Of a stretch of 64,000 bases of DNA, positions 1 through 64,000 are shown piece by piece. Origin of the DNA: Candidatus Nitrosocaldaceae archaeon (GTDB lineage Archaea; Thermoproteota; Nitrososphaeria; Nitrososphaerales; Nitrosocaldaceae); assembly GCA_026002835.1 (NCBI GenBank), contig BPGC01000002.1, positions 62,001-126,000 on the forward strand. The letters run 5' to 3'. Within the stretch, counting starts at the first letter, position 1, and every line of letters begins with the position of its first letter. A model generated the notes under the pieces. That model was not told where the DNA came from and did not search any database. It saw only the letters and a list, made by a program, of their open reading frames with translations. The position numbers and the translations under genes were made by a program.

Positions 1-690
1 GGATCGGATAATAAAGAGTTAATACCTAACAAAGATGCAGTAACAGAATTGTTCAAAGAATTGAAATCGTTACCAAACGTCAATTATGTAGGAGCAATAC
101 ATCTAACATTCTCATCTGCTATGGCAGAACCAGAATGTGTGAAAGCTATGAGCACTATAAACAATTTCGGGCCAGATAGATGGAACGGAGTTCAAGTTGG
201 ATTAGAAACAGCATCACCAAGCCTCATAGCAAAGCATATGCCTTATAAGGTAAAACCTTTCAGCCCAGAAGAATGGCCATGGGTTGTAAGGAATGGAATA
301 AAATTATTGAACGATAATTACTACTTTGTAGCAAATACATTGATCATAGGTTTACCAGGAGAGACTGATGATGATGTCAGAGATACAATCGAATTATTAA
401 AAAGTTTAGATGGAATGGCTACAGTAGTGGCTCCTATGTTCTATACAGATTATCATGATCCTACTAGATCATTATATGGAGAAAATATGACTAAGATGCA
501 ATGGGAATTATACTTTAGATGTTGGTATCTTACAGCAAAAACAGTATCAAATTGGTTCTGGTATGGAACTGCACATTTCAGTCCAATTATGAGGATGATA
601 GCTGCTACATTCGGTAAATTTGGTTCATGGTATGTTCTTAAACTGATCCGTGATGGAGCAAAGAAGCATGCTGGGATTTATTTAGACTGA
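1..690 (+). CDS. Cobalamin-binding radical SAM protein, C-terminal part (5' end outside window)
   Basis: The frame is open from base 1, so the gene begins upstream; only about 229 C-terminal residues are seen. The stretch VGLETASPSLI, followed by a PFSPEEWPWV segment and LIIGLPGETDDDV, is the C-terminal half of a radical SAM barrel of the B12-dependent class. The SAM cysteine triad and the B12 domain must lie outside the window. The PeeWP segment and the tryptophan-rich tail recall the archaeal family that includes the GDGT ring synthases (GrsA/GrsB), which cyclise membrane tetraether lipids; that assignment is inference from this part alone. A TTG at 49 is internal, not the start. The gene ends in a T-rich stretch. 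Confidence 0.72.
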   Translation, partial: GSDNKELIPNKDAVTELFKELKSLPNVNYVGAIHLTFSSAMAEPECVKAMSTINNFGPDRWNGVQVGLETASPSLIAKHMPYKVKPFSPEEWPWVVRNGIKLLNDNYYFVANTLIIGLPGETDDDVRDTIELLKSLDGMATVVAPMFYTDYHDPTRSLYGENMTKMQWELYFRCWYLTAKTVSNWFWYGTAHFSPIMRMIAATFGKFGSWYVLKLIRDGAKKHAGIYLD

Positions 691-730
691 TTTCTGTATT
701 ATAATTTTTCATAATTTTATTATATTTCAT
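691..730 (+). terminator. T-rich tract after the radical SAM gene
   Basis: Several T runs of 3 to 5 bases begin right after the stop codon, with no hairpin. Archaeal termination typically uses such tracts. There is no independent support. Confidence 0.35.
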
Positions 731-781
731 ATCATCATCATATCATAAAATATATATGTAGAGTTACTGTTATCATAAATT

Positions 782-1843
782 ATGCTGAAAACTATAATTG
801 CTATAATTACTTTAAGTACAGTATTATTAGCAGCAAATGCACAAGCACAAATACCCATACCAAATATCGAGATTAAAACGGTTGAAGGTAAATATGTTAA
901 TGAAGAATTGGGTATAGAGATCACATTACCAGAAGGCTGGTCTGGTATGGAGTTTCCATCTATGGTATTACCAAGTTCACCATTAATTGCAGGTTTTGGA
1001 GCTGCGCCTGGGGGTATTGATATGACAGGTATGTCAGTAGGCTCTCCAATGATGATGCTTGTAGTAATGGATGCTGAAAAGGCTAAAGAGATAAAAGCTG
1101 AACCTACATCTACAGAAGAGTTTACAGAACCTACAGAACCAGAGACAGTAGAAAGTAAAGTAGAATGTAGAGTATTATCATTTAATCTAGTAGATGTTGA
1201 TGGAGCTAAAGGAATGGAAGGAGTTGTAGAATGTGATACAGAGGATGAGAATGGAAATCCTATAACTATTAGAGCTAAAGGTTTATGGGTATCACAAGAG
1301 TTTGATAATACAATAAGAACAATACAAGTAATGTTCAGTTCTAAAGTCGAGGATTATGACAAGTATATTAATGACTTTGACAATTCTCTGCAGACACTTA
1401 GAATATCTAATGCAAAACCATTATCGATGAACCTTGAGAAAGAGGTAGTTGAGAAGGTTATAATAGATGATACTGAGGTTGATATAAAGATATCAAGTAA
1501 TTCGGATATAAGCAATGTACAGTTTAATGAGGAAGATAAAAGCATCTCATTCAAAGTTGAAGGTAGTGATGGAAGTCTAGGTATGGCTGAGATATATTTA
1601 AGTAATGTTCTAAAAGGTCCTTATACAGTAACAATAGATGGTGAACCTATAGATGCTATACCTATTGTAAACCCAGAAACCAATGAAGAGGGTATAAAGA
1701 TAGTATATATGCATAGCATACATGAGGTAAAGATCGTTGGAACAGAGGTAGTTCCAGAATTCCCATTAGCTGTGTTACCAATACTTGCAATAATAACTGG
1801 AACAATAATATTATTGACTAGAAAGAGCAGTTTGAATATTTAA
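782..1843 (+). CDS. Secreted surface protein with PEFG-CTERM-like sorting signal
   Basis: 353 residues. A cleavable signal peptide occupies roughly residues 1-22 (hydrophobic core, then AANAQA). The body is acidic and beta-rich with no enzyme motif I recognise. The C-terminus carries PEFP (about residue 325), a hydrophobic segment of about 20 residues, then a basic TRKSS tail. This tripartite layout matches the PEF/PEFG-CTERM signals of thaumarchaeal exported proteins, thought to be processed by an archaeosortase. It is therefore probably an envelope-anchored protein; its function is unknown. It stands alone, flanked by AT-rich spacers of 91 and 132 bases. Confidence 0.75.
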   Translation: MLKTIIAIITLSTVLLAANAQAQIPIPNIEIKTVEGKYVNEELGIEITLPEGWSGMEFPSMVLPSSPLIAGFGAAPGGIDMTGMSVGSPMMMLVVMDAEKAKEIKAEPTSTEEFTEPTEPETVESKVECRVLSFNLVDVDGAKGMEGVVECDTEDENGNPITIRAKGLWVSQEFDNTIRTIQVMFSSKVEDYDKYINDFDNSLQTLRISNAKPLSMNLEKEVVEKVIIDDTEVDIKISSNSDISNVQFNEEDKSISFKVEGSDGSLGMAEIYLSNVLKGPYTVTIDGEPIDAIPIVNPETNEEGIKIVYMHSIHEVKIVGTEVVPEFPLAVLPILAIITGTIILLTRKSSLNI

Positions 1844-1947
1844 TAATTTTCCATATATTTTTGATTGTCTATTAATACAGTTATACTATATTATATGCCA
1901 TTACTCATCTTAACCATTTCAATTTTGTGCCTTTATAGCCATAAGTA

Positions 1948-1956
1948 TTTAATATA
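1948..1956 (+). promoter_or_regulatory. TATA-like box for meaB
   Basis: The element tttaatata is centred about 24 bases upstream of the GTG at 1976. That spacing implies a leaderless transcript starting at or near the GTG and supports this start codon. Confidence 0.55.
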
Positions 1957-1975
1957 ATTCCGATAAGCAGATCAT

Positions 1976-2893
1976 GTGAATATAAGTAAAGCATTGTTAG
2001 AAGGCAAGAGAGTAGCTATAGCAAAAGCATTATCAGTTGTTGAAGATGATCTGCCAGAATCTAGAGAATTGATTAAGGAGATAATAGAGAATATAGGAAA
2101 CGCTAGAACTATAGGAATTACTGGTCCTGCTGGAGCTGGAAAGAGCACTTTAATAGATAAATTGATAGAAGAGTATAGGAAGAGAGATTTTAAGGTTGCA
2201 GTATTAGCAATAGATCCAACTAGCGCTATAAGCGGGGGAGCGATATTAGGAGATAGGGTTAGAATGCAGCAGCATACTCTAGATGATAACATATTCATAA
2301 GGAGCATGGCGAGTAGAGGAGCATTAGGAGGCATCTCTAGATCAGTAAGGAATGCAATTAGAGTATTAGACGCTGCTGGTTTTAAAAGGATAATAATAGA
2401 GAGTGTAGGAGCTGGACAGTTAGATATAGAGATAACAAAGATCGTTGATGTAACATTAGTATTATTCAATCCTCAGACTGGAGATAGTATTCAAGCTATA
2501 AAGGCTGGTTTGACTGAGATAGGAGATATATACATTGTTAATAAAGCAGATCTAGACGGTGCAGAGAAACTATATTATGATATAAAAGATCTTATAGTTG
2601 ATAAAGATGATAAATTATTATTCAAGACTGTAGCATTAGAAGGTAAAGGCATAAAAGAGTTAGTTGATGGTATCGAGGAAGTATTAGAGAAGAAGAGTAG
2701 CAAATATAAGGAATTAGAGAAGAAGAGGATAGAGATGGAAGTCATAGATCTAGTTAATGATATAGTAAGTGAGAGGTTAAGAGATATACTTAAAGATAAT
2801 GAGTTGTATAATAAGTACTTGAAGATGATATTAGCAAAGAAGATAGATCCATATACAGCTGCTGAGGAGATAGCATCTAGTATAATAAAGTGA
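1976..2893 (+). CDS. meaB: Methylmalonyl-CoA mutase-associated GTPase MeaB
   Basis: 305 residues, the usual length for MeaB/ArgK G3E GTPases. The P-loop GPAGAGKST lies at residues 50-58, a DPTS segment follows at about residue 83, and NKAD (G4) at about 183. MeaB guards and reloads the cobalamin cofactor of methylmalonyl-CoA mutase. The next gene, 4 bases downstream, is the catalytic mutase subunit, so the pair forms one operon. The start is GTG at 1976, which follows a TATA-like box at leaderless distance. In Thaumarchaeota the mutase serves the 3-hydroxypropionate/4-hydroxybutyrate carbon-fixation cycle; that role here is inference. Confidence 0.93.
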
Positions 2894-2897
2894 GAGC

Positions 2898-4475
2898 ATG
2901 AGCGAAGAGAAGAAGTTTTTAACAGATTCTAATATAGAGGTAAAGAGGATATATACAAAGGATGATACAAAACCATTAGATGAAGATGCTGGAAGTTATC
3001 CATTCACTAGAGGCATATATCCAGATATGTATAGAGCTAGATTATGGACTATGAGACAATATACTGGATTTGGTAGTGCTGAGGAAACAAATGCTAGATT
3101 CAAGTTTTTGTTGGAGCATGGCCAGACTGGATTAAGTTTAGCTTTTGATCTACCTACACAGACTGGATATGATTCTGATCATCCTAGAAGTGAAGGAGAA
3201 GTAGGAAGGGTAGGAGTTGCTATAAGTTCGCTGAAAGATATGATGATATGCTTTGATGGTATACCATTAGATAAAGTAAGTACTTCAATGACGATAAACT
3301 CTACCGCAAATATACTGTTATCATTTTATATTGCAGTTGCTGAAAGTCAAGGAATTGCTCAAAATATGTTAAGAGGAACTTTACAGAATGATATACTTAA
3401 AGAGTATATCGCTAGAAATACATATATCTATCCTCCAGAACCATCGATAAGGTTATTTGTAGATTCGGTAGAATATTGCAGCAAGAATGTACCTAAATGG
3501 TATCCAATAAGCATATCTGGATATCATATGAGGGAAGCTGGTGCTACTGCAATACAAGAACTAGCATTCACATTTGCAAATGCGATTGCTTATACTGAAG
3601 CATGTATAAATCGTGGTTTGAATGTAGATGATTTCGCTCCTAGATTATCGTTCTTCTGGTGTTGTACTATAGATATACTAGAAGAGATAGCCAAGTTTAG
3701 AGCTGCTAGAAGGATCTGGGCTAAGATAATGAAGGAAAGGTTCAATGCTCAGAATCCTAAATCTATGCATCTAAGGTTCCATGTCCAAACAAGCGGAGAA
3801 TCGTTAACAGCTCAACAGCCAGATAATAATATAATTAGAGTAGCCTTACAAGCATTAGCAGCTGTTCTAGGAGGCTGCCAATCTCTTCATACAAACTCTA
3901 AAGATGAAGCGTTATCTCTACCAACTGAGCATGCAGTAAAGATAGCGCTAAGAACACAGCAGATAATTGCATATGAGAGTGGTGTTACTAGAACTGTAGA
4001 TCCATTAGGAGGATCATACTTTATTGAGCATTTAACAGATACAATAGAGGAAGAGGTTAACAAATATCTAGCAAAGATAGATAGTATGGGAGGATCATTA
4101 AAGGCTATAGAGAAAGGCTACTTCCAAGATGAGATAAGGAAGAATGCTTATAGGCTTAAGAAAGAGGTTGATGAAGGGAAGAGGATAATTGTTGGAGTTA
4201 ACAAATTTGTTGATAAAGAGGATATTGAGCCAGAGATCCATGTAATAGATCCAGAGATAGAGAAGAAGCAGATTGCTAGGCTAAAAGAGTTGAAGGCTAG
4301 TAGAGATAAGAGTAAAGTTGAGCATGTATTATCTAGGCTAAAAGAGGTTGCTGAGAGTGATGAGAATACTATGCCATATATCATAGATGCCGTAAAGAAT
4401 TATGCTACATTAGGCGAGATAAGTGATGTATTTAGAGAAGTGTTCGGGGTTTATAAGCCAAAGATATCATTTTAA
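2898..4475 (+). CDS. mcmA1: Methylmalonyl-CoA mutase, catalytic (large) subunit
   Basis: 525 residues forming the substrate-binding TIM-barrel half of methylmalonyl-CoA mutase, which interconverts methylmalonyl-CoA and succinyl-CoA by a cobalamin radical. Family motifs include [12 protein letters not shown] near residue 35, [15 protein letters not shown] near 78 and the RHxV-type [15 protein letters not shown] segment near 300. There is no C-terminal cobalamin-binding domain; in archaea that domain is a separate small subunit, and neither it nor the epimerase is in this window. It is cotranscribed with meaB, with a 4-base gap. A coenzyme preference for methylmalonyl- over isobutyryl- or 2-hydroxyisobutyryl-CoA is inferred from the neighbour and the lineage. 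Confidence 0.93.
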
Positions 4476-4526
4476 ATTTATTTATTAGGAATATTTTTAA
4501 ATTAAATCATCTATTGATATTGTCAT

Positions 4527-6140
4527 ATGAACACTCCGATATATGAAGCAATTATTCCATTGAGGAATCTAGCATTATTTAAATCAAATTATACACATTT
4601 CGATTTGCTTGATAATTTTAAAATTTCATCTTATAGATATATAAATGAAGATGATGAAGAAGAGATTAAAGATATCTGTATAAGCGTAAAATATCTTACA
4701 GAAAAAAAGTTAAAAGAATATTATACATATGATGAAGAAGATTATAGAAAATATGTACGCATATTGAGTTATCCTCAACCATCAGATAGTACGATATTAG
4801 ATGAACTTCGCATACTGGGGCATCCTCAACCATCAGATAATACGATATTAGATAAATCTCATCCATATTTAATAATTAGATTTAGTGCAGAACAAACTAG
4901 GACTTTGGAATACACTAAACTTTGTAATGTGATAGGCATTTTCTTTAGAGCATTAGGTCTCTTTAAGACAGAAAAAGTATCATTCAAGTCAGATATAGTG
5001 CATATGACAGTAGAAATAAATGATAACCATAAAGAAGTTGTAATGTCTGGTGGACTTATTCCTTATCCTCCCTCGCATGATATTGAACGTGAATATATTG
5101 GAGGATATGAGCTATTGCATAGTGAAAAAGATGTATTTGAAGAATTTTATAGACGATTTTTTGAATTCAGTAATCATCATGATGTTAGATTACAAAAACA
5201 GCGATGGGATATAAACATGGCATTAAGATTTCTTGATAGAACATTAATGACATATACATCTAATAATAAATTCACAGATAGATTCATTTTTCTTAGTATA
5301 GCATTAGAAGCACTATTCTCAAAAGGTAAAGAATCATCAAAGAAGGAAAAATACTCTACTAGAGGTGCGAATCTATTATGTGATGATCCTCAAGAGCGGA
5401 ATTGGTTATATGAAAAGATTAGTACGTTATACGATCTACGTTCTGAGATAGTACATGGAAATCCTAAATTTATGTTACACAAATATGATCTCTATGCATT
5501 ATATGAGATAGTTAGATGTTCTATCTTAAGGTTTATTGTATTATATATGAATGGATTTTGTGATATAATCGATAAACTTGATGAAATAGTCTCTGATGAA
5601 AAAGTTAGAGAAGAAATGAAGAAATATTTTTATAAAGAAGAAAATGAAGAAAAAATGAAGGTTGATCCTTCTATACTAGAAAATATAATCGATAAACTTG
5701 ATGAAATGCTCTCTGATGAAAAAGTTAGAGAAGAATGGGAAAAACGCTTGAAAAACTGCTTGAAGGAAGAAAGGTTCAGGATCGATCCTTCTATATTAGG
5801 ACCAAATTATTCAAAAATATATCCAGAATTATTTGAATGGGATAAGGTAGATGATAATCTAAATTACAAATACTCAGAATTTGTAGAATTTCTAGCTAGT
5901 ATGTTATATGAAGATAAGAAGAGACCTACATTGAAAGTAAAGAAAAAAGAGAAAAAGACTATAATTCTATCTACAGATGATAATCATGAAATAAAGATCG
6001 CTTTAGATGATAAAAGAAACGGAACTCTAATAATAGATGATAATAATAGGAAGGATAAGAAGATCAAAAATATATTCATATTAAGAGATAACAAAATATG
6101 CTATTTCAAAGGATTTAAAGTGATTAATATACAATCTTAA
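4527..6140 (+). CDS. Apea-like HEPN-domain protein with internal duplications
   Basis: 537 residues, not a known housekeeping family. Residues about 235-340 look like an Apea-type HEPN domain: FIFLSIALEALFS, then a CxxxxxxRN-like stretch, then DLRSEIVHG, which holds the R-x4-H motif that acts as the RNase centre in many HEPN proteins. The N-terminal 230 residues are acidic and of unknown fold; the last 65 are lysine-rich and beta-like. Two exact-length tandem duplications sit inside (17 aa x2 at 4758-4859; 40 aa x2 at 5562-5801). Eight arginines use CGN codons, which neighbours almost avoid, suggesting transfer. No toxin or antitoxin partner is adjacent. RNase activity is inference. Confidence 0.62.
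   Translation: MNTPIYEAIIPLRNLALFKSNYTHFDLLDNFKISSYRYINEDDEEEIKDICISVKYLTEKKLKEYYTYDEEDYRKYVRILSYPQPSDSTILDELRILGHPQPSDNTILDKSHPYLIIRFSAEQTRTLEYTKLCNVIGIFFRALGLFKTEKVSFKSDIVHMTVEINDNHKEVVMSGGLIPYPPSHDIEREYIGGYELLHSEKDVFEEFYRRFFEFSNHHDVRLQKQRWDINMALRFLDRTLMTYTSNNKFTDRFIFLSIALEALFSKGKESSKKEKYSTRGANLLCDDPQERNWLYEKISTLYDLRSEIVHGNPKFMLHKYDLYALYEIVRCSILRFIVLYMNGFCDIIDKLDEIVSDEKVREEMKKYFYKEENEEKMKVDPSILENIIDKLDEMLSDEKVREEWEKRLKNCLKEERFRIDPSILGPNYSKIYPELFEWDKVDDNLNYKYSEFVEFLASMLYEDKKRPTLKVKKKEKKTIILSTDDNHEIKIALDDKRNGTLIIDDNNRKDKKIKNIFILRDNKICYFKGFKVINIQS
4758..4859 (+). repeat. 51-bp in-frame tandem duplication in the HEPN gene
   Basis: Units 4758-4808 and 4809-4859 encode near-identical 17-residue blocks, RILSYPQPSDSTILDEL and RILGHPQPSDNTILDKS. 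They differ by few bases, so the duplication is recent, and they abut exactly and keep frame. Confidence 0.9.
5562..5801 (+). repeat. 120-bp in-frame tandem duplication in the HEPN gene
   Basis: Units 5562-5681 and 5682-5801 each encode 40 residues. The first halves are almost identical (IIDKLDE..SDEKVREE) and the ends share DPSIL; the middle parts have diverged. Predicted amphipathic helices make this look like a duplicated helical hairpin following the HEPN core. Confidence 0.9.
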
Positions 6141-6272
6141 CAATTGATTGGTTAAAGTTATTATCTGTTGGAAAGTATTCGTTATCACTAATTTTGGTAT
6201 TTATGCGAGAGATGTTTTCTAATACCCATTATGATTTTGCAAACTAAAATTATATATCGGAACTTGATTTTT

Positions 6273-7508
6273 ATGAGGGTTATGCTAACTAATGATGAAA
6301 TGATAACAGTAGAAGAGGTAAAGAAGGCTAGGGAAGTATTAGATGGTATAATACATCATACTCCATTGTTCAGATCTGATACATTTAGTAGGATGAGTAA
6401 TGCTGAGATATATCTTAAGGCAGAATCTTTACAAAAGACTGGTTCATTTAAGGTTAGAGGAGCATATGTAAAGATAAATTCATTAAGCGAGGAGCAGAAG
6501 AAGAATGGAGTTATAGCAGCATCTGCAGGAAACCATGGACAAGGAGTAGCTTATGCTTCAAAGATGTTAGGAATAGATTGTACAATAGTTATGCCAGTAA
6601 ACGCATCTCCAGCAAAAGTAGCAGCTATCAAAGGTTATGGAGCAAATGTAATACTCCATGGAGTATTATACGATCAGGCATGGGAGAAGGCTGTAGAAAT
6701 ATCTAAAGAGAAGAACCTTACAATAATTCATGCATTTGATGATCCTAAAGTTATAGCAGGACAAGGTACAATAGCATTAGAGATATTAGAAGAGTTGGAG
6801 AATTTTGATGCTATTGTATTACCAATAGGAGGAGGAGGCTTAGCAGCTGGTATTAGCGTCGTATTAAAAACATTAAAACCAGAAATAAAGATTATTGGAG
6901 TGCAATCAGAAGCATTTGATGCTATGAAAAAGTCTATTCAATATGGTAGAATTGTTGAGATTAGTAATGGGAATACTATAGCAGATGGTATATCTGTAAA
7001 ACGCCCTGGAGAATTGACATTCAAGATATTATCTAATAATATAGATGATATTGTAACTGTTAGCGATGATGATATAGTAAAAGCTATGTTCTTACTTATG
7101 GAGAGAAGTAAACTAGTAGTTGAACCAGCTGGTGCAATAGGTTTAGCATATCTGTTATCAAATTCTAAAGAGTTGAAAGGAAAAAGGGTAGTTAGTATTT
7201 TAACTGGAGGAAATATAGATATGTATCTGTTAGGACAGATCGTATCTAAAGGTTTGGTCAAGACTGGTAGAATGTTAAAGATCTCAATTCAATTAGTAGA
7301 TAGACCAGGAGAGCTGAAGAGAGTAGTAGATACTATAGTTGCTAATAGAGTTAATATAGTCGAGGTTTTGCATGATAGATTAAGTCAAGATGTTGCAGTA
7401 GGAAAAGCAAAGGTTACATTGAGTTTAGAGACTGAAGATGATGAGCATACCAAAAAGCTTATGGAAGCATTCAAGGCTAGTGATATAGAATTTAAGATAT
7501 TATCTTAA
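6273..7508 (+). CDS. ilvA: Threonine ammonia-lyase (threonine dehydratase) with ACT domain
   Basis: About 411 residues. PLP fold type II: the lysine in TGSFKVRG (residue 60) should bind PLP, ASAGNHGQG is the asparagine loop and PIGGGGLAAG the phosphate-binding glycine loop. Residues about 330-411 form an ACT-type domain beginning SIQLVDRPGELKRVV, expected for allosteric control by amino acids. It makes 2-oxobutanoate from threonine for isoleucine synthesis. An in-frame ATG at 6231 lies upstream of a TATA-like stretch (6248-6257), so translation more likely starts at 6273, or at 6282, which fits a leaderless transcript slightly better. The stop overlaps the convergent gene by 9 bases. Confidence 0.92.
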   Translation: MRVMLTNDEMITVEEVKKAREVLDGIIHHTPLFRSDTFSRMSNAEIYLKAESLQKTGSFKVRGAYVKINSLSEEQKKNGVIAASAGNHGQGVAYASKMLGIDCTIVMPVNASPAKVAAIKGYGANVILHGVLYDQAWEKAVEISKEKNLTIIHAFDDPKVIAGQGTIALEILEELENFDAIVLPIGGGGLAAGISVVLKTLKPEIKIIGVQSEAFDAMKKSIQYGRIVEISNGNTIADGISVKRPGELTFKILSNNIDDIVTVSDDDIVKAMFLLMERSKLVVEPAGAIGLAYLLSNSKELKGKRVVSILTGGNIDMYLLGQIVSKGLVKTGRMLKISIQLVDRPGELKRVVDTIVANRVNIVEVLHDRLSQDVAVGKAKVTLSLETEDDEHTKKLMEAFKASDIEFKILS

Positions 7509-8198
7509 CTTTAGATGGTTTAATATTATATCATTAACAGCATTAGGATCGATTATCTTCTCATGAGGATGCGCTTCTGGTTTTAATGCATGATCATAGC
7601 ATAGATAGATCAATTCTCTGTTAGGAGGGTCTTTTGCTAATGCTAGTAATGATTCTATTAAGAATTCTTCAGATCCTATCTTGCTAATGAGTTTATTTAA
7701 TTTGCTAGCAAAACCTTCACTAGATGGTTTTAGCCATAATGAGATATAATTATTTATATCTTCAAGTGAGATAACTTGAATGCTATCAGTTGCTCTTATT
7801 GCTGTATTCGCATTTAACGATACTATACCTTTTAGCATTGAAGGGCTATAAAGAGTAATACTTGGTTCATCAAGGATAAATCTTAGATTAAAGCTGCTAG
7901 GATAGATTATAGGATCGATCTCTACTATAAGCGATCTCTCATCTTCAATCCTTCTAACAGATAATGTTACCTCTTTTCTATTTCCTTTAACAATATATAT
8001 ACTGCCTTTTTCTATGTTAAGCTCTTTAACCTTTGCTTCTGTTACCTCTAATAGTTGATGTTCAGCATCTACAAACTTTTTGAATATATCTTCTCTAGTC
8101 TGCTGCTGGTATGTTCCTATTACAAACTGTTGTCTTTTCTTCATAGCAGTTATCTCTTCCTCGACCATCTTTAGAGTATTATACAAGTTTAATGGCAT
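7500..8198 (-). CDS. Conserved hypothetical protein
   Basis: 232 residues; I do not recognise a named family. The N-terminal third is charged and helical (TMKKRQQFVIGTYQQQTREDIFKKF), the middle is beta-rich with a VEIDPIIYPSSFNLRF stretch, and the C-terminal third is helical and ends with a conserved-looking PHEKIIDPNAVNDIILNHL. There is no signal peptide, membrane segment or cysteine cluster, so it is a soluble cytoplasmic protein. A TATA-like tattaaata in the 32-base upstream gap supports the start at 8198. Its end overlaps ilvA tail to tail. It may be cotranscribed with the gene upstream. Confidence 0.7.
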   Translation of the reverse strand: MPLNLYNTLKMVEEEITAMKKRQQFVIGTYQQQTREDIFKKFVDAEHQLLEVTEAKVKELNIEKGSIYIVKGNRKEVTLSVRRIEDERSLIVEIDPIIYPSSFNLRFILDEPSITLYSPSMLKGIVSLNANTAIRATDSIQVISLEDINNYISLWLKPSSEGFASKLNKLISKIGSEEFLIESLLALAKDPPNRELIYLCYDHALKPEAHPHEKIIDPNAVNDIILNHLKLR

Positions 8199-8230
8199 AT
8201 GCTAGGCTAGATAATTATTAAATAATAATG

Positions 8231-8746
8231 TTAGCCCTTGAGATCGGTGCTTACATTACTTCCAATTGTATCTAATAAGCCTAATAATCCTCCTTGTTTT
8301 ATCTTAACCTTAGCACTCTTCTCGTACTCTTTTTCTTTATTGATCTCGTCTAAAGGTCTAGGATCTAAAGCACCTTCATAGAAGAACTTGTAATTGTCAT
8401 GCTTCAGTTTTAGTAATGGTTCTATATACTTCCATTGCCAGTTAGCTAGAACTATATATATTCTACTTTGAAATTCGTTATTCCTTATAATATTCCAGAT
8501 TTTCTTACTCATATCTTGTATATTTTTACAATCATATGCTTCTATATGCTCTTTTGGTAAATACTCATATGCTATGCTAGGATCTTTTATGCCAAATAAT
8601 AGTATTTTTATATCATCGTCTGCATATGAACTATCTAATCTCTGAAATAATTCTTTAGCTTTTAAGAATATATTTCTAATAGTTTCTTTTGAGTTTTGAG
8701 TTTCGTTATGCATCTTACAATATACTGCTATATACTTGTATTCCAT
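8231..8746 (-). CDS. Hypothetical protein
   Basis: 171 residues without recognisable motif. The visible pattern is an alpha/beta arrangement: YKYIAVYCK, a helix, DIKILLFGIKDP, a helix, then RIYIVLANWQWKYIEPLL, as in a small Rossmann-like fold. It ends in a glycine- and leucine-rich tail (GGLLGLLDTIG). It lies downstream of the 82-base hairpin at 8931-9012 and in the same direction as the aIF5B operon, but 285 bases separate it from aIF5B, so it probably has its own promoter. Function unknown. Confidence 0.6.
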   Translation of the reverse strand: MEYKYIAVYCKMHNETQNSKETIRNIFLKAKELFQRLDSSYADDDIKILLFGIKDPSIAYEYLPKEHIEAYDCKNIQDMSKKIWNIIRNNEFQSRIYIVLANWQWKYIEPLLKLKHDNYKFFYEGALDPRPLDEINKEKEYEKSAKVKIKQGGLLGLLDTIGSNVSTDLKG

Positions 8747-8902
8747 TATTGATAGATCTTACATTCTTCTATTTAATCTGTTTGATGAAAAGTTCTAATT
8801 AGACGATCTATAAATTTATGATTCAAGATTAGTTTATTGAAATATTTCTCGAATAAATGATTATATAGAATAGTTATGTAATATAATATTACAAACAAAG
8901 AA

Positions 8903-8911
8903 ATAAATATA
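8903..8911 (+). promoter_or_regulatory. TATA-like box upstream of the hairpin RNA candidate
   Basis: The element ataaatata is centred at 8907, about 26 bases before the first paired base of the hairpin. This is the usual archaeal TATA-to-start distance for rightward transcription. Confidence 0.45.
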
Positions 8912-8913
8912 GA

Positions 8914-8928
8914 ATTACTAATAGTAAT
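8914..8928. promoter_or_regulatory. Perfect 15-bp palindrome between TATA-like box and hairpin
   Basis: ATTACTAATAGTAAT is a perfect inverted repeat with a one-base centre. It lies just downstream of the TATA-like box and 3 bases before the hairpin stem, the place where an archaeal repressor would block transcription. It could also be chance in AT-rich DNA. Confidence 0.4.
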
Positions 8929-8930
8929 AT

Positions 8931-9020
8931 TAGACAAGGTCCTAGGAGGGAAAGAGTGGATGCTGGGTTGAAATGATCCGCATCCGCTAGTTGTCTCCTA
9001 GGACCTTGTCTAGCTTAACT
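8931..9020 (+). ncRNA. Putative structured small RNA with perfect 18-bp closing stem
   Basis: Arms 8931-8948 (tagacaaggtcctaggag) and 8995-9012 are perfect reverse complements. Between them, 8954-8963 pairs with 8981-8989 (agtggatgc against gcatccgct, with one wobble), extended by GGGTT/GATCC around a GAAAT loop. The two helices are separated by a symmetric internal loop, ggaaag facing agttgt. The block is richer in G and C than its surroundings. A TATA-like box lies about 26 bases upstream and a T-tract follows, so rightward transcription of a short RNA is plausible. The other strand would be the 3' tail of aIF5B mRNA. It fits no tRNA, 5S, SRP or standard box C/D layout I can see. Confidence 0.5.
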
Positions 9021-9033
9021 ATTTTTTATTTTT
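9019..9033 (+). terminator. T-tract after the hairpin RNA candidate
   Basis: Eleven of 14 bases from 9020 are T, in runs of 6 and 5, directly after the stem. That suits rightward archaeal termination. The tract touches the stop codon of the leftward aIF5B gene. Confidence 0.45.
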
Positions 9034-10816
9034 AATAACTTATATCATAAGCATATAATGCTTCAACTTTTCTTCTCTTCTCTATCATCTCTTCTAACAG
9101 TTTGAATTCTTCATCACTCAATCTATCCTTTAGTTTTGTTAGTAAAAGATAAGCATGCTCGCTCTTTGGATATGCATATAGTATATCTCCTTCATCAATC
9201 TGTCTTCCTATAGTCGGTTCTTGCATTGATACAGCAACTTGCATACCTTTCTTAGCCTCTTCTATACTTTCTCCTCTATCTTGGATTTGATGGATAACTC
9301 CTATATCCTTACCTTCTTCATTCATTATCTGGCTCTTCTGCCTTAACCTTCCTTCTAATATCTCCACACCAAATACTGCTGGTTTACTCTTCCTAAATAC
9401 AAACCCTTTCATTATCTGGAATTTACAAGGAAATGTCATTGTTGAAAAGATATATTGTTCTTCTCTCCTCTCCTCTTCTTCTACCCATTCATTGTATTCT
9501 TTAATTAGATTATAGATGATATTCTCTCTAAAGATCTTAACACCTCTAATATTAGCCTCTTCTTCAGCATCTGGCAATACCTTAACATTAAATGCTAATA
9601 TTATTCCATAATACCTATCCTTCTCTTTAACAGCATTTGCTTCAATAACATCGCGCTTAGTAACCGATCCAATGTCTGCTTTACGGATTGGTATATTTGA
9701 TCTCTTAAGCATATCTATAATAGCCTCTAACGATCCTAAAGTATCACATTTTACTATAACTCCTATGCTATCTGTATCTATCAATATACTTTTGATCTCT
9801 GATTCAAGCATATCTTTGAGTCTTGGTATCTCTTCTTCGCTCTTTATTGAATATATTGGAGTACCAGCTAAAACACCTTCCATATCTGGCGAGACTATCT
9901 TAACACCTATAGCAGCTGATACCTCTTGCACATTCCTAAATTTATCTCTAGGATCTCTCATCTCATCTAATGGCTTTGGCAATAGTAACGCTTTTACTCT
10001 AGTTATTATAACACCATCTCGTTTAGCTAACATTATCCGATCCCCTTGCTTTAATTTACCATCTAATAGAATTATATTAGCAGTGGTTCCTAATCCTTCT
10101 TCTTCTTTAACCTCTAATACTATGCCTTTTGTAAAATCGCTTATCTCTAACCTTTTTTGTAGATATTGTTGAGTCAAACCTATTAACATTGCTAATAACT
10201 CAGCGATGCCTTCACCAGTCTTTGCACTAACTGGTACTATTGCTACTTGTTTCTTAAAGTTAGTAATTCGATAAAATGCTTCCGATTCAAATCCTAATCT
10301 AGATAACGCTCCTACTACATTATAGATCTTATTATCCAATTCTTCTATAACAGATTTATCTTGCTTTTTCAATGATTCAGTAATAAGATTAGTTTTGTTA
10401 TCCTTCCATCCTCTGATCATATCTATCTTATTAAGCGCTACTAAGAATGGAACCTTCCTACTCTTTAGGATCTCTATACTCTCATATGTCTGAGCTTCAA
10501 AACCCTTGTTTACATCAACTACTAGTATTGCTATATCAGCGGCTGAGCCTCCTCTTGCTCTTAAATTAGCAAATACTTCATGACCAGGAGTATCTATAAC
10601 CAATAAACCTGGAATCTTAACTTCAGCACCAAACCTCTCAAATAATCTTCCACAAACTTCTTTGATGGTATCTAGAGGAAAGAAACTAGCTCCTATATGC
10701 TGAGTTATCCCCCCAGCCTCTCTAGCTTGAACAATGGTACCTCTTATCCTATCTAGTAATGAGGTCTTACCAGAATCTACATGTCCTAATACAACTACTA
10801 CTGGTTGTCTTAGCAA
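9032..10816 (-). CDS. infB: Translation initiation factor aIF5B (IF-2 family)
   Basis: 594 residues, the full archaeal length. The GTPase domain starts almost at the N-terminus: GHVDSGKT at residues 11-18, DTPGHE near 75 and NKID near 130. The beta-barrel domain II, domain III and the C-terminal barrel with its helix follow. aIF5B promotes joining of the large ribosomal subunit during initiation. The start is TTG at 10816, inside the last codons of ndk (7-base overlap); a stop lies two codons further upstream, so no other start is available except a TTA-adjacent one. It is the last gene of the L7Ae-S28e-L24e-ndk-aIF5B operon, an arrangement seen in related archaea. No intein. Confidence 0.96.
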   Translation of the reverse strand: MLRQPVVVVLGHVDSGKTSLLDRIRGTIVQAREAGGITQHIGASFFPLDTIKEVCGRLFERFGAEVKIPGLLVIDTPGHEVFANLRARGGSAADIAILVVDVNKGFEAQTYESIEILKSRKVPFLVALNKIDMIRGWKDNKTNLITESLKKQDKSVIEELDNKIYNVVGALSRLGFESEAFYRITNFKKQVAIVPVSAKTGEGIAELLAMLIGLTQQYLQKRLEISDFTKGIVLEVKEEEGLGTTANIILLDGKLKQGDRIMLAKRDGVIITRVKALLLPKPLDEMRDPRDKFRNVQEVSAAIGVKIVSPDMEGVLAGTPIYSIKSEEEIPRLKDMLESEIKSILIDTDSIGVIVKCDTLGSLEAIIDMLKRSNIPIRKADIGSVTKRDVIEANAVKEKDRYYGIILAFNVKVLPDAEEEANIRGVKIFRENIIYNLIKEYNEWVEEEERREEQYIFSTMTFPCKFQIMKGFVFRKSKPAVFGVEILEGRLRQKSQIMNEEGKDIGVIHQIQDRGESIEEAKKGMQVAVSMQEPTIGRQIDEGDILYAYPKSEHAYLLLTKLKDRLSDEEFKLLEEMIEKRRKVEALYAYDISY

Positions 10817-11220
10817 TAATTATCAGAAAAGATAACTTTTGCCTCTCTTATGAAGCTTTCATAAGAATCAGAGGCATGTATTGCATTCATCGTTACATTT
10901 GTTCCAAACTCTCTTCTTATCGTACCTTTTTCAGCTTTTGCTGGATTTGTATCTCCTATAAGTTCTCTAACTCTCTTTATACTATCATCACCTTCAATTA
11001 TAGCAACTACAACTGGTCCAGATGTTATGAATCTTACCAACTCTTCAAAAAATGATTTCTCTTTATGAATAGAATAAAATTCTCTAGCCTTTTGTTCATC
11101 TAAATGCATCATTTTTAATGCTTTTATTTTAAATCCATTACTCTCAAACTTATCCAATATCTTACCTACTACCTTCTTCTTTACTGCATCTGGTTTTATT
11201 ATTATTAGAGTCTCTTCCAA
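10810..11220 (-). CDS. ndk: Nucleoside diphosphate kinase
   Basis: About 136 residues from the TTG at 11220. It transfers the gamma phosphate between nucleoside triphosphates and diphosphates through the active histidine in NAIHASDS; IIIKPDAV at the N-terminus and RREFG match the family. An ATG at 11259 would add 13 residues and overlap L24e by 35 bases. The TTG lies just after the L24e stop and gives the usual N-terminus MEETLIIIKPD, so I prefer it. It belongs to the ribosomal protein operon and overlaps aIF5B by 7 bases. Confidence 0.94.
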   Translation of the reverse strand: MEETLIIIKPDAVKKKVVGKILDKFESNGFKIKALKMMHLDEQKAREFYSIHKEKSFFEELVRFITSGPVVVAIIEGDDSIKRVRELIGDTNPAKAEKGTIRREFGTNVTMNAIHASDSYESFIREAKVIFSDNYC

Positions 11221-11224
11221 AATA

Positions 11225-11437
11225 TTATCTACCTTTGACTTTAATTCCTCCTTTAACATATCTCTCTGTCCATTTTAATTTTCTAGGATCACGTTTAAGT
11301 TTTAGCATATTCTTTCTGCATTTGTCAGAACAAAAATATACTATACTGCCATCATTCTTTATAAGCATGGTTCCAGTTCCTGGTTCTATCTTCCTATTAC
11401 AAAAACTACAATTCTTTATACTAAGACTCATAAGCAT
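11225..11437 (-). CDS. rpl24e: Large ribosomal subunit protein L24e
   Basis: About 70 residues. A treble-clef zinc site is visible: C-x2-C (CSFCNR) followed by C-x3-C (CSDKC). [13 protein letters not shown] and DPRKLKWT are L24e signatures. Possible starts are GTG 11440, ATG 11437 and ATG 11431; the ATG at 11437 overlaps the S28e stop in a TGATG arrangement typical of translational coupling, while 11431 would give the commonest N-terminus (MSL). Confidence 0.95.
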
Positions 11438-11649
11438 CACTTGATCTTCCTAGCCTCTCTCTCTGTCTCTCTTAGCATTAGGATATCGTTTAACCTTACT
11501 GCTCCTTTTACATTCCTTGTTAGAATTCTACCTTTATCTTTACCTTCTAGTATCTTAACTCTAACTTGGGTTATCTCTCCAGCAATTCCAGTCCTTCCAA
11601 CTATCTGTATAACTTCAGCAGGTGTTAATTCCTCCTCAGTCTTGCTCAT
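11437..11649 (-). CDS. rps28e: Small ribosomal subunit protein S28e
   Basis: 70 residues with the S28e signatures [15 protein letters not shown] and the near-terminal LRETEREAR that contacts mRNA at the ribosome exit. It forms an OB-fold. An AGGTGA Shine-Dalgarno sequence lies just ahead of the ATG at 11649. Gene spacing to L7Ae is 10 bases and it overlaps L24e, so all are one transcript. Confidence 0.97.
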
Positions 11650-11659
11650 AGTCTCACCT

Positions 11660-12022
11660 TTACTTCTTTATCGAGTTTATTATCTGCTCCAATACTTGCT
11701 GTCCTTCTCCAGCATCAATTATACATGCTGCTGCAGTTCCTACATCTATACCAACAGATTTACCTAACTCTTGTTTACTAGGTACATATACATATGGACA
11801 TTTCCTCTCTTCACAGATTATTGGCAAGTGTGCTACTACCTCTGGTGGCTCAACATCTTCTGCAATTACAACTAACTTACCTTGTCCTCTCTCTACAGCC
11901 TTTGTAGTCTCATTGGTTCCTTTTCTAACCTTACCGCTCTGAGTTGCTACCCTAAGTAGTTCGTATATAGCATTTACTAACTCTTTTGGTGTTTCAAACT
12001 TTACATAGTATGGTTTACTCAT
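11660..12022 (-). CDS. rpl7ae: Ribosomal protein L7Ae, kink-turn binding
   Basis: About 120 residues. L7Ae binds kink-turns in 23S rRNA, box C/D and H/ACA guide RNAs and archaeal RNase P. The RNA-contact segment [14 protein letters not shown] and the [14 protein letters not shown] loop are diagnostic, followed by [12 protein letters not shown] at 12031 is possible, but a GGGTGA Shine-Dalgarno sequence at 12028-12033 sits 5 bases before the ATG at 12022, which decides the start. It is the first gene of the operon; a TATA-like tttttaaata (12071-12080, leftward) implies a leader of roughly 25 bases. Confidence 0.97.
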
Positions 12023-12027
12023 ATTTA

Positions 12028-12033
12028 TCACCC
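12028..12033 (-). promoter_or_regulatory. Shine-Dalgarno site that sets the L7Ae start
   Basis: GGGTGA on the minus strand, 5 bases ahead of the ATG at 12022 and overlapping the alternative GTG at 12031. It makes the downstream ATG the likely start. The operon's first gene thus has a leader, unlike many leaderless genes nearby. Confidence 0.6.
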
Positions 12034-12082
12034 ATTGGGCTCATCTCTATCCTTAGCAATGAACCGATGGTATTTAAAAATG

Positions 12083-13423
12083 TTATGAGTTTATAATACC
12101 TTTTATCTTATCTGTATACTCTTTAACTATAGTATCTAGTTTACCCTTATCATCGGATTCTGCATATAATCGCATTATTGGTTCTGTTCCACTCTGCCTT
12201 ACCATTATCCATGTGTTATCATCAATCCATATCTTTGCTCCATCCAAAGTCTCAACTTTACCATCTGTCTCTTTTATAAGATATTCAATTACTCTGCTAG
12301 ATTGTTCTTTTGTACATGGAAACTTGGTTTTATACGAGTAATACTTTGGAAGTTTAGATAGCAACTCTGAATATCTTCCTTTTAGTAATGCTTCTAGCAT
12401 TAGAGCACTGCTCATAGCCCCATCTCTAACTGCGATATGTTTACCATACATAAATCCACCATTCTCTTCCAAACCTGCAATAGCACTAACCTCTAGCATC
12501 TTCCTAGATACCTCAACACTTCCAACCTTGGTCTTGATTATCTTACATCCAAACTTTTCTGCTATCTTATCTATTATTATTGAAGAGTTTATTGGAGTAA
12601 CTATAATACCTTTATCTTTTGATAGTACATGCTCCAATAATACAGCACCAGATCTATCTCCAGGATAGATTGTACCATTCTCATCACAGAACATACTCCT
12701 ATCTCCATCGCCATCATATGCTATGCCAAGATCAGCATTGTTTGCTTTTACAGTATCTGATAACTCTTGTAAATTATCTGGTGTTGGTTCTGAACCACGT
12801 CCTGGGAACGAACCATTTATCTCTTCATTTATTGTAATTACTTTACATCCTAATTCCCTTAATAATCTAGGAGCAGTAATAGCTTGTGCACCATTGCCTA
12901 GGTCTAATACTACAGTAAATTCTCTCCTTTTTATACTGTTTACATCAACCAATGATTCTATTCCATTTATATAAGTCTCAACCGCTCTATCCTCTTTAGC
13001 ATCATTACCTATTATTTTAGCATATTGAAAATCATTCTTGAAATAGATATCTTCAACCTTTGCTTCTTCTTCTCTAGATATCTCTACTCCATCATCTGCC
13101 ATAACTTTTATTCCATTATACTCTGGCGGATTATGGCTTGCAGTTATCATAACACCTCCTTTATATCCTAACTCCCTAGTAGCATATTGTAAGCAAGGCG
13201 TTGGTATCAATCCAGCATCGAATGTATCTATGCCCATAGCATTTAATCCAGCTCTAACAACTCTAGATAATACAGTATTTGAATGCCTTCCATCGTATCC
13301 AACTAGTATAGGTTTATCATTATAATATATTGCTAAAGCATACGATACCTTCAATGCTAGTTCTAATGTCAATTCTTTACCAAACACTCCTCTAATACCA
13401 TTGGTTCCAAATAATTTTCCCAT
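12083..13423 (-). CDS. glmM: Phosphoglucosamine mutase / phosphohexomutase
   Basis: 446 residues of the alpha-D-phosphohexomutase family. The phosphoserine loop TASHNPP is at residues 94-100 (Ser96), the metal loop DGDGDR near 237, the sugar loop around GLEENGGFMYG and the phosphate loop RQSGTEPIMRLYAES near the C-terminus. The N-terminus GTNGIRGVFG is typical of archaeal GlmM, which converts glucosamine-6-P to glucosamine-1-P for UDP-GlcNAc; a phosphomannomutase role cannot be excluded by sequence alone. UDP-GlcNAc would also feed the GlcNAc-1-P transferase encoded at 49610-50578. It is separated from L7Ae by 60 bases with its own upstream region. Confidence 0.9.
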   Translation of the reverse strand: MGKLFGTNGIRGVFGKELTLELALKVSYALAIYYNDKPILVGYDGRHSNTVLSRVVRAGLNAMGIDTFDAGLIPTPCLQYATRELGYKGGVMITASHNPPEYNGIKVMADDGVEISREEEAKVEDIYFKNDFQYAKIIGNDAKEDRAVETYINGIESLVDVNSIKRREFTVVLDLGNGAQAITAPRLLRELGCKVITINEEINGSFPGRGSEPTPDNLQELSDTVKANNADLGIAYDGDGDRSMFCDENGTIYPGDRSGAVLLEHVLSKDKGIIVTPINSSIIIDKIAEKFGCKIIKTKVGSVEVSRKMLEVSAIAGLEENGGFMYGKHIAVRDGAMSSALMLEALLKGRYSELLSKLPKYYSYKTKFPCTKEQSSRVIEYLIKETDGKVETLDGAKIWIDDNTWIMVRQSGTEPIMRLYAESDDKGKLDTIVKEYTDKIKGIINS

Positions 13424-13573
13424 AGAGAATAACTTTGAAATTGTTTAATAAATTCTTTTATATGTATTCTTAGATAGTTAAATTTATAGATATCCACTTC
13501 TATTAGAACTGTTAGTAGATATAATAGTAGATAATCAATAAATATTTATTACATTTTAGTATCTAGAGCTTAA

Positions 13574-14056
13574 CTATTTTAACTTAAATCTACCTAGGAA
13601 ACCAGAAGGTATCTCAATTATTCTAGGTTTCCAAGGAATCTCATCAGCCTTTGGTAGTTCTATCCTAAAATACTCTTTTATATCTATTACCCAACCTTTT
13701 CTATTATCCCATTCTGTTTTATAGAATATATGCAAGCCATCGTAAACATCTCTATAATAATCATATGCTTGATAGATAACATTAACCATCTGGTTCTTTA
13801 TTCCTATAGAGGCTTCTATAAATCCATCATCATAAATCTTTACATCCATAAGTAGAGAATCTATACTCTTCGTTAGATGGTAATAACCATTTTTATGTAA
13901 TAGATTAAATCCTTTATTTATAAATGCTTTATATACTTCATCCTTATTAGGAACATGAAGATAGAAGATTGTGCTATAACGCTCTATATCTTCCTTCCTT
14001 AGTGTAATTATATCATTTGTATGGAGTTTGAACTTTTTTGGAAGATTGATCTTCAT
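13574..14056 (-). CDS. Conserved hypothetical protein
   Basis: 160 residues, aromatic-rich and basic. It opens with a strand-rich region (KKFKLHTNDIITLRKEDIERY) and ends with PWKPRIIEIPSGFLGRFKLK. There is no signal peptide, membrane helix, cysteine motif or nucleotide-binding loop. A YHLTKSIDSLLMDVKIYDDGFIEASIGI segment looks like a small alpha/beta domain. It follows purA by 18 bases in the same direction and may be cotranscribed. The 150 bases after it hold only AT-rich DNA with the glmM upstream region. Function unknown. Confidence 0.6.
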   Translation of the reverse strand: MKINLPKKFKLHTNDIITLRKEDIERYSTIFYLHVPNKDEVYKAFINKGFNLLHKNGYYHLTKSIDSLLMDVKIYDDGFIEASIGIKNQMVNVIYQAYDYYRDVYDGLHIFYKTEWDNRKGWVIDIKEYFRIELPKADEIPWKPRIIEIPSGFLGRFKLK

Positions 14057-14074
14057 ATATGATTTTTATATATA

Positions 14075-15082
14075 CTAACCTATATCTCTTCTGTCTATCA
14101 TATCATAGACATCTTCTCCAGTCCCAATCAATGTTACTCTTAACCCTAATCTATCTTCAATCTCTTCTATGAATTCCTTAGCTCTATCTGATAATTTATC
14201 ATAATCTTTGATCTTTGAGCATTCTGGAAATACAATATCTAATTTTGTTAATGCAATCTGAGTAGCACTATTAAGTCTAATAGCCTTTTCTGCTAATTTA
14301 AAGTTAAATGGAGCAGCTCTTCTAACTCTTCCAGTAACAGTTGCTATTTCTAACCATCCTCTCTTCTCTGCTTCTTCTCTTGATAACTCTCCTTCTAACT
14401 CTCCTTCTCCAACTCTAGTTACATACGCTTTGAATACTATAGTTACCTCATCTACCCTTTTTGGACCTAATCCAATATCTGAACAGATGGCAGATGCTGT
14501 AACATCTTTTGATGTAACATATGGGTATGTGCCATGGTATAATGATAAGAACGTTCCCTGTGTGCCTTCAACGAGTAATTTACCATCATTATCTAAAAGA
14601 TCATTGATCTTACTACTAACATCATCTAGGTATATAGATAACTCTTTAACATCTTTCGCTAATGGTAGTATTCTTAATGCTCTATCTGCATTTGCTGGTC
14701 CAGAGCCAGAACCAGTTGTTCCTATCCTGCCTTTAAGATCATTAGCACTATCTCTCTCAATATGTTTGCTTGTTATTATTCCAGCATGTCTATCTATATA
14801 TATGCGATCTTTAAGGTTATACCTATTAATCTCATCTAAGAAGACTTGCGGGTTTACAAGTACGCCAGCGCCTATCATTAATCTAGTAGTAGGATTTGCC
14901 AATGCGCTAGGAACCATACGAACTTTATGAACATTACCATTTATCACAAATGTATGACCCGCATTTGGACCAACACCACCTCTTACAGCTATATCTGGTT
15001 TATCTTTTAATGCAAGATATGCTATAACTTTACCTTTACCTTCATCACCAAAGAATCCTCCTACTATTACATTACTAGGCAT
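14075..15082 (-). CDS. purA: Adenylosuccinate synthetase
   Basis: 335 residues, the short archaeal form. It joins IMP and aspartate with GTP to make adenylosuccinate for AMP synthesis. The GFFGDEGKGK loop (residues 9-18) and GPNAGHTF (catalytic His near 44) are the family's substrate and GTP loops; TTGSGSGPANADR and VEGTQGTFL also match. Its start at 15082 lies 65 bases from the divergent gene at 15148, so the two share a promoter region. Other purine genes here are purM (33751) and the salvage pair at the right end. Confidence 0.95.
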   Translation of the reverse strand: MPSNVIVGGFFGDEGKGKVIAYLALKDKPDIAVRGGVGPNAGHTFVINGNVHKVRMVPSALANPTTRLMIGAGVLVNPQVFLDEINRYNLKDRIYIDRHAGIITSKHIERDSANDLKGRIGTTGSGSGPANADRALRILPLAKDVKELSIYLDDVSSKINDLLDNDGKLLVEGTQGTFLSLYHGTYPYVTSKDVTASAICSDIGLGPKRVDEVTIVFKAYVTRVGEGELEGELSREEAEKRGWLEIATVTGRVRRAAPFNFKLAEKAIRLNSATQIALTKLDIVFPECSKIKDYDKLSDRAKEFIEEIEDRLGLRVTLIGTGEDVYDMIDRRDIG

Positions 15083-15147
15083 AGGCTAACTAGAAGAAAG
15101 GCTAATTTAAAGTAATCAATAAATTGAATTTTTCTAGTAGTAAAGGT

Positions 15148-15597
15148 ATGAGCGAGTATGCTGAGAATATAATAAAGATACTTGCTGGATTACCAGAGTT
15201 TCTTAGAAAACCTATGCTCAAGAGTAGATTAGAAGAGTTCTTTAATATGAATAGGGATGAACAGATAGAGATAATTAATAATGCTATTAATGCAATAACA
15301 GAAATAGAGTTTAACATATTATCAAAATTGATAAAGACATGGTTAGAAGTGCTTAATAGCTTTGAGCCGAAGAGAAGAGAAGAGATCTTTGCTCTTTATG
15401 CAACCATGTTATCAAATAAGCCAGATATAATATCTAAACTTGATATAGATGGTTTGATAAATATATACAATAGTTTAGATGATGAGATGAAAAAGAATAC
15501 TCTAACTGCTATAAGAAATGCCATAGATAAAGTTGAGAATAGAGATATATTACTAGAGCATATACCAGAAAAGGCTAAAATATTATTATCTTTATGA
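15148..15597 (+). CDS. Conserved hypothetical helical protein
   Basis: 149 residues from the ATG at 15148. An in-frame TTG at 15124 is less likely because it lies close to the probable TATA (tttaaag near 15107). The protein is almost all helical, with ILAGLPEFLRKPMLKSRLEEFF at the N-terminus and repeated acidic-basic heptad patterns, and carries no catalytic motif. The LPEFLRKPMLKSRL segment looks conserved in character and could pack as a helical bundle. Its stop overlaps the convergent YggX-like gene by 6 bases. Function unknown; thaumarchaeal distribution is inference. Confidence 0.65.
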   Translation: MSEYAENIIKILAGLPEFLRKPMLKSRLEEFFNMNRDEQIEIINNAINAITEIEFNILSKLIKTWLEVLNSFEPKRREEIFALYATMLSNKPDIISKLDIDGLINIYNSLDDEMKKNTLTAIRNAIDKVENRDILLEHIPEKAKILLSL

Positions 15598-15846
15598 TTC
15601 ATCTGGTGTTCTTTCATCTTCGTTTGTTAGATCTTTAACTCCTTCTGGTTTTTCTAAGCCGAAGAACGCTCTTTCATACTTTTTTAATATGGCTCTATGC
15701 TCTTTCATAGACATATCCAATCTAAGATCGTTTATCACCATTATACTATATTTCATCCATTCGTTCCAACAATTCATACAAGCGTTGTATACTTGAGCTC
15801 TAGGATCAGTTTCGGCAAACTCATTACCACATTTTGAACACTTCAT
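15592..15846 (-). CDS. Small zinc-ribbon protein resembling YggX (Fe2+-trafficking family)
   Basis: 84 residues from the ATG at 15846; the frame stays open further upstream but that part reads as antisense of the hydrolase gene. Two CxxC pairs (C3/C6 and C23/C26) suggest a zinc site. From residue 16 the pattern R-x2-YN-x5-W-x2-W, M-x-IN-x3-L-x-M and EHR follows the order of conserved residues in bacterial YggX, which protects iron-sulfur clusters from oxidation. The similarity is by eye, and the CxxC pairs are an addition, so the role is tentative. The C-terminal 20 residues are acidic and probably disordered. Confidence 0.6.
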   Translation of the reverse strand: MKCSKCGNEFAETDPRAQVYNACMNCWNEWMKYSIMVINDLRLDMSMKEHRAILKKYERAFFGLEKPEGVKDLTNEDERTPDES

Positions 15847-15891
15847 ATAATTAGCAGAGATATAATCATTATTATGCGTTATGTTATATTG

Positions 15892-15899
15892 TATAAATA
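15892..15899 (+). promoter_or_regulatory. TATA box for the alpha/beta hydrolase gene
   Basis: tataaata is centred about 27 bases before the ATG at 15923, placing transcription start at or just before that ATG. The earlier in-frame ATG at 15881 lies upstream of the box and is therefore unlikely to be translated. Confidence 0.6.
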
Positions 15900-15922
15900 C
15901 TAGTCTGATTATATGTATTATA

Positions 15923-16717
15923 ATGATAGAAAAGTTTGTAGATATTGATGGAGTAAATATAAGGCTATTAGATTCTGCTAACGAAGGAGAAGAGAATATA
16001 ATATTTATACATGGTTTAGGATCATCCGCTGAAAGATGGCTTGATATACCAGAAGCGTTATCATTATCAGATATACATACAATAGCATTAGATCTTCCAG
16101 GATTTGGCTTTAGTAGCAAACCTAAAATAGATTATACAATAGATTACTTTTCTAACATAATCATAAAGATGCTTGATAGAATTGGTATAAAGAGATGCTA
16201 TATAGTTGGACATTCATTAGGAGGTTACATTGCTATAGATATGGCAATAAAGAATAAAGATATTGTAAATAAATTGGTATTGATAGATTCTTCTGGCTTG
16301 TTAAAAGAACCAACTCCTATATTAAAAGAGTATCTAGAAGCCGCAAGAGATCCCACTAAAGGTAAAGTTAGAGCTGTATTTGAGAAGATGGTAGCAGATC
16401 CATGGAGGATACCAGATACACTAGTAGATTCTTTCATAGGTAGAATCTTTAATAACAAAGATGCATTACATGCATTCGAATCTGCATTGAATAATAGCGC
16501 TAGCATACCAATAGATGTTGAAAGGTTGAATGTTATTGATAAGCCTACGCTGATAATATGGGGCAAACATGATCATGTTATACCTATTGAACATTGTAAG
16601 ATATTTAATGAAATGATAAAAGGCTCAAAATCTATTATAATAGAGGATGCTGGACATGCTCCATTTGCTGAGAAACCAGTTATAGTGTATGAGCATCTTA
16701 GAAGGTTTATACTTTAG
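15923..16717 (+). CDS. Alpha/beta hydrolase
   Basis: 264 residues, a single alpha/beta-hydrolase domain. HGLGSS forms the oxyanion segment near residue 33, GHSLGG holds the nucleophile serine near residue 97, WGKHDHVIP the acid and AGHAPF the catalytic histidine near the end. These enzymes cleave esters, C-C bonds or haloalkanes, and the sequence does not tell the substrate. The promoter points to a leaderless mRNA starting at 15923. It stands alone between convergent neighbours and overlaps the flavin reductase gene tail to tail by 11 bases. Confidence 0.85.
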   Translation: MIEKFVDIDGVNIRLLDSANEGEENIIFIHGLGSSAERWLDIPEALSLSDIHTIALDLPGFGFSSKPKIDYTIDYFSNIIIKMLDRIGIKRCYIVGHSLGGYIAIDMAIKNKDIVNKLVLIDSSGLLKEPTPILKEYLEAARDPTKGKVRAVFEKMVADPWRIPDTLVDSFIGRIFNNKDALHAFESALNNSASIPIDVERLNVIDKPTLIIWGKHDHVIPIEHCKIFNEMIKGSKSIIIEDAGHAPFAEKPVIVYEHLRRFIL

Positions 16718-17267
16718 TATATTTCTTTACTAAACTCTCAATCTTTGCTAACTCTTCTTCAGTTGGTTTAGGAATGAATGAAACTTCACCATATCTACCT
16801 TTATGATATGCTAATGGTATCTTATCATTAGCATAAGCATCTACAGCCTCTCCTACAAACATTGTATGATCTCCTAATCTTACCTCTTTAAATAATTTAC
16901 ATTCTATACATACAGCAGCATCTTTTACCATCAAAAGATCCAATTTTCTAGCGTTATAAAATTCGAAACCTAGTTCTTCTAAAAGCTTGATCTTATCTAC
17001 ATATTTTCCAGAATAATTTCCAGCTATACTAGCCATTATGGCTTGTTCTTTAGATGCAATATTTACTCCAAACTCTTTTGTATCTTCTATATTTTTATGA
17101 GTAGCATGATTAGGACTTACAGATATTGCTATCAATCCAGGACTGTATGATACTTGTTGAGTCCATTCACATGCCATTATATCATGAGAATAGGTTCCGT
17201 TTGTTGTAATCAATCCTATATTAGTTACAAACTGTTTTGTTATATCACTTCCAAACGGCAGATCCAT
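16707..17267 (-). CDS. Flavin reductase-like (FMN-binding split-barrel) protein
   Basis: 186 residues. The pattern TNIGLITTNGTYSHDIMACEWTQQVSYSPGLIAISVSPNHATHKNI, read in order, matches the flavin reductase/DIM6-NTAB family that binds FMN and reduces it or uses it with NAD(P)H or F420. GDHTMFVGEAVDA near residue 140 is the family's second block. The ATG at 17267 is preferred over a TTG three codons upstream. No partner monooxygenase lies next to it. It is divergent from DNA ligase with a 72-base intergenic region that probably holds both promoters. Confidence 0.85.
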   Translation of the reverse strand: MDLPFGSDITKQFVTNIGLITTNGTYSHDIMACEWTQQVSYSPGLIAISVSPNHATHKNIEDTKEFGVNIASKEQAIMASIAGNYSGKYVDKIKLLEELGFEFYNARKLDLLMVKDAAVCIECKLFKEVRLGDHTMFVGEAVDAYANDKIPLAYHKGRYGEVSFIPKPTEEELAKIESLVKKYTKV

Positions 17268-17339
17268 TATATGCAAGTAATTGAATGATCTATTTAAACA
17301 TTAGATGACTTAATATAAAAGTAGTTAGATGCTAAATTA

Positions 17340-19094
17340 ATGGACTTTGCTTTAGTCGCTGATATATTTGAGGAGATGGAAAAGACAAGTAAGAGGCTAG
17401 AATTGACTGATTATCTTGTAGAATTATTCAGAAAGACTCCAGCAGATATTATAGATAAGGTTGTATACCTTATACAAGGTAAAATAAAACCAGATTATGA
17501 AGGAGTAGAATTAGGAGTCGCAGATAAAATGATCATCAAGGCTATAGCATTATCCTCTGGTTTAGAACAATCGAAGATCGAGCAGTTCTATAGAGATGCT
17601 GGTGATATAGGATATGCTGGAGAAGAAGCGTTGAAGCAGAGACAACAGATGACATTATTCCAGGAGAAGGTTGATGTAGAAAAAGTATACTCTATCTTAG
17701 AAAAGATTGCATCGTTAAGCGGAGAAGGATCACAAGATCTAAAGATAAGATATCTATGTAATTTGTTGAATAATACAACTCCTAAGGAGAGTAGATATAT
17801 CTTAAGGATAGTGGCTGGAAAACTTAGATTAGGTATAGCAGATTATACCATATTAGATGCATTATCTATAGCATTTACAAATAGTAAGGAAAATAGAAAC
17901 ATTTTAGAACATGCATATAACATATCAAGCGATCTTGGATCAGTAGCTAAACTTCTTGCTACTAAAGGATTAGATGCTGTTAAGAATCTAAAAGTTAGTA
18001 TATTCAAGCCTATAAGACCGATGCTTGCTGAGAGAGTAAGCACTCCTCAAGAAGCATTAGAAAAGACAGATGGCATATGTGCAGCTGAGTATAAATTGGA
18101 TGGCGAAAGAGTTCAGATTCATAAGAAGAATGATAAAATAATGCTATTCTCCAGAAGGCTAGAGAATATAACTTCTCACTATCCAGATGCTATAGAAGCA
18201 ATAAATAAGTATATAGATAAAGATGCTATAATCTTAGAGGCTGAGATAGTAGCAATAGATCAGAATACTGGAGAATATTTACCATTCCAAGAACTTATGC
18301 ATAGAAGAAGAAAGTATGGTATAGAAGAGGCTATGAAAGAGTATCCAGTAGCATTGAACTTTTTTGATATATTATATTTTGATAAAGAGTGCTTAGATAT
18401 GAAGTATATAGATAGGAGGAGATTGTTAGAAGATATAATAAGCGAGGTTGATAACATAATGAGAACTGTTCCTATGATAATTACAAGTGATGCTGATAGT
18501 ATAGAGAAGTTTATGGAACAAGCTATAAGTGAAGGTTGCGAAGGTTTGATGATAAAGAACCTAAATAGCGGTTATAGAGCTGGAGCTAGAGAATACGCAT
18601 GGATAAAATTGAAGAGAGAGTATAGAGGAGAATTAGCAGATTCATTAGATCTAGTTATAGTAGGAGCATATTATGGAAGGGGAAGGAGAGCTGGAAAATA
18701 CGGAGCTTTCCTCTTAGCAGCATATGATGATCAAAATGATATGTTCAGAAGCATATCTAAGATAGGAACAGGTTTTAGCGATGAAGATCTAGATATGTTT
18801 TATAAAATACTAGAGCAATACAAGTTGAAGAAGAAAGATCCTAGAGTAGATTCCAAGTTAGAAGCAGATGTATGGTTCGAACCTAAAATAGTTATCGAGG
18901 TTATAGCTTCTGAGATAACACTAAGTCCATTACATACTTGTGCTATGAATTCTATAAGAAAAGATGCTGGTTTAGCATTACGATTTCCTAAATTTACAGG
19001 GAGAGTTAGAGATGATAAAAGACCAGAAGATGCAACTACTGTAAGAGAGGTTATAGATCTTTATAACAAACAGAAGAAAGTAGTAAAAGAGTAA
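17340..19094 (+). CDS. lig: ATP-dependent DNA ligase
   Basis: 584 residues, the archaeal replicative ligase. Domain order: helical DNA-binding domain (1-220), adenylation domain with motif I EYKLDGERVQ (AMP-accepting Lys252), motif III near FFDILYFD, motif IV EGLMIKN, motif V AWIKLKREY, then an OB-fold domain. It seals nicks in Okazaki fragment joining and repair. A TATA-like stretch (taatataaaa) 25 to 30 bases upstream of the ATG suggests a leaderless mRNA. It probably heads the group with the PhoU-like gene (40-base gap) and endA (30-base gap). Confidence 0.96.
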   Translation: MDFALVADIFEEMEKTSKRLELTDYLVELFRKTPADIIDKVVYLIQGKIKPDYEGVELGVADKMIIKAIALSSGLEQSKIEQFYRDAGDIGYAGEEALKQRQQMTLFQEKVDVEKVYSILEKIASLSGEGSQDLKIRYLCNLLNNTTPKESRYILRIVAGKLRLGIADYTILDALSIAFTNSKENRNILEHAYNISSDLGSVAKLLATKGLDAVKNLKVSIFKPIRPMLAERVSTPQEALEKTDGICAAEYKLDGERVQIHKKNDKIMLFSRRLENITSHYPDAIEAINKYIDKDAIILEAEIVAIDQNTGEYLPFQELMHRRRKYGIEEAMKEYPVALNFFDILYFDKECLDMKYIDRRRLLEDIISEVDNIMRTVPMIITSDADSIEKFMEQAISEGCEGLMIKNLNSGYRAGAREYAWIKLKREYRGELADSLDLVIVGAYYGRGRRAGKYGAFLLAAYDDQNDMFRSISKIGTGFSDEDLDMFYKILEQYKLKKKDPRVDSKLEADVWFEPKIVIEVIASEITLSPLHTCAMNSIRKDAGLALRFPKFTGRVRDDKRPEDATTVREVIDLYNKQKKVVKE

Positions 19095-19134
19095 TCAGCA
19101 AGAGTTATTAGAAGGTATTGTATATAGAGAAGGT

Positions 19135-19770
19135 ATGTATAGCGGAGAACTTGAAACTCAAATAAAGAGGAAGATGATTGCTTTACTTCAAGACGAAACA
19201 AGCAGATTATTGAACGCTGGAAGAGATTTATTGTCTGCGCATGAATTAATTTCAAATAATGACAATAATACATTGTTAGACAAATTTAGAGAGTATTGTA
19301 ACAACATAGATGAGATTAATAGAAAGGCAACTAGAGAGATATCAGAGATTGGAGGTATGATGCTTAGCAGAGAAGATCTATTAAGAACCATATACTTGAT
19401 GAGTGAGATAGCTGGGTGCTTAGATGGAATAGCATTCAGATTATCAGCATTGAGGCTAGATAACAATGGAACGAATACAAAAGTTTATGAGCTTATAGAT
19501 CTGGTAGTTGAAGAACTGTTTAAACTCAATGAGATAACAAGAGCTATGAGTATAAATCCACAGTCAATAATAGATCTAGTATCTGAAGTACAAAAGGTAG
19601 AGAAGGAGGTCGATCAAAAATATAGAGAGTTATTACTAACAATTATGAATGAGAAGAGCGATTTCAAAGAATTACTGCTACTAAAAGATGTGTTAGATGG
19701 TATAGAGAATGTAGCAGATAGATGCTTAGAAGCTGCCGATTCGCTAGAGATAATAACACTAAACATGTAA
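19135..19770 (+). CDS. PhoU-like DUF47-family protein
   Basis: 211 residues, entirely helical. The final segment (KDVLDGIENVADRCLEAADSLEII) and the earlier MSEIAGCLDGIAFRLSAL carry the repeated acidic helix motif of DUF47/PhoU-like proteins, which often accompany Pit-type phosphate transporters and bind metal clusters through such helices. No transporter gene is nearby, so the role is open. It lies 40 bases after the ligase gene and 30 bases before endA. Confidence 0.75.
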   Translation: MYSGELETQIKRKMIALLQDETSRLLNAGRDLLSAHELISNNDNNTLLDKFREYCNNIDEINRKATREISEIGGMMLSREDLLRTIYLMSEIAGCLDGIAFRLSALRLDNNGTNTKVYELIDLVVEELFKLNEITRAMSINPQSIIDLVSEVQKVEKEVDQKYRELLLTIMNEKSDFKELLLLKDVLDGIENVADRCLEAADSLEIITLNM

Positions 19771-19800
19771 ATATAACTAATCATATATTATTCATATATT

Positions 19801-20343
19801 ATGATAAAAGGAGAGCTTATTGAGAATAGGATAATAATTTGGAGCATAGAAGATTCTAGGCATCTGTTCAAGAATGGATTTTATGGCAAACCTTTAGGAA
19901 TACCGAAACCAAAGAATGCTGATTTTGATGTGCCATTAATCCTAGACTTGATCGAAGGTTATTATCTAGTAAAGAAAGGAGTTATAGAAGTATATAGCAA
20001 TAATATGCCTTTATCAATAAAAGAGCTTAACTCTAAATGTAGAAGTGAATATACAGATTTTGATGCCAAATATCTTGTATTTAGTATATTAAGAGATAAT
20101 GGTTATGTTGTAACTCCAGGTATAAAGTTTGGTTGTGATTTTGCTGTATATGAGCATGGTCCTGGGATAGATCATGCACCATATCTATTACAAGTTCTCA
20201 AGCCTAAAGATAGTATCACAGCAACATCATTAGTATTATCTGGAAGATTAGCGACTACGGTAAGGAAACAGTTCATACTAACTATACCTAGACTGAAAGA
20301 GAAGAGGGTAGAGTTTATAGCATTCGATTGGTGGAGAGCATAG
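19801..20343 (+). CDS. endA: tRNA-splicing endonuclease
   Basis: 180 residues. The catalytic triad of the family is visible: Y117 in FAVYEHGPG, H125 in DHAPYL and K156 in VRKQFIL. The enzyme cuts introns out of pre-tRNA and pre-rRNA at bulge-helix-bulge motifs. The length is that of the homodimer- or tetramer-type subunit with an N-terminal domain. The start follows a TATA-like stretch in a 30-base gap. No intron-containing tRNA is present in the window. Confidence 0.93.
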   Translation: MIKGELIENRIIIWSIEDSRHLFKNGFYGKPLGIPKPKNADFDVPLILDLIEGYYLVKKGVIEVYSNNMPLSIKELNSKCRSEYTDFDAKYLVFSILRDNGYVVTPGIKFGCDFAVYEHGPGIDHAPYLLQVLKPKDSITATSLVLSGRLATTVRKQFILTIPRLKEKRVEFIAFDWWRA

Positions 20344-20380
20344 CTTGAATTTTTATATAGTTTATTAATTACCAATTGTT

Positions 20381-21073
20381 ATGAAAGCGGTAATTCTTGC
20401 TGGTGGGTTTGGTAAAAGGCTTAGACCTTTAACAAATGAGATACCAAAACCTATGATCATGGTTAATGATAAACCTATAATAGGCTGGCAGATTGAGTGG
20501 TTAAAGGCAAATGGTATAAATGATATAGTTATAGCTGCAGGTTACAAAAGAGAACATATAATAGATTATCTTAAAGATGGTAAAGAGTTATCAGTAAATA
20601 TAGAGTATGTTATTGAAGAAGAACCTTTAGATACTGGAGGAGGATTGAAGAATGCTAAAGAAGCATTAAAAGAAGAAAGGTCATTCTTTGTAATAAATGG
20701 TGATATACTAACTAACTTGAAGATAAATGGTATGCAAAATATTACTGATTGTATCGGAGTATTAGCAGTAGTCCCATTACCAAGCCCGTTTGGGATAGTA
20801 AATATCGATGATATGCAAAATATTCTAGGTTTTGTAGAAAAACCGAAGATAATGGATTATTGGATAAATGCTGGAGTATACTATCTTAAGAATGAGATAT
20901 TTGACTATTTGCCAGATGTTGGAAGCATAGAAAAAGTAACATTTCCTAAACTTGCTGATGAACGTAAACTGAAAGCAGTAAAATATCCAGATGTATATTG
21001 GAGATCTATAGATTCACATAAAGATATAGAAGAGGCTACTAAGGATCTGAAAGAATTAGGCAGTTTGGCATAA
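20381..21073 (+). CDS. NDP-sugar nucleotidyltransferase (sugar-1-phosphate)
   Basis: 230 residues of GT-A fold. LAGGFGKRLRPLTNEIPKPM at the N-terminus is the nucleotide-binding signature, INGDILTN carries the metal-binding Asp, and WINAGVYYL is a further family block. It activates a sugar-1-phosphate such as mannose or glucose with NTP. There is no C-terminal beta-helix, so it is the short single-domain type; the exact sugar cannot be read. A TATA-like ttatatag (about 20355) precedes the ATG. Product sugars could feed the envelope glycan genes at 41 and 47-50 kb. Confidence 0.87.
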   Translation: MKAVILAGGFGKRLRPLTNEIPKPMIMVNDKPIIGWQIEWLKANGINDIVIAAGYKREHIIDYLKDGKELSVNIEYVIEEEPLDTGGGLKNAKEALKEERSFFVINGDILTNLKINGMQNITDCIGVLAVVPLPSPFGIVNIDDMQNILGFVEKPKIMDYWINAGVYYLKNEIFDYLPDVGSIEKVTFPKLADERKLKAVKYPDVYWRSIDSHKDIEEATKDLKELGSLA

Positions 21074-21104
21074 GATAAATAATACCTTCAAATTTATTAT
21101 TGCT

Positions 21105-22055
21105 GTGAGGTTTGGAGTAACACTAGGAACATTATTGAATTACGATGATATTCCTAAATGTGCAAAGATTGCAGATAAATATGCAGATCTTATACTCATA
21201 CCAGAATCATGGGGCAGAGACGCATTTGTAACTTTGGGAGTATTATCCAATATTACTAACAATTCTATGCTTGGGAGTGGGATAGTAAGCATCTATTCTA
21301 GAACGTCTGCAAGTATAGCAATGGCAGCTGCTACTCTAGATGCATATTCTAATAAACGGGCATTCATAGGATTAGGTGCTAGTAGTAAATCTATAGTTGA
21401 GAATTGGCATGGTTTAGAATTTAAAGATAATGTAACTAGAATGCGAGAATATGTTGAAAGTATTAGATTGATATTAAATAATAAAAAGGTTAATTATGAT
21501 GGTAAGATTGTTAAGATTAGGAATTTTAAACTAGGTTTCAAACCTGTAAGAGATAAGATTCCAATATATATAGCGGCAATAAAGGCTAAAATGCTAAATT
21601 TAGCATTAGAGATAGGAGATGGGTTGATAATCTTCTTGTATCCAATAGATGAGATACCTAATGTTTTAAGTAAGATAAATAGAGATAACTTTGAAGTATT
21701 ACATGTTATAATAACATCTATAGCAGATGATGAAGATAAAGCTATTGAGAGGGCTAGTAAGACTATAGCATTCTATACAGCAGTAGGAGATATCTATGCT
21801 GAGTTTTTAAGAGAACATGGATATAAAGAAGAAGTAGATAGTATTAGAGAAGAGTATGCTAGAAATGGATTTACTAATATACATAAATATGTTAGTAAGA
21901 ATATGCTAGATTCATTAGCAATATATGGTAATAAAGATCAGTGTAATAAAATGTTCAAGAGGTTTGCTAGTATGAATATAACTCCAGTATTACATCTAAA
22001 TCCTGTGTACGATGCTGAGCAATCTATGAAAGATCTGTTAGAGGCGATAGTATGA
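21105..22055 (+). CDS. LLM-class F420-dependent oxidoreductase (Mer-like)
   Basis: 316 residues of the luciferase-like monooxygenase fold. RFGVTLGTLLNYDDIPKCAKIAD at the N-terminus, LIPESWGRDAF, then RAFIGLGASSKS and VRDKIPIYIAA are in the order found in methylene-tetrahydromethanopterin reductase relatives, which use F420 without flavin. The start is GTG at 21105; a TATA-like aaatttatta precedes it. It overlaps the thiolase start by 4 bases (ATGA), so they are translated together. F420 made via cofG/cofH at 36-38 kb would be the cofactor. The substrate is unknown. Confidence 0.83.
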   Translation: MRFGVTLGTLLNYDDIPKCAKIADKYADLILIPESWGRDAFVTLGVLSNITNNSMLGSGIVSIYSRTSASIAMAAATLDAYSNKRAFIGLGASSKSIVENWHGLEFKDNVTRMREYVESIRLILNNKKVNYDGKIVKIRNFKLGFKPVRDKIPIYIAAIKAKMLNLALEIGDGLIIFLYPIDEIPNVLSKINRDNFEVLHVIITSIADDEDKAIERASKTIAFYTAVGDIYAEFLREHGYKEEVDSIREEYARNGFTNIHKYVSKNMLDSLAIYGNKDQCNKMFKRFASMNITPVLHLNPVYDAEQSMKDLLEAIV

Positions 22056-23119
22056 ATGTTTATGCTTCTGCATATGGCATAACAAAGTTTAGAAAAGATA
22101 ACACTTCTATCTATTCGCTAGCATTGGAATCTGCAATAGATCTTATCAAGAGGTTTGATATTGATAAAGATAGTATAGATGGTGTTATAATAGCAACCTC
22201 ATCTATAGAACCATATATCGCTAGCATAGTATCAGAGATGTTAGGTATTAAACCTAAAATTGCTCATAAACTTGAACAGATGTGTAGTTCTGGTTCTAGT
22301 GCTATAGCAGCAGCATATTCATACATATACTCTGGTTTATGTAATAATGTATTAGTTATAGGAGTTGATAAGCATGATACAATAGGAAAGAGATTAGACT
22401 GGGATAATAGTAGAGGAGAGTTCAAGCATCCAGCACATTGGGCTGCATTATATGCTAAGATGCATATGAAGATATTCAATACAACTGAAGAACAGTTAGC
22501 ATTAGTAACTGTAAAGAATAGAGATAATGCTATTAATAATAAATATGCATATTTCCAAGAAAGAATAACAATTGATGAGGTTTTGAACTCTAGGATAGTA
22601 GTAGAGCCAATTAAATTATATGAATGTTCATACTCTTGTGATGGTTCTGCAGCAATACTACTAAGCAACAAACCATCTGAAAATTCGATAAAGGTTACAG
22701 GTATTGGAGAGCAGAGTTTAGGCGCTAGCATATCATCAGTAACAGATTTTACTAGCATTGAATCTACTAGATTAGCTGCTAAAGAAGCGTATAACATGGC
22801 TGGAATTGATGCTAGTAAAGTAGAGATCGCTGAGGTTCACGATGCGTTTACTATATGTGAGATATTGGCATATGAAGATCTCGGCTTTACCGAAAGAGGC
22901 AAAGGTGGGAAGTTTATTGAGAATATAGATAAGATTGGTATAAAGATAAATACTCGAGGAGGATTGTTAGGCACTGGTCATCCGGTTGGTGCTACTGGGA
23001 TAGCGCAAGCTGCTGAGATAATTAGACAATTGATGCAAGGATATAAGATAGGATTGATTCATAACATGGCTGCTGCAGGAACTACATCCAATGTTATAAT
23101 AATGGAGAATGAAGTATGA
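22052..23119 (+). CDS. Thiolase-family acyl-CoA C-acyltransferase
   Basis: 355 residues, the SCP2/archaeal thiolase type. The nucleophile Cys78 sits in EQMCSSGSSA, HDAFT holds an active histidine and GGLLGTGHPVGATG is the C-terminal thiolase signature. Archaeal thiolases of this type make or cleave acetoacetyl-CoA, often together with a DUF35 zinc-ribbon/OB partner, and just such a gene follows with a 4-base overlap. In Thaumarchaeota an acetoacetyl-CoA thiolase ends the 3HP/4HB cycle; whether this is that enzyme or serves another acyl-CoA is open. Confidence 0.88.
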   Translation: MNVYASAYGITKFRKDNTSIYSLALESAIDLIKRFDIDKDSIDGVIIATSSIEPYIASIVSEMLGIKPKIAHKLEQMCSSGSSAIAAAYSYIYSGLCNNVLVIGVDKHDTIGKRLDWDNSRGEFKHPAHWAALYAKMHMKIFNTTEEQLALVTVKNRDNAINNKYAYFQERITIDEVLNSRIVVEPIKLYECSYSCDGSAAILLSNKPSENSIKVTGIGEQSLGASISSVTDFTSIESTRLAAKEAYNMAGIDASKVEIAEVHDAFTICEILAYEDLGFTERGKGGKFIENIDKIGIKINTRGGLLGTGHPVGATGIAQAAEIIRQLMQGYKIGLIHNMAAAGTTSNVIIMENEV

Positions 23120-23403
23120 ATGATATAAGGTTAAATGTATGTAATAGATGTAAAAAGATAATACTTGTAAATGATATATGTCCAGAATGTTTGAATAAAA
23201 CAGATTTAATTAATATAGATCCTAATGATTTAGAAGTAAATATTATAGAATATACTAAGAGTAATATCAATAATCAATTATTTGCATTAGCTGATGTAAA
23301 ATTTGGCAATATGAGCGTAAGAGTATTAGGTAAGATAGACAAACCTTCTAATAAATATAAGATTAAGGAATTTAGTAATAGGATTGAATTCTCTGCTATT
23401 TGA
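23116..23403 (+). CDS. DUF35-like zinc-ribbon/OB-fold protein, thiolase partner
   Basis: 95 residues. An N-terminal rubredoxin-like ribbon has C9-x2-C12 and C22-x2-C25, followed by a strand-rich OB-like part ending in KEFSNRIEFSAI. In archaea DUF35 proteins bind between thiolase and HMG-CoA synthase and channel the acyl-CoA. It overlaps the thiolase gene by 4 bases (ATGA). It is shorter than usual DUF35 proteins (about 130), so the OB domain may be trimmed. No HMG-CoA synthase gene is present here. Confidence 0.75.
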   Translation: MNDIRLNVCNRCKKIILVNDICPECLNKTDLINIDPNDLEVNIIEYTKSNINNQLFALADVKFGNMSVRVLGKIDKPSNKYKIKEFSNRIEFSAI

Positions 23404-24466
23404 TATATTCTATTCTATTTGAGGTAAATGCATATAATATACCATCTCTAGATGCTATGAATAGCATATCTTCGTTTATTGAAGGTGAAGAATCTATCAT
23501 ATCCATGCTAGGAAACTTCCATAATATCGTACCATTCCTAACATCAAGCATATATGAATTAGTATCTAGAGATGAAACTATAACTGCATTATCAGTAATA
23601 GCTGGGCTAGCCCAGAATTGATCACTAGCCTTGAATTGCCAGAGCTCATTTCCATTTTCATCAAAACAGTATATTTTATTATCTGCAGATGCAAATATGC
23701 AATAACCGTTAGCATAGGATGGAGATGCTAAGATCGACTTTTCAGCATTCTTCTTCCATTTTATATTATAATCATAATCTAAACAGTACATACTTCCATC
23801 AAACGTTCCTATTAATATAGATGAATCAGTTATGCAAGGGGTGCATGATCTAATCTTATCAGACAATCTTATCTTCGATTCTATGCTTCCAGATTTTATT
23901 TTATACATATGATTATCATCAGAGCCAATTATTATCCTATCATTTAATATAGATGGTGATGACCATATGGGTCCTTCAGTTTTAACAATCCATTCGATAT
24001 TGCCTTCTAGATCAATAGCATAAATGTTATTATCTAAAGATCCTACTATTATCTCGTCATTTAATATCGCTAGCGAAGCAAATACATCTCCTTCTATCTT
24101 GCTACTCCATTTAACCTTTCCTTCATCTATATCTAATGCGATTATATAATTTGCATCCTTGAACCTAGTACCTTTTATCCATGTATCAAATGTTGCTAGA
24201 TATAACATCTTGTTATGAATTATTGGAGTAGATACTATAGGTATCTTCAATTCAGTTCTCCATATTATATCACTATTGATTATATCAATTGCATATACAA
24301 CTCCAAACATATTAGCAATGTATAATATTCCATCTTCTATTACTGGTGAAGATACACATTCTCCAATCTTTTTCAACCATGCTAGATTCAAGGATCTTAA
24401 TTCCGATGGCGAATAACCATCTTTCCTATTATTGGCTCTAAACTGATTCCAACTCATATGCATCAT
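23396..24466 (-). CDS. PQQ-type beta-propeller repeat protein
   Basis: 356 residues with at least seven repeats of the pattern GxxIxWxxxxxxxxxSxPxIxxxxIxxGSxDxxxYxID (for example WSSPSILNDRIIIGSDDNHMYKI). This is the PQQ/BamB-type propeller. There is no signal peptide or catalytic residue set, so it is probably a cytoplasmic scaffold, unlike secreted relatives. An alternative start is ATG 24457; the TATA-like ttacaaatat places transcription near 24464. It ends overlapping the zinc-ribbon gene by 8 bases. Function unknown. Confidence 0.83.
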   Translation of the reverse strand: MMHMSWNQFRANNRKDGYSPSELRSLNLAWLKKIGECVSSPVIEDGILYIANMFGVVYAIDIINSDIIWRTELKIPIVSTPIIHNKMLYLATFDTWIKGTRFKDANYIIALDIDEGKVKWSSKIEGDVFASLAILNDEIIVGSLDNNIYAIDLEGNIEWIVKTEGPIWSSPSILNDRIIIGSDDNHMYKIKSGSIESKIRLSDKIRSCTPCITDSSILIGTFDGSMYCLDYDYNIKWKKNAEKSILASPSYANGYCIFASADNKIYCFDENGNELWQFKASDQFWASPAITDNAVIVSSLDTNSYMLDVRNGTILWKFPSMDMIDSSPSINEDMLFIASRDGILYAFTSNRIEYIK

Positions 24467-24538
24467 TACTTTACATCATATTTGTAAATTTGCATCTTAT
24501 ACAAAAGTTCATTTATTATGACATCTTAATATTATAAG

Positions 24539-25018
24539 ATGTCTAGACAGACAGTAAGAACATCTAAGACTAGAAGGCAACGAGGATATGCTTGGGAAGA
24601 TGCTATAGTTAAAAGGTTGAAGAATAAAGGTTGGAAGGCATTTAGGCTAGGCTCTCCTAGTATTGGGTTACCAGATGTAGTAGCAACTAATACAAAGTTG
24701 AATACAATTCTTGCTATTGAGGCTAAATCTGGCACTACAAATACTCTAGTAGTTGAATATGATCAGATAATGAGATGTGTAAATTGGTTAGATGCTTTTG
24801 ATATTTATGAGAATAGATATGCCATATTAGCATTTAAATTCTTATCAAAGAAGTGGAAGTCTATGAACAATTATAACAGAAGAGAAAAGAAGGAATACTT
24901 TAAGATATGGAATAATAATCTAAAATATGGCGATATTATATGTAAATATGATGGAATAACATTATTATCTTTAAATAATGAGAAAACAACGGTTTTACTA
25001 GATGATTATACGATATAA
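24539..25018 (+). CDS. hjc: Holliday junction resolvase Hjc
   Basis: 159 residues. The archaeal Hjc nuclease motif is complete: E20 in GYAWEDAIV, D46 in GLPDVV and E61-A-K63 in AIEAKSG. It cuts four-way junctions symmetrically during recombination and fork restart. The N-terminal RTSKTRRQRGYAWE is typical. The C-terminal 50 residues are a lineage extension rich in K, Y and N. It is leaderless: the ATG lies about 25 bases after an AT-rich TATA-like stretch. Confidence 0.93.
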   Translation: MSRQTVRTSKTRRQRGYAWEDAIVKRLKNKGWKAFRLGSPSIGLPDVVATNTKLNTILAIEAKSGTTNTLVVEYDQIMRCVNWLDAFDIYENRYAILAFKFLSKKWKSMNNYNRREKKEYFKIWNNNLKYGDIICKYDGITLLSLNNEKTTVLLDDYTI

Positions 25019-25052
25019 AAAGTTTTAATTACCATTAAGCATAAGCTATAGT

Positions 25053-25412
25053 ATGTCACTAGGATACTCAGATGAGAGATTAATAATAAGCAGAGATGCA
25101 TTAAATAGGTATGAGTTTAAGATAAAACTACTAGAGATAGATGAGAATGCTAGACCTCCAAATCCTCATAAATTTGGGCATAGAGTATTGGTTAAGAAGG
25201 TGTTGGTATTGATCAAAGATCTTGCTACAAATAATGTTGAAGAGATGGAACTAGATTTAGAAGCATTGGAGCAGAGGATGATAAAAGAGAGAGTATTCAC
25301 ATCAGCAAATCGTTGGGTAAGCCCTTCAGATATAAAGAATGGATATATAATAGGATGGAAGCATCCAGAGCTGTTAGCTAATGCTATAGCATTAGATGTT
25401 ATAAAGATATAA
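25053..25412 (+). CDS. Conserved hypothetical protein
   Basis: 119 residues. The middle contains KFGHRVLVKKVLVLIKDLATNNVEEMELDLEALEQ, a beta-hairpin followed by a helix, and a C-terminal GWKHPELLANAIALDV. There is no membrane segment or metal site. It lies 34 bases after hjc with the same orientation and could be cotranscribed with it and with the next gene; a TATA-like ttttaattacc sits in the gap. Function unknown. Confidence 0.65.
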   Translation: MSLGYSDERLIISRDALNRYEFKIKLLEIDENARPPNPHKFGHRVLVKKVLVLIKDLATNNVEEMELDLEALEQRMIKERVFTSANRWVSPSDIKNGYIIGWKHPELLANAIALDVIKI

Positions 25413-25454
25413 AAGATAGCAAAATTTAATGGTAAGCAGTTAGAGGTTATAAGT

Positions 25455-25721
25455 ATGGAGAGACATGAGATACAAGTAAATGGAAGGAATTATACAGTTA
25501 CGCTAAACGATAGGACTAATTTAATGATAGTACGTTTGAGAAGGTTATATTCTGCTAGCTATGGAGATGTTGAAAGTTTTGATGAGATAAGCACAGCTAT
25601 CTCAGATACAATAAACGAGTTGAAGAAACATGCTATAACTCCAGAACCAAATGATGAGGATCTGGATGGAATAGTACAAGAATTATTCAAGTTAGCAGAA
25701 AAGAGAGCAAGTAAGGGTTAA
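25455..25721 (+). CDS. Small conserved hypothetical protein
   Basis: 88 residues, acidic. It starts with a beta-hairpin (RHEIQVNGRNYTVTLNDRTNLMIVRLRRLY) and continues as helix (DEISTAISDTINELKKHAI...VQELFKLAEKRA). The leading hairpin recalls small DNA- or peptide-binding adaptors, but no family can be named. It follows the previous gene by 42 bases. Confidence 0.6.
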   Translation: MERHEIQVNGRNYTVTLNDRTNLMIVRLRRLYSASYGDVESFDEISTAISDTINELKKHAITPEPNDEDLDGIVQELFKLAEKRASKG

Positions 25722-25775
25722 AGTATATAGATTATATAACATAAATTTAAATTGGATAAGTTGGATATAATAATC

Positions 25776-25901
25776 ATGGTACATTGCGAGTGTGGAATAT
25801 GCGATCATACATCAGATAAAGAGTGTATAGAGAAAGAGTGTAGGTGCTGTATGAACTTTCATATAAGATCAGGGCCAAAGATAATGGATGCAAAGGCTTA
25901 A
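25776..25901 (+). CDS. 41-residue cysteine-rich protein
   Basis: A short gene with ATG 25776 and TAA 25899-25901. The protein MVHCECGICDHTSDKECIEK..CRCCMNF has seven cysteines (4, 6, 9, 17, 22, 24, 25) and histidines at 3 and 11, spaced CxC-x2-C and CxCC. This should hold one or two zinc or iron ions. Such tiny Cys-rich proteins recur in Thaumarchaeota. An AT-rich TATA-like stretch (aaatttaaatt) lies about 28 bases upstream. It could be a metal buffer or a zinc-finger adaptor; neither is proven. Confidence 0.65.
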   Translation: MVHCECGICDHTSDKECIEKECRCCMNFHIRSGPKIMDAKA

Positions 25902-25949
25902 TATCAAGATTTTATCTGTTAGTTTATATAAAATATCTTCCTCTATATC

Positions 25950-27281
25950 ATGTGTTTGAGAGTAGATGCATTACAACAATGTATAGATGTAAGGTGTTCT
26001 TTAAGGTATCCTATCAATGAATATAGGATAAGATGTGATAATGGACATCTGTTAGATGTTATCTATACAACCAGTATTAATGATAAACTTAAAGATGTAT
26101 TCTATGAGAGGAGAAATCCTCAAGGTAATATATATAATGAGAGCGGAGTATGGAGATTTAGAGAATTATTAAATTTTGTAAATGTAGATACAGAAAATTT
26201 TGATGAATGTGCTAAAGTTCTTGTATCGTTAGATGGTGCAGAAGGTAGATTATCAAAACCATATAAGATGAGTAAAGTCGCAGATTATGTTGATATGGAT
26301 CATGATACCTTATTTCTTCAGCCTGAGGGATACAATCCAAGTGGTTCGTTTAAAGATAATGGAATGGCTGCTGCTTTAACACATGCAAAGATGCTTAATG
26401 TTAAAAAGATAATGTGTGCATCGACTGGTAATACATCAGCATCAGCTGCTATGTATGCATCTAACGAGGGTTTTGAATGTGATGTTTATATCCCAAAGGG
26501 TGAAGTGGCTCCTGGTAAATTAGCGCAAGCATTCCAATTTGGAGCAAATATAATTGAAGTTATAGGTAACTTTGATGATGCATTGGCTACTTCATTAAAG
26601 AACGCAGATCAAGCATATACAGTAAATTCATTAAATCCATTTAGGCTAGAAGGACAGAAGACTATAGTTTATAGAGCTTTAGAATATCTAAATTGGGAAG
26701 CGCCAGATTGGTTTGTATATCCTGGAGGAGCGTTAGGTAATTCATCTAGTGCATCAAAAGCTTTGATGGAGTTGTATAAATGGGGTTGGATAAAAAAGAT
26801 TCCTAGAATAGCTATAATCAATGCTGCTGGTGCTGATACATTATACAATATATACAATAAATTGAATGTTAGATGGAATAAAGGCAGTATAGACACAAGC
26901 ATAATCGATGAGTATTATGCTAACATGGATAAAAATAATATCAGACCTAAAACAGAAGCAACTGCAATCCAGATAGGTAAACCTTCTAATTTACTGAAAG
27001 CATTACGAGGTTTAGAATTTACAAATGGCATAGTTGAGAAAGTAGAAGATAGTGAGATGTACGATGGCATGGCTATCGTTGGCTTGAATGGTTTTGATTG
27101 TGAATTAGCATCTGGAGCGGTTCCAGCTGGTATCAAGAAGTTAAGAGAGAAAGAGATTATAAAGAAAGATGATATTGTAGTAGGAATATTGACTGGAAGA
27201 CAGAAGGATCCTATGATACCAGTAAAATATCATACAAATCCTAAGAATAGGTTTGCAAAACCTCCAAAAGGTTATTCATAA
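25950..27281 (+). CDS. thrC: Threonine synthase
   Basis: 443 residues of PLP fold type II. The PLP lysine is in NPSGSFKDNGMAAALTHA, with CASTGNTSASAAMYAS as the asparagine loop. It converts O-phosphohomoserine to threonine, the substrate of the dehydratase at 6273. The N-terminus of archaeal ThrC usually carries a zinc ribbon; here C2, C11, C16 and C30 remain but the paired CxxC spacing (CIDVRC, RCDNGH) is degenerate, so metal binding may be lost. It overlaps the convergent metallopeptidase gene by 10 bases. Confidence 0.93.
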   Translation: MCLRVDALQQCIDVRCSLRYPINEYRIRCDNGHLLDVIYTTSINDKLKDVFYERRNPQGNIYNESGVWRFRELLNFVNVDTENFDECAKVLVSLDGAEGRLSKPYKMSKVADYVDMDHDTLFLQPEGYNPSGSFKDNGMAAALTHAKMLNVKKIMCASTGNTSASAAMYASNEGFECDVYIPKGEVAPGKLAQAFQFGANIIEVIGNFDDALATSLKNADQAYTVNSLNPFRLEGQKTIVYRALEYLNWEAPDWFVYPGGALGNSSSASKALMELYKWGWIKKIPRIAIINAAGADTLYNIYNKLNVRWNKGSIDTSIIDEYYANMDKNNIRPKTEATAIQIGKPSNLLKALRGLEFTNGIVEKVEDSEMYDGMAIVGLNGFDCELASGAVPAGIKKLREKEIIKKDDIVVGILTGRQKDPMIPVKYHTNPKNRFAKPPKGYS

Positions 27282-27982
27282 TTGTTTAATAACATAAACC
27301 ATCCTTCTTTAGCATTATTATATTCATAATTACATCTATCTGCTCTACTGTGCAACTCTTTAGCAAGAGTATCATCATTATTATATCCATATAATAGGCA
27401 TGCTAGATTATAGTATTGTTGCTTATAACTAGGATGTTCATCCCATGCTGGAACGTTATCATCTACAACATCTATCAATTTCTTGTATGCTTCAAGATGT
27501 TCGTCTAACAACTCATCTTCTAATAACATCAATGCTGCAAATTGATCAGAGGCTATCTCCTCATTACCAACTACTGGAAGGTTTTTTACATCTATAAACA
27601 TATGAGCAATCTCATGGTATAATATGAAGAGAATTGTAGCATCCTTACTCTTAGAGTAATCAGATAAATTCAATTCTTTATATTTCTGCTCTATATATCT
27701 GATGAATTCCTGGCATATTATTATGCTTTTTGACGATGGTATATATTTACCTGCTATACTAGCAGAGCATTGTTTTACATCTATCTTTATATTATCAGGA
27801 ATTTCATACTTTTCTTCAACTTTTGTTATGCCATATTCTATAATATCATTAGAATTCTTATTAGAATTTATATCTGATGAATAAGGCATTCTCTCTTCAT
27901 GCACTAATTCACTATTGGAAGTATAGATCATGGGATATGAAGATACAAATACAAATATCATCAAGAGCAGATATATCTTCAT
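27272..27982 (-). CDS. Secreted DUF4344-type putative metallopeptidase
   Basis: 236 residues. A signal peptide covers roughly residues 1-20 (MKIYLLLMIFVFVSSYP). The core ILYHEIAHMFIDVKNLPVVGNEEIASDQFAALMLL has HExxH plus a downstream E-E-x-x-x-D, the zinc ligand set of DUF4344 peptidases. The tail (WDEHPSYKQQYYNLACLLYGYN) also matches that family. It is predicted to act outside the membrane. There is no membrane anchor or sorting signal at the C-terminus. The substrate is unknown. Confidence 0.8.
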   Translation of the reverse strand: MKIYLLLMIFVFVSSYPMIYTSNSELVHEERMPYSSDINSNKNSNDIIEYGITKVEEKYEIPDNIKIDVKQCSASIAGKYIPSSKSIIICQEFIRYIEQKYKELNLSDYSKSKDATILFILYHEIAHMFIDVKNLPVVGNEEIASDQFAALMLLEDELLDEHLEAYKKLIDVVDDNVPAWDEHPSYKQQYYNLACLLYGYNNDDTLAKELHSRADRCNYEYNNAKEGWFMLLNNYE

Positions 27983-28111
27983 ATCGAAAGATAATTCTTA
28001 ATTATAGTTTATATCTAGTATAGCAAGTCTTCATAGTAGATTCTTTATAGTATTTACTATTTATTTGATAAACCAAAAGATTAAATTCATTATACAAGAT
28101 TAACATGCTTA

Positions 28112-28834
28112 ATGACTAGCACTATTGGCATAAAATATGGTGAATATGCCATAGAAGATAGGTTAACTTTTATGCTAGATGAAGGTATAGAATTCACAAT
28201 TTATAGATTATCTAATAACAAGTATGCTTATGAGAGATACGAGCAAGATGAATTAAAGTTAAAAAAGATAATTGCTGGCGATGAGTTGCTAACTATAGGT
28301 ATATTTCCAATTACGCCTCAGAATGTTCCAAATAAATATGCTAATCATATGATGCTAGCATTATCTAGTAATATAATAGTTAGTAGTAAGAGTAGTGTAG
28401 AATGCTATCTTATAATGCCTATCGAGATTGGAATTGCTGTTAACAATACTATAATAGATGTCTATTCTTTAGGGTATACAAAATATGCATTGTATGGAAT
28501 CCCAGAGAGAGGTATAATATGCAGATATTACAAAACTGATGTTTATACAGATATACCAAAACTTGAACCCCTTAGAGAAGCTGTAGTTAGATGTTTATTA
28601 AAGAATTATACTAATGATACAAAGACTATTAGTAAGATAGTATATCCTATAGATGGAGCAGATCTATATTATGATAATACCGATGCCTATTTTGATATGC
28701 TAGAGGTTATATTCGATACAAAACTAAACGTTGAGATTCTAAATGTTAATGTAAGAAGTATTGAATGGAATGCTAATAAGACTAACTTTGGTAAAACATA
28801 TAATAATAGTTATGTTATGGAGTGGGGATACTAA
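28112..28834 (+). CDS. DUF432 domain protein
   Basis: 240 residues, mostly beta. The layout with AIEDRLTF near the start, LTIGIFPITPQNVPNKYANHMMLALSSNIIVSSKSSV in the middle and LALYGIPERG..CRYYK matches DUF432, which in archaea is found next to or fused with MscS channels. The MscS gene here starts on the last base of the stop codon (TAATG), so the two are translationally coupled. It is probably an accessory that senses or gates. The function is inferred from linkage alone. Confidence 0.78.
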   Translation: MTSTIGIKYGEYAIEDRLTFMLDEGIEFTIYRLSNNKYAYERYEQDELKLKKIIAGDELLTIGIFPITPQNVPNKYANHMMLALSSNIIVSSKSSVECYLIMPIEIGIAVNNTIIDVYSLGYTKYALYGIPERGIICRYYKTDVYTDIPKLEPLREAVVRCLLKNYTNDTKTISKIVYPIDGADLYYDNTDAYFDMLEVIFDTKLNVEILNVNVRSIEWNANKTNFGKTYNNSYVMEWGY

Positions 28835-29649
28835 TGGAGTTCATACCATCTACAATAAATATTCTAGGAACTGAGATAGAATTATTAAAATTATTAATAT
28901 CTATGGTGATATTTGCAGTTGGATTTGCTATAGCAAAGTCCGTTTCAATATTAATAGTTAGAGTATTTGGCAAGTATATTCCAGATAACATAGAGATGAT
29001 CATAAAAAGGTTAGCTTATTGGGGTATAATAGCTATAGCAGCATTTTCAGCAATTGGCAATTTAGGGGTAGATTTTACTGGTGTATTGCTTGCTGGAGGA
29101 ATAGCTGGCATAATCATAGGTTTTGCTACTCAATCAGTAGTATCTAATCTGATCTCTGGCTTATTCTTGCATCTAGATAAACCAGTTAAGATCGGAGATC
29201 CAGTTGAGGTAGTTGATATGGGAGTAGCTGGGGTTATTGTAGATATAACTGCATTCTCAACTAGACTTAGGAGGTTTGATGGTGTATTTGTTAGAATACC
29301 AAATGAGAAGATATTTACTGCACAATTAAGGAATTTCTCTGCTAATGCTGCTAGAAGGGTAGAGATAACGATAGGTATAGCATATAAGGAAGATGCCGAA
29401 CATGCTATCAATGTAATTAAAGCATTGATAGATAAACATCCAAAGATATTAGTTGAACCAGAACCACGTGTAGCTGTCTGGGAATTAGCAGACTCGAGCG
29501 TAAATATAATAATATGGCCATGGGTTCCTACTAATGAGTGGTTCCCAGTAAGAGCAGAATTAGTAAAATTGATCAAAGAAGAGTTAGATAGACATGGTAT
29601 TGAGATACCATTCCCACAAAGAACGATATGGTTTGGGAAAGATCAATAA
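28834..29649 (+). CDS. mscS: MscS-family mechanosensitive ion channel
   Basis: 271 residues from the ATG at 28834. Three membrane helices are visible (about residues 14-34, 59-77 and 80-107); the last is the glycine/alanine-rich pore helix GVLLAGGIAGIIIGFATQSVVSNLISG. The cytoplasmic beta domain follows (DKPVKIGDPVEV...), ending in IPFPQRTIWF. It opens under membrane tension to release osmolytes. It is coupled to DUF432 by a one-base overlap and overlaps the next convergent gene by 7 bases. Confidence 0.92.
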   Translation: MEFIPSTINILGTEIELLKLLISMVIFAVGFAIAKSVSILIVRVFGKYIPDNIEMIIKRLAYWGIIAIAAFSAIGNLGVDFTGVLLAGGIAGIIIGFATQSVVSNLISGLFLHLDKPVKIGDPVEVVDMGVAGVIVDITAFSTRLRRFDGVFVRIPNEKIFTAQLRNFSANAARRVEITIGIAYKEDAEHAINVIKALIDKHPKILVEPEPRVAVWELADSSVNIIIWPWVPTNEWFPVRAELVKLIKEELDRHGIEIPFPQRTIWFGKDQ

Positions 29650-29879
29650 TCATTAGATTCAAGTAGATCTTCTAATATCTTTTTTACCGAATCAGAATCT
29701 GGATTAGCTTTAATCTTCTCAGCAACTTCTTCATCTTGAACCTCGTAACAGTTCAATAATCCTAGTTCATTCTTGAAGAATAAGAATACTCTATTCTCAT
29801 GTATGCATGTATAGATCTTATCCTTCTCCATATCTTCACTCTTTATTATTATACCATCCTTACTAGATCTAACAGCCAT
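29643..29879 (-). CDS. Small conserved hypothetical protein
   Basis: 78 residues from the ATG at 29879; an ATG at 29888 is possible but lies before the likely transcription start. A strand-rich half (GIIIKSEDMEKDKIYTCIHENRVFLFF, with a single Cys) is followed by an acidic helix ending KKILEDLLESN. There is no known family. It is transcribed divergently from DNA polymerase IV. Confidence 0.6.
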   Translation of the reverse strand: MAVRSSKDGIIIKSEDMEKDKIYTCIHENRVFLFFKNELGLLNCYEVQDEEVAEKIKANPDSDSVKKILEDLLESNDY

Positions 29880-29923
29880 AATTAGCATATGTTATAATAC
29901 TATTTAACAATTAAGTATATGTT
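29880..29923. promoter_or_regulatory. Interlocked divergent promoters (29879 gene and dinB)
   Basis: Only 44 bases separate two divergent starts. Rightward ttataata (29892-29899) is about 28 bases before the dinB ATG; leftward tatttaac read on the other strand (29901-29908) is about 25 bases before the ATG at 29879. Both suggest leaderless mRNAs, and the boxes are so close that the two promoters should compete. Confidence 0.5.
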
Positions 29924-31015
29924 ATGAGTAGTAATAATATGAGAATAATAATGCATGTGGATTTTGACTATTTTTATGCTCAGTGTGAAGAGTTGAGGAA
30001 TCCTAGCATTAAAGATAAACCAGTTGTTGTATGTGTTTACTCTGCTAGAGGGAATGATTCTGGAGCTGTTAGCACTGCCAATTATAAGGCTAGAGAGTAT
30101 GGAGTTAAATCTGGTATATCAATAAAGTCTGCTAAAGATAGGTTAAAAGACGTAGATGCTGTATTCTTATCGGTAGATCATGATTATTATGATATGATAT
30201 CTGAGAAAGCTATGAATATAATAAAAAGATATGCAGATAAGTTTGAGCATGTTGGAGATGATGAGGCTTATCTAGATATTAGCAGCATTAAAGATTATGA
30301 TAAGGCTAGAGATTTGGCATTAAAGATCAAGGATGAGGTTAGAAGCAAAGTAGGTTTATCAATATCTATTGGTATCGCTCCTAACAAATTACTAGCAAAG
30401 ATTGCTTCAGATTATCAAAAACCTAATGGTTTAACGATAATAAAGCCAGAAGAGGTTGATGAATTTATCAAGGATATGGATATCAGTAAGATAACAGGTA
30501 TAGGAAAGAAGACTAGAGCAAGATTAAATGAACTAGGTATAAAAACTATAAAAGATCTTAGAGAACTAAGCATATATACATTAACAAAAGAGTTTGGTAA
30601 GAAGACTGGCATCTATCTCTATAACGCTTCTAGAGGCATTGATGATGAAGAGGTTAAAGAAGATGAAAGCATAACTCAATTCAGCAGAATTGTTACTTTA
30701 AAGAGAGATACTAATAATATAGAAGATATGCTAGATGATCTCAAATCGTTATGTAACGAGGTTCATAAAACTGCTATTGAGAATAATTACTCATTTAGGA
30801 GTATAGGTATAATGTTAGTGTTAAATGATATGAGTATGAGAAGCAAGTCTAGAACATTAAGAGCATTAACCAATAATAGAGATGAGTTATATAAAGTAGC
30901 AAAGAGGTTATTGATGGAGGTTATGAAAGATAAGCCTATAGTTAGGAGATTAGGAGTTAAAGTTTTTGATCTAGTTAGTAGCAAAGGACAGGATACATTA
31001 TTAAAATTTATGTAA
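29924..31015 (+). CDS. dinB: DNA polymerase IV (Y family)
   Basis: 363 residues. The catalytic carboxylates are in MHVDFDYFYAQCEE near the N-terminus and DDEAYLDIS near residue 107; YKAREYGVKSGIS, GIAPNKLLAKIASDYQKPNG and the helix-hairpin-helix ITGIGKKTRARL follow in order. It copies past damaged bases. The last residues, QDTLLKF (356-362), are a PCNA-interacting (PIP) box, expected for recruitment to the sliding clamp. The first six residues (MSSNNM) allow a second start at the inner ATG 29939. Confidence 0.95.
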   Translation: MSSNNMRIIMHVDFDYFYAQCEELRNPSIKDKPVVVCVYSARGNDSGAVSTANYKAREYGVKSGISIKSAKDRLKDVDAVFLSVDHDYYDMISEKAMNIIKRYADKFEHVGDDEAYLDISSIKDYDKARDLALKIKDEVRSKVGLSISIGIAPNKLLAKIASDYQKPNGLTIIKPEEVDEFIKDMDISKITGIGKKTRARLNELGIKTIKDLRELSIYTLTKEFGKKTGIYLYNASRGIDDEEVKEDESITQFSRIVTLKRDTNNIEDMLDDLKSLCNEVHKTAIENNYSFRSIGIMLVLNDMSMRSKSRTLRALTNNRDELYKVAKRLLMEVMKDKPIVRRLGVKVFDLVSSKGQDTLLKFM

Positions 31016-31016
31016 A

Positions 31017-31403
31017 TTATCTCCATTCCCATACCTTGATCTCTAACCTATCATCTAATATCTCTGCTTCTACAATACCAACTATATCATTAAATTCTTC
31101 AATATTTGAAGTGAATATACCAGAGCCTCTCCATATCTGTTTGTTATCAATCTTTCTTCCAAAACCTCTTCCAATCCATGTTAGAATATTATTATCATCA
31201 GTAATTATAGCATGTTTACCTTCTCCATATACTGTATCTTTATCCTTCTTTACAGATGTATAAGTACAATATTCTTTTATATTGATACCATTTCTTAACT
31301 TACCTTCTGCTATATAGGAGCCTTCTAACGTTAAAGGATCTAATTCTATAACTCTTACATATTTTATATATCCTCTAGCCTCATATATTATATCTCCTAG
31401 CAT
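31017..31403 (-). CDS. Hypothetical beta-barrel-like protein
   Basis: 128 residues, almost entirely beta: repeated strands with turns such as VYGEGKHAIITDD, TWIGRGFGRKI and RGSGIFTSN. The strong aromatic-glycine alternation suggests a small barrel. No catalytic residues or cysteine pairs stand out. Its end lies one base from the dinB stop. Function unknown. Confidence 0.6.
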   Translation of the reverse strand: MLGDIIYEARGYIKYVRVIELDPLTLEGSYIAEGKLRNGINIKEYCTYTSVKKDKDTVYGEGKHAIITDDNNILTWIGRGFGRKIDNKQIWRGSGIFTSNIEEFNDIVGIVEAEILDDRLEIKVWEWR

Positions 31404-31531
31404 ATCTTCAATTCATTATCTATACTTAAATATCTAATCAAATACAAGCTATAAAATATAACTATCTTCTATTCTATAAAAGAAATTAATATCAAGAAAC
31501 TTTATTAACAGTTTTTTATTATTGCTTTATA

Positions 31532-31900
31532 ATGGACTACGATCAATTATGCAAATATATTTTAAAGATGGATCCACTGGTTAGATTTGCTGTTATATGT
31601 GATGAGGGTGGAGAGATAATTTATGGTGGGCATAGAGATAATATAGACAGTTTGTTAACAGAAGAAGAGAGCAAGCGATCTCTACAACAAGCATGGGCTA
31701 GATGGAAACTTAGAAACGAATTAGCAAGCAAGATTGGAAGAGGTAAATATGCTATGGCTGAATATGAGAAGATAAAAAGGATAACAATACCATTAGATGA
31801 TATGCATCTATTGCTAGTAACAACCGATGTTACTGCTGATCATATGCGTATAATAAATGAGATATTAAGACTTAAGGATAGATTAAGTACTTTCAAGTAA
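31532..31900 (+). CDS. Conserved hypothetical protein (DUF6659-like)
   Basis: 122 residues. The pattern MDPLVRFAVICDEGGEIIYGG, a helix with LQQAWARWKLRNELASKIGRGKYAMAEYEKIKRITIPL and LLLVTTD resembles the thaumarchaeal DUF6659 proteins and, more loosely, a Roadblock/profilin-like sensor fold; both comparisons are from memory. Small proteins of this kind may act in signalling. It overlaps the convergent ATPase gene by 18 bases, the longest tail-to-tail overlap in the window. Confidence 0.65.
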   Translation: MDYDQLCKYILKMDPLVRFAVICDEGGEIIYGGHRDNIDSLLTEEESKRSLQQAWARWKLRNELASKIGRGKYAMAEYEKIKRITIPLDDMHLLLVTTDVTADHMRIINEILRLKDRLSTFK

Positions 31901-33301
31901 TTTAGCATTAGGATATCCTCTAGAATGATCCAATTGTATATTACATAAGAACAATTGTGGTTTGATCGATGCTAACATAGTAGCTCCAGCATACTCAAAT
32001 ATTCTAAGATGTATATCGCTAACACTTCTTGTAACCTCTAGCGTTTTATAATTTGGTCTAGAGGTTATTATTAAAAGATCTCCAGATGCTCTAACTATTC
32101 TGCATAGTTCTATTATACTTTTTAATATCTGCTTTATATCATCTCTATACTCTAATTCGGCAAAACTATAATCTATAGTTATTATACAATGTTTTGATTT
32201 ACTCTTTAGATCTTTATATAACATTAACCATGAGTTATAAACCTCATGAAACCTTCTGCTATCAATGGATGCTATATAAGGAGCAAATTCTTCCGTATCG
32301 CTTCCTACTACTCTAAGAAAATTGTTAATATCATCTTTTCTTGCATATGGGATCAAATATCTAGTAACAGCTGATACATGTTGATCTTGAGATGATATTA
32401 TTAATGCAGACTCTCCTTGAGATATAAAATTCAATGCTAATGGTGCAAATAATGGAACAAATACAAATCTATCAACTTCTTCATCTATCTCTATCGATAT
32501 TATACTTCCTTTCTTAAAACCGCCATTGAGTTTCTCATCCAATTCAATATTACCAGTACTATAATACTGATCTGTATGGTTTATCGCTTCAAATAATGTT
32601 GGTTTTTCAGATATAGAATGGGATATAGTAGAGAATGTTCTAAATCTGCCTCCTTCCAATGTAAATGGCACCTTTGGTTTGATTATATGAGTACCTTTTA
32701 GCTTTTCTATTTTCATATCTCTAAGCCTATATGATTTATAGAACGTTTGATCCAATCTAACTATTCCATCTACCATATGCTCTAGAGATGTATCATCCAA
32801 CTCTTCGGTTATGAATATTATAAATCCTATATGCTTGTCTGTTAAAGATAAGAGAGCCTTTTCAACCCTTATTCTAGTAGCAGTATCTATCTCTTTTGAT
32901 ATAGAATCCCACACATCTAGGATCACAAAAGGCTTTGTTGGACCCTCTAATGCTATAAAGGGATCTTCAACTCTAGTTGTTAAATTTGTTAATGAATTAA
33001 GCAGGTTTGTTATAGCGAATAGTGGACTATCTGCAAACATATTTCCAGTATCTGTTACAGATATTATATTATCTCTTCGTATGAACTCCTTTATCCATGG
33101 ATATCTTTTATACAATTCAAATTCATTTATCTTTCTAGATACAAACACTGTATCAAACTTATCTCTATACATACTAGCTAGCTCAAAGCTTAACGTTACC
33201 TTTCCAGTTCCAGATCTACCTTTGATTAACAATGATTTGTTACCTATTCTTATGAATTTATAAAGATCGCTTAGTCCATCTTCGTTTTGTATTAGTTGCA
33301 T
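31883..33301 (-). CDS. GvpD/KaiC-like P-loop ATPase, altered Walker A
   Basis: 472 residues in two RecA-like lobes. Lobe 1 has GRSGTGKVT at 28-36 (the position after Lys is Val, where Ser or Thr is normal) and a Walker B PFVILDVWDS near 130. Lobe 2, after GNIELDEKLNGGFKKGSIISIEI, follows the KaiC 'GG-x-x-x-G' entry but has no P-loop and no Walker B carboxylates of the usual type. Relatives are gas-vesicle regulator GvpD and KaiC-like proteins. No gas vesicle gene is here. It may be a regulator of DNA-binding proteins or a kinase-dead scaffold. The rest is unassigned. Confidence 0.7.
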   Translation of the reverse strand: MQLIQNEDGLSDLYKFIRIGNKSLLIKGRSGTGKVTLSFELASMYRDKFDTVFVSRKINEFELYKRYPWIKEFIRRDNIISVTDTGNMFADSPLFAITNLLNSLTNLTTRVEDPFIALEGPTKPFVILDVWDSISKEIDTATRIRVEKALLSLTDKHIGFIIFITEELDDTSLEHMVDGIVRLDQTFYKSYRLRDMKIEKLKGTHIIKPKVPFTLEGGRFRTFSTISHSISEKPTLFEAINHTDQYYSTGNIELDEKLNGGFKKGSIISIEIDEEVDRFVFVPLFAPLALNFISQGESALIISSQDQHVSAVTRYLIPYARKDDINNFLRVVGSDTEEFAPYIASIDSRRFHEVYNSWLMLYKDLKSKSKHCIITIDYSFAELEYRDDIKQILKSIIELCRIVRASGDLLIITSRPNYKTLEVTRSVSDIHLRIFEYAGATMLASIKPQLFLCNIQLDHSRGYPNAKLLEST

Positions 33302-33378
33302 ATTACTTTTAATAACAATTCTAATATAATTTAAGCTTAATCAAAGTCATACAATATTACTATATAATGAAGAATTGA

Positions 33379-33714
33379 TCAATAACCACGTTTCTTCCAT
33401 GATTTAAACAAAAATATCAATGGAATGATCATAGCAACGCTAGCAATTATTATAGGAAGTAGAGTTGCATAATTAAATGCATAACCATAGTTTATAAGGA
33501 ACGGATAAGGAAAGATTACAAATATCCATGCTAATCCTATGAATAGAAATAGATACCAATTCCTTTTCAAGAATCTGTTTGTTGGCATAGAGTTTAATTC
33601 TTTACATCTAATGCATTTCCTTGCGTCATTATCTATACAACCAGAACATACTTTATTATTACAATATACACAAGTATGCTCACTGAATCTTGCTCCACAT
33701 ATAGCACATGGCAT
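33379..33714 (-). CDS. Zinc-ribbon membrane protein
   Basis: 111 residues. The N-terminal 37 residues carry four CxxC pairs (C3/6, 15/18, 23/26, 34/37), enough for two zinc sites in a RING- or B-box-like arrangement. Two membrane helices follow at about 52-71 and 82-104, then a basic KSWKKRGY end. The zinc part probably faces the cytoplasm, following the positive-inside rule. It shares its direction with the ATPase gene 78 bases downstream. Function unknown. Confidence 0.72.
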   Translation of the reverse strand: MPCAICGARFSEHTCVYCNNKVCSGCIDNDARKCIRCKELNSMPTNRFLKRNWYLFLFIGLAWIFVIFPYPFLINYGYAFNYATLLPIIIASVAMIIPLIFLFKSWKKRGY

Positions 33715-33750
33715 GTATCTTATAAGCCAACTATAGCTTAATAATTTTAC

Positions 33751-34734
33751 TTATAATCTAATATCATGTATATAAACTCCTTTGCCTTTTTCTATCCTTC
33801 CTATTATATGAGCATTTTTCAAACCTTTTATCTTCTCTTTAGAAATTATACAGAAACCTATGCCCATATTGAAAGTATTAAACATCTCTTTATCATCCAA
33901 GCCAGCATGTTCTTGTATCAATCTAAATATTGGTTTTGGTTTTGGCATATTATCTATAACAAATTTATAATTTCCTAATCTATTTAACTTGCTAAATGCA
34001 CCTCCAGTTATATGAGCTAACCCATGGATCTCATGTTTATCTATGATATCTAATACTTGTTTTACATAAATCCTAGTAGGTTTCAATAACTCTTTTCCTA
34101 ATGTAGTCCTTAACTCTTTTATCTTATCATCCAATTTATAATGTTTTAACAATACTTTTCTTGCTAATGTATATCCATTTGAATGCAAACCATTACTCTC
34201 TAAACCTATTATTATATCTCCTTCTTTTATAGCATTGCCTAGAATCAATCTATCTCTTTTAGTTATACCGATCATACTTCCAGCAAGATCGAATGCTTGA
34301 TCTTTACCAACAATAAGATCTGGCATTACTGCAGTCTCTCCTCCTATTATTGCAACATCTGCTTCCTTAGCCCCTTTAACCAAACCTTTCATTATCTCTT
34401 TAACTAGAATATCATCTGGTTTCCTTAACGCTATATAATCTACGAATGCTAATGGTTTAGCTCCAGTGCATATTATATCATTAGCATTCATAGCTATACA
34501 ATCTATTCCTATTGTATCAAATTTGTTAAGCATCTGAGCAATCAAGGTTTTAGTACCAACGCCATCTGTATGCAATGCTATAACATCATCATTAATTGCA
34601 TATAATCCAGCATAATGTCCAAAACCAGAGATTACTTTATCGTTGAATGTAGATGCTAATAATCTGGCAAATTTACTCTGTATCTTTCTAACTTTATTTA
34701 CATCGACACCAGCATCTTTATATGTATATGGCAT
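33751..34734 (-). CDS. purM: Phosphoribosylformylglycinamidine cyclo-ligase
   Basis: 327 residues. It closes the imidazole ring to make AIR in purine synthesis. The N-terminal TYKDAGVDVNKV, the HTDGVGTKTLIA block, the ATP site GGETAVMPD and ESNGLHSNGYTLARK are PurM signatures. It follows the TldE-like gene by 29 bases in the same direction and may be part of the cofG-cofH transcript. No other de novo purine gene is adjacent. Confidence 0.95.
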   Translation of the reverse strand: MPYTYKDAGVDVNKVRKIQSKFARLLASTFNDKVISGFGHYAGLYAINDDVIALHTDGVGTKTLIAQMLNKFDTIGIDCIAMNANDIICTGAKPLAFVDYIALRKPDDILVKEIMKGLVKGAKEADVAIIGGETAVMPDLIVGKDQAFDLAGSMIGITKRDRLILGNAIKEGDIIIGLESNGLHSNGYTLARKVLLKHYKLDDKIKELRTTLGKELLKPTRIYVKQVLDIIDKHEIHGLAHITGGAFSKLNRLGNYKFVIDNMPKPKPIFRLIQEHAGLDDKEMFNTFNMGIGFCIISKEKIKGLKNAHIIGRIEKGKGVYIHDIRL

Positions 34735-34763
34735 ATAATCTGTTTATTATACTCATATAAAGA

Positions 34764-36095
34764 TTATACTGGAACTATCTTTATGCCATCTACTCTAATA
34801 GTTGGAGTTATACAAGGAGTGGCATGCCATTGTAATACCTGTTCTCTATCTTTGCTTATAGCAGATATCTTTAGCATAAGCTTCTTAAGATTATCTATTA
34901 TCCTAACCATATTACATGGATGTTTTACCTCTCCATTCTCAATAAGAAATATACCGCTCCTTGCTGTACAAGAAAAATCTCCTTGTTCTGGATTTACTGG
35001 ATATGTATACCATAACCTTCCAACTAACAAGCCTTTCTTAGTATCTTTTATCATCTCTTCTTTATCATAATCTCCTTCTTTTACAACTATATTATGCATA
35101 GAAGGAATTGGCATATCAGCTGTTCTTCCTATTGGATAGCCTAATCTTAATCCATTACCAGTGCTATCTCTATTGTCTTTATATGCATAGAATAAATCAT
35201 ATATTATATCATTGAATATACCATTATCTATCAGTCTGTTTGTTCGAGTCTCTATACCTTCGTCATCGAAAGGTTTGCTTCCTAATCCATCTTCAATTCT
35301 AGGTTCATCATATAAACTAAAGTTATCAGCGGCTACTTTCTCTCTAAATTTACCATATAAACAACTCCTTTTATCTCTATACATTTTACCATTGAAATTA
35401 TAAGCAAAGACAAATGATAACAATTCACCAAATGCATATGGTTCAAATATTATACTATACTCCCCTTCCTCACACCTTTTAGGATTTGATGAGTTCATAG
35501 CCATATCTATAGCATTCTCAACAGCATCTAAAGGTTTGAAATTATCAAATTTTCTAGATGCATTAAATCCTATCCCACTCCCTTTACCTTTATCTGCAGT
35601 AATACTCGTTATTATATAAGTTGCCTTATCATTCAATGATAATGAATTACTATTTGCCAATGATATCTCTTCTTTTATAAGATGTAAACTACCAGATAAA
35701 TTATCTATATTATATGCTAAGGCTTTATCAATAATCTCTTCTGCTATAGATGTAAACTCTTCTATACCAATATCTGCTAAGGCTTTATCATATCCATTAA
35801 ATGGTTTTATGCTGTTAGTAGAAGGAAAACCTTTCCACTCTTCATGCTTATCATCAATTGTAATAGGATTATCCAAGCATCTATCTATATGCTTATCATC
35901 AAGCAATGATGTATTTGCTATACTTATCTTCTTATCTTTAACCAGTCTTACAGCTAATGAACGTTCATTAACTCCTTTTGCTTCTAAGATCCTTTTATCT
36001 GCCATTCTTATAGTAATTACCTCTCTATCTGCTAGATATGCTTCAGCCTCATCTGCTCTCTCTAACCCTTTTTTTATTACTTTATCTAACATCTC
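34764..36095 (-). CDS. TldE/PmbA-family protein
   Basis: About 443 residues from the ATG at 36095 (an ATG at 36119 would deepen the overlap with cofH to 38 bases). The order of blocks, N-terminal EAEAYLADREVITIRMADKRI, SLAVRLVKDKKISIANTS, middle SSNPKRCEEGEYSIIFEPYAFGELL and C-terminal GDFSCTARSGIFLIENGEVKHP, is that of the TldD/TldE modulator family. No HExxxH is present, so it is the TldE (non-metal) partner; TldD is not in this window. In other systems TldD/E cleaves peptides during cofactor or peptide maturation. It sits directly in the F420 operon, overlapping cofH by 14 bases. Confidence 0.85.
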   Translation of the reverse strand, partial: EMLDKVIKKGLERADEAEAYLADREVITIRMADKRILEAKGVNERSLAVRLVKDKKISIANTSLLDDKHIDRCLDNPITIDDKHEEWKGFPSTNSIKPFNGYDKALADIGIEEFTSIAEEIIDKALAYNIDNLSGSLHLIKEEISLANSNSLSLNDKATYIITSITADKGKGSGIGFNASRKFDNFKPLDAVENAIDMAMNSSNPKRCEEGEYSIIFEPYAFGELLSFVFAYNFNGKMYRDKRSCLYGKFREKVAADNFSLYDEPRIEDGLGSKPFDDEGIETRTNRLIDNGIFNDIIYDLFYAYKDNRDSTGNGLRLGYPIGRTADMPIPSMHNIVVKEGDYDKEEMIKDTKKGLLVGRLWYTYPVNPEQGDFSCTARSGIFLIENGEVKHPCNMVRIIDNLKKLMLKISAISKDREQVLQWHATPCITPTIRVDGIKIVPV

Positions 36096-37302
36096 CCTTC
36101 TTGTATCTAAACTTATCAAGTCTTATAAGTTCATGGTAAGAACCGAACTGATTCTCATCAACAAGATCTAATGGATCTATGGTATCATTATCAAATACCT
36201 TTAGAATTCTGTATAATGTATCTCTTTGTGCTGGTATTCTATTGATACTTCTTGCTATACTCTTCATATCTTTAGGCTTTAATAACTGCCCATTCTTAGA
36301 ACCAGCAGATGTAGATATACTTTCATTTATCAATGTTCCTCCAAGATCATTAGCACCAGCATTTAACAAATATCTTGTAAACTCTCTACCTTCTTTAACC
36401 CAGGAGACTTGAATATTATTTATGTAATTATTAAGCATTAATCTAGCAATAGCATGCATCTTTATAACATCGACCTCTCTAGGACCTCTAGCAATACCAT
36501 CAATCATCTTATACTTATACATAGGCGCTTCATAGTATACAAAACTTAATGGAACAAACTCTGTAAAACCTCCAGTCTCTTTCTGAATATCTCTTATCAA
36601 TGCTAAATGTTCAGCTCTATGTCTTGCATTCTCTATATGACCATACATTATAGTTGAGGTTGTAGGAATGCCTAACTTATGAGCAGTCTTTATAACTTTG
36701 ATCCAATCATCTTTACTTATCCTTCCTGGAGATATCTTATCTCTTATCTCTTGGTCTAATATCTCAGCAGCTGTGCCTGGCAAGGAACCTATGCCAGCCT
36801 CTTTGAGCATTTTGAGATAATCTTCTATGCTTGTATTTGCTCTTATCGCTCCATACAATACCTCTTCTGGAGAGAAACCATGAATATGGATATCTGGTAA
36901 TTCTTTCTTTATAGCCTTGCATATATCAATATACAGATAACCATCCATCTTTGGTGCTAATCCTGCTTGTATACAAACTTCAGTAGCGCCTAGAGAATAT
37001 GCTTCTTTTGCTCTTTTGACTATCTCATCTATAGGCAGAAAATAACCTTCTTCTTCTCTAAAATCTCTAGAGAATGCACAAAAACCACATCTTTTTATAC
37101 AAACATTAGTAAAATTGATATTTCTATTGATAACAAAAGTTACCATATCTCCAACTCTTCTTCTTCTGATCTCATCTGCTGTCTTTACTATAGCATCAAC
37201 TTCATCGGAGTTAAAGAGTTCTATAGCATCATCTACCGATAACTCTTTATCATCTAATGCTTTATCCAATATGCTTGCAATTATAGGATCTATATCATTC
37301 AT
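36082..37302 (-). CDS. cofH: 5-amino-6-ribitylaminouracil-tyrosine 4-hydroxyphenyl transferase CofH
   Basis: 406 residues, a radical SAM enzyme. The cluster cysteines are C68-x3-C72-x2-C75 in CIKRCGFCAFSR. YFLPIDEIVKRAKEA, CIQAGLAPKMDGYLY and HGFSPEEVLYGA are the CofH blocks. With CofG it makes the deazaflavin Fo, the core of F420, from tyrosine and the flavin precursor. It overlaps cofG by 4 bases (ATGA), so the two are translated together. The F420 made here could serve the LLM oxidoreductase at 21105. Confidence 0.95.
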   Translation of the reverse strand: MNDIDPIIASILDKALDDKELSVDDAIELFNSDEVDAIVKTADEIRRRRVGDMVTFVINRNINFTNVCIKRCGFCAFSRDFREEEGYFLPIDEIVKRAKEAYSLGATEVCIQAGLAPKMDGYLYIDICKAIKKELPDIHIHGFSPEEVLYGAIRANTSIEDYLKMLKEAGIGSLPGTAAEILDQEIRDKISPGRISKDDWIKVIKTAHKLGIPTTSTIMYGHIENARHRAEHLALIRDIQKETGGFTEFVPLSFVYYEAPMYKYKMIDGIARGPREVDVIKMHAIARLMLNNYINNIQVSWVKEGREFTRYLLNAGANDLGGTLINESISTSAGSKNGQLLKPKDMKSIARSINRIPAQRDTLYRILKVFDNDTIDPLDLVDENQFGSYHELIRLDKFRYKKGDVR

Positions 37303-38408
37303 GTCATTCCACTCCTTACATAGCCATCATCATCAATAATACTTTTGCTGATATACGCAAACAAATTCTCATCTAGCATATCTTTATTAATAAACTCTGG
37401 ATATACTGGCAATCTAGCCTTTAATGTATATCCTTTGCTACTAGTTACATTATCCAATTCAATAATCTTTGGCCATGGCATCTCAGGGTTTACATGATCT
37501 ATAGTTACTGGAGATATACCTCCCCAATCATTGATACCAGCATCTATATATCTAGCATATCTATTAGGTGTTAGGTTTGGAGGCACTTGGATATTCATAT
37601 CTGGCATTAATATCCTAGCAATCGCTGTTATCCTTAAGATATATTCCATGCTTGGGGTATCAGCATTAGCCATTGGAGTATTAGGCTTTGGTATGAAATT
37701 CTGGATTATTACTTCTTGTATATGTTTATAACGTTCATGTATATCTTTAATTACTAATAATGAGTCTATTGCTTCATAGATGGTTTCACCTATTCCTAGT
37801 AATATACCAGTAGTAAATGGTATCTTTAATCTTCCAGCATCTTCCAGCATCTTTATTCTAGCTCTTGGATTCTTACTAGGAGCATGTTCATGAGGCATGT
37901 TATGCTCTAAAAGTCTGTTACTAACATTCTCTAACATTGAACCTAAACTAGGATTTGTCTCTCTTAATATACTCATCTCTCTAGCATTCAATATACCAGC
38001 ATTTGTATGAGGTAATAAGCCAGTCTTATCTAATATCAATTTGCTAATATAAGAGATGTATTCTGGAGTGCTTCTAAACCCTCTAGAGTTCAGCCAATCT
38101 TTTATCTCTCCATACTTTTGCTCTGGTCTTTCTCCAGTAACAAGTAATGCTTCTGTGCACCCATATCTCTTTCCTTCTTCAGCAATTGCTAATGCTTCTT
38201 CTTCTTCCATTATAGATACATCTTCCTTCTTATATGTGCAATAAGAACAGAAATCTCTACAAAGATATGTTAATGGGATAAAGACTTTTCTGGAATAGCT
38301 TATAATTCTGCCTTTGTTAGCATCTCTAATACTACTTGCTACTTTTAATAAATAGTCTAGATCTTGAGATGCTAATGAATAAGCCTCTTCCCTAGTCAAG
38401 TGTAACAT
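37299..38408 (-). CDS. cofG: 7,8-didemethyl-8-hydroxy-5-deazariboflavin synthase CofG
   Basis: 369 residues. The radical SAM cysteines are C50-x3-C54-x2-C57 in CRDFCSYCTYK; TYLC precedes them and GERPEQKYGE and PHEHAPSKNPRAR are CofG blocks. It closes the deazaflavin ring after CofH. A TATA-like ttattaata about 25 bases upstream of the ATG at 38408 makes it the first gene of a leaderless operon cofG-cofH-tldE-like-purM. CofC, CofD and CofE are not here. Confidence 0.95.
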   Translation of the reverse strand: MLHLTREEAYSLASQDLDYLLKVASSIRDANKGRIISYSRKVFIPLTYLCRDFCSYCTYKKEDVSIMEEEEALAIAEEGKRYGCTEALLVTGERPEQKYGEIKDWLNSRGFRSTPEYISYISKLILDKTGLLPHTNAGILNAREMSILRETNPSLGSMLENVSNRLLEHNMPHEHAPSKNPRARIKMLEDAGRLKIPFTTGILLGIGETIYEAIDSLLVIKDIHERYKHIQEVIIQNFIPKPNTPMANADTPSMEYILRITAIARILMPDMNIQVPPNLTPNRYARYIDAGINDWGGISPVTIDHVNPEMPWPKIIELDNVTSSKGYTLKARLPVYPEFINKDMLDENLFAYISKSIIDDDGYVRSGMT

Positions 38409-38498
38409 TAATCATATCTTATATTGCAATTATTAATAACTTTACCTCAAGAAAGGCTTACATAACCCATTACTAATCTTTAGATCTAGTTATTAGAG

Positions 38499-39836
38499 AT
38501 GATGGATATTAGAGATGAATTAGCAAAAATTATAGGAGAAGATAAGGTTACTCTTAAAGAATATAGGGATAGTCTTGATTTAGAAACAAGAGCGATTGAG
38601 AAGATAGAGTTTAAAGAGACTATAGCAACATATCCTAGAAGTGATAATGATATTATAAAGATAGTTAGATTTGCTAATGAACATAAGATACCAGTTATAC
38701 CTTTTGGAGGAGGTACTGGGCTTATGGGTGGTGCTAGTGCTATAAAACCTAGTATAATTATAGATATGAAATATTTTAATGATATTGAGATATATAAAGA
38801 AGATCTAGTTGCTAAAGTTGGAGCTGGAGTTATCCTTGAAGAATTGATTGACAAGGCTAAGAAAGAAGGGTTACTATTTGCTCATGATCCATGGAGTGTT
38901 TCTTATGCTACAATTGCTGGATCTATAGCAACTGATGGTTTAGGATTCCTAGCAGCTGGATATGGTTCGATGGGCGAACAAGTTCTAGGATTAGATGCCA
39001 TACTACCAACTTCTGAAAAGCTTAGTATAATACCATCAAGAAAATCTTATGCTAATCTATTACATCTATTCATTGGAACTGAAGGTATCTTTGGAATAAT
39101 ATCTTCAGCATTTGTTAAATTGTATCCATTGCCAGAGTATGAGAGTGTGCATATATTTGAATTTAACAATTTTGAAGATGGTTACAATGCTGTATTAAGG
39201 CTCTTAAGATATATAAAGCCAGTCTCATTGGATTTAAGTAGTGTTTATAATACAGATAATGAAGGAAAGGTTAAAGAATGGTTACAAGAGGAAGAAGGAA
39301 CTAGATTATATCTAACATTCCATGGAAGTAGAGAAGAGGTTGAATATTATCATAAGAAGAGTAAAGAATTGTTAAATGCTAAAGAGTTAGATAAGAAGAT
39401 TGCTAATGACTATTGGAATAATAGGCACCAACTTGCAGAGTATTATCTTGATTTCATAAAGAGTGAGAGAAGAAAAGGTATAAAGTTCGAGTTCTTGCAT
39501 GTCTCAATACCAAGGTCTAAGGTATTAGAATTTAGTAATATATGCAATACTATAGCAAAGAGGTATAAGATCGATATAATTGAGAAAAGCATATGGCATT
39601 TTCCAGAGTTCTTCTCAATAAGCCTTATGACTAGTAATGAGAATGCTAATGAAAGAATGCTAAATGCTATAGATGAGATATTATCTTTAGCATCAAATAT
39701 GGGAGCGTTTGAGTATTGTCATGGAATAGGCATGAAATTATCTAAATATGTAAGGAAAGAAGATAAAGATGTATTAATAAAGATAAAATATGCTATAGAT
39801 CCTAATAATATAATGAATCCTGGTAAGATTATATAA
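38499..39836 (+). CDS. FAD-binding oxidoreductase (glycolate/D-lactate dehydrogenase type)
   Basis: 445 residues of the VAO/GlcD family. The FAD loop IPVIPFGGGTGLMGGASAI near residue 68 and the second block GSIATDGLGFLAAGYGSMGEQVLGLD near 145 are diagnostic, and the C-terminus has the usual DPNNIMNPGKII. It lacks the histidine-anchored covalent FAD motif and has no cysteine cluster, so the electron acceptor is unknown. Lactate, glycolate or a long 2-hydroxy acid are possible. It is divergent from cofG by a 90-base region. Confidence 0.88.
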   Translation: MMDIRDELAKIIGEDKVTLKEYRDSLDLETRAIEKIEFKETIATYPRSDNDIIKIVRFANEHKIPVIPFGGGTGLMGGASAIKPSIIIDMKYFNDIEIYKEDLVAKVGAGVILEELIDKAKKEGLLFAHDPWSVSYATIAGSIATDGLGFLAAGYGSMGEQVLGLDAILPTSEKLSIIPSRKSYANLLHLFIGTEGIFGIISSAFVKLYPLPEYESVHIFEFNNFEDGYNAVLRLLRYIKPVSLDLSSVYNTDNEGKVKEWLQEEEGTRLYLTFHGSREEVEYYHKKSKELLNAKELDKKIANDYWNNRHQLAEYYLDFIKSERRKGIKFEFLHVSIPRSKVLEFSNICNTIAKRYKIDIIEKSIWHFPEFFSISLMTSNENANERMLNAIDEILSLASNMGAFEYCHGIGMKLSKYVRKEDKDVLIKIKYAIDPNNIMNPGKII

Positions 39837-39840
39837 ATAA

Positions 39841-40977
39841 TTAAGGAGATTCAAATGGGTTAGGTCTCTCTTCTAGAATAGCAGTAACTTCCATTATATT
39901 ATTATCTCTAATTATCTTTAATCTTACTTCATCTCCTACACTCTTCTCTCTTTGAAGATAGATCAGTATATCTGATATTCCTCTAACCTCGATATCATCT
40001 ATGCCTATTATTACATCGCCTCCTATGGCATACAAGTTTCCATCTATCCTAACCTCTCTATCTCCTCCTCTTATTCCAGCTTTATCTGCTGGACTATCTT
40101 TTACTACACTCATAACTAAGAAGCCTCTTGCTTCTTTCAATCCCATCAACTCTGCTAGTTCTGGAGTAAGATCTGAACCAGATACTCCTAGCCATGGATG
40201 TTTATACCTTCCTTCTTCGATCAATGCTGGAACTACCTTCTTTACAGTATTAGATGGGATAGCAAAACCTATTCCAGCAAATTCTCCAGTTCTAGATAGT
40301 ATCGCTGTATTAACTCCTATAACCTCACCTCTCATATTTAGTAATGGACCTCCAGAGTTACCAGGATTGATAGCAGCATCTGTCTGTATAACATCTGGAA
40401 TTACAAACCCTCCAGCATTTGGAACGTCTAATAATCTTCCTAGTTGGCTTATAATGCCAGAGGTCATTGAACTACTTAAGCCAAACGGATTTCCTATAGC
40501 TGCTACTTGTTCTCCAACTCTTAATGATGATGAATCACCTAGCATTAATGGTTTTAATTTATCAGCATCTGCATTAACTTTGATAACTGCTAGATCTGTA
40601 AATTGATCCCTACCTATCAATTCTGCATTATACGATATTCCATCGGGAAATGTTACCGTTATCTTATCTGCTCCTTCTATAACATGGTTGTTTGTTATTA
40701 TATATCCTTGCTCATTATAAACAAAACCAGAGCCTATACCTTGAGCAATGCCTCTAATCGATATCTTTACTACTGAATCTTTGGCATGTTCAAATAGCTC
40801 TGGTAATGTTAGGGTTTTGTTTAATATCTCTCCATTAGCATGTTTGATATTAGATATTGGTTTTGGTTCCTTAGGTTCTTCTATTTGTGTATTATTTTCA
40901 TTGATAGGTTGTAGATAATATAATGATGCTATTGCTATAACTACTATTGCTACAGCTATCGTTACTCCTAATTTCAT
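39841..40977 (-). CDS. HtrA/DegP-type serine protease with PDZ domain
   Basis: 378 residues. A signal-anchor helix (residues 1-22) leads to an extracytoplasmic trypsin-like domain with the triad H98 (NHV), D128 (FTDLAVIKV) and S208 (GNSGGPL). A PDZ domain at about 275-370 has GFLVMSVVKDSPADKAGI and GDVIIGIDDIEVRGISDI. It is expected to degrade misfolded proteins at the cell surface. Its last codons lie 4 bases from the FAD oxidase stop (convergent). Confidence 0.93.
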   Translation of the reverse strand: MKLGVTIAVAIVVIAIASLYYLQPINENNTQIEEPKEPKPISNIKHANGEILNKTLTLPELFEHAKDSVVKISIRGIAQGIGSGFVYNEQGYIITNNHVIEGADKITVTFPDGISYNAELIGRDQFTDLAVIKVNADADKLKPLMLGDSSSLRVGEQVAAIGNPFGLSSSMTSGIISQLGRLLDVPNAGGFVIPDVIQTDAAINPGNSGGPLLNMRGEVIGVNTAILSRTGEFAGIGFAIPSNTVKKVVPALIEEGRYKHPWLGVSGSDLTPELAELMGLKEARGFLVMSVVKDSPADKAGIRGGDREVRIDGNLYAIGGDVIIGIDDIEVRGISDILIYLQREKSVGDEVRLKIIRDNNIMEVTAILEERPNPFESP

Positions 40978-41046
40978 ACTAAATATAAATAAATAGTATA
41001 TAATTAATCTTTAGGCATATAAAGAAGGAGATCTTAATAATAGTTC

Positions 41047-41922
41047 ATGCATATATTAGTAACTGGAGCAAGTGGTTATATCGGTTCTTATCTTGTTAAA
41101 GAGCTATTAAATAGAGGTTTTAAAACTACTGCAATTGTAAATAGTAATACTTTATCTTATGAGGGAATAACTATAAAATGCAATTTATTGAATAGGAATG
41201 TAATCGATAATATTTTGAAGAACAATGATATAGATGTAATAATTCACTTAGCTGGTGCTAGATTTAATAAAAATACCACTAATGATGGTTACATAGAAGG
41301 TAATTTTAAACTGACAGAGAATATCTTAACTGCTTGTAAAGAGCATAATGTTAGAAAGATCATCTTTAGTTCTAGTATGGCTGTATATGGTATAAATGCT
41401 GGATGGTTTTCTGCTAAATACCTTCCAGTAGATGAAGCACATCCTGTAAAACCATACGAATATTATGGTTTGAGCAAATATTTAGCAGAGATGATATGTA
41501 AGTTTTATTATGATAGACATGGTATAGATTCAACTATATTACGATATTCAAGAGTTTATGGAGAAGGTGCAAGAGGATTTATAACACAAAGCATAAATAA
41601 TGCGTTAAATAATAATGATATAATTATAAATGCTGATCTTAGTACTGATTTTGTATATATAAATGATGTAATAGATGCTACGATAAACGCTATTGATATT
41701 GAGGGATATGATATATTCAATATAGGAAGTGGAGAAGAGACGAAGTTATCAGATATAGCAAATATAATAATATCATTGTTAAATTCGTCATCGAAAATTA
41801 TTATAAAAGATGCTTCAGATTCACGTTTCTATTACAATATAGACAAAGCAAAAGATATCTTGCATTATTCTCCAATAAACATAAAGACTGGCATAGAAAA
41901 GTGTATAAAATATACTATATAA
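41047..41922 (+). CDS. NAD-dependent sugar epimerase/dehydratase (extended SDR)
   Basis: 291 residues. The dinucleotide loop VTGASGYIGSYL starts at residue 5, and the catalytic Y140-x3-K144 lies in YYGLSKYL with SSSMAVYG upstream as the serine block. Extended SDRs of this type epimerise or dehydrate nucleotide sugars such as UDP-glucose/galactose or dTDP-sugars; the exact sugar cannot be read. It stands alone with a 160-base AT-rich region after it. It may supply sugars for the glycans assembled by the gene at 49610. Confidence 0.85.
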   Translation: MHILVTGASGYIGSYLVKELLNRGFKTTAIVNSNTLSYEGITIKCNLLNRNVIDNILKNNDIDVIIHLAGARFNKNTTNDGYIEGNFKLTENILTACKEHNVRKIIFSSSMAVYGINAGWFSAKYLPVDEAHPVKPYEYYGLSKYLAEMICKFYYDRHGIDSTILRYSRVYGEGARGFITQSINNALNNNDIIINADLSTDFVYINDVIDATINAIDIEGYDIFNIGSGEETKLSDIANIIISLLNSSSKIIIKDASDSRFYYNIDKAKDILHYSPINIKTGIEKCIKYTI

Positions 41923-42084
41923 TATACTAACATTATTATTAAATATAATTTTATAATTTTTATTAATCTAGTATACTACGAACTCGATTATAATGCATAT
42001 TAATATTAACCTAAAATATGTATTTCATATTCCATACTATCAACTGCACAATATTTATAATATAGAATAACTATTAATGGTTTT

Positions 42085-42276
42085 ATGAGTAATGACGCTA
42101 AAGTTCAGATACCTAATGATATAGTAAATGCATTAAATGAGATGGGCATTTATAATATAGAACAGTTTGTCATTAATCTGCTTGATGATACAATAAAGGA
42201 AAAGAAAGGAAATTCATTTTCTGATAATGAACAAGAGATGTTGGAAGAACAGTTACAAGGTTTAGGTTACATCTAA
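42085..42276 (+). CDS. Small conserved protein, possibly DNA-binding
   Basis: 63 residues. It begins with an alternation (AKVQIPNDIVNALNEMGIYNIEQFVINLL) reminiscent of a ribbon-helix-helix strand and helix, and ends in an acidic helix closed by LQGLGYI, a tail seen in archaeal CopG-like regulators. Basic residues in the first strand are few, so DNA binding is weakly supported. It lies 36 bases from the hemB end (convergent) and has a TATA-like aatatttataatat near 42050. Confidence 0.5.
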   Translation: MSNDAKVQIPNDIVNALNEMGIYNIEQFVINLLDDTIKEKKGNSFSDNEQEMLEEQLQGLGYI

Positions 42277-42312
42277 CCTTTTTATTAAATAATATAAGAA
42301 TTACGAATATAT

Positions 42313-43290
42313 TTATTCTAGTATTTCTGCAGCTCTTTTTGCAAAATAAGTTATAATTACATCCGCTCCAGCTCTCTTTATAGATGTCAAAAACTCTAAC
42401 ATAACTTGATCTTCATCGATCATACCTTGTTTAGCAGTAAATTTAACTAGAGCATATTCTCCAGAAACACTATATGCTGCCAATGGTAAATCAAACCTTT
42501 GCTTTGCTTGATAAATTAGATCTAGATAAGATATTGCTGGTTTGATCATTATTATATCAACGCCTTCCTCTATATCCAATTCAATCTCTCTCATAGCCTC
42601 TTTAGCATTGGTGTAGAATAATTGATAACTCCTTCTATCTCCAAATGCTGGTGAAGAATGAGCAGCATCCCTAAATGGTGCATATAACGAACTAGCATAC
42701 TTTGCTGAATAAGACATGATAGGTATATGCTTAAAACCATGATCATCTAATGCTTCTCTAATAGCCTTTACCTGTCCATCCATCATTGCTGATGGGGCAA
42801 CTATATCAGCACCAGCCTCTGCTTGACTCAATGCTACTTTTGCTAAGGTATCAATACTAGCATCGTTATCTATAGAATTATCTTTAACTAAACCACAATG
42901 TCCATGGCTTGTATATTGACATAAGCATACATCAGTAATTATTACAAGATCATCTCCTAACTCTCTCTTAATATTTCTGACCGCTTTTTGCACTACTCCA
43001 TCTTTAGCAAATGCTGAACTGCCTTTCTCATCTTTATCTGATGGTATACCAAATACTATAACAGATTTTATACCTAGATCTCTGATCCTTTTAGCCTCTT
43101 CAACAATATCTTCAACTGGAAATCTGTATATGTTTGGAAGTGATTCTATCTCTAATGGTTTACTAATGCCTTCTTGAGCAAACAATGGTGCTATAAGATC
43201 TTTCTTGCTTAACCTAACTTCAGTAAATAATTCTCTAATACTATCAGTTCTTCTCAATCTTCTAAGCCTTACTGTAGGAAACTTACTCAT
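42313..43290 (-). CDS. hemB: Delta-aminolevulinic acid dehydratase (porphobilinogen synthase)
   Basis: 325 residues. It condenses two 5-aminolevulinates to porphobilinogen. Schiff-base lysines are in SYSAKYASSLY and IMIKPAISYLD. The cysteines of DVCLCQYTSHGHCG form a zinc site, so this is the zinc-dependent type. It overlaps hemA by 8 bases, in the leftward operon sirC-type gene-hemA-hemB. The next steps (hemC, hemD, hemL) are outside the window. Cobalamin and siroheme or heme are the likely end products. Confidence 0.96.
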   Translation of the reverse strand: MSKFPTVRLRRLRRTDSIRELFTEVRLSKKDLIAPLFAQEGISKPLEIESLPNIYRFPVEDIVEEAKRIRDLGIKSVIVFGIPSDKDEKGSSAFAKDGVVQKAVRNIKRELGDDLVIITDVCLCQYTSHGHCGLVKDNSIDNDASIDTLAKVALSQAEAGADIVAPSAMMDGQVKAIREALDDHGFKHIPIMSYSAKYASSLYAPFRDAAHSSPAFGDRRSYQLFYTNAKEAMREIELDIEEGVDIIMIKPAISYLDLIYQAKQRFDLPLAAYSVSGEYALVKFTAKQGMIDEDQVMLEFLTSIKRAGADVIITYFAKRAAEILE

Positions 43291-44515
43291 ACTTGAACAA
43301 CCTATTTATTATATTGATGAGTTCTTTATCACCTTGCTCACTAGCCTTCCTTAAATTATCCATAGGATTTGATAATATTCCTTCAACTATTGCCATGCTC
43401 ATCCTCTCAATTATCCTTCTCTGCTCCTCAGTAATGTCTCCAAGCATATCTAATGCTTTTGACAACTCTTTCTCTCTTATCTTATCAGCCTCTTTGAATA
43501 ATGAGTCTATAAATGGAGTTATCTCTAGCCTTCTTAACCTACTAGCAAGCATCATAGCCTCTTCCAATACTATACTCTCAGCATCATTTACCTCTTCTAG
43601 TCTAGATCTAAAGTTCATCTCAACACTCTTTGCTACATCATCTATATCTATCACTTTACAAACTTTTCTAACTTTATCTTCAACGGTTCTTGGATTAGAG
43701 AGATCTATTATAAGCATATCTCTCTTTATATTCTTCATCTTATCATATGTTATTAGATAATAGGGTGCTGTAGTTGCTATAAATAATAGATCTAGATCTT
43801 TGATCATATCTAATGCATCTTCAAACCTTATAGGTTTACCTCCAATCCTATTGGCAAATGACTTTGCTCTATTTATCGTTCTACTAGTTATCAGAAAATC
43901 TATATCTCTATTCTTCAATGACTTTGCTATCATACTTGCTGCTTCTCCAGAACCTATAAGCATTATCTTTTTATTCCTTAAACCATTAAGATGCTCCTCA
44001 GCTAGCTTTACAGCCATAGAACCATATGATACAGAGCCTTTATTTATGCCAGTATTTGCTCTTACCTTTCCTCCAACTCTTATGGCTTTATCAAATATTA
44101 GACTTAGATATTTATCAATATACCCTTTCTCTTTAGCATATTCATATGCTCTCTTAACTTGTGATAATATCTGATCTTCACCTATTACTATAGAATCTAA
44201 TCCAGACGCTAACCTTAAAAGATGGATAATGGCATCATTATCTATGCTTAACTCTATTAGTCTTAATTCATTGATATCTAATTTGCATATATCTAGCCAT
44301 GTATATGCTATATTGCTCGGATCGTAATCTTTATCTGCTACACCATAAACCTCAACCCTATTACAAGTCTCTATGATAACACATTCATTCAAACCAGTAG
44401 CGATTAATTGTTTATATGCATCATCTATATCTGGAAAGATGACCCTCTCTAGTTTATGGATAGGTATATTCCTATATGTTACCCTTGCATTTATTATCTT
44501 CTGCTTCAACTCCAT
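43283..44515 (-). CDS. hemA: Glutamyl-tRNA reductase
   Basis: 410 residues. It reduces glutamyl-tRNA to glutamate-1-semialdehyde, the first step of C5 tetrapyrrole synthesis. The nucleophile C51 lies in IIETCNRVEVYG; GEDQILSQVKRAY, the Rossmann block IMLIGSGEAASMIAKSL and a C-terminal dimerisation helix follow. It overlaps the upstream dehydrogenase gene by 10 bases and hemB by 8, which makes a translationally coupled operon. Confidence 0.96.
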   Translation of the reverse strand: MELKQKIINARVTYRNIPIHKLERVIFPDIDDAYKQLIATGLNECVIIETCNRVEVYGVADKDYDPSNIAYTWLDICKLDINELRLIELSIDNDAIIHLLRLASGLDSIVIGEDQILSQVKRAYEYAKEKGYIDKYLSLIFDKAIRVGGKVRANTGINKGSVSYGSMAVKLAEEHLNGLRNKKIMLIGSGEAASMIAKSLKNRDIDFLITSRTINRAKSFANRIGGKPIRFEDALDMIKDLDLLFIATTAPYYLITYDKMKNIKRDMLIIDLSNPRTVEDKVRKVCKVIDIDDVAKSVEMNFRSRLEEVNDAESIVLEEAMMLASRLRRLEITPFIDSLFKEADKIREKELSKALDMLGDITEEQRRIIERMSMAIVEGILSNPMDNLRKASEQGDKELINIINRLFKYE

Positions 44516-45165
44516 CTCTCCAATATCTTTATAGCTTCCTTCTTTGCATCCTCTAATTTATTATTTTTTATCATAGTCTTTATTGCATCATTATTTATTA
44601 CCTCATAAAGGTATCTCTTCCTCTCCTCAGCATTCTTCAATCTATTAATCGCTTCATTTCTAGCATAGTTTGCTACTTTTATCATTGCTAGATCCTCATC
44701 TGTTATTATATCTTTCAATGCATCTTCTACTCTCATCCTTAATACTCTAGCCATTGCTGGACTTGCTCCTTTTGTTGATATCGCTATGAATAGAGTATCC
44801 TTTATATTGATTATAGCTGGATGTATGAAATCACTAACACTAGGATCATCAGCGGCATATGCTAATGCTCCTAACTCTCTAGCCTTCTCAACGAACTTTC
44901 TATTTAACTCTTTGTCATCAGTTGCGGCTAGAACCATGAATGGTTTTATATTCAACTCGTCTAAGATAGAAGCATCTACTAACTTTCTCTGAATTATTTT
45001 AATATTATTATCTTTTGCTAAATTATAGAGATAATCATCAAAATTATCACTAATCAATATAACATTACATTTTTGTCCTAATAATGCTTGAACCTTTCTA
45101 GTTCCTTCTTGCCCTCCACCTATAACTATAACATCTTTACCTTCAATATTAAGATCGATTATCAT
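44506..45165 (-). CDS. Precorrin-2 dehydrogenase / siroheme synthase N-terminal type
   Basis: 219 residues, matching the SirC/Met8p fold: an N-terminal NAD site DVIVIGGGQEGTRKV, AATDDKELNRK with the catalytic Asp, and DDPSVSDFIHPAII followed by the helical dimerisation domain. It oxidises precorrin-2 to sirohydrochlorin; iron insertion may or may not be included. It is the first gene of the hem operon, with an upstream 200-base AT-rich region that carries no other feature I can support. No uroporphyrinogen methyltransferase is nearby. Confidence 0.9.
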   Translation of the reverse strand: MIIDLNIEGKDVIVIGGGQEGTRKVQALLGQKCNVILISDNFDDYLYNLAKDNNIKIIQRKLVDASILDELNIKPFMVLAATDDKELNRKFVEKARELGALAYAADDPSVSDFIHPAIINIKDTLFIAISTKGASPAMARVLRMRVEDALKDIITDEDLAMIKVANYARNEAINRLKNAEERKRYLYEVINNDAIKTMIKNNKLEDAKKEAIKILERWS

Positions 45166-45379
45166 TATAATTGAGCTTCGTTTGAATCTTATTTATACCT
45201 TTTAGAGATTCTTTAATTCTAGCATAATATAGATATTCACTTATGATAGTATATTGATGAAATAATATATAATCTTCGTTCATTTTTCGTTTATAATTAT
45301 GCATCTATATGATAACAAAGATCTCTATTATAAGTTATATCAATGAAAAGTTATAATAATCATTAATGATAGTAATACT

Positions 45380-45493
45380 ATGCACTTAGGTATAGAAGAA
45401 AGCCTAGCAATAACAATAGGGAGTATAGGAGGGGCTATAGCATTATACTTTATACTGAAAAGGTTATGGAAGAGAGTTCAGGTTCCTAAATGA
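45380..45493 (+). CDS. 37-residue single-pass membrane protein
   Basis: A short gene, ATG 45380 to TGA 45493. The protein MHLGIEESLAITIGSIGGAI... has one glycine-rich helix of about 18 residues followed by KRLWKRVQ, a basic stop-transfer that places the C-terminus in the cytoplasm. It abuts the rhodanese stop codon without a gap. A TATA-like ttataataa lies about 27 bases upstream of the ATG. Whether it is a subunit of a respiratory or transport complex, as small proteins of this kind often are, cannot be told. Confidence 0.5.
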   Translation: MHLGIEESLAITIGSIGGAIALYFILKRLWKRVQVPK

Positions 45494-46237
45494 TCATTCT
45501 ACAGGCAGATCTAATCTATTTCCATATTCATACCATGAACCTAGATATACTTTAGCCTTCTTATTAAGCAATCTTAATGCAAGGTATGTATGAGCAGCTC
45601 TATATGCTCCTTGACAATAACATATTGCTTCATCAAAATTATTGTATAATTCTGCTAACTCTTCTCTAGATTTTAACTTATTGCCATTCATATTAAGATT
45701 CCAGTCTATGTTTATTGCTTTAGGTATATGTCCACCTCTAGCAGCTCTTACTATCTTTCCTTTATACTCTTCTTCGCTTCTAGCATCTATCAAAATAGCA
45801 TTAGTATTTAATACTTCATCTATAGTTGCTAATACATCATTATTTATTCTAGGTTCAAAATTTGCTGGTTTAGGAACATTAGCCTCTTTTTCAACTGGAT
45901 AATACTTTTTCCATTCTTCAAACCCTCCATCTAATACTGCGCAGTTATAATGAGAAAAGTAATGCAAAAGCCATAAACCACGAGCAGATAATATTCCAGT
46001 TATATTATCATATAATACTATAAATCTATCATAAGATACCCCAATACTTGCTAACAAATTACTCATCATCTTATCAAATAATCTTATACCTTCTTTGCTA
46101 GTATCAGTAAAATGGAATGCGAACAAGTCTAGATTTACTGCATTAGGTATATGTCCTTCTTGATACTCATGCCAATCTCTAGCATCTATTATCAATGCAT
46201 CTTTTCTATCTTTCAATTCCTCTACTGTTATAAGCAT
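45494..46237 (-). CDS. Two-domain sulfurtransferase (rhodanese/TST type)
   Basis: 247 residues with two rhodanese domains. Domain 1 (1-115) lacks the active cysteine: its loop reads YDNITGILSARG. Domain 2 (130-247) has the catalytic loop with Cys208 in CQGAYRA. This arrangement (silent domain followed by active domain) is standard for thiosulfate or 3-mercaptopyruvate sulfurtransferase. It could supply persulfide sulfur for iron-sulfur or thio-cofactors. It is transcribed away from the DtxR-type gene with a 62-base divergent gap. Confidence 0.88.
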   Translation of the reverse strand: MLITVEELKDRKDALIIDARDWHEYQEGHIPNAVNLDLFAFHFTDTSKEGIRLFDKMMSNLLASIGVSYDRFIVLYDNITGILSARGLWLLHYFSHYNCAVLDGGFEEWKKYYPVEKEANVPKPANFEPRINNDVLATIDEVLNTNAILIDARSEEEYKGKIVRAARGGHIPKAINIDWNLNMNGNKLKSREELAELYNNFDEAICYCQGAYRAAHTYLALRLLNKKAKVYLGSWYEYGNRLDLPVE

Positions 46238-46299
46238 GAATTGATCTATAGCAATCTAGTATTAATTTCATTCTAAAGTTAAGCTAAAATATTAGCATC

Positions 46300-46776
46300 A
46301 TGAATAATTTATGGTTGAGTGATAGACTAGAATCCATTAGAAAGGCTCATACTGCAAAGGGCAAATCCAGAACCTCTAGGATGGAAGATTATCTAGAGGT
46401 TATCTTTGAGCTTATAGAGAAGAAAGGTTATGCAACTACTACTGATATATCATTATACCTTAATGTTAGCGCTCCTAGTGTTACAAAGATGGTTAAAAGG
46501 TTAAGGGATCAAGGTTATCTAGAGTATGAGCGTTATAGAGGTTTAAGGTTAACAGATAAAGGTAAAGAAGTTGCTAAAGGAATTAGACAAAGACATGGAA
46601 CTATTATAGAGTTTTTGATGATGCTTGGCATAGATGAGAATGTAGCAAATAGGGAGGCTGAAGGATTAGAGCATCACCTAGAACCAAGCACTTTAAAAAG
46701 GCTAGAACAATTTATAAAGATAATAAAATCAAAGCCAGAATTGATCAAAGAATTGAGAACTAGTATTAATAATTAG
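46300..46776 (+). CDS. DtxR/MntR-family metal-dependent transcriptional regulator
   Basis: 158 residues. The winged helix (residues 27-85) has MEDYLEVIFELIEKKGYATTTDISLYLNVSAPSVTKMVKRLRDQGYLEYE, the dimerisation/metal domain RHGTIIEFLMMLGIDENVANREAEGLEHHLEPSTLKRLEQF. The residues E, H and D that bind Mn2+ or Fe2+ in relatives appear (EGLEHHLE). There is no SH3-like third domain. It likely represses or activates metal-uptake genes, and lies near the hem genes and a sulfurtransferase, though no direct target can be named. Confidence 0.88.
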   Translation: MNNLWLSDRLESIRKAHTAKGKSRTSRMEDYLEVIFELIEKKGYATTTDISLYLNVSAPSVTKMVKRLRDQGYLEYERYRGLRLTDKGKEVAKGIRQRHGTIIEFLMMLGIDENVANREAEGLEHHLEPSTLKRLEQFIKIIKSKPELIKELRTSINN

Positions 46777-46810
46777 CTTTTTATACCTCTCTCCTTATCT
46801 TAATAAAGAC

Positions 46811-47728
46811 ATGGAATTTAATAACTTCAGATATGTATGGTTTGATGGTAATATAATAGAGTGGGAAGATGCGAAAGTTCCTCTTATGACTCATGCTCTA
46901 CACTATGGAACAAGTGTTATAGAAGGTATAAGAGCATACGCATCTAATGATAATCTGTATGTATTTAGGTTAAAAGAGCATATGGCTAGATTATTAAACT
47001 CAGCCAAAGTATACTCTATGAATATAAAGTATAGTTTGGATGAGATGATAGATGCTGTTATAGATATAATCAAGAAGAACGAGGTTAGAAGATCTTGCTA
47101 TATTAGACCTATAGGATTCATAGGATTTCATGGAATAGATCTTAATGTGACTAGAGATTCTCCAGCTCATCTAGCAATAATGGTATTTAGATTTGAACAA
47201 TATCTAAACTCATCTGGAATTAGAGTTTGTATATCATCATGGAGAAGGATAAGCGATCCATCAATACCTCCATTAGCAAAGGCTGGAGGAAATTATCTCA
47301 ATTCAGTGTTAGCAACTCAAGAATGTAAAAGGAATGGTTATGATGAGGCTATAATGCTAGATTCTAATGGTAATGTTAGTGAAGCACCAGGAGAGAATAT
47401 CTTTATAGTTAGAGATAAGAAGATTTATACTCCAGCGTTATCATCTGGAGTATTAGAAGGGATAACAAGAGATACAGCAATAACTATAGCAAAAGATCTA
47501 GGGTATGAGGTTATTGAGAGAAGCATACCTAGAACTGAACTATATATTAGCGATGAGATATTTGTAACTGGAACTGCTGCAGAGATAACTCCAGTAATAA
47601 GCGTAGATAATAATATTATAGGAGATGGAAAAGAAGGTGAGGTAACAAAAAGCATTAGAGAGACGTATTCAAAGACTGTTAGAGGTGAGGTTAGTAAGTA
47701 TATGCACTGGCTAACTCCTGTGTGGTAG
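46811..47728 (+). CDS. ilvE: Branched-chain amino acid aminotransferase
   Basis: 305 residues of PLP fold type IV. PLP binds to Lys157 in AKAGGNYLNSVLA; HYGTSVIEGIRAY and EAPGENIFIV are family blocks. It converts branched-chain 2-oxo acids to Val, Leu and Ile. Together with the threonine dehydratase at 6273 it belongs to isoleucine synthesis. The stop and the next start nearly touch, so the Gfo/Idh gene and ilvE may share a transcript. Confidence 0.95.
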   Translation: MEFNNFRYVWFDGNIIEWEDAKVPLMTHALHYGTSVIEGIRAYASNDNLYVFRLKEHMARLLNSAKVYSMNIKYSLDEMIDAVIDIIKKNEVRRSCYIRPIGFIGFHGIDLNVTRDSPAHLAIMVFRFEQYLNSSGIRVCISSWRRISDPSIPPLAKAGGNYLNSVLATQECKRNGYDEAIMLDSNGNVSEAPGENIFIVRDKKIYTPALSSGVLEGITRDTAITIAKDLGYEVIERSIPRTELYISDEIFVTGTAAEITPVISVDNNIIGDGKEGEVTKSIRETYSKTVRGEVSKYMHWLTPVW

Positions 47729-47729
47729 T

Positions 47730-48665
47730 ATGAATATAGGTGTAATCGGAGTTGGAGGCTGGGGCAAGAATCATGTTCGAGCACTAAGTGAATTAGAAGC
47801 ATTAAGTTGTATATGCGATCTAGATTATGCTAAAGCAAAAGAGTTAGCAAAAAAGTATAGAGTTAATGCATACTCTTCATTAGATGAGATGCTGAATAAT
47901 GAAAAGTTAGATGGTTTGATAGTTAGCACTCCTGCCTCAACTCATTATACTATAGCAAAAGTTGCTATAGAGAAAGGTATTGCAGTATTAGCAGAGAAGC
48001 CATTTACTAAAAGGATAGATGAAGCAAAAGAATTGCTAAAGTTAGCAAAACACAAGCATGTTATATTAACAGCTGGTTATATTGAACGTTTCAATCCAGT
48101 AGTCAAGTATACAAAAGAACTTATAGATAGCAAAAGTTTTGGAGATGTATTAATGTTAGAATTTCATAGGGAGAATAAGAGACCTATGAGAATAACCGAT
48201 GTTGGTATAATACTAGATACTAGTGTTCATGATATAGATACAGCATTATATCTCTTAAATGAGATGCCAAACGTTGTCTTTGCTAGGAGTGGTAAGAAGA
48301 GTGGTGAGCATGAAGAATATGTTACCATAATATTAGGTTTTGAGAATAAAAATGCATTTATAGTATCTAATTGGATAACTCCTAAGAAGATGAGGAATTT
48401 CGATGTTATATGCACAGAAGGAGTAATAAGCGGGAATTTCGTTACACAAGAACTAAAGATAGAGTTAGATAAGAATACAATAATACCTAGGATAGAGAAT
48501 GAAGAACCGTTAATATTAGAACTGAAGAATTTTATCAATGCTATAAAAGGTAGAGAAGAGTTACTAGTCAAACCAGAAGATGCTTTGAATACACTTAAGG
48601 TTGCAGATGCTGTATTATTGTCAACAAAGACAGGTTCGCAAATATACTTAGGTGCATATACATGA
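47730..48665 (+). CDS. Gfo/Idh/MocA-family oxidoreductase
   Basis: 311 residues. The N-terminal Rossmann loop is IGVIGVGGWGKNH; LAEKPFTK is the EKP motif and HDIDTALYLL the HDxxT-like motif of the family. Such enzymes oxidise a sugar or nucleotide sugar; with the acyltransferase two genes downstream, a 3-keto step toward a 3-amino sugar (as in the WlbA-WlbB route) is possible. However, the DegT-type aminotransferase of that route is absent here. It overlaps the Trm112-like gene by 4 bases. Confidence 0.87.
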   Translation: MNIGVIGVGGWGKNHVRALSELEALSCICDLDYAKAKELAKKYRVNAYSSLDEMLNNEKLDGLIVSTPASTHYTIAKVAIEKGIAVLAEKPFTKRIDEAKELLKLAKHKHVILTAGYIERFNPVVKYTKELIDSKSFGDVLMLEFHRENKRPMRITDVGIILDTSVHDIDTALYLLNEMPNVVFARSGKKSGEHEEYVTIILGFENKNAFIVSNWITPKKMRNFDVICTEGVISGNFVTQELKIELDKNTIIPRIENEEPLILELKNFINAIKGREELLVKPEDALNTLKVADAVLLSTKTGSQIYLGAYT

Positions 48666-48928
48666 AGAGAGAGTTGTTAGATATACTAGCATGTCCAATA
48701 GATAAATATCCTAACCTTGAATTATATGAACTTAAGACTGAGGAGGAGATAGTCGAAGGTGTAATATATTGTCCATCATGCTCTAGATTTTATCCAATAA
48801 TTAATACAATACCAGTAATGTTACCAGATGAATTAAGGAATAAGGATGAAGAGTTAAAATTCTTGGAGAGATGGAAAGATAGTTTACCAGATAAAATAAT
48901 TAATAAAGCTAAGCCATGGCATATATAG
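48662..48928 (+). CDS. Trm112-like zinc-ribbon protein
   Basis: 88 residues. ILACPIDKYPNLEL and YCPSCSRFYPIINTIPVMLPDEL are the paired CP-x-D and CxxC-(x)-R-x-YPI blocks of Trm112-like proteins, which activate methyltransferases. In archaea they may serve tRNA and protein methylation. It sits between a sugar oxidoreductase and a hexapeptide acyltransferase with a 4-base overlap and a one-base gap, which points to shared regulation rather than shared chemistry. Confidence 0.85.
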   Translation: MKRELLDILACPIDKYPNLELYELKTEEEIVEGVIYCPSCSRFYPIINTIPVMLPDELRNKDEELKFLERWKDSLPDKIINKAKPWHI

Positions 48929-48929
48929 C

Positions 48930-49409
48930 ATGGTTACTAATTTCATAGGAAAAAACGTAAAGATAGGTAAGAATACAAAGATATGGCATTTTACATATGT
49001 TGGAGATAATACTATAATTGGAGATAATACTATAATTGGCTCATTGGTACATATTGATTATAATGTTAGGATTGGCAATAACGTTAGGATTGAGGGTATG
49101 AGCTATATACCGCCATTAAGTAGGATTGGCAATAATGTATTCATAGGTCCAAGAGTAACTCTAACAAACGATCCTTATCCACCAAGTAAAAGATTGGTTG
49201 GAGTTACAATTGAAGATAATGCAACACTTTGTGCATCTTGTGTAATCAAAGCTGGAGTTAAGATAGGTAAGAATAGCATAGTTGCTATGGGCGCTGTAGT
49301 AACTAAAGATGTGCCAGATGATACTCTAGTGATGGGCATCCCAGCAAAACCAGTTTATGACTATAAGACATATGCTAAGAAGAGGAAGGAATGGGAAGAA
49401 TCTACTTAA
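48930..49409 (+). CDS. Left-handed beta-helix (hexapeptide) acyltransferase
   Basis: 159 residues. Hexapeptide repeats (GKNVKIGKNTKIWHF, DNTIIG twice, NNVRIEG) run through most of the protein, and HFTYVG..., the catalytic-type His and the IKAGVKIGKNSIVAMGAVVTKDVPD end match N-acetyltransferases of the WbpD/WlbB kind. It likely acetylates an amino sugar. The 18-bp tandem repeat at 49002-49037 makes one of the coils. It is the last gene of the group starting at ilvE and overlaps the convergent membrane gene by 8 bases. Confidence 0.87.
   Translation: MVTNFIGKNVKIGKNTKIWHFTYVGDNTIIGDNTIIGSLVHIDYNVRIGNNVRIEGMSYIPPLSRIGNNVFIGPRVTLTNDPYPPSKRLVGVTIEDNATLCASCVIKAGVKIGKNSIVAMGAVVTKDVPDDTLVMGIPAKPVYDYKTYAKKRKEWEEST
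49002..49037 (+). repeat. Exact 18-bp tandem repeat in the acyltransferase
   Basis: Two exact copies of ggagataatactataatt lie back to back and encode GDNTII twice, a natural extra rung of the beta-helix. Exact identity in both copies shows the duplication is very recent or kept from diverging. Confidence 0.9.
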
Positions 49410-49608
49410 TTCTCTTCATATATTTATCTCTTATAATTACCATTATATAGATCCATAATATGCTCATAGATATTGCTATACCAGCCTTAACAATGGATTC
49501 TATATAGATATTATCTAACTCTATCTTTGCTACCACTTCAACCAAAATAATCCCTCCAGCAATTATAAGGAACCATAATAATGTTATATAGATGATTAAG
49601 AAGAGCAT
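49402..49608 (-). CDS. Small two-helix membrane protein
   Basis: 68 residues with two membrane helices, about 1-22 and 38-58, joined by a polar loop (KIELDNIYIESIVK) and ending in basic DKYMKRIK. It follows the GlcNAc-1-P transferase by only 1 base, so it could be a small companion subunit. No family is known. Its end overlaps the convergent acyltransferase gene by 8 bases. Confidence 0.58.
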   Translation of the reverse strand: MLFLIIYITLLWFLIIAGGIILVEVVAKIELDNIYIESIVKAGIAISMSILWIYIMVIIRDKYMKRIK

Positions 49609-49609
49609 C

Positions 49610-50578
49610 TTACATCATGAATATAGTTATTATTGCTAGCGATGCTGAAAAAGCTGCTAATAGCAATATCCTTCTAACTATCTGATACTCATATAACGGT
49701 TCTTTAGCAACGATTAGCCTAACTAAAGTTATTGGAGCATCTGCATTCTTATTTGCTGCTATTCTATAATCGTCTAGCAATACAGTAGGTTTAGCTTTCA
49801 ACTCTCTATGCTCAACTATCTTCTTAACTGTTGATAAGAAGAAGAATGAGTTTATTATTGCTGGTAATAATGCTATTACTGCTATTACCTCTAATTCTGC
49901 TATTATTGCTAATACTGCATATGCTACTCCAAATGTTATAACACCAGAATCTCCTGGAAATATCTTGCTTGGATATCTATGGTATAGATAAAATGCTAGA
50001 GCAGCTGCTAATAATGCTAGAGCAGCTGCTAATAACTCATAGTTATTTGCTAGTATCAATGCTATTACAAGCGGTATTGTTGCTATAACTATAAACGCAC
50101 TTGCTAAACCATTAAAGACATCAATAGAGTTTATTGTATTCCCAAATATCGATACAAATATGAAGATCAATGGAATGTAAAGGATGGGAATTCTAACACT
50201 CCCAACTAATGGAAATTCTAGATTATAATCATAAGCATTCAATAATATTATAGGCAGAGCGGTTGCTAACAATCCTAATGGTTTATAATAACCACCCATA
50301 ACTCTTCTATCATCTATATAGCCAACTATAAATGCTATTATTGATGATAGTAATAATGCTAATATTTTATTGTTAGATGTTATTATATATAATACCAATT
50401 CTGCTATCGCTATGCCCAATATTATTGCTGGTCCGCCAGGTCTAGGAACTTTAGGTTTCCCTTCCTTAAAATAATCTATTACTTCTAGACCTTTATTCTT
50501 TAATATTGTTATAAGATACCTAGTTGATACTAGAGTTATTATAAATGCTATTATTGGTATCATATATAGTTCAAGCAC
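49610..50578 (-). CDS. UDP-GlcNAc:polyprenyl-phosphate GlcNAc-1-P transferase (GT4/MraY-like)
   Basis: 322 residues with about ten membrane helices. Conserved acidic loops are YIDDRRVMGGYYKP, NSIDVFNGLA and FPGDSGVITFG, the active-site loops of the WecA/MraY/AglH family. It should start N-glycan synthesis on dolichyl phosphate at the cytoplasmic face. It sits at the end of the GINS23-MCM-Hel308 block with a 27-base gap, so a shared transcript is possible. An exact 21-bp tandem duplication (49992-50033) lengthens one helix by 7 residues. Confidence 0.88.
   Translation of the reverse strand: MLELYMIPIIAFIITLVSTRYLITILKNKGLEVIDYFKEGKPKVPRPGGPAIILGIAIAELVLYIITSNNKILALLLSSIIAFIVGYIDDRRVMGGYYKPLGLLATALPIILLNAYDYNLEFPLVGSVRIPILYIPLIFIFVSIFGNTINSIDVFNGLASAFIVIATIPLVIALILANNYELLAAALALLAAALAFYLYHRYPSKIFPGDSGVITFGVAYAVLAIIAELEVIAVIALLPAIINSFFFLSTVKKIVEHRELKAKPTVLLDDYRIAANKNADAPITLVRLIVAKEPLYEYQIVRRILLLAAFSASLAIITIFMM
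49992..50033. repeat. Exact 21-bp tandem repeat in the GT4 transferase
   Basis: Two exact copies of 21 bases (aatgctagagcagctgctaat minus-strand complement coding) adjoin. They add a second LAAALAL block to a membrane helix and keep the frame. This points to recent slippage. Confidence 0.88.
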
Positions 50579-50605
50579 GCCATCAATAATGTTAAAGTAT
50601 ACTAT

Positions 50606-52657
50606 CTACTTTTCTAAATTAGATTTAATCTTTTTAGCAATAGTATTGCCTATCTTTGGGATGCTACTCAACCTATTCAATGGAGCATTCTTTATATCAT
50701 TAATGTTAGTAAAACCAGCATTGTATAATGCTCTTGCCCTTACTCTTCCTACATCTTTTATATTTACCAATTCTAACAACTCTTCTTTAACTCCATGCTT
50801 AACTCTAGAATGCATCTTTTCTATATCATTCATAGCATCAATCTTATTCATCTTTCTAGCGAACTCTTTCATAGCATATAATAACCAATCTGCACTCTCT
50901 ATCATTCTATAAAGATCTCCCGGTTCTATGCCTAGCCTATCAAGTATGAACTTTTCGCTATGCTCGTTTATCCATGAGTATAAACCTAACAAACTTCTAT
51001 TATAATCATCATCTATAATAAATTGATCCTCATCTAATAGATCTAGTTCATCATAATCATTCCTCCTTAAAGATAGTTTTGGAAAGAAATCATATGATTG
51101 TGTTATTACATGCAACAATCCTAACGGTGTCAATCTTTTAGCAGTTAATATAACATCTCTGAATAATATTGCTGTCTCTGGATGAATGTATAACATCGAT
51201 GTTAGTTTGCCAAGATCATTTGCTATAAATCTATTACCTCGAGTAGTTATTAGATCATTTACTACTAGATAATCTAATATCCTTTCTAACTTTCTCTTTA
51301 TTGTGCTCTTCCTATAATACCTAGCCATTAATGTATTTGAGAATAATGATAATAACTCATCCTCATCAATCCCAGGAAGTGATGCTATTATCCCTAGCAG
51401 ATGCATCTTTATGCTATCATCATCCATCAATGCTGATCTTATTGGCTCTGGTTCAGCATTGATATAAGCATCTAATATCAACTCTGGATCATTAGCAATT
51501 ATTATTGCTTCTCCATATTCATCATATTTTGGTCTTCCAGCTCTACCACACATCTGCTTGTAATCCATAACGCTTATCTCTTGCATACCATATTCTATAT
51601 CAAACCGTTTTATGCTACTTATTATAACTCTCCTAGCTGGTAGGTTTACTCCAGATGCTAGAGTTGGAGTTGCAGTTACAAGTTTTATCAAACCTTCTCT
51701 ATAGTAATGCTCTACTATCTTTCTACAAGTAGGATTTAAACCTGCATGATGGAATGCTACTCCATTACTAACAGCAAATGCTAGATCTCTAGATAATTCT
51801 GTATCATCACTCTCACTTATAACCTTTGATATCGTTTTAGCCTTATTCTTCTCTTTATCATCTAAAAATCTATTTGTCAATTCTGCTGCTTTTAATGCTA
51901 ATGATACCGCTCTCTTCCTAGTTTCAGTAAATATTAATGCTTGCCCTTGATTGTTTATACAATCTATCGCAAGATCTATGCTTGCACCTCTATTACTCTG
52001 CTTTATGCTCCTCTTCTCTCCATTACTGAATATTATCTCTCCATGAGAGTAGACTCCTTCTAGTAACTTTACTGGTCTCCAATCCATCCTTATCAATTTA
52101 CAATTTAGCCATGAGGATAGCTCATCTGCATTGCTAACAGTAGCACTTAATGCTAATAATTGAGAATCGTAATATGTTAATATTTTACTCAATATCATCT
52201 CTAAAGTTGCACCTCTATACTTATCTCCAACTAGATGAACTTCATCTGCTATAAATAATCCAATATCATCTAACCATTCAACTTCATGTCTCATCAATGA
52301 GTCCAACTTCTCATTTGTTAAGATTATAATATCTGCATTGCTTAGATAACTACTACTAGAGTCGAGATCTCCAGTAGATATCATAACTTTTGCATTATAC
52401 TTTTCTAATATCTTAAACTCTTCATACTTTTCATTCGCTAACGCTTTTAATGGTGTTATATAAACTATCTTCTTACTATTAAGATGCATTGCTGATGCTA
52501 ATAACGCTATCAGTGTTTTACCACTAGCTGTAGGAGTTGCTATAAGCATACTCTCGCCATCTAATACGCCCTCTCTTATAGCTTCCTCTTGTGGAGGATA
52601 AAGTGAATTATAACCTAAGTCTTTTAATATTGCATCTGCTATATCTGGTAATCTCAT
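50606..52657 (-). CDS. hel308: Hel308 DNA helicase
   Basis: 683 residues, a full-length Ski2-like helicase. Motif I TPTASGKT is at 41-48, motif II DEVH near 142, motif VI-like QMCGRAGR near 360, followed by a winged helix and the ratchet and helix-hairpin-helix domain with RVRARALYNAGF and LSSIPKIGNTIAKKI. It unwinds lagging-strand forks and is tied to recombination repair. The start overlaps the mcm stop by 4 bases, which ties it to the replication operon. Confidence 0.96.
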   Translation of the reverse strand: MRLPDIADAILKDLGYNSLYPPQEEAIREGVLDGESMLIATPTASGKTLIALLASAMHLNSKKIVYITPLKALANEKYEEFKILEKYNAKVMISTGDLDSSSSYLSNADIIILTNEKLDSLMRHEVEWLDDIGLFIADEVHLVGDKYRGATLEMILSKILTYYDSQLLALSATVSNADELSSWLNCKLIRMDWRPVKLLEGVYSHGEIIFSNGEKRSIKQSNRGASIDLAIDCINNQGQALIFTETRKRAVSLALKAAELTNRFLDDKEKNKAKTISKVISESDDTELSRDLAFAVSNGVAFHHAGLNPTCRKIVEHYYREGLIKLVTATPTLASGVNLPARRVIISSIKRFDIEYGMQEISVMDYKQMCGRAGRPKYDEYGEAIIIANDPELILDAYINAEPEPIRSALMDDDSIKMHLLGIIASLPGIDEDELLSLFSNTLMARYYRKSTIKRKLERILDYLVVNDLITTRGNRFIANDLGKLTSMLYIHPETAILFRDVILTAKRLTPLGLLHVITQSYDFFPKLSLRRNDYDELDLLDEDQFIIDDDYNRSLLGLYSWINEHSEKFILDRLGIEPGDLYRMIESADWLLYAMKEFARKMNKIDAMNDIEKMHSRVKHGVKEELLELVNIKDVGRVRARALYNAGFTNINDIKNAPLNRLSSIPKIGNTIAKKIKSNLEK

Positions 52658-54693
52658 GTTCTCTTATAATATCCAGCCTTCGTCTCATATATCACTCCTT
52701 CTCTGTTCATCCTATCTATCAACTCATTTGCTTCATCCTCGCTAAACCTTCCAGTCTTTACTAACTCCTCAACCAATTTCTCCCTCTCTACAGATTCATC
52801 CTCTGGACCAGCTAACGCTTTGAATATATCGAAGAATAACTGTCTTTTACTTCTCTCACTTTGAGGCATACCATGAAGAACTCCTAGATCTACTTTTCCA
52901 GTCTTTACATCGACTCCTACAGTATTTAACATCTTATTGAATAGATAGATTGCTCTCTCTGCATCACTAGCATCGACTACCTCCTTTAGCAATAACCTTG
53001 CTCTAGCAGATGCTAACCTTATCAACGCTTCTAATTGTCTAGGCGTTACAGTTATCATACCTTCAGAGTCTACATTCCTCATCTGTAGATAATATTCAAA
53101 TATCTTATCTTCAGCCTCTTTACTCAATACTGGATTTATCCTTTTAGCATATGCTAGATATTTGCTTAACATATCTATGCTTAAAATTGGTTCATATTCA
53201 TATGAGCCTCTTCTATACAAGCCGAGAATATGCCTAGCGATATTGGAGTCATACTCTTTATTCGGTTCATCTCTAATAGCAAATATTAGATCAAATCTTG
53301 TTAATAATGGGATTGGCAGGTTAACATTCTCTGTAATATTTCTATAAGGATCATATTTTCCTAACAATGGGTTTGCTGCAGCTAAAATGCTTGTCCTAGC
53401 ATTTAGAGTAGCAACTATACCTCCCTTTGCTACTGAACACGATTGTTGCTCCATAACTTCATGTAAAGCACTTCTATCCTCTGGTCTAAGTTTATCAAAC
53501 TCATCAATACATACTAAACCTTGATCTCCTAATACTACCGCGCCAGCCTCAAGCATCATCATACCGCTCTTATCTCTAATCACAGCTGCTGTCAAACCAG
53601 CTGCTGTAGAGCCTCTTCCAGATGTGTATAATCCTCTTGGTGCTACTCTAGCAGTATATTTCAATAATTCGCTCTTTGCTATACCAGGATCTCCTACTAG
53701 CAATATATTGATATCTCCTCTCATCTTTGTTCCATCTTCCAACTCTCTTTGCGGAGCTCCTACAATCAATAACAATATCGCTTCCTTGACTATATCATGC
53801 CCATATACATGAGGTGCCATAGATGCTATTAGTCTTTCATAAGCATTTGGTTGGTTAGCAAACCTTCTTATCTGCTTCTCATCATCTTTAGTTATAACAA
53901 ACTTCTCATTGGTCCTTATCTCAGTATCTCCAATTCTTGCCCCAGCAAACTCTATATTATTTCCATCTAACTTTATCCTATAGAATAGATTTGTCTTACT
54001 CTCGATATCTTGCTCAGCTCTAACTATGCCAGTTAATATTATTCTATCGCCAGGTCTAGCATTATCTACTAGATCATTTGTCAATTTTACATCAGAATAA
54101 TGGGGTAATTGACCAGGAGGTAGATCCTCTGGCAACTCTTGTAATCTTATTAACTGTAAATTTGTGAATACGCTTTTATTTGGATCTACTTCTATACTTT
54201 CATTACACTCTGGACATCTTTTTATATTACCTTCTACTACTCCGCTATGCCCTTTTATGCATCTATATGCTAGTTTAGTTAGGAATGGTTTAACCTCTGA
54301 TGCTCTAACTACCATTCCAGCAACACTAACCAACTTTCCTATCATACTAGCATCTACATTCCTAATTGGAATCTTAATAGGATAATTCCCAATCCTTACT
54401 CTGATCTCTTCTTTGATCTTCTCAGCATAATCTGGATCTGTTATTTTTAATACTTGGTATACTGCCTCTTTTAGAGAGGCTAGAGTATTATCTGGATCAT
54501 CTGTCAATTTATAAGCTATTGTTTGATTGAATAGAACAAGATCATGATGATCAATAACTATATATTTTTGATCTTTAACCTTCATGCTTGCTATTCTTTC
54601 TCTATACTTGAACCTTCCTTCCTTATTCCTAAATCCTTTTAGGAACTCTTCAAGTTCCTCTATCTCTTTTCCTCTAGTCTTTAATATACTCAT
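52654..54693 (-). CDS. mcm: Replicative minichromosome maintenance helicase MCM
   Basis: 679 residues. The N-terminal domain has the zinc site in YRCIKGHSGVVEGNIKRCPEC; the AAA+ core shows Walker A GDPGIAKSE (about residue 325), Walker B CIDEFDK and the arginine finger LLTRFDLIF. A C-terminal winged helix follows (EREKLVEELVKTGRFSEDEANELIDRM). It is the motor of the archaeal replisome and works with GINS, whose gene overlaps it by 4 bases. No intein. Confidence 0.97.
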   Translation of the reverse strand: MSILKTRGKEIEELEEFLKGFRNKEGRFKYRERIASMKVKDQKYIVIDHHDLVLFNQTIAYKLTDDPDNTLASLKEAVYQVLKITDPDYAEKIKEEIRVRIGNYPIKIPIRNVDASMIGKLVSVAGMVVRASEVKPFLTKLAYRCIKGHSGVVEGNIKRCPECNESIEVDPNKSVFTNLQLIRLQELPEDLPPGQLPHYSDVKLTNDLVDNARPGDRIILTGIVRAEQDIESKTNLFYRIKLDGNNIEFAGARIGDTEIRTNEKFVITKDDEKQIRRFANQPNAYERLIASMAPHVYGHDIVKEAILLLIVGAPQRELEDGTKMRGDINILLVGDPGIAKSELLKYTARVAPRGLYTSGRGSTAAGLTAAVIRDKSGMMMLEAGAVVLGDQGLVCIDEFDKLRPEDRSALHEVMEQQSCSVAKGGIVATLNARTSILAAANPLLGKYDPYRNITENVNLPIPLLTRFDLIFAIRDEPNKEYDSNIARHILGLYRRGSYEYEPILSIDMLSKYLAYAKRINPVLSKEAEDKIFEYYLQMRNVDSEGMITVTPRQLEALIRLASARARLLLKEVVDASDAERAIYLFNKMLNTVGVDVKTGKVDLGVLHGMPQSERSKRQLFFDIFKALAGPEDESVEREKLVEELVKTGRFSEDEANELIDRMNREGVIYETKAGYYKRT

Positions 54694-55181
54694 CTTATAA
54701 CACTATCCTTAAACTCATTAATAGCTTTATACATTGAATTAAAAAGTATTTTTTCCTCAATTGTCAACTTTTGTTCAAGTTCTGGAGTTAGGCTAGTAGA
54801 TTTGACCATATCCAATATTTTCCTGAGTCTTATATCTAATAGATCATGTAGATACATTATCAATTTCTCTCTCTCATTTTCTTTAATATCTTCTATGAAT
54901 TTGTTAACTTTTATATAAAAATCTGGTTTTAATTGCGTCAATTGATCTGAACCAGTTATCTTCTCTCTACTTAATGCTCTTGTCAATTCTATACTCATAT
55001 CTTGTTCATTGATCTCTACCAAATTACTATCTTTTAATATATAAGCTAACCATCTAGGTATAAGATTTGTATCATCTTGTTTAGAATTTATATTAATATC
55101 AAATATATTTACATTAACATTAGTAAGAAATCTAACTCTGACATCCTCTAGCATATATCCTATCTCATATGCTTTACGCAT
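54690..55181 (-). CDS. gins23: GINS complex subunit 23
   Basis: 163 residues. A small strand-rich B domain comes first (VRVRFLTNVNVNIFD, ending PRWLAYILKDSNLVEI), followed by the helical A domain. This order marks GINS23 (PSF2/PSF3-like) rather than GINS51 (A before B). The family connects MCM to the primase/Cdc45-like RecJ in the CMG helicase. The gene is first of the leftward replication operon GINS23-MCM-Hel308, and the partner GINS51 is not seen here. Sequence similarity is low, so the call rests on domain order and linkage. Confidence 0.84.
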   Translation of the reverse strand: MRKAYEIGYMLEDVRVRFLTNVNVNIFDININSKQDDTNLIPRWLAYILKDSNLVEINEQDMSIELTRALSREKITGSDQLTQLKPDFYIKVNKFIEDIKENEREKLIMYLHDLLDIRLRKILDMVKSTSLTPELEQKLTIEEKILFNSMYKAINEFKDSVIR

Positions 55182-55254
55182 AAGGATCAGATCATAAAAT
55201 CCATACTTAATTCTTTACCAAATCTTATTATAAAGGCATGATAGAATTTATCAT
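55182..55254. promoter_or_regulatory. Divergent promoter region between GINS23 and aIF2-beta operons
   Basis: The 73-base gap holds a rightward TATA box tattataaa (55226-55234) about 25 bases before the aIF2-beta ATG, implying a leaderless mRNA. The leftward GINS23 box is weaker (a taagtat-like run). Replication and translation operons start back to back here, so both may respond to growth. Confidence 0.5.
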
Positions 55255-55671
55255 ATGCCATTAGAGTATGAAGAATTGCTTAATAGGTTGGAAGGAAAGA
55301 TAAAGAGGCAAGCTAGTAAGAGCGCTAGATTTGAATTGCCAGTTCCAGATGTTATCTGGGTTGGAAATAAGACAATATTAAGAAATTTTGCTGAATTTGC
55401 TAAAGTATTACATAGAGAACAGGATAAGATATTATTATTCTTAGCTAAAGAATTAGGTTCTCCAGGTCAGATTGCTGATAATAGAGCTATCTTTGTTGGT
55501 AAATGGGATCAGAATATATTCAAGAATTTGTTCGATGTATATGTGAAAGATTATGTATTATGTCCAGTATGTAATAGTCCAGATACAAGCATAACAAAAG
55601 AGAAACGTTTAACATTCCTAGTATGTGATGCATGTGGAGCAAAATCGTCAGTCAAGAAGACTTATGTCTGA
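55255..55671 (+). CDS. eif2b: Translation initiation factor aIF2, beta subunit
   Basis: 138 residues. The core is the aIF2-beta alpha/beta domain with RNFAEFAKVLHREQDKILLFLAKELGSPG, and the C-terminus has two CxxC pairs (CPVC and CDAC) of the zinc ribbon. Together with the alpha and gamma subunits it brings Met-tRNA to the ribosome; those genes are elsewhere. A short helix at the N-terminus contacts the gamma subunit. It leads the rightward operon that runs to Top6A and overlaps the DUF424 gene by 8 bases. Confidence 0.96.
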   Translation: MPLEYEELLNRLEGKIKRQASKSARFELPVPDVIWVGNKTILRNFAEFAKVLHREQDKILLFLAKELGSPGQIADNRAIFVGKWDQNIFKNLFDVYVKDYVLCPVCNSPDTSITKEKRLTFLVCDACGAKSSVKKTYV

Positions 55672-55978
55672 AGAGTATGCAGTAAGGAAGATGCTTTATA
55701 AAGGTTCGCTAATGGTTAATATATGTGATAAAGAGTTGTTGGGTAGAACGTTAAAGGAAGGAGAGTTAGAAGTTAATATAAGCAAAGATTATTTCTATGA
55801 GCAGTTGATGGATAAAGAAGGGATCATAGCCTTGCTTAAAGAATGCTCGATAGCGAATCTAGTTGGAGAAAAGACAATAGAGAATGCGTTAAGACTAAAA
55901 TTGGCATCTGAACTCAGTATAAGAAGGATAGATAACGTTCCATTCCTTATGATCTTCAAGTTTACTAGCGGTTATTAA
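55664..55978 (+). CDS. DUF424 family protein
   Basis: 104 residues from the ATG at 55664, overlapping the aIF2-beta stop by 8 bases. YKGSLMVNICDKELLGRTLKEGELEVNISKDYF and the IANLVGEKTIENALRL block match DUF424, an archaeal protein typically next to aIF2-beta. It probably is a small RNA- or ribosome-associated protein; its role has not been shown by sequence. An ATG at 55625 in the same frame would be an antisense-type extension within the aIF2-beta gene and is less likely. Confidence 0.87.
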   Translation: MSEEYAVRKMLYKGSLMVNICDKELLGRTLKEGELEVNISKDYFYEQLMDKEGIIALLKECSIANLVGEKTIENALRLKLASELSIRRIDNVPFLMIFKFTSGY

Positions 55979-56079
55979 TAACCTTTATTGTATAATAATG
56001 ATAATTTAGATTATAGATTTTCCATATTATCGTTTAGGCTATTGGAAATATTAATATGTGTTAATATGGAAGTAATCAT

Positions 56080-56391
56080 ATGGGTAAGAGAAAAGTATTA
56101 AGTGAATCAGAGCTTAAAGAGTTAGTATTACCTCAAGAAGGAGAGATACTTGGTAGGGTTATCAAATTACTTGGTAGTGATCATATATTAGTAAAATGTG
56201 TTGATGGTAAAACAAGATTATCTAGGATTAGAGGTAAACTGAAGAGGAAGATCTGGGTTAGAGACAACGATGTGGTGCTGGTAGCACCATGGGATTTCAA
56301 GAGTGATGAAAGGGCTGATATAGTATGGAGATATACACTTGCACAAGTCGATTGGTTAAAGAATAACGGATATCTACCAAAAGATTTCTAG
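56080..56391 (+). CDS. eif1A: Translation initiation factor aIF1A
   Basis: 103 residues, OB-fold. GEILGRVIKLLGSDHILVKCVDGKTRLSRIRGKLKRKIWVRDNDVVLV, read in order, is the conserved core that binds the A site of the small subunit and aids scanning and mRNA binding. The 101 bases upstream hold a possible leader or separate promoter. It is followed by RIO1 after 7 bases. Confidence 0.96.
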   Translation: MGKRKVLSESELKELVLPQEGEILGRVIKLLGSDHILVKCVDGKTRLSRIRGKLKRKIWVRDNDVVLVAPWDFKSDERADIVWRYTLAQVDWLKNNGYLPKDF

Positions 56392-56398
56392 ATAAGAT

Positions 56399-57178
56399 AT
56401 GGAAGAAGATATATCTGAAAAGATTAGCAAGAAACTTGCTAAAGATATCTATAGATATGAACGAGAACAGAGATACAAGATACATGATAAGGATGAAAAG
56501 GAGACTATAGAAGAAGTATTTGATAAACATACATTGCTAACGCTTTATAAGATAATCAATCGTGGTATAATAGATCAGTTGTATGGAGTAATAGATGCTG
56601 GCAAAGAGTCTAGAGTATATCTTGGCATAAAAGGTGATCAAAAGTTAGCAGTAAAGATCTTTCTTGTATCAACTGCAGAATTTAAGAAAAGATTACAATA
56701 TATTTTAGGAGATCCTAGATTTAAATCTATAAAGAAAGGCATGAGAAATCTAGTAAATATATGGGTTAGGAAAGAGTATGTTAACTTAAAGACTGCATAT
56801 GAGCATAACGTTCCAGTCCCAAAGCCTATATATCATAAAGATAATATCTTGATAATGGAGTTTATTGGTAATGATAATAGAGCTCCTACTTTGAATGAAT
56901 GTAGAGATATTACTAACGAGCATTATGAACAAGTTATTGATGCTATAAGATTGTTATATAAAGCAGGATTGGTTCATGCAGATCTATCAGAATTCAATAT
57001 ATTCATGCATAATGATAAGATAATATTATTTGATTTCGGTTCTGCAGTAGAACTCGCACATCCAAATTCAGAATATTTTCTTACTAGAGATATAAATAAT
57101 ATTAATAGATTCTTCTCAAAGCATGGTATTAATGTCTATAACATAGATGATATATTGAAACGGGTGAAGAGCGTATGA
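56399..57178 (+). CDS. rio1: RIO1-type atypical serine kinase
   Basis: 259 residues. The P-loop-like VIDAGKESRVYLG (about 75), the catalytic loop HADLSEFNIF (about 195) and DFG-type FDFGSAV match RIO kinases, with the metal-binding Asp in the last. It acts in 40S/30S subunit maturation; the next gene encodes the KH protein (Pno1/Dim2 type) that works in the same step, with a 4-base overlap. The order RIO1 then KH is conserved in archaea. Confidence 0.95.
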   Translation: MEEDISEKISKKLAKDIYRYEREQRYKIHDKDEKETIEEVFDKHTLLTLYKIINRGIIDQLYGVIDAGKESRVYLGIKGDQKLAVKIFLVSTAEFKKRLQYILGDPRFKSIKKGMRNLVNIWVRKEYVNLKTAYEHNVPVPKPIYHKDNILIMEFIGNDNRAPTLNECRDITNEHYEQVIDAIRLLYKAGLVHADLSEFNIFMHNDKIILFDFGSAVELAHPNSEYFLTRDINNINRFFSKHGINVYNIDDILKRVKSV

Positions 57179-57741
57179 GTTTTGAACAGCATATAAAGAT
57201 ACCATTGGATAGAGTTGGTGTATTGATAGGTAAGGATGGAAGAGTTAAAGAGATGATAGAGAAGAGTTGTGGTGTGAGATTGGATATAGATAGCGAACAT
57301 GGTGAAGTTACAATAAAAGGTAATGCACCAATAGATAAGATGGAGCCATTTAAAGCAGTAGAGTTAGTTACTGCGATAGCTAGAGGCTTCTCACCAGATA
57401 GAGCAAAGAGATTGTTGGAAGAAGATGTTATATTGCAAGTAATAGATCTAAAAGAGTATGCTGGTAAATCTAGAAATGCATTAGAAAGAATAAAAGGAAG
57501 GATAATAGGAAGTAATGGTAAAGCTAGGAGATTGATTGAAGAATTGTCAGAAGCATATATATCAATTCATGGGCATTATGTAGCAATAATAGGTAAACCA
57601 GAAGAGGTAAAACTTGCCACTGATGCGATAACAAAACTTGCTAGCGGTAGTATGCATAAATCTGTTTATAATATGTTAGAAAGTGCTAGAAGAAAAGCAA
57701 AGATGGAGAGATTAAAGTTATGGGAGGATAGATATGAGTAA
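57175..57741 (+). CDS. KH-domain ribosome-assembly protein (Pno1/Dim2-like)
   Basis: 188 residues with two KH domains. KH1 shows GVLIGKDGRVKEMIE and KH2 the RIIGSNGKARRLIEELSEAYISIHGHYVAIIG signature. The archaeal Dim2-type protein binds pre-16S rRNA and its 3' end. It overlaps RIO1 by 4 bases and Top6B by 8, so it connects ribosome assembly with the topoisomerase genes. Confidence 0.94.
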   Translation: MSFEQHIKIPLDRVGVLIGKDGRVKEMIEKSCGVRLDIDSEHGEVTIKGNAPIDKMEPFKAVELVTAIARGFSPDRAKRLLEEDVILQVIDLKEYAGKSRNALERIKGRIIGSNGKARRLIEELSEAYISIHGHYVAIIGKPEEVKLATDAITKLASGSMHKSVYNMLESARRKAKMERLKLWEDRYE

Positions 57742-59566
57742 AGCAAAGTTTAGTGAGATATCTCCATCAGAATTCTTTTATAGGAATAGAGATCTAGCAG
57801 GATTTACTAATCCTACTAGAGCGTTATATATGACTATAAGAGAACTTGTTGAGAATTCGCTAGATGCTTGTGATCATAATAAGATCTTGCCAGATATTCA
57901 TGTATCAATAAAAGCTGTTAATGAAGGGCAAGATCCTAAGCATTATATAGTTACTGTCAAAGATAACGGTCCTGGCATTCCTCCAGAACATGTTCCTAAA
58001 GCATTTGGTAAAGTATTGTATGGAACAAAGTTTACGCTAAGACAGGCAAGAGGAATGTTTGGATTAGGAGCCACTATGGCTATACTTTATGGTCAGATAA
58101 CAACTAATCAACCAGTTAAGATAGTTAGCGCTCACAATAGCAAATTATACAAGTATAGTATGCTATTAGATATACAGAGAAATCGACCTATAATATTAAG
58201 CAAAGAGGTTAATAAGATAGATAATGGTGAGAAAGGTTTGCAGATCAGTGTTACATTAGAAGGTGATTTCAGCAAATCGCAACAAAAGATCAGAGATTAT
58301 ATAGCACAAACAGCATTAATAACACCATATGCTAATATTACTTTAGAAGATCCTCATGGCGGAAAGATTGAATATAAGAGGATTACAGATTATATTCCTC
58401 CATCTCCAATAGAAGTTCAACCCCATCCAGCTGGTATAGATGTTGAAACACTGAGAAGGTTAATAAACAAAGATCTAAATCTGATATCATACTTTACCGA
58501 TGAAATTAAGGATAAGGTTAAGAAAGAACTAAATGCAAGATCTAATCAGAGTGCTAATACTTTAGCAGATCTAGCAAAGAAGAGATGGGATAGATTGTCT
58601 AGAGATGTTAAACTGATCTCATCTATAGCAGTCTTATTAGATATGAATCTGGATGAGTTAGACAAGATTAGAATAGATAAGATCGATCCTAACAATAAAG
58701 AGATCTCTTATGTAATGCTGAATGATGAGAGTTATCATACAAAAAAGTTGAAGAATATTAAACCGTTCTACAGTTATCTATTATCAACAGTTCAAGGAGA
58801 TGATCTAGTAACATTCTTAGTGAAGAACTTCCAGAGAGTTGGTGAGAATACGGCAAAGAAATTCTTAACATATGCAAAATTCAAGAATAAGAATGTTGGA
58901 ATGTTAACTAATGAAGAGATAGTCATGCTTGCTGAAGCTATGCAGCGATATCCAGGTTTTTTACCTCCAGATGCAAGTTGTCTATCTCCATTAGGAGCAA
59001 AGTTCTTAGAAACGAGCATTAAAGCTATGTTTGAACCAGAGTTTGTTGCTACCATACAAAGACCAGCGTCTGCATACTCTGGCTTTCCATTCATAGTTGA
59101 GATAGGAATAGCTTATGGCGGTTCAATAAAGAATAATAGTATAAAGTTATATAGATTTGCTAATAGAATTCCGTTACTCTATGATGAAGGTTCAGATATC
59201 TCATGGAAGGTCATTAAAGAGATAGATTGGAAGAGATATAAGATATCGTTAGAATCTCCATTAATAATAGTAACTCATCTCTGCTCTACTAAAGTTCCAT
59301 ACAAGACAGTTGGTAAAGAATACATTGCCGATAGACCTGAGATAGAGTATGAATTGAAGAATGGCTTGAGATTCCTTGCTAGAAAATTATTCTTACATCT
59401 ATCAAAGAAGAAGCATGCTGAGATTGCTAAGAAGCGAGCTAATCTATACTCAAAGTATCTTCCATTACTAGCAGAGTTTGCAAAAGATTTAGCAAATGCT
59501 AAGAGGTTACCTAAATATGAACGATTGGTAAAGATAGGTAATGAGTATGAAGAGGAAGAAGGCTAA
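57734..59566 (+). CDS. top6B: Type II DNA topoisomerase VI subunit B
   Basis: 610 residues, longer than many (about 530) because of internal insertions and a long basic end. GHKL ATPase motifs: ELVENSLDACD, KDNGPGIP, ARGMFGLGATMA. The transducer domain and a coiled C-terminus follow. It powers DNA strand passage with subunit A, whose start lies 26 bases before this stop. Confidence 0.96.
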   Translation: MSKAKFSEISPSEFFYRNRDLAGFTNPTRALYMTIRELVENSLDACDHNKILPDIHVSIKAVNEGQDPKHYIVTVKDNGPGIPPEHVPKAFGKVLYGTKFTLRQARGMFGLGATMAILYGQITTNQPVKIVSAHNSKLYKYSMLLDIQRNRPIILSKEVNKIDNGEKGLQISVTLEGDFSKSQQKIRDYIAQTALITPYANITLEDPHGGKIEYKRITDYIPPSPIEVQPHPAGIDVETLRRLINKDLNLISYFTDEIKDKVKKELNARSNQSANTLADLAKKRWDRLSRDVKLISSIAVLLDMNLDELDKIRIDKIDPNNKEISYVMLNDESYHTKKLKNIKPFYSYLLSTVQGDDLVTFLVKNFQRVGENTAKKFLTYAKFKNKNVGMLTNEEIVMLAEAMQRYPGFLPPDASCLSPLGAKFLETSIKAMFEPEFVATIQRPASAYSGFPFIVEIGIAYGGSIKNNSIKLYRFANRIPLLYDEGSDISWKVIKEIDWKRYKISLESPLIIVTHLCSTKVPYKTVGKEYIADRPEIEYELKNGLRFLARKLFLHLSKKKHAEIAKKRANLYSKYLPLLAEFAKDLANAKRLPKYERLVKIGNEYEEEEG

Positions 59567-60659
59567 GAAGCGAGTAGCAAAAGAGAGTGCAAAAGCTAGA
59601 AAGGAGAAGGTTAAAGAACTGCTTACTGCTTTAGGAACTAGAGTGTATAATGATCTCGATAATCAAAGATTTCCAGAGATATCAATTCCTAGCAGATCTG
59701 TTAGTAATATTGTATATGATAAAAAGTTAAGACAGTATATTCTAGGAAATGCTGTAATAAAGAGATCTACAAAGAATATGAGACACTTGAGATCGTTTAC
59801 ACAATTGATATGGCTAGCATTCTTTGTTAACAAATTGGTTAATGAAGGAAAGACATCAACGTTGAGAGATATATATTACTCATCACAAGCATTCAGTGTT
59901 GATTTCGAAGATCAGCCAGAATCTGATCATATAATAACCGATCTAGAAGCTGTTTTAGCATTCGCTAGAGAAGATTTCAACATATATCCAGAAGAGAGAA
60001 GTAGCATATTCGGAGATCTAACTATCGAATATACAGTAAGAGGTTACGAGGGAAGAAGGCTAAATCTATCAGATCATCCAGATGGTTATCTTATTGGACC
60101 AAGCCTTAGTAGTGCTGATTTTGTAGATACAAGTGCTGAGATGGTTTTGGCTGTAGAGAAAGGAGGTATATTTACAAGATTTGTAGAAGAGAATGTTCAT
60201 AAAAAGTTTAAAGCATTAATCGTTGATACTGCTGGACAACCTCCTAGATCAACGAGATATCTATTAAGAAGGTTACATGAAGAACTGGGCTTAGATGTAT
60301 ACATTCTAGCAGATGGTGATGTATATGGAGAGCATATAGCTATGGTTATCAAGTCTGGTTCTGCAAATGCTGCTCATCTAAGAGAGTTAACCGTGCCAGA
60401 TGCTAAATGGATCGGTGTTTGGGCTAGCGATATTCAGAAGTATAAATTACCAACTGATCCTATGACTGAAGCAGATATAAAGAGATGTCATGAACTAAAG
60501 AACGATCCTAGATATCAGTCAGATATATGGCAGAGAGAATTGGATGTATTCTTGAAGATGAAGAGGAAGAGTGAGTTAGAGGCATTTGCAAAATATGGAT
60601 TAACAAAGATTACCGATGATTATCTCCCAGAAAAGTTAGAGATCGCTAAGAGCTTATAA
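59541..60659 (+). CDS. top6A: DNA topoisomerase VI subunit A
   Basis: 372 residues, Spo11-like. The cleavage tyrosine is in LRDIYYSSQ and the Toprim acidic residues in EKGGIF and DGDVYGEHI. The lysine-rich N-terminus (MKRKKAKKRVAK) is an archaeal addition. Two close starts, ATG 59541 and 59547, are available. It makes transient double breaks to relax and decatenate DNA. It is the last gene of the operon and overlaps the convergent Hsp20-like gene by 6 bases. Confidence 0.96.
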   Translation: MSMKRKKAKKRVAKESAKARKEKVKELLTALGTRVYNDLDNQRFPEISIPSRSVSNIVYDKKLRQYILGNAVIKRSTKNMRHLRSFTQLIWLAFFVNKLVNEGKTSTLRDIYYSSQAFSVDFEDQPESDHIITDLEAVLAFAREDFNIYPEERSSIFGDLTIEYTVRGYEGRRLNLSDHPDGYLIGPSLSSADFVDTSAEMVLAVEKGGIFTRFVEENVHKKFKALIVDTAGQPPRSTRYLLRRLHEELGLDVYILADGDVYGEHIAMVIKSGSANAAHLRELTVPDAKWIGVWASDIQKYKLPTDPMTEADIKRCHELKNDPRYQSDIWQRELDVFLKMKRKSELEAFAKYGLTKITDDYLPEKLEIAKSL

Positions 60660-61133
60660 CTTTTTTATCTTTAATGTTAATATACCATTTCTATACCTAA
60701 ACTCTGCTATACCCATATCTTCAGAAACATCTAATGGCACTTCTTTGAAGAATCCTTGACCTCCTCTTATGTGCAACACCCCATTTACTAGTCTAACACT
60801 AACAGCCTCTTCTGGTCCAGGAACTTCAGCAACAAATACAAGTTCATTATCACCTTTAATAAGATCATAAACCCAGCTCTTAGCTTCTTGTATCTGTTCT
60901 GGCATGTATCTTGGCTTCTCTCTTTCTACTCTAGCCATCCTCTTCAAATATATAGCCCAATAAATAACAGCAAAAGATGCAATACTAACTAGAACAAACC
61001 CAGCAAATCCATAATTCGCTCTAGCCAAAAATACATACATTACTCCTATAAACAGTAGCAATAATATTATTACCACAAACTCGGTAGGACCTTGATATGT
61101 ATACTTTTTGGTATATCTTGCTAATCCAACCAC
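60654..61133 (-). CDS. Membrane-anchored Hsp20/alpha-crystallin-like protein
   Basis: 159 residues. Two membrane helices (about 19-37 and 43-63) precede a soluble domain from about 90. That part has VFVAEVPGPEEAVSVRLVNGVLHIRG and YRNGILTLKIKKL, which follow the beta-strand order of an alpha-crystallin domain, including its A-x-x-x-N-G-I-L-x-I-x closing strand. A membrane-bound small heat-shock domain facing the cytoplasm is unusual. It may protect membrane or division proteins; this is inference. It is divergent from the neighbour at 61217. Confidence 0.72.
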   Translation of the reverse strand: MVGLARYTKKYTYQGPTEFVVIILLLLFIGVMYVFLARANYGFAGFVLVSIASFAVIYWAIYLKRMARVEREKPRYMPEQIQEAKSWVYDLIKGDNELVFVAEVPGPEEAVSVRLVNGVLHIRGGQGFFKEVPLDVSEDMGIAEFRYRNGILTLKIKKL

Positions 61134-61216
61134 CTCTTAGTATAATGATAACAATTCATATTTATAAATCCTTATCTATCTCAAAGATTAAATTTAGTGG
61201 TATATATGCTAATTAT

Positions 61217-61420
61217 ATGAGCAAGATTCCAGTATCGAAAGGTTACCTAACTAGCATAATTATGGCATTAATAAATAGCATTCCAGCATTAGCAACATTC
61301 TTCATAGTTAGAAGCATTACAAACGATCTTATAATGTCAATAGTTATTAGCAGCATAGTCTTTATAATTGCTATAGGGTTTTCTGTAAAGATTGCAAAGA
61401 ATATGTTACGGAAAAGTTAA
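61217..61420 (+). CDS. Small two-helix membrane protein
   Basis: 67 residues from the ATG at 61217 (the frame is open further upstream, but that part overlaps the divergent gene's promoter). Two membrane helices (about 11-30 and 37-56) are flanked by KIPVSKG and a basic KIAKNMLRKS end, so both termini face the cytoplasm. It abuts the UbiX stop (convergent, no gap). No family recognised. Confidence 0.52.
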   Translation: MSKIPVSKGYLTSIIMALINSIPALATFFIVRSITNDLIMSIVISSIVFIIAIGFSVKIAKNMLRKS

Positions 61421-61990
61421 TTATTCTACAACCTCTTCTCCCTTCCATCTCTCAAATATCTCATGTTCAATACCAAATTGATCTAAGATCTTCCCTACTA
61501 TATGATTCAATAATTCATCAATGCTTTTAGGTTTATGATAAAATCCAGGCATGGCTGGCAATATTATAATTCCTAATCTAGCAAGTTTAAGCATATTCTC
61601 TAGATGTATTGCAGTTAATGGTGTTTCTCTTGGAACTAGAACTAACTTTCTTCCTTCCTTTATGCTAACAGTAGCAGCTCTAGTTATAAGATTATCGTCA
61701 TATCCATTAGCAATACTTGCTAAAGTTTTCATACTACAAGGAATTATAACCATACCATCAGTCTTGAACGAACCGCTTGAAGGAGCAGATGCTAAATTAT
61801 CATTATCATAAACTTTGTTAGCAAGTCTTGTTACATAGTCAATACTTTTATCTGTTTCTAGCCTGATACACTCTTTAGCCCATCTACTTATTATAAGATG
61901 CGTATCTATCTTTAATGTGTGTAATACTTCTAGCAATCTTATAGCATAGATAACTCCAGAACCACCACTAACCCCTATTATTAGCCTCAT
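61421..61990 (-). CDS. ubiX: Flavin prenyltransferase UbiX
   Basis: 189 residues from the ATG at 61990. GVSGGSGVIYAIRLLE is the FMN loop, CSMKTLASIANGYDDNLITRAATVSIKEGRKLVLVPRETPLTAIHLENM is the family's active block and PGFYHKPKSIDELLNHIVGKILDQFGI its end. It attaches a dimethylallyl group to FMN to make the cofactor of UbiD-type decarboxylases; UbiD is not in this window. An upstream CTG-like extension in frame is unlikely. Confidence 0.94.
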   Translation of the reverse strand: MRLIIGVSGGSGVIYAIRLLEVLHTLKIDTHLIISRWAKECIRLETDKSIDYVTRLANKVYDNDNLASAPSSGSFKTDGMVIIPCSMKTLASIANGYDDNLITRAATVSIKEGRKLVLVPRETPLTAIHLENMLKLARLGIIILPAMPGFYHKPKSIDELLNHIVGKILDQFGIEHEIFERWKGEEVVE

Positions 61991-62034
61991 ACATAGCCTT
62001 AACATTAAATATATTTAATACCTTCTTATCTATT

Positions 62035-62355
62035 ATGAGAGATAAGATAATAGAACTCATGATTAATAACCTTAAGATTGATAAAGAGATAGCAGAGACA
62101 TACCTAAAACTGTTATTAGATGGTAAGGCTAGTATTGATAAATTAGGTATAGATAAGAGCATACTGGATAGATTGGTTGAAGATGGAGCATGTATAGAGA
62201 TTGATGGTATGTATCAAGCATTGAATCCTAAATTCGCTATAACAAATATGTATAGGATGAGATGTATTAGGGAAGGAATAGAGATGAAGAGGAATAAAGA
62301 GGTAGATAAGATAGCAACTATTCTAGAAGGGTTGTTAGAACGAAGGGCTAAATAA
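62035..62355 (+). CDS. Hypothetical protein, winged-helix-like
   Basis: 106 residues. Helices (RDKIIELMINNLKIDKEIAETYLKLLLDG, IDKSILDRLVEDGACIEIDGMYQALNPKFAITNMY) with a short beta-pair resemble a winged helix of the TrmB/MarR sort; the LVEDGACIEIDGMYQAL part looks like the wing. It is followed by a basic tail. It lies divergent to ubiX with a 44-base gap that should hold both promoters. A regulator of ubiX is conceivable but unproven. Confidence 0.55.
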   Translation: MRDKIIELMINNLKIDKEIAETYLKLLLDGKASIDKLGIDKSILDRLVEDGACIEIDGMYQALNPKFAITNMYRMRCIREGIEMKRNKEVDKIATILEGLLERRAK

Positions 62356-62377
62356 GAAGTGTTATCAATCATAATGT

Positions 62378-62761
62378 ATGGAATGTGAGCATAAGATAGT
62401 ATACTTTGGTGTAACCAATATTGTATATAAAGAGAGAACTATAGGAGCTATAGACCTATGGAGATGCTTGAAATGCAAGAAGGTATTTGCGGAAGAGAAA
62501 CAATTAGAAGTGTTAGATCTATCTCCAGAAGTAGGAATGCCAAGAATAAATGATGATGAGAGATGGGCTGTATTAGTTTGTAAATTGAAAGAGATGAAAG
62601 ATAGATGGAAATTGATCAAGGTTAAGAAGGATGATAAGATAAAGCATGAATGTGTAAAGAATAGTTTGGAATTGCATATAAATGATTTTAGGCTAGATGA
62701 TGAGAAGCATTGGATATTCTTCCCAGAAGAGTATCTTAATCAAGAGGTTAGGATAGATTGA
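62378..62761 (+). CDS. Hypothetical zinc-finger protein
   Basis: 127 residues. C3, H5 and later C29-x2-C32 (LWRCLKCKKVFAEE) make one zinc-ribbon-like site near the N-terminus. The remainder is charged with a WAVLVCKLKEMKDRWKLIK helix and an aromatic end. It overlaps the TTG start of the next gene by 4 bases and follows the previous one by 22. Function unknown. Confidence 0.58.
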   Translation: MECEHKIVYFGVTNIVYKERTIGAIDLWRCLKCKKVFAEEKQLEVLDLSPEVGMPRINDDERWAVLVCKLKEMKDRWKLIKVKKDDKIKHECVKNSLELHINDFRLDDEKHWIFFPEEYLNQEVRID

Positions 62762-63021
62762 AGATAAAGATATTTGTAACAGATATATATGCTGGAGATA
62801 TTGCTAGTAGATTAAAAGGTTATTTCATACTAGATGAGCATAAATTCAAGTTTAATGCAGTAGCATTTGGAAGGATAGGAGGTCATAATATTAACATTAA
62901 GTTAAGCAAGAAGGATGAGAAGATGTTAGAAGAGTTAGGATATGAACCAGAGCAGGTTATAATAGAAGCACAAAGAATGATGATCGAAGGCGATATGGAG
63001 ATCATAGATAAAAAAGGTTAA
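62758..63021 (+). CDS. Hypothetical protein
   Basis: 87 residues from a TTG at 62758 that overlaps the previous stop (TTGA), so translation is coupled. It has a strand start ([14 protein letters not shown]), a central [19 protein letters not shown] and a helical end ([22 protein letters not shown]). No known family or metal site. Its stop overlaps the convergent MTA phosphorylase gene by 4 bases. Confidence 0.58.
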
Positions 63022-63806
63022 AGTTTTGCATCCTTTAATGCATCTTTACATATACATTCTCTTTCTCTAGGGATCTTTGGTATTACCTCTTTTAATAATA
63101 GCTTTGTGTTCTCTACATTCTTCCTTAACGTTTCTATAACCTCTTTAGTGCTTACTGGTTTCTCTGCCCATACATCATAATCCGTTACAGTCGCTATGCT
63201 AACATAACATATCTCCATCTCCCTTGCTAATACACACTCTGGAACTAGAGTCATGCCTATAACATCAGCCTTTACATAATCTCTAAAGAATCTAGATTCA
63301 GCTCTAGTTGAGTATCTAGGACCTTCTATGCATATATAAGTGCCTTTATCATATACTTTCAAGCCTAATCCTTTAGCTGTATCTATTACTATTGGTCTAG
63401 TCTGATTACAGAATGGATCTGCAACTGATATATGACATACCTCTCCTCCATCATAGAATGAGTATTCTCTCTTCTTTGTAAAATCTACAAACTGATCTGG
63501 GAATACAATAGTTCCTGGATCTAACTCTTCTCTCATACTACCTACTGCTGCTGGTGCTAGTATTCTATTAACTCCTAAATGTTTTAAAGCCCATATATTA
63601 GCTCTTGCTGGTATCTTATGAGGCGGTATTCTATGTTCTTTACCATGTCTAGGAAGGAATGCTACTCTTCTATCTTTATAAGTTCCTACTGTTATTAGAT
63701 CTGATGTATCTCCATATGGTGTATATACTTTAACCTCTTTTGCATCTTCTAACATATCTTGATCGTATACTCCAGTGCCTCCTATGATAGCTATCTCTGC
63801 TTCCAT
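63018..63806 (-). CDS. mtnP: S-methyl-5'-thioadenosine phosphorylase
   Basis: 262 residues from the ATG at 63806 (a TTG one codon earlier is possible). [13 protein letters not shown], the [14 protein letters not shown] block and [28 protein letters not shown] are the MTAP blocks. It splits methylthioadenosine with phosphate to free adenine and methylthioribose-1-phosphate. The adjacent apt gene reuses adenine, and the start overlaps the apt stop (TGATG), giving a coupled salvage pair. Confidence 0.95.
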
Positions 63807-64000
63807 CAATATCTCACCAATGAATATATCTTATAACTATTAATACCATTAACTCCTTTTAGATCACTCAACTCTATTACAAACGCAAATCCTGCTACTT
63901 CTCCTCCTAACTCTTCTACTAATTGAGCTGCTGCTTTTGCAGTTCCTCCAGTTGCTATAAGATCATCAGTAATCAATACTCGCTCACCTTTCTTTATTAT
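63806..64000 (-). CDS. apt: Adenine phosphoribosyltransferase, C-terminal part (5' end outside window)
   Basis: The frame runs to the window edge without a start; 64 C-terminal residues are seen. [17 protein letters not shown] is the PRPP-binding loop of type I phosphoribosyltransferases, and [18 protein letters not shown] is typical of Apt. It recycles adenine to AMP. It overlaps mtnP by one base (TGATG), so the two form an operon for methylthioadenosine salvage. Confidence 0.88.

What the first reader, a model, noticed from the sequence alone, without database searches (positions are those of the whole stretch)
8903..9033. A possible new structured small RNA between aIF5B and an unknown gene
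A TATA-like box (8903-8911), a perfect 15-bp palindrome (8914-8928), an 18-bp perfect stem (8931-8948 with 8995-9012), an inner 9-bp helix with wobble and a GGGTT/GATCC extension, a symmetric internal loop and a T-tract stand in the right order for a short regulated transcript. The stem is richer in G and C than the neighbourhood. It matches no standard archaeal RNA class I know. The rival reading is a processing or stabilising hairpin on the leftward aIF5B mRNA. The symmetric loop could also be a target pocket, though the usual H/ACA box is not where it should be.
Basis: partly seen in the sequence, partly recalled or inferred. Interest (0 to 1): 0.72.

Follow-up and report, generated by a model that had tools for sequence, protein, structure and literature searches.

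The report
Lone strong hairpin, probable archaeal sRNA
Between two genes of a hot-spring archaeon lies an unusually strong hairpin that looks like a small RNA gene on the + strand, but it was not found in the relatives searched and neither its expression nor its function is shown.

Summary
At 8930-9013 a 36-pair hairpin folds to -59.1 kcal/mol as + strand RNA (z -10.7) and -46.5 as - strand RNA. It is the strongest of 34,632 noncoding folds over the window and 1.46 Mb of the closest relative held, Ca. Nitrosothermus koennekii. There, 17 of the 21 strongest sister loci are rRNA, tRNA or SRP RNA by Rfam. It is a G+C island (50% against 18% left flank). On + all five wobbles are G-U, the three mismatches are purine-purine, and T6 and T5 tracts follow; - has no T4 tract within 60 nt. 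No Rfam family reaches gathering score. Best reading: a lineage-specific free-standing + strand sRNA of about 95-103 nt. Against: the sister has an 87-nt spacer without it, no relative was found, so there is no covariation and no expression evidence; the TATA match is ordinary; only 4 of 76 ORFs end in such double T-tracts. A solo mobile-type inverted repeat or an aIF5B 3'-UTR hairpin is not excluded. The own genome is not held.

The parts
8898..8911 (+). possible BRE/TATA-like promoter element (TAAATATA at 8904-8911)
   Evidence: 6 of 8 to TTTAWATA, 20-27 nt before the hairpin; equal or better at ~39% of intergenic points, so weak. The BRE reading is recalled.
8914..8928 (.). 15-nt odd palindrome ATTACTAATAGTAAT
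   Evidence: direct; 9 odd 15-nt palindromes in the window, none matching ATTACTANTAGTAAT in the sister pieces; probably incidental
8930..9033 (+). proposed free-standing sRNA (hairpin plus U-tract tail; ends inferred)
   Evidence: folding, wobble direction, G+C island, T-tracts; no transcript data
8931..8948 (+). 5' arm of the perfect 18-bp outer stem (extended to 20 pairs by G-U at 8930/9013 and 8949/8994)
8995..9012 (+). 3' arm of the outer stem
8950..8954 (+). 5' side of the symmetric internal loop (GAAAG); G.G, A.G and G.A mismatches with 8989-8993
8989..8993 (+). 3' side of the symmetric internal loop (AGTTG)
8955..8963 (+). inner 9-bp helix, 5' side (partner 8980-8988)
8980..8988 (+). 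inner 9-bp helix, 3' side
8964..8979 (+). bulged T, five apical pairs GGGTT/GATCC and GAAAT loop; holds TGA...TGAT, K-loop-like but with wrong geometry
   Evidence: K-loop comparison recalled and judged by eye
9022..9033 (+). two T-tracts, T6 (9022-9027) and T5 (9029-9033): candidate aCPSF1 terminator
   Evidence: two U4-tracts as minimum for efficient aCPSF1 binding from PMC8716108 (passages)
9032..10816 (-). aIF5B, convergent neighbour on the other strand
   Evidence: Pfam IF-2, GTP_EFTU
8231..8746 (-). unknown gene, next gene after aIF5B; also next in the sister
   Evidence: no Pfam family; ortholog L001:5873-6379

Best explanation
A lineage-specific, free-standing small RNA gene of a Nitrosothermus-like thermophilic ammonia-oxidising archaeon. 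Transcription (inferred) starts near 8930 on the + strand from the AT-rich box and runs through the hairpin. aCPSF1 with the double U-tract at 9022-9033 ends it, giving about 95-103 nt that fold into one rod of 36 pairs with a 5-nt loop. Because almost nothing is single-stranded, it more probably works as a stable double-stranded platform or decoy for an RNA-binding protein than as a seed-pairing antisense RNA. Shown: the sequence, the fold and its rank, the composition, the T-tracts, the absence in the relatives searched. Inferred: strand, ends, expression. Conjecture: protein binding as the mode of action.
For: Fold z -10.7, -59.1 kcal/mol on + against -46.5 on -; still -29.2 at 70 C. Top of 34,632 noncoding 110-nt folds over window plus sister, where 17 of the 21 sister loci at -42 or lower are Rfam rRNA, tRNA or SRP RNA. 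G+C 0.50 against 0.18 (left flank) and 0.16 (right flank); no other 82-nt stretch outside ORFs in the window is above 0.44. G+C-rich regions mark ncRNA genes in A+T-rich hyperthermophiles (PMC3432209, passages). All 5 wobbles are G-U on + (chance 1 in 32, my arithmetic) and the 3 mismatches are purine-purine on +. Two T4+ tracts follow within 22 nt on + (0.7% of intergenic points), none within 60 nt on -; two U4-tracts are the minimum for efficient aCPSF1 binding, and a thaumarchaeal aCPSF1 behaved likewise (PMC8716108, passages).
Against: No expression data. Absent from the sister's spacer and from the genomes searched: 7 by DNA (one 17-nt chance hit), 7 and 400 by a one-sequence covariance model; hence no covariation. 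TATA match ordinary. Only 4 of 76 ORFs in the window have two T4+ tracts within 60 nt after the stop, so use of such terminators in this genome is not shown; the bacterial-type terminator scan finds none here. The - strand also folds strongly, and in the sister scan 3 of the 17 known RNA loci were listed by a fold on the strand opposite to the RNA (L085:16611, L143, L117), so fold strength alone does not tell the strand. Perfect outer arms with a diverged interior also fit terminal inverted repeats.
Confidence: 0.47

Rival explanations
1. A solo, miniature mobile-element-like inverted repeat (or remnant): outer arms GACAAGGTCCTAGGAG as terminal inverted repeats, TA on both sides as target duplication, inserted into the aIF5B spacer. 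It works, if at all, as DNA.
For: The spacer is 285 nt here and 87 nt in the sister with flanking genes collinear. Arms perfect outside, diverged inside; TA flanks each arm. Composition foreign to the spacer.
Against: Single copy in 64 kb. Arm-like sites (up to 3 mismatches) in the sister are no more frequent than for shuffled patterns (5 hits; 30 shuffles gave 0-10). No such hairpin by exact-arm patterns in viral contigs; only chance matches in phages and plasmids. The interior also folds, with G-U wobbles in one direction only. No nearby transposase was looked for by profile.
Confidence: 0.23
2. A hairpin in the 3' UTR of the leftward aIF5B mRNA that stabilises or delimits its 3' end, or shields the downstream unknown gene from read-through.
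For: It starts about 20 nt after the aIF5B stop codon on the - strand and folds at -46.5; aIF5B and the next two genes run the same way.
Against: The sister keeps the gene order without any hairpin, and by eye no such stem stands in the 300 nt after aIF5B in L002-L006. No T4 tract within 60 nt after it on -. The - strand folds less well, with A-C and pyrimidine mismatches where + has G-U and purine mismatches.
Confidence: 0.19
3. A degenerate or unusual H/ACA-type guide RNA with the symmetric loop as pocket.
For: Stem, symmetric internal loop, stem with TGA...TGAT near the tip.
Against: 18-20-bp lower stem, no ACA after it, K-loop geometry not met, and no 16S/23S target in the sister with at most one mismatch for the three pocket layouts tried.
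Confidence: 0.03

Closest known systems
Archaeal intergenic sRNAs found as G+C-rich regions in A+T-rich hyperthermophiles (Klein 2002, Schattner 2002, as told in PMC3432209, passages)
   Same: noncoding G+C-rich island in an A+T-rich thermophile genome, strong fold, small size
   Different: no expression shown; no conservation in the relatives searched; nearly fully double-stranded rod
aCPSF1 / U-tract terminators (PMC8716108, passages)
   Same: two U-tracts of at least four shortly after the hairpin
   Different: terminators there do not need a hairpin; here the hairpin would be the transcript itself; only 4 of 76 ORFs of this window show the double tract
Archaeal H/ACA guide RNAs (recalled)
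   Same: stem, internal loop, stem; TGA/TGAT near the apex
   Different: lower stem about twice as long, no ACA, no target found, K-loop spacing wrong
Miniature inverted-repeat elements (recalled)
   Same: short, perfect outer arms, TA at both borders, seen in one lineage only
   Different: no second copy seen in 64 kb; own genome not available
Rfam microRNA precursor models (MIR6140, E 0.0058; mir-3126, E 0.1)
   Same: long near-perfect hairpin shape
   Different: 25.7 and 21 bits against gathering scores of 140 and 80: shape matches by chance, families of eukaryotes (recalled)

Membership tests
any Rfam 15 family | score at or above the gathering threshold | tested here: not met
   0 matches in the window; with E up to 10, 13 sub-threshold matches, 8 of them microRNA models
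archaeal H/ACA guide RNA | ACA box directly 3' of a lower stem of about 9 bp | tested here: not met
   no ACA after the stem on either strand; stem 18-20 bp; definition recalled
archaeal H/ACA guide RNA | K-turn or K-loop with UGA and GAU directly on the stem | tested here: not met
   TGAAATGAT present, but an unmatched T and a 3-nt loop break the geometry (judged by eye, definition recalled)
archaeal H/ACA guide RNA | pocket complementary to rRNA around a U | tested here: not met
   no site with at most 1 mismatch in the sister's 16S/23S for three pocket layouts; own rRNA not available
archaeal C/D box sRNA | box C RTGATGA and box D CTGA | tested here: not met
   neither on either strand in 8920-9034, box C allowing one mismatch
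tRNA, SRP RNA, RNase P, rRNA | covariance-model or ARAGORN match | tested here: not met
U-tract-terminated archaeal sRNA gene | two or more U4 tracts at the 3' end | tested here: met
   T6 and T5 at 9022-9033
U-tract-terminated archaeal sRNA gene | discrete transcript | not testable with these tools
   no RNA-seq held
U-tract-terminated archaeal sRNA gene | BRE/TATA promoter above background | tested here: inconclusive
   6 of 8 match, matched or exceeded at about 39% of intergenic points; two attempts to learn a motif from 36 sister tRNA upstream regions gave no TATA motif
structured RNA under selection | compensatory changes between relatives | not testable with these tools
   no homolog found
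miniature inverted-repeat element | several copies in the genome | tested here: inconclusive
   one copy in 64 kb; own genome not held

The most novel reading that the evidence does not exclude
A new kind of archaeal RNA: a rod-like, almost fully double-stranded sRNA of about 100 nt, made as its own gene in thermophilic ammonia oxidisers, bound by a protein at its G.A-rich symmetric loop or its K-loop-like tip (for instance L7Ae outside guide RNPs), arising newly in single lineages.
Probability: 0.08. Interest if true: 0.6.

Novelty: new member of a known kind. Interest (0 to 1): 0.35.

Why it matters
No title in my listings was about small RNAs of thermophilic ammonia-oxidising archaea (listings and starts of abstracts seen;'s 16 papers 8 were listed). 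In the sister genome the fold scan brought up mostly known stable RNAs (17 of 21 by Rfam, 2 more tRNA-like by eye), so the few unexplained places, this one the strongest, are good candidates for an experiment. If expressed, it would be an example of how a new structured RNA gene arises in one archaeal lineage.

Tried and rejected
Rfam at gathering and at permissive thresholds: nothing credible. H/ACA, C/D, tRNA: rejected. Bulge-helix-bulge processing motif: none seen by eye. Short reading frames in the stem: only 3-6 codons, by eye, rejected. Promoter motif learned from 36 sister tRNA upstream regions: two attempts failed to learn a TATA motif in the A+T-rich background and were dropped. Sigma-70-type and bacterial terminator scan: 3 promoter-like sites against 3.8 expected, 0 terminators; the models do not fit archaea. 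A 17-nt DNA hit in G007 (E 0.58) and the phage and plasmid hits (E 0.03-0.5, in the A+T flank and at most the first 12 nt of the hairpin) are chance. The 15-nt palindrome as an operator: not supported. aIF5B in viral contigs: none. In one search, runs of N in L137 flooded the sister list; only the seven rows above them were used. In one search, L007 was folded at a place that looks coding, so I leave it, L010 and L061 out of the spacer comparison.

Full report
Where it is. The window is 32.5% G+C and its aIF5B is 79% identical to that of Ca. Nitrosothermus koennekii (L001; the other 79 loci kept are at most 69%). The published G+C of that clade is 31.9-33.1% against 41.5-42.8% for Ca. Nitrosocaldus (PMC7819960, passages). 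So this is a Nitrosothermus-like archaeon of the Nitrosocaldaceae. No whole genome is held for it.

The observation. The hairpin spans 8930-9013: 20 outer pairs (18 of them perfect Watson-Crick), a symmetric interior, 9 inner pairs, a bulged T, five apical pairs and a GAAAT loop, 36 pairs in all. As RNA the + strand folds at -59.1 kcal/mol (z -10.7) and the - strand at -46.5 (z -10.1); 0 of 200 shuffles fold as well on either. As single-stranded DNA it also folds (z -9.97). At 70 C the + strand keeps -29.2 and the interior opens to a 5x5 loop. The next longest perfect inverted repeat in the window with a loop up to 75 nt has 12-bp arms. In 200 Markov simulations two had arms of 18 or more, so arm length alone is p about 0.01, and the energy is the stronger test.

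How unusual. I folded 34,632 windows of 110 nt (both strands) over the parts outside ORFs of the window and of 1.46 Mb of the sister assembly. The hairpin ranks first (-61.6); the best sister locus has -49.9. Of the 21 sister loci at -42 or lower, 8 lie in 16S/23S rRNA genes, 8 at Rfam tRNAs and 1 in SRP RNA, which makes 17. Three of the 17 were listed by the fold of the strand opposite to the RNA (L085:16611, L143, L117). Two look by eye like intron-bearing tRNAs, but neither Rfam nor ARAGORN calls them (L148:8281, L165:14851). Two are unexplained (L120:18151-18260 and L146:4301-4410). So in this genus a fold of this strength outside genes mostly marks a stable RNA gene, though not always its strand. 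An earlier scan with 90-nt windows over all the sequence also puts the hairpin first (-59.1; next -40.4, in rRNA). The hairpin is a G+C island: 0.50, against 0.18 left and 0.16 right, and no other 82-nt stretch outside ORFs in the window is above 0.44. This is the kind of criterion used to find ncRNA genes in A+T-rich hyperthermophiles (PMC3432209, passages).

Which strand. On the + strand the five wobbles are all G-U and none is A-C; the three mismatches are G.G, A.G and G.A. If arms diverged without regard to strand, five of five in one direction has chance 1 in 32 (my arithmetic). Within 22 nt after the hairpin on + stand T6 and T5. Two T4+ tracts within 22 nt follow only 0.7% of intergenic points, the hairpin's own tail included; on the - strand there is no T4 tract within 60 nt. 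Two U4-tracts are the minimum for efficient aCPSF1 binding in vitro, and a thaumarchaeal aCPSF1 showed the same cooperation (PMC8716108, passages). No protein gene on + ends here; the nearest upstream + gene of my ORF set ends at 7508. Against this, only 4 of 76 ORFs in the window have two T4+ tracts within 60 nt of the stop, so the terminator's use in this genome is not shown. The TATA-like box lies at a suitable distance but is matched or bettered at about 39% of intergenic points. My attempts to learn a promoter motif from sister tRNAs failed. Strand is therefore probable, not shown.

Relatives. In the sister the same two genes flank an 87-nt spacer without hairpin; here the spacer is 285 nt. 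By eye, no such stem stands in the 300 nt after aIF5B in L002-L006 (the other loci were compared only by blastn of the hairpin, without a credible hit). The hairpin DNA has no credible match in 7 family genomes (1 of 7 with a 17-nt chance hit). A covariance model built from the one sequence finds 0 of 7 at E up to 10 and 0 of 400 genomes drawn from the class at E up to 1, with stricter filters, while it recovers the window. Phages and plasmids give only chance matches, and two exact-arm patterns find nothing in viral contigs. A pattern search of 400 class genomes did not complete. A one-sequence model is insensitive, and the sister is genus-distant, so absence in close strains is not shown.

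Interpretation. A free-standing + strand hairpin sRNA explains composition, wobble direction, mismatches and T-tracts together (0.47). With almost no single-stranded sequence, protein binding is more likely than antisense pairing; this is conjecture. A solo mobile-type inverted repeat (0.23) explains the lineage-specific insertion and perfect outer arms, but no second copy exists in 64 kb and arm-like sites in the sister are at shuffle level. A 3'-UTR hairpin of aIF5B (0.19) explains the position but not the missing U-tract on - or the sister's lack of it. H/ACA fails its defining tests.

Verdict. A real and statistically striking feature, most likely an orphan sRNA gene of a known general kind; unproven and of moderate interest until a transcript or a close relative is seen.

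Noticed in passing
L146:4301-4410 (- strand): Strong unexplained three-hairpin structure in a 419-nt spacer of the sister genome; no Rfam match, and only 15-25-nt hits in the six other family genomes. A second orphan sRNA candidate.
   Followed up: partly
L120:18151-18260 (- strand): Strong branched fold overlapping the start of a 126-aa ORF that lies just upstream of an 857-aa ORF looking (by eye) like a plasmid or virus primase-helicase, in the sister genome; no Rfam match.
   Followed up: partly
L148:8281-8390 and L165:14851-14960: Look by eye like tRNAs with introns that neither Rfam at gathering score nor ARAGORN reports.
   Followed up: no
window 8231-8746 and 7500-8198 (- strand): Two neighbouring genes without Pfam match, kept in the same order after aIF5B in the sister.
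   Followed up: partly
window 4527-6140 (+ strand): 537-aa protein without Pfam match; a stretch LYDLRSEIVHG resembles HEPN/Apea-type proteins (recalled, not tested).
   Followed up: no
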